Source of the DNA: Bacillota bacterium | GTDB lineage: Bacteria > Bacillota_G > Limnochordia > DTU010 | DNA: 8,151 nt | Direction: 5' to 3' | Assembly: GCA_012799255.1 (NCBI GenBank) | Contig: JAAZLQ010000192.1 | Coordinates: 1-8,151 of the forward strand | Shown: piece by piece, positions 1 through 8,151 of the stretch | Position numbering within the stretch: position 1 is the first letter of the stretch | Layout: each line of letters opens with the position of its first letter | Notes under the pieces: model-generated | What the model was told of the DNA's origin: nothing | What the model saw: only the letters and a program-made list of their open reading frames with translations | Databases searched by the model: none | Translations under genes and position numbers: made by a program

Positions 1-1149
1 CGCGAAAATGCCAGACGCATGCGCGACAAGGGAGCACTTTACGCCTGGCGCACCATTAATGGTCACGAAGCTTCAGGGAATTTCTTGGGTTCCACAGTCC
101 AATACCACATTAATGCAGCAGTTGCATATGCCATCCATAAATACTTGGAAGCCACTGGCGATATGGAGTTCTTGGTGGAGATGGGAGCAGAAATACTGTT
201 CGAGACCGCTAGATGTTGGGCCCATCGGGGTGTGTTCTTAGAAGCAAAAGGCGGGAAATACTGCATTAACGAGGTGTGTGGACCAGACGAATATAAGCCT
301 GGAGTGAACAACAACTGTTATACCAACTATATGGCCCAATTCAACCTAAGGTTAGCACTCCAAGCCCGCGATATTCTTTTGAAAGACTATCCACAGGAGT
401 ACAGCAGACTGAGGGATAAGATTGGTCTAGAAGATGAAGAGTTTGTCCTTTGGCAAAACTGTGCAGACAATATGTATCTGCCCTTTGATGAGGAGTTGGG
501 CATCCACCCGCAGGATGATTCGTTCCTGTACAAAGACCCGATTGACATTGACTCTATTCCAGAAGATGAGATTCCCTTAGTTGGCAACTGGCATCCTTTA
601 GTAATTTGGCGTTACCAAGTGATAAAGCAGGCCGACGTGATTTTGCTAATGTTCCTTCTGGGTGACCAGTTCACACTAGAAGAAAAAAAGGCCAATTTTG
701 ATTACTACGAACCCAGAACAACTCATGATTCTTCGCTCTCACCTGCCATTTACAGTATTATTGCTGCAGAGTTGGGATACGCAGAGTTTGCCTACAACTA
801 CTTTATGCAGACGGTACGTTTGGACCTAGATGACTATAACCGTAATACTTGGCAAGGTCTCCACACTGCTTGTATGGCCGGCTCCTGGATGGGTATTGTG
901 AATGGATTTGCAGGAATGCGAACTTTCGGGGGAGAACTTCAGTTTAACCCCTATGTCCCAGACAAATGGGAAAGCTATAGTTTTAAGGCCAAATTTCAAG
1001 GAAGTAAGCTCAGTGTAAGAGTCACACCCGAAAATACCGTATATACTTTGCTGGAGGGTGCAGACTTATATTTTTGGCACGGAAAGAAACCGGTTACATT
1101 ACGTGCTGGACAGAGTATAGCCATGTCAACACGCGAAGTATCCGGTTAA
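1..1149 (+). CDS. GH65 disaccharide phosphorylase (kojibiose/trehalose/maltose phosphorylase family), C-terminal part
   Basis: The 5' end lies outside the window. The open frame runs from nt 1 (RENARRMRDKGALYAW...), so the ATG at 19 is internal. 382 codons are present; the family is usually about 750-790 residues. Family motifs, by codon from nt 1: CGPDEY (93-98), which I take to hold the general-acid Glu at nt 289-291; VNNNCYTN (102-109); KQADV (209-213); THDSSLS (241-247), in the expected phosphate-binding region; GLHTACMAGSW (286-296). These belong to the (alpha/alpha)6 barrel; residues after about 307 form the C-terminal beta domain. GH65 phosphorylases are cytoplasmic and split alpha-linked glucose disaccharides with phosphate, giving beta-glucose 1-phosphate and glucose. 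The substrate (kojibiose, nigerose, trehalose or maltose) cannot be decided from this part. A terminator follows, so this is the last gene of its unit; a partner such as beta-phosphoglucomutase would lie upstream, out of view. Confidence 0.93.
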   Translation, partial: RENARRMRDKGALYAWRTINGHEASGNFLGSTVQYHINAAVAYAIHKYLEATGDMEFLVEMGAEILFETARCWAHRGVFLEAKGGKYCINEVCGPDEYKPGVNNNCYTNYMAQFNLRLALQARDILLKDYPQEYSRLRDKIGLEDEEFVLWQNCADNMYLPFDEELGIHPQDDSFLYKDPIDIDSIPEDEIPLVGNWHPLVIWRYQVIKQADVILLMFLLGDQFTLEEKKANFDYYEPRTTHDSSLSPAIYSIIAAELGYAEFAYNYFMQTVRLDLDDYNRNTWQGLHTACMAGSWMGIVNGFAGMRTFGGELQFNPYVPDKWESYSFKAKFQGSKLSVRVTPENTVYTLLEGADLYFWHGKKPVTLRAGQSIAMSTREVSG

Positions 1150-1164
1150 TGTGAGAGATCAACA

Positions 1165-1194
1165 AAGGTGCCCCACGGGGCACCTTCCCTTTTT
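1165..1194 (+). terminator. Rho-independent terminator of the GH65 unit, probably bidirectional
   Basis: A perfect 9-bp stem (AAGGTGCCC at 1165-1173, GGGCACCTT at 1178-1186) with a CACG loop is followed by CCC and TTTTT (1190-1194). It starts 15 nt after the phosphorylase stop codon. On the minus strand the same hairpin begins a few bases after the M42 peptidase stop codon and is followed by TTTGTTG, so it could also end that transcript, with a weaker U-tract. Confidence 0.9.
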
Positions 1195-2251
1195 AACAGA
1201 GGTCTGATAATAGGTAGTAATAAACAAGCTTCGTCGTATTCAAGACTGCATCTACATGGGTCCTTTCAAAAGCATGGGATGCATCTATACCTGGCCCGAT
1301 CAATCCGTGCACAATATCATGACCTGCCCGTAGAGCAGCACTGGCATCAGACGCATAAAAGGGGAAAATATCCACCTTATAATCAAGGTTTTGCTCTTGG
1401 GCGATATTGACCAAGTGTTGCCGTAGCTTTAGGCTGTATGGTCCAGATGAATCCATGGCACAGATGGAAACCGAGAACTCGTCACCGCTCTGACCGTCCC
1501 CAATTGCTCCCATGTCCACCGCCAAATATTCCACCACTTCTGGAGCGATATTGGAGTTACCACCATAGCCAATCTCCTCATAGTTAGAGAACAAAAAATG
1601 GGTGGTGTAGGGTAGCTCCAGGTGGTTTTCTTGAATCTCCTGTAACAAATAGAGCAAAACCGCAGCACCCGCCTTATCATCAAGGTGGCGAGACTTAATA
1701 AAACCACTGGGTAAGATCTCTATTCTGGGTTCAAATGTCACGATGTCACCCACCGCAATCCCTAGCTCTTCCACATCTTCTTTACTTGCCACTTTTGCAT
1801 CGAGACGAACTTCCATGTTGTCTTGATTACGTTCTGCTGTAGCCGCATCTTTATACACGTGGACTGCGGTCTGATGCATCAAAATAGTGCCAGTAAAATT
1901 ACCTCCACCAGCCGTGAAAATTTGGCAATACTCACCCTCAAGATGAGCCCACTTGGATCCTCCAATTAAAGTTAGGCGCAACCTTCCATTACCCTTAATT
2001 TCTTTCACCATGGCACCCAGGGTATCAACGTGGGCAGTTAGCAACCTCTGCTGCTCATTGTTCTTACCTGGCACAGTGGCAATTAGACCGCCCTTGCGGT
2101 TTTTTACATGGATAACACCCAGATCATCTAAGCGTCTGGAAATATGATTGATAATCTGATCAGTAAATCCCGAGGGACTGGGGATGGATACCAATTGATT
2201 GATCGATTGAAGTAACTCTTTTCCATTAAAGGTAATCGCCAAATTAATCAT
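1193..2251 (-). CDS. M42 family metallo-aminopeptidase
   Basis: A cytoplasmic two-metal aminopeptidase of 352 residues, normal for M42 (FrvX/YsdC/PepA/TET type), which removes N-terminal residues from peptides, usually as a large tetrahedral oligomer. Counting from the ATG at 2251, the expected ligand and catalytic residues are all visible: H74 and D76 in AHVDT, D191 in RHLDDKAG, E225-E226 in NYEEIG, D246 in VDMG, H326 in SHAFERTH. The frame stays open to a TTG at 2350, but that TTG has no ribosome binding site (the bases before it are C-rich) and the added 33 residues do not look like family sequence. I chose the ATG, preceded by GGTGGAAAGG. A TTG three codons in (2242) is a real alternative, because AAAGGATG ends 6 nt before it. 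The gene is convergent with GH65 and divergent from the small gene at 2363. Substrate preference cannot be read from sequence. Confidence 0.93.
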   Translation of the reverse strand: MINLAITFNGKELLQSINQLVSIPSPSGFTDQIINHISRRLDDLGVIHVKNRKGGLIATVPGKNNEQQRLLTAHVDTLGAMVKEIKGNGRLRLTLIGGSKWAHLEGEYCQIFTAGGGNFTGTILMHQTAVHVYKDAATAERNQDNMEVRLDAKVASKEDVEELGIAVGDIVTFEPRIEILPSGFIKSRHLDDKAGAAVLLYLLQEIQENHLELPYTTHFLFSNYEEIGYGGNSNIAPEVVEYLAVDMGAIGDGQSGDEFSVSICAMDSSGPYSLKLRQHLVNIAQEQNLDYKVDIFPFYASDASAALRAGHDIVHGLIGPGIDASHAFERTHVDAVLNTTKLVYYYLLSDLC

Positions 2252-2362
2252 CCTTTCCACCCAGGTATTATTAGACGTAAGCCCCCATATCCCTCTATTT
2301 GGAAAAGCAAACTGTATATAGCCCACCCTTTCGTCCAAAACTAGATCCAAAGGGGGGAGGCC

Positions 2363-2533
2363 ATGCCTGACAAGATGAGAAGAGGCAGAAGAATCCGGGT
2401 TCTACCCATTGAAGAACATTCCACTGCAGCCTGGGCCAATATCGACCGGGAGCAGGGAATGGCCAAGGTACCGATACCCAGCACTGATTTTGTGAAGCTG
2501 GCTCGGGATTGGGTAAATCATAACCAGAAGTAA
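2363..2533 (+). CDS. Small DUF3787-like (CDIF630_02480-type) spore-associated protein
   Basis: A 56-residue protein encoded from ATG 2363 to TAA 2531-2533. AAAGGGGG (2349-2356) lies 6 nt before the ATG and GGAGG (2356-2360) 2 nt before it, so a ribosome site is clearly present. The basic N-terminus (MPDKMRRGRRIRVLP) leads into HSTAAWANI (19-27), then KVPIPS (35-40), and ends ARDWVNHNQK (47-56). This layout (TAAW motif, KVxIPS, then a short helix ending W/YVxxNQK) is what I recall of the DUF3787 family, small proteins of spore-forming Clostridia, some reported from spores. There is no signal peptide or membrane segment. It stands alone, divergent from the peptidase and convergent with PFOR, with its own terminator. 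Its molecular role is unknown. The family call is from memory of the motifs; that the gene is real is supported by the ribosome site, the terminator and the fit to the gap. Confidence 0.8.
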   Translation: MPDKMRRGRRIRVLPIEEHSTAAWANIDREQGMAKVPIPSTDFVKLARDWVNHNQK

Positions 2534-2558
2534 GCCTCAGTGTACCCTTTCCAGAGTG

Positions 2559-2589
2559 GGACCCCGACAATGTCGGGGTCCTTCTTACT
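2559..2589 (+). terminator. Strong terminator hairpin between the DUF3787-like gene and PFOR
   Basis: A perfect 10-bp GC-rich stem (GGACCCCGAC at 2559-2568, GTCGGGGTCC at 2572-2581) with an AAT loop is followed by TTCTTACTT. It starts 25 nt after the small gene's stop codon. The T-rich tail fits plus-strand use. On the minus strand it begins 7 nt past the PFOR stop codon, but the following bases are not T-rich, so there it may act mainly as a 3'-end-stabilising hairpin. Confidence 0.85.
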
Positions 2590-5500
2590 TATGGAGTAAA
2601 ACTCGCTAAGCGCTGGTATTCTTGCAGACGTTCTGTGGCATCCATTTCCGCTTTGTTGAAGAGCTCCTCAGCCACATCGGGGAACGCCCTTTCCAGTGCT
2701 GAATAACGCACCTCACTCATGAGGAAGTCCTTAAACGAAGCGCTTGGTTCCTTAGAGTCAAGAATAAATGGATTCTTCCCCTCAGCCTTGAGCAAGGGAT
2801 TGTAACGATACAGGTGCCAATAACCAGCTTCCACCGCCCTTTTTTCCTGCATAATACTGGTTCCCATTCCAGTCCGAATTCCATGGTTGATACAGGGCGA
2901 ATAAGCAATAATCAGAGACGGACCAGGATAACTTTCCGCTTCCAAAATCGTGCGGATGGTATGGTTCATGTTAGCTCCCATGGCAATCTGAGCCACATAA
3001 ACATAACCATACGTCATGGCCATGCGTCCTAAGTCCTTTTTACGAATCCTCTTGCCAGATGCTGCGAACTTCGCCACTGCCGCGGTAGGTGTTGCCTTTG
3101 ATGATTGCCCACCTGTATTAGAATACACCTCTGTATCCAAGACTAGCATGTTAACATCCTCACCCAAGGACAATACATGGTCAACTCCGCCATAACCAAT
3201 GTCGTAAGCCCAGCCATCTCCGCCAATAATCCACTGGGATTTTTTCGTCAAATGCTCCTTATTGTGCAGAATCTCATTGATCAGAGGATTCTCCCCCGTT
3301 TCCTGTTCCAAGATGCTAACCAGTTCCCGGGCAGCCTGAGCTGAGGCTAAGGAATCATTGTATGCTTTTAACCATTCTTCACAGGCACGCTTAGCCTTAC
3401 CAGACAGAGTCTTATGACTAAGAAGTTCACTAACTAGATTACGCAGTCTCCCCTGGATCTGCTTCACTCCTAAACGCATGCCAAAGCCGAACTCTGCATT
3501 ATCCTCAAATAGGGAGTTCGCCCAGGCAGGTCCCTGCCCAGCTCGGTTTACTGTATAGGGAAATGACGGCGCACTGGCGGAGTAAATGGACGAACAGCCA
3601 GTTGCATTGGCAATGATCATGCGTTCGCCAAATAACTGTGTTAAAAGGCGTATATAAGGGGTTTCTCCACAACCGGGGCAGGCACCATGAAACTCAAAGA
3701 GGGGTTGCCTAAACTGGCTATTCTTTAGTGTCCGCCAGTCCACGAGATGTTCCTTACTTGTCACTTCTTGAGCATAGATCCAGTTTTCCCTTTGCGTAGA
3801 AATCTCTTGATCGGCCGGTTTCATAATTAACGCCTTTTCAGGGGCCGGACATACATCTGCACAATTTCCGCAACCTGTGCAATCCAAAGGACTCACCTGA
3901 ATGCGATAACCCAGCCCTTCGAGCCCCTTACCAATTGCCTTCTTAGTTCGAAACAGTTCAGGAGCCTGCGCGATTTCCTGTTGATCAAGCAGGAAGGGTC
4001 TAATAACCGCGTGGGGACAAACAAAGGAACACTGATTACACTGAATACAGTTATCAATTTGCCATTGTGGAATCATTACCGCGATGCCGCGTTTTTCATA
4101 AGCAGTAGTACCATTAGGATAAGCCCCGTCTTCAAAGTTCACAAAGGAGCTTACTGGTAAGTCGTCGCCCTCCATACGTTGCATGGGAACTTGGATATCC
4201 TCTACAAAAGGTGGTGCCCCCTCTAGATCCGCATCATCAGCCACATCATCCTTTAGATCAGCCCACTCAGGCGGTACCTCTATTTTCTTCAAAGCGGTTG
4301 CCCCCTGGTCAATGGCTGCCACATTCATGGCCACAATGTCCTTGCCTTTCTTTCCGTACAGACTGTCCACCGATTCCTTCAGATAGCCCAACGCTTCATC
4401 AACAGGGATCACTTTAGCTAGGGTAAAAAAGGCAGCTTGCATTACCATATTGATCCGATTGCCAAGCCCTAGCTTACTGGCAATCGAGATGGCGTCGATG
4501 GTGTAAAACTTCACGTTCTTCTGCGCTAAAGTTCGCTTGGTCTCTACGGGAAGATTTTCTGCCAACTCGTCCCCTTCCCATGGACAGTTCAAAACAAAAA
4601 TGCCTCCTTGCTTAATACCCTTAAGCAAGTCATAGTTGTTGACGAAGGATTTGTTGTGACAAGCAATATAATCAGGATTATCCACCAGGTAAGGGGCTCT
4701 GATCGGTTCCTTGCCAAAACGCAGATGGGATACTGTGGTTCCGCCGGACTTTTTGCTGTCATAGAAAAAATATGCTTGGGCATAGAGATCTGTGTGTTCG
4801 CCGATAATTCGAATCGCTTCCTGATTCGCCCCCACTGTCCCATCAGAGCCTAGACCCCAAAACTTACAACCAATGGTACCTTCGGGAGTGATGTCGATGT
4901 GATCTCCTTCAGGAAGTGAGCTCTGACTGACATCATCAATGATACCAATGGTGAACCGATCCCTAGGCTTGCTTTGGTTAAGATTGTCAAAAACCGCCAC
5001 AATCTGCGCGGGTGTTGTATCCTTCGAACCTAAGCCATAGCGACCTCCCACGATTACAGGACGAACGTCTAAGGATTGGCAAGCCTTAACCACATCAAGA
5101 TACAAAGGTTCGCCTGCAGAACCAGGTTCTTTAGTCCGATCCAATACTGCAATCTTCTGTACAGTTGGCGGTAAAGCTTGTAGAAGATGTTGCTCTGAGA
5201 AAGGTCGATAGAGACGAACTTTCACCAAACCTACTTTTCGACCTTTTTTTCTTAAATAATCGATTGTTCCCTCAATTGTTTCGCAAACAGAGGCCATGGC
5301 CACGATCACGTGCTCTGCCTCAGGATCACCATAATAATCAAAGAGGTTGTACCGACGCCCTGTTAGTTGTCCCAAACGGTTCATGTAGTCTTGTACAATT
5401 TCTGGAACCGCTTCATAGAAGGGGTTGGCCACTTCTCGCCCCTGAAAATAGATGTCAGGATTCTGTGCTGTACCCTTGGTGACAGGCCGATCAGGGTTTA

Positions 5501-6119
5501 AACCACGCTTTCGAAATTCTGCCAAAGCCTCATGATCCAAGAGTTGAGCCATCTGACTATATTCTAATGGCTCGATTTTCTGGTACTCATGGGAAGTGCG
5601 GAACCCATCAAAAAAGTGGATAAAGGGAATCCTACTGGTTAACGTAGCAAGGTGGGCCACGCAAGCTAAGTCCATTACCTCTTGCACATTTGCCGATGAC
5701 AACATGGCAACACCTGTCTGTCGACATGCCATTACGTCCTGATGATCCCCAAATATGGAGAGCGCGTGAGTTGCAATGGCCCTAGCACTAACATGAAAAA
5801 CGCATGGTAACAACTCGCCAGCTATTTTGTACAGGTTGGGTATCATCAACAATAGACCTTGGGATGCTGTAAAGGTGGTGGTGAGGGCGCCAACACTTAA
5901 CGATCCATGGACAGCGCCTGCAGCACCGAGCTCAGACTGCATTTCTACTACCTCGACCACTTCATTAAAGAGGTTTTTGCGACCATGGGCACTCCAGAGA
6001 TCTACCAATTCTGCCATGGGCGTAGAAGGTGTGATCGGATAAATGGCACTGACTTCAGTAAAAGCATACGCAACGTGGGCTGCCGCCTCGTTGCCATCAA
6101 TGGTAATGAACTTTTTCAT
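2589..6119 (-). CDS. nifJ: Pyruvate:ferredoxin (flavodoxin) oxidoreductase, single-chain PFOR
   Basis: Cytoplasmic, oxygen-sensitive enzyme: pyruvate + CoA + 2 oxidised ferredoxin gives acetyl-CoA + CO2 + 2 reduced ferredoxin. At 1176 residues it is complete. Domains in order: pyrimidine-TPP domain from residue 1 (YPITPSTPM 27-35; E63 and R113 match the substrate/TPP residues Glu64 and Arg114 of the Desulfovibrio africanus enzyme); the gamma-type domain (FWGLGSDGTVGANQ 420-433); a linker and EKR domain; a two-cluster ferredoxin domain (C691, C694, C697, C701; C747, C750, C753, C757); the pyrophosphate-TPP domain with CPGCG (C814, C817), C842 and C1076 for the proximal cluster, and Mg/TPP residues D968, T996, V998. 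It lacks the roughly 55-residue C-terminal extension that shields the D. africanus enzyme. I chose the ATG at 6119, with GGAGG 7 nt upstream, over the longer frame to 6236. It is a single-gene unit, divergent from the thioredoxin-grd operon. Confidence 0.98.
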   Translation of the reverse strand: MKKFITIDGNEAAAHVAYAFTEVSAIYPITPSTPMAELVDLWSAHGRKNLFNEVVEVVEMQSELGAAGAVHGSLSVGALTTTFTASQGLLLMIPNLYKIAGELLPCVFHVSARAIATHALSIFGDHQDVMACRQTGVAMLSSANVQEVMDLACVAHLATLTSRIPFIHFFDGFRTSHEYQKIEPLEYSQMAQLLDHEALAEFRKRGLNPDRPVTKGTAQNPDIYFQGREVANPFYEAVPEIVQDYMNRLGQLTGRRYNLFDYYGDPEAEHVIVAMASVCETIEGTIDYLRKKGRKVGLVKVRLYRPFSEQHLLQALPPTVQKIAVLDRTKEPGSAGEPLYLDVVKACQSLDVRPVIVGGRYGLGSKDTTPAQIVAVFDNLNQSKPRDRFTIGIIDDVSQSSLPEGDHIDITPEGTIGCKFWGLGSDGTVGANQEAIRIIGEHTDLYAQAYFFYDSKKSGGTTVSHLRFGKEPIRAPYLVDNPDYIACHNKSFVNNYDLLKGIKQGGIFVLNCPWEGDELAENLPVETKRTLAQKNVKFYTIDAISIASKLGLGNRINMVMQAAFFTLAKVIPVDEALGYLKESVDSLYGKKGKDIVAMNVAAIDQGATALKKIEVPPEWADLKDDVADDADLEGAPPFVEDIQVPMQRMEGDDLPVSSFVNFEDGAYPNGTTAYEKRGIAVMIPQWQIDNCIQCNQCSFVCPHAVIRPFLLDQQEIAQAPELFRTKKAIGKGLEGLGYRIQVSPLDCTGCGNCADVCPAPEKALIMKPADQEISTQRENWIYAQEVTSKEHLVDWRTLKNSQFRQPLFEFHGACPGCGETPYIRLLTQLFGERMIIANATGCSSIYSASAPSFPYTVNRAGQGPAWANSLFEDNAEFGFGMRLGVKQIQGRLRNLVSELLSHKTLSGKAKRACEEWLKAYNDSLASAQAARELVSILEQETGENPLINEILHNKEHLTKKSQWIIGGDGWAYDIGYGGVDHVLSLGEDVNMLVLDTEVYSNTGGQSSKATPTAAVAKFAASGKRIRKKDLGRMAMTYGYVYVAQIAMGANMNHTIRTILEAESYPGPSLIIAYSPCINHGIRTGMGTSIMQEKRAVEAGYWHLYRYNPLLKAEGKNPFILDSKEPSASFKDFLMSEVRYSALERAFPDVAEELFNKAEMDATERLQEYQRLASFTP

Positions 6120-6126
6120 ACTTAAG

Positions 6127-6131
6127 CCTCC
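6127..6131 (-). promoter_or_regulatory. PFOR ribosome binding site
   Basis: CCTCC on the plus strand reads GGAGG on the minus strand, 7 nt before the ATG at 6119. It settles the start: the in-frame extension to 6236 would add 39 residues that come before the conserved family N-terminus MKKFITIDGNEAAAH. Confidence 0.85.
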
Positions 6132-6252
6132 ATTTTTCGTTCTCAACCCTATTATTTGCCAATTGCACGTTCTCATACAGAAAGCAATTTCGGATTTCTC
6201 TGTCTCTTCAACTCCGCATCCCTGCGCGTATTTCAACCAGAAAAACGATTTT

Positions 6253-6317
6253 CGCTTGGATATAGGTTTGTGGAAAATAGCCCAATTAAACCCATTTAGC
6301 TAGAAGGATTCCAAGCG
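6253..6317. repeat. Separated 8-bp inverted repeat with nested inner stem
   Basis: CGCTTGGA (6253-6260) and TCCAAGCG (6310-6317) are perfect inverted copies 49 nt apart. Between them GGTTT (6265-6269) can pair with AAACC (6288-6292), and TGG (6271-6273) with CCA (6282-6284). The element lies in the divergent region between PFOR and thioredoxin. It could be paired operator half-sites, or a leader structure in the PFOR transcript if that starts more than about 200 nt upstream of the gene. Function unknown; chance is possible at this length. Confidence 0.4.
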
Positions 6318-6324
6318 CTGATTG

Positions 6325-6330
6325 CATAAT
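6325..6330 (+). promoter_or_regulatory. Candidate -10 element for the thioredoxin-grd operon (weak)
   Basis: CATAAT matches the sigma-A -10 consensus at five of six positions and lies 44 nt before the thioredoxin ATG, immediately upstream of the Rex-like palindrome. No convincing -35 box is seen 16-18 nt upstream, so this is tentative. On the minus strand the overlapping bases read TATTAT (6326-6331), a possible -10 for PFOR, again without a good -35. Confidence 0.3.
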
Positions 6331-6348
6331 ATGTTAACTGGATAACAA
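6331..6348. promoter_or_regulatory. Rex-box-like palindrome (candidate redox operator)
   Basis: ATGTTAA-CTGG-ATAACAA matches the clostridial Rex consensus TTGTTAA-N4-TTAACAA at 12 of 14 specified positions. Rex is the NADH/NAD+-sensing repressor controlling many fermentation genes in Firmicutes. The site directly follows a candidate -10 hexamer and ends 25 nt before the thioredoxin ATG, where a bound repressor would block the grd operon. Being in the divergent region it might also affect PFOR. No Rex gene is in the window; the assignment rests on motif match and position only. Confidence 0.45.
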
Positions 6349-6355
6349 ATAAAGA

Positions 6356-6363
6356 TGAGGAGG
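6356..6363 (+). promoter_or_regulatory. Thioredoxin ribosome binding site
   Basis: GAGGAGGT lies 10 nt before the ATG at 6374. It is strong but rather widely spaced. No other in-frame start fits it better. Confidence 0.75.
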
Positions 6364-6373
6364 TTGTATAGAA

Positions 6374-6691
6374 ATGATCGCCCTAGACAAAGACTCTTGG
6401 GAAGAGCATATCCCAGGTTCCACAGGTTGGGTTGTGGTTGACTTTTGGGGTCCTCGTTGCAAACCATGCTTAGAACTCATGCCAGAGGTGGAACGCCTCG
6501 CCGAAAAATATGGCGATAAGATGAAATTCTACTCCTTGGACACATCCAAAGCGATGCGCCTGGCCATGGCACAAGGTGTCATGAGTCTGCCAGTTATTGC
6601 TTTTTATCATGATGGCGAAAAGAAAGCCGAGCTTAGCGGTGACTTTGGCGCTAAGGATGTTGAAGAAAAAATCCTTGAATTATTAGGCTAA
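6374..6691 (+). CDS. trxA: Thioredoxin of the glycine reductase operon (active site RCKPC)
   Basis: A 105-residue single-domain cytoplasmic thioredoxin of normal length, with no signal peptide. The strand before the active site (WVVVDFWGP, 19-27) leads to R28-C29-K30-P31-C32, and the cis-proline is P73 in SLPV. The CxxC spacing and position are canonical, but the usual WCGPC is replaced by RCKPC: the Trp is Arg and the Gly is Lys. Thioredoxins encoded with glycine reductase in amino-acid-fermenting anaerobes are known to depart from WCGPC (GCVPC in Eubacterium acidaminophilum). Its likely role is to return electrons to the Grd system, reducing the oxidised selenoprotein A. It is the first gene of the operon, 22 nt upstream of grdE. 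Thioredoxin reductase, often encoded next to it in grd loci, is absent here. The family is certain; the role is inferred from context. Confidence 0.93.
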   Translation: MIALDKDSWEEHIPGSTGWVVVDFWGPRCKPCLELMPEVERLAEKYGDKMKFYSLDTSKAMRLAMAQGVMSLPVIAFYHDGEKKAELSGDFGAKDVEEKILELLG

Positions 6692-6713
6692 GCTTGCCAA
6701 AGGAGGTGAGTGT

Positions 6714-8000
6714 GTGCAGCTTAAAGTTGGTAATATCTTCATCAACGATTTACAGTTCGGACCGAAAACCGAGGTCAAAGACCACACCCTATTTGTTGAC
6801 AAGGAAGAACTAACCGAACTGTTGTTGCAGGACGAACATTTGGCACAGGTCACCATTGAAATCGCCCATCCCGGTGATTCCATCCGGATCATGCCTGTAA
6901 AGGACGTTATCGAACCCCGAGTGAAACCTGAGCAGGAAGGTGGAATCTTCCCAGGGATGGTCAGTAAAATGTTCACTGCCGGTTCTGGTGTTACCCATGT
7001 ACTCAAAGGAGTCAGCGTAGTGACAACTGGTAAGATCGTAGGTTACCAAGAGGGCATCATAGATATGCAAGGTCCTGGTGCCGATCTTACTCCCTTTTCC
7101 AAGCTCCACAATCTAGTCATTGTGGCGAAGCCTGTTGCTGGTGTGACTCCCTATCAACACGAGGCAGCCTTGAGAAAAATGGGGCTTAGGGCAGCAAACT
7201 ATTTAGGAGAGGCGGCTCGCTCCCTCACTCCAGACGAAACGCTAAGCTATGAGCTTTTACCCGTAGCAAAATATCATGAGAAGTATCCCGATCTGCCCAA
7301 GATCGCTTATGTGTATATGTTACAGAGCCAAGGTTTGCTCCACGACACCTATTACTACGGTGTTGATGCGAAAAACATGGTACCTACGTTCATGCATCCC
7401 ACAGAAGTAATGGATGGTGCTATCGTCAGTGGTAACTGTGTCTCAGCCTGTGACAAAAACACTACCTATCATCATTTGAATAACCCTGTCATTCACGATC
7501 TTTTGCGGCGTCACGGTAAGGATCTGTGCTTTGTGGGTTGTGTGATTACGAATGAGAATGTGACGCTCCTGGACAAACAACGGTCCAGCGATCTCACTGC
7601 CAAATTAGTGGAATATTTAGGTGTGGACGGCGTGATTATCAGTGAAGAGGGCTTTGGCAATCCTGATACTGATTTGATCATGAACTGTACAAAAATCGAA
7701 GGCAAAGGCATTAGAACTGTGCTCATTACCGATGAGTATGCCGGACAAGATGGCACAAGTCAGTCGTTAGCTGATGGAAGCCCCTTAGCTGACGCCATAG
7801 TAACAGGCGGAAACGCCAACGAGTTGGTTACTTTGCCACCTATGGACAAGATAATCGGCAATATAGATCCTGTAGAAGTGATTGCTGGAGGTTTTAAAGG
7901 AAACCGAAGTGCTGACGGTTCCATTACGGTTGAACTACAAGCCATAATTGGAGCAACAAACGAACTCGGATTCAATAAACTAACGACTCGCGAACATTAG
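6714..8000 (+). CDS. grdE: Glycine reductase component B alpha/beta proprotein GrdE
   Basis: A 428-residue proprotein of the substrate-binding component B of glycine/sarcosine/betaine reductase. In the family the chain cuts itself between Asn and Cys, turning the Cys into a pyruvoyl group that forms a Schiff base with the amino acid; the selenoprotein partner GrdB then cleaves the C-N bond, passing a carboxymethyl group to GrdA. The cleavage site is visible as [13 protein letters not shown], with N241-C242, the same Cys number I recall for E. acidaminophilum GrdE. Cutting here would give an N-terminal piece of 241 residues and a pyruvoyl piece of 187. The N-terminus [16 protein letters not shown] is typical. 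The start is GTG, with AGGAGG 7 nt upstream. It lies between thioredoxin and grdA, as in glycine reductase operons. The sarcosine (GrdG) and betaine (GrdI) paralogues are similar, so substrate rests on context until grdB is seen. Confidence 0.95.
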
Positions 8001-8010
8001 AAAAGGAGGA
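8001..8010 (+). promoter_or_regulatory. grdA ribosome binding site
   Basis: AAAAGGAGGA follows the grdE stop codon directly; GGAGG (8005-8009) ends 8 nt before the grdA ATG. This near-perfect site in a 17-nt gap shows that the short frame after it is a real, well-translated gene although it meets a TGA after 43 codons. Confidence 0.9.
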
Positions 8011-8017
8011 ATCGGTC

Positions 8018-8151
8018 ATGATCGATCTAAAAGGCAAACACATTGCCATCATCGGAGATCGTGATGGCATCCCTGGTCCAGCCATTGAAGAGTGCCTAAA
8101 GAACTCTGGCGGAACAGTAGTTTTTTCCACCACCGAATGCTTTGTTTGAAC
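8018..8151 (+). CDS. grdA: Glycine/sarcosine/betaine reductase selenoprotein A (GrdA), N-terminal part with Sec codon
   Basis: The start of selenoprotein A, the small carrier that takes the carboxymethyl group from component B onto selenium and passes it to component C (GrdC/GrdD), giving acetyl phosphate. 44 codons are visible. They include [16 protein letters not shown] (13-28), a family hallmark, and end STTECFV followed by TGA (8147-8149). In GrdA that position is selenocysteine, in the redox motif CFVU (C41, U44), followed by Thr; the two remaining bases, AC, fit a Thr codon. The TGA is therefore read as Sec, and the gene runs on beyond the window to an expected total of about 150-160 residues. 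Bacterial SECIS hairpins lie directly after the UGA, so this one is outside the window. A naive reading gives a 43-residue ORF and misses the gene. The host must have SelA, SelB, SelC and SelD elsewhere. Confidence 0.95.

Follow-up and report, generated by a model that had tools for sequence, protein, structure and literature searches.

An open reading frame resembling the N-terminus of GrdA, the carrier selenoprotein of glycine reductase, runs into an in-frame TGA two bases before the end of the 8,151-nucleotide stretch of DNA analysed here (the window). Does this TGA terminate the gene or encode selenocysteine (Sec), and what kind of system does the gene belong to? We are very nearly certain that the window ends within grdA, the carrier selenoprotein gene of a glycine reductase operon, and that its UGA is decoded as Sec. 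The host would be an uncultured anaerobic member of Bacillota, with a predicted operon trxA-grdE-grdA that is continued in relatives by grdB and a fused grdC-grdD.

The genes of the window and their counterparts in relatives

The grdA frame opens with an ATG at 8018 (Table 1), behind the strong ribosome site that the sequence-only reading had placed after grdE, and TGA is its codon 44. That reading had given the TGA as 8149; the codon is correct, and 8149 is its last base. The CxxU motif is present as CFV-TGA at 8138-8149, and the bases AC at 8150-8151 are the last two of the window. The 44 residues match Pfam GRDA (1.4e-17, profile positions 1-41) and NCBIfam reduct_selen_A (6.1e-18), matches so strong that chance is excluded and the proposed GrdA N-terminus is upheld; the whole-protein cut-off of the NCBIfam selenoprotein A model, 130 bits, is out of reach for 44 residues (65 bits).

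Table 1. Coordinates of the features discussed, in the window unless a related locus is named.
Feature	Position	Strand	Evidence or remark
Pyruvate:ferredoxin oxidoreductase (PFOR) gene, divergent	2589..6119	-	TIGR02176 1953 bits, cut-off 911
trxA, thioredoxin, CKPC motif	6374..6691	+	Pfam Thioredoxin 1.7e-17; NCBIfam ThioredTrxAClost 122 bits, under cut-off 140
grdE-type gene, component B subunit	6714..8000	+	Pfam Gly_reductase 2e-203; stop TAG 7998-8000
grdA ribosome binding site AAGGAGG	8003..8009	+	Sequence; 8 nt upstream of ATG
grdA, 5' part	8018..8151	+	43 codons, predicted Sec codon TGA 8147-8149, then AC
In-frame UGA, predicted selenocysteine, residue 44 (CFVU)	8147..8149	+	Relatives; C. 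sticklandii GrdA (PMC3091704, Table 2)
Fused GrdC-GrdD	L003:13135-15660; L008:13134-15662; L016:5956-8481		One frame each

The thioredoxin encoded by trxA is the likely electron donor. The divergent PFOR gene is a possible metabolic partner of the grd genes; its start was checked as the ATG at 6119, the listed open reading frame beginning earlier, at a TTG at 6236. Past it lie an M42 peptidase gene and, at the far edge of the window, a partial gene for a GH65 enzyme. As operon partners of grdA, grdE and trxA are thus found in the window, and grdB and grdCD in relatives only. A search of a plasmid collection returned two distant matches, of 65% and 69% identity. Among solved structures, GrdA and GrdE had no sequence relative at E 0.001, and fused GrdCD matched one PlsX chain weakly.

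Related loci were collected by scanning genome contigs with GrdE, and 79 distinct loci were kept from 155 confirmed relatives. Eighteen of these, with GrdE identities of 78-90%, are referred to as near loci; their DNA is 69-80% identical to the window over the parts present, the match in L016 being restricted to 6374-8151. The gene order of relatives places grdB directly behind grdA. A TIGR01918 search detected grdB over cut-off in 15/17 relative genomes, and each of the 16 full-length hits, from 14 genomes, contains exactly one TGA. The Rfam family SECIS_4 begins at the base after the grdB UGA in six of the seven relative loci scanned; in the seventh, L001, the sequence ends ahead of this UGA. 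The second UGA-containing gene anticipated by the sequence-only reading is therefore seen in relatives, SECIS_4 included. Two genomes carry a second, more distant GrdB-type gene, also with one TGA (G007, C39:19350-20648, 465 bits; G016, C26:1163-2461, 467 bits), which perhaps serves a second substrate.

Behind grdB, a single frame of about 841 residues holds both component C subunits, beta (GrdC) and alpha (GrdD), which score 758-781 and 482-503 bits, respectively, in three loci. Among the near loci, 10 allowed a judgement, and all 10 have this fusion. Across the 79 loci, 18 of the 49 judged are fused and 31 separate (30 unjudged), and the fused loci are spread over several groups, Terrisporobacter included; the fusion at first looked new, but is common. 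The database matches listed also include GrdCD proteins of fused length from Symbiobacterium, Treponema and Peptococcaceae, among others, and 2 of the 120 GrdCD relatives listed have 'Limnochordia' in their name.

Scores of component B models bear on substrate. A genuine grdA might belong to an operon for sarcosine or betaine reductase, as the best NCBIfam model for the window's GrdE is the sarcosine protein GrdG (633 bits). However, this score lies under the model's cut-off of 780, and the GrdB of L008, the one GrdB scored for substrate, passes the glycine-reductase equivalog (654 bits, cut-off 602) while missing both sarcosine GrdF (652 bits, cut-off 800) and betaine GrdH (550 bits, cut-off 775). 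The glycine and GrdF scores are 2 bits apart, so the substrate call for this GrdB is not a wide one. We judge a sarcosine or betaine operon to be improbable, and retain glycine reductase as the preferred assignment.

The TGA at codon 44 and its decoding

Two of the 18 near loci give no reading of the Sec site (L004 has Ns there and L010 stops short). In all of the other 16, the grdA frame runs past the TGA as TAAGAMD(M/L)ENQ, the in-frame continuation that had been proposed as a check on the window. Over all 79 loci, 64 are readable (15 are without a readable grdA site) and provide 65 sites; TGA followed by Thr is found at 65/65, and Cys at none. The AC of the window fits this Thr, and would be the first two bases of its codon if the window is the same as its relatives. 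In Clostridium sticklandii, GrdA carries Sec at residue 44 of 158 (PMC3091704, Table 2). The TGA of the window thus coincides with the GrdA Sec position, as had been claimed. The absence of Cys at 65 sites agrees with the passage of PMC1794560 that describes GrdA as being without a known Cys homologue. The first member of the GrdA kind was characterised in the 1970s (references in PMC3091704); the grdA of the window is a further case of this long-known kind of selenoprotein, and of low surprise. Elsewhere, in Terrisporobacter mayombei (L028), grdA occurs twice on one 21 kb stretch (12707-13156 and 18165-18614), and both copies share this Sec motif.

A true stop, in a grdA truncated or decayed in this organism, would be compatible with the two window bases that lie beyond the TGA and with the behaviour of standard gene callers, which end there. 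Yet all 43 codons ahead of the TGA are intact and GrdA-like, a ribosome site is present, the TGA falls exactly at a Sec position conserved at 65/65 sites, and AC fits the Thr found in all of them. A true stop is therefore very improbable, and the comparison confirms 8018-8149 as a genuine grdA start with a predicted Sec codon at residue 44.

Gene callers do stop at this codon. A search with the 43 residues returned 448 proteins, and the best 120 of these all end exactly at CFV (120/120); 82 are 43 residues long and the whole range is 41-64. The search was limited to proteins of similar length, so it indicates that truncated grdA calls are common, and gives no share of full annotations. Fragments like the 43-residue one expected of standard callers do occur in the database, and grdA here is a clean example of annotation cutting a gene at its Sec codon. 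A separate observation concerns assembly: as in the window, which ends at 8151, the contig ends or a run of Ns occurs in or just behind grdA in 8 of the 18 near loci (L002, L004, L010, L011, L012, L014, L015 and L018). Exact runs of at least 31 bases common to genome pairs were found in grdA for 12/35 pairs, in grdE for 2/35 and in grdB for 16/35, and such runs could confuse an assembler. Duplication of grdA is not supported as the cause of the breaks, with one grdA in 16/17 genomes when split pieces are counted as one. G010 has a full grdA and, directly before grdB on another contig, a short C-terminal piece, which fits a contig break.

Machinery for Sec insertion was counted in 17 relative genomes by curated cut-offs, alongside 14 control genomes. 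Over cut-off, selA was detected in 15/17, selB in 14/17 and selD in 16/17; at a loose limit (E 0.001) selB and selD match 14/14 controls too, and the cut-off counts alone were therefore used. At the Rfam score, tRNA-Sec was found in 16/17 relatives and 5/14 controls, and many of the weaker hits resemble other tRNAs, so only strong hits were counted. These (64-73 bits) are present in 14/17 genomes, each adjoining selB on the same contig, and in 5/5 loci tested ARAGORN assigns tRNA-SeC with a TCA anticodon. Three of the 17 relatives are without selB over cut-off and strong tRNA-Sec, two without selA and one without selD, for which gaps in these metagenome-assembled genomes (MAGs) are the likely reason. 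The search for selA, selB, selC and selD suggested from the window alone thus finds each of the four in most of the 17 relatives. The selD frame contains a TGA of its own in 15 of the 16 genomes where selD is over cut-off, located within GGGUTAK in the three loci read (L099, L100 and L101); we take this motif to be the SelD active site. The SelD of relatives is therefore itself a candidate selenoprotein, in which case the use of selenium would influence how much of it is supplied.

Reassignment of TGA organism-wide to another amino acid, e.g. Trp, is scarcely credible: the complete stops in the window, five in number, are four TAA and one TAG and include no TGA, but five are too few for a verdict, C. 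sticklandii has Sec at this site (PMC3091704), relatives possess tRNA-Sec, selA, selB and selD, and the long genes of L003, L008 and L016 were located by treating TGA as a stop.

On the preferred reading, UGA at codon 44 would be translated as Sec by SelB with Sec-tRNA. Component B (GrdE/GrdB) would then transfer the two-carbon unit to the selenium of the GrdA CxxU pair, GrdA would hand it to component C with release of acetyl phosphate, and thioredoxin would re-reduce GrdA. The chemistry linking GrdA, component B, component C and thioredoxin is established biochemistry. The sequence-only reading had gone further, crediting the organism with selenoprotein synthesis and a complete Grd-type carrier; this part is carried over from relatives with only 69-80% DNA identity, as the window stops two bases past the TGA. 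We infer that the host has the rest of grdA, the operon and the Sec machinery as they do.

A candidate SECIS behind grdA

A SECIS hairpin just 3' of the grdA UGA had also been predicted, and was sought in relatives. No Rfam SECIS was found at grdA in seven relative loci at the gathering threshold, and loose scans of two loci gave chance families only, with no SECIS. Near relatives do feature a candidate hairpin with 9 pairs, one bulge and an 8-nt loop beginning with G, at 37 nt; the bSECIS rules given in PMC13188914 place the loop 16-37 nt after the UGA. This hairpin, or a shifted version of it, meets the energy rule in 10/15 near loci, and any hairpin behind the grdA UGA does so in 14/64 loci. 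The corresponding counts for grdB sites are 11/11 near and 40/72 overall. At 13 control offsets within grdA, the rule was met in anything from 0/15 to 13/13 near loci, two offsets (9/15 and 13/13) approaching or exceeding the grdA site; because control offsets pass too, the energy rule is not specific.

The candidate hairpin has 92.6% of its cells paired over the 15 near sequences. Two pairs show one compensatory change each, a level reached in 10/500 shuffles, and further pair types were matched in 53/500. Sliding the partner lowers pairing to 11-45%, although this control favours a structure derived from these same sequences. RNAalifold found no shared hairpin at grdA among 62 distinct sequences. 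Against codon-preserving shuffles, z of the alifold energy at grdA lay between -0.96 and -1.84 when the 15 near relatives were used and between 0.36 and 0.70 with all 62 sequences; even grdB, with its Rfam SECIS, gives z 0 to 0.80, which shows the control to be insensitive. Energies of single sequences gave a mixed picture (z at grdA -1.06 to 1.31, at grdB -2.43 to 0.72). Of the predicted SECIS there thus stands a candidate, clade-specific hairpin that these data weakly support, outside any Rfam family. Two other loci form a hairpin behind the grdA UGA that differs from the candidate of the near relatives and lies closer to the UGA (L019:11434-11498, -15.1 kcal/mol; L021:6097-6161, -8.4 kcal/mol), as if the SECIS differed between clades.

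Metabolic setting and comparison with known systems

All 17 relative genomes contain glycine decarboxylase and formate-THF ligase (FTHFS) over cut-off, and the CdhC domain of CODH/ACS was found in 0/17 by a search that recovers CdhC in two control methanogens. Digester bacteria of the Limnochordia/DTU010 group (MBA03) have been proposed to oxidise acetate via glycine and Grd (PMC11844248, PMC11932165), and a related glycine/Grd proposal concerns the MAG DTU645 (PMC7024554); the direction of the Grd step is, according to PMC11844248, yet to be clarified. The main texts of PMC11844248 and PMC11932165 contain no word beginning with 'seleno' or 'selenium'. The grd operon matters here in that it has been proposed to connect acetyl phosphate with glycine in digester bacteria that lack CODH/ACS (PMC7024554, PMC11844248, PMC11932165). 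We tentatively raise the possibility, which we hold to be somewhat doubtful, that Stickland metabolism is not the chief role of the glycine reductase in this lineage. The enzyme would instead be the point where two-carbon units enter or leave a pathway for acetate or CO2 that runs through glycine and replaces the absent CODH/ACS, and the divergent PFOR would connect it to pyruvate. If so, acetate turnover in the lineage would depend on selenium and on correct UGA decoding in grdA and grdB, and, should the glycine route be real, selenium supply would be a testable control point.

Compared with the C. sticklandii system (PMC3091704), Sec occupies residue 44 of GrdA in both, the same family models apply, and grdB follows in the window's relatives. 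GrdA of the near relatives has about 153 residues, versus 158 in C. sticklandii, its C-terminal part lying beyond the window, and the near relatives differ further in that GrdC and GrdD are fused. In their metabolic complement, the window's relatives resemble the DTU010/MBA03 bacteria as described in PMC11844248 and PMC11932165, combining the lack of CODH/ACS with grd, glycine decarboxylase and FTHFS.
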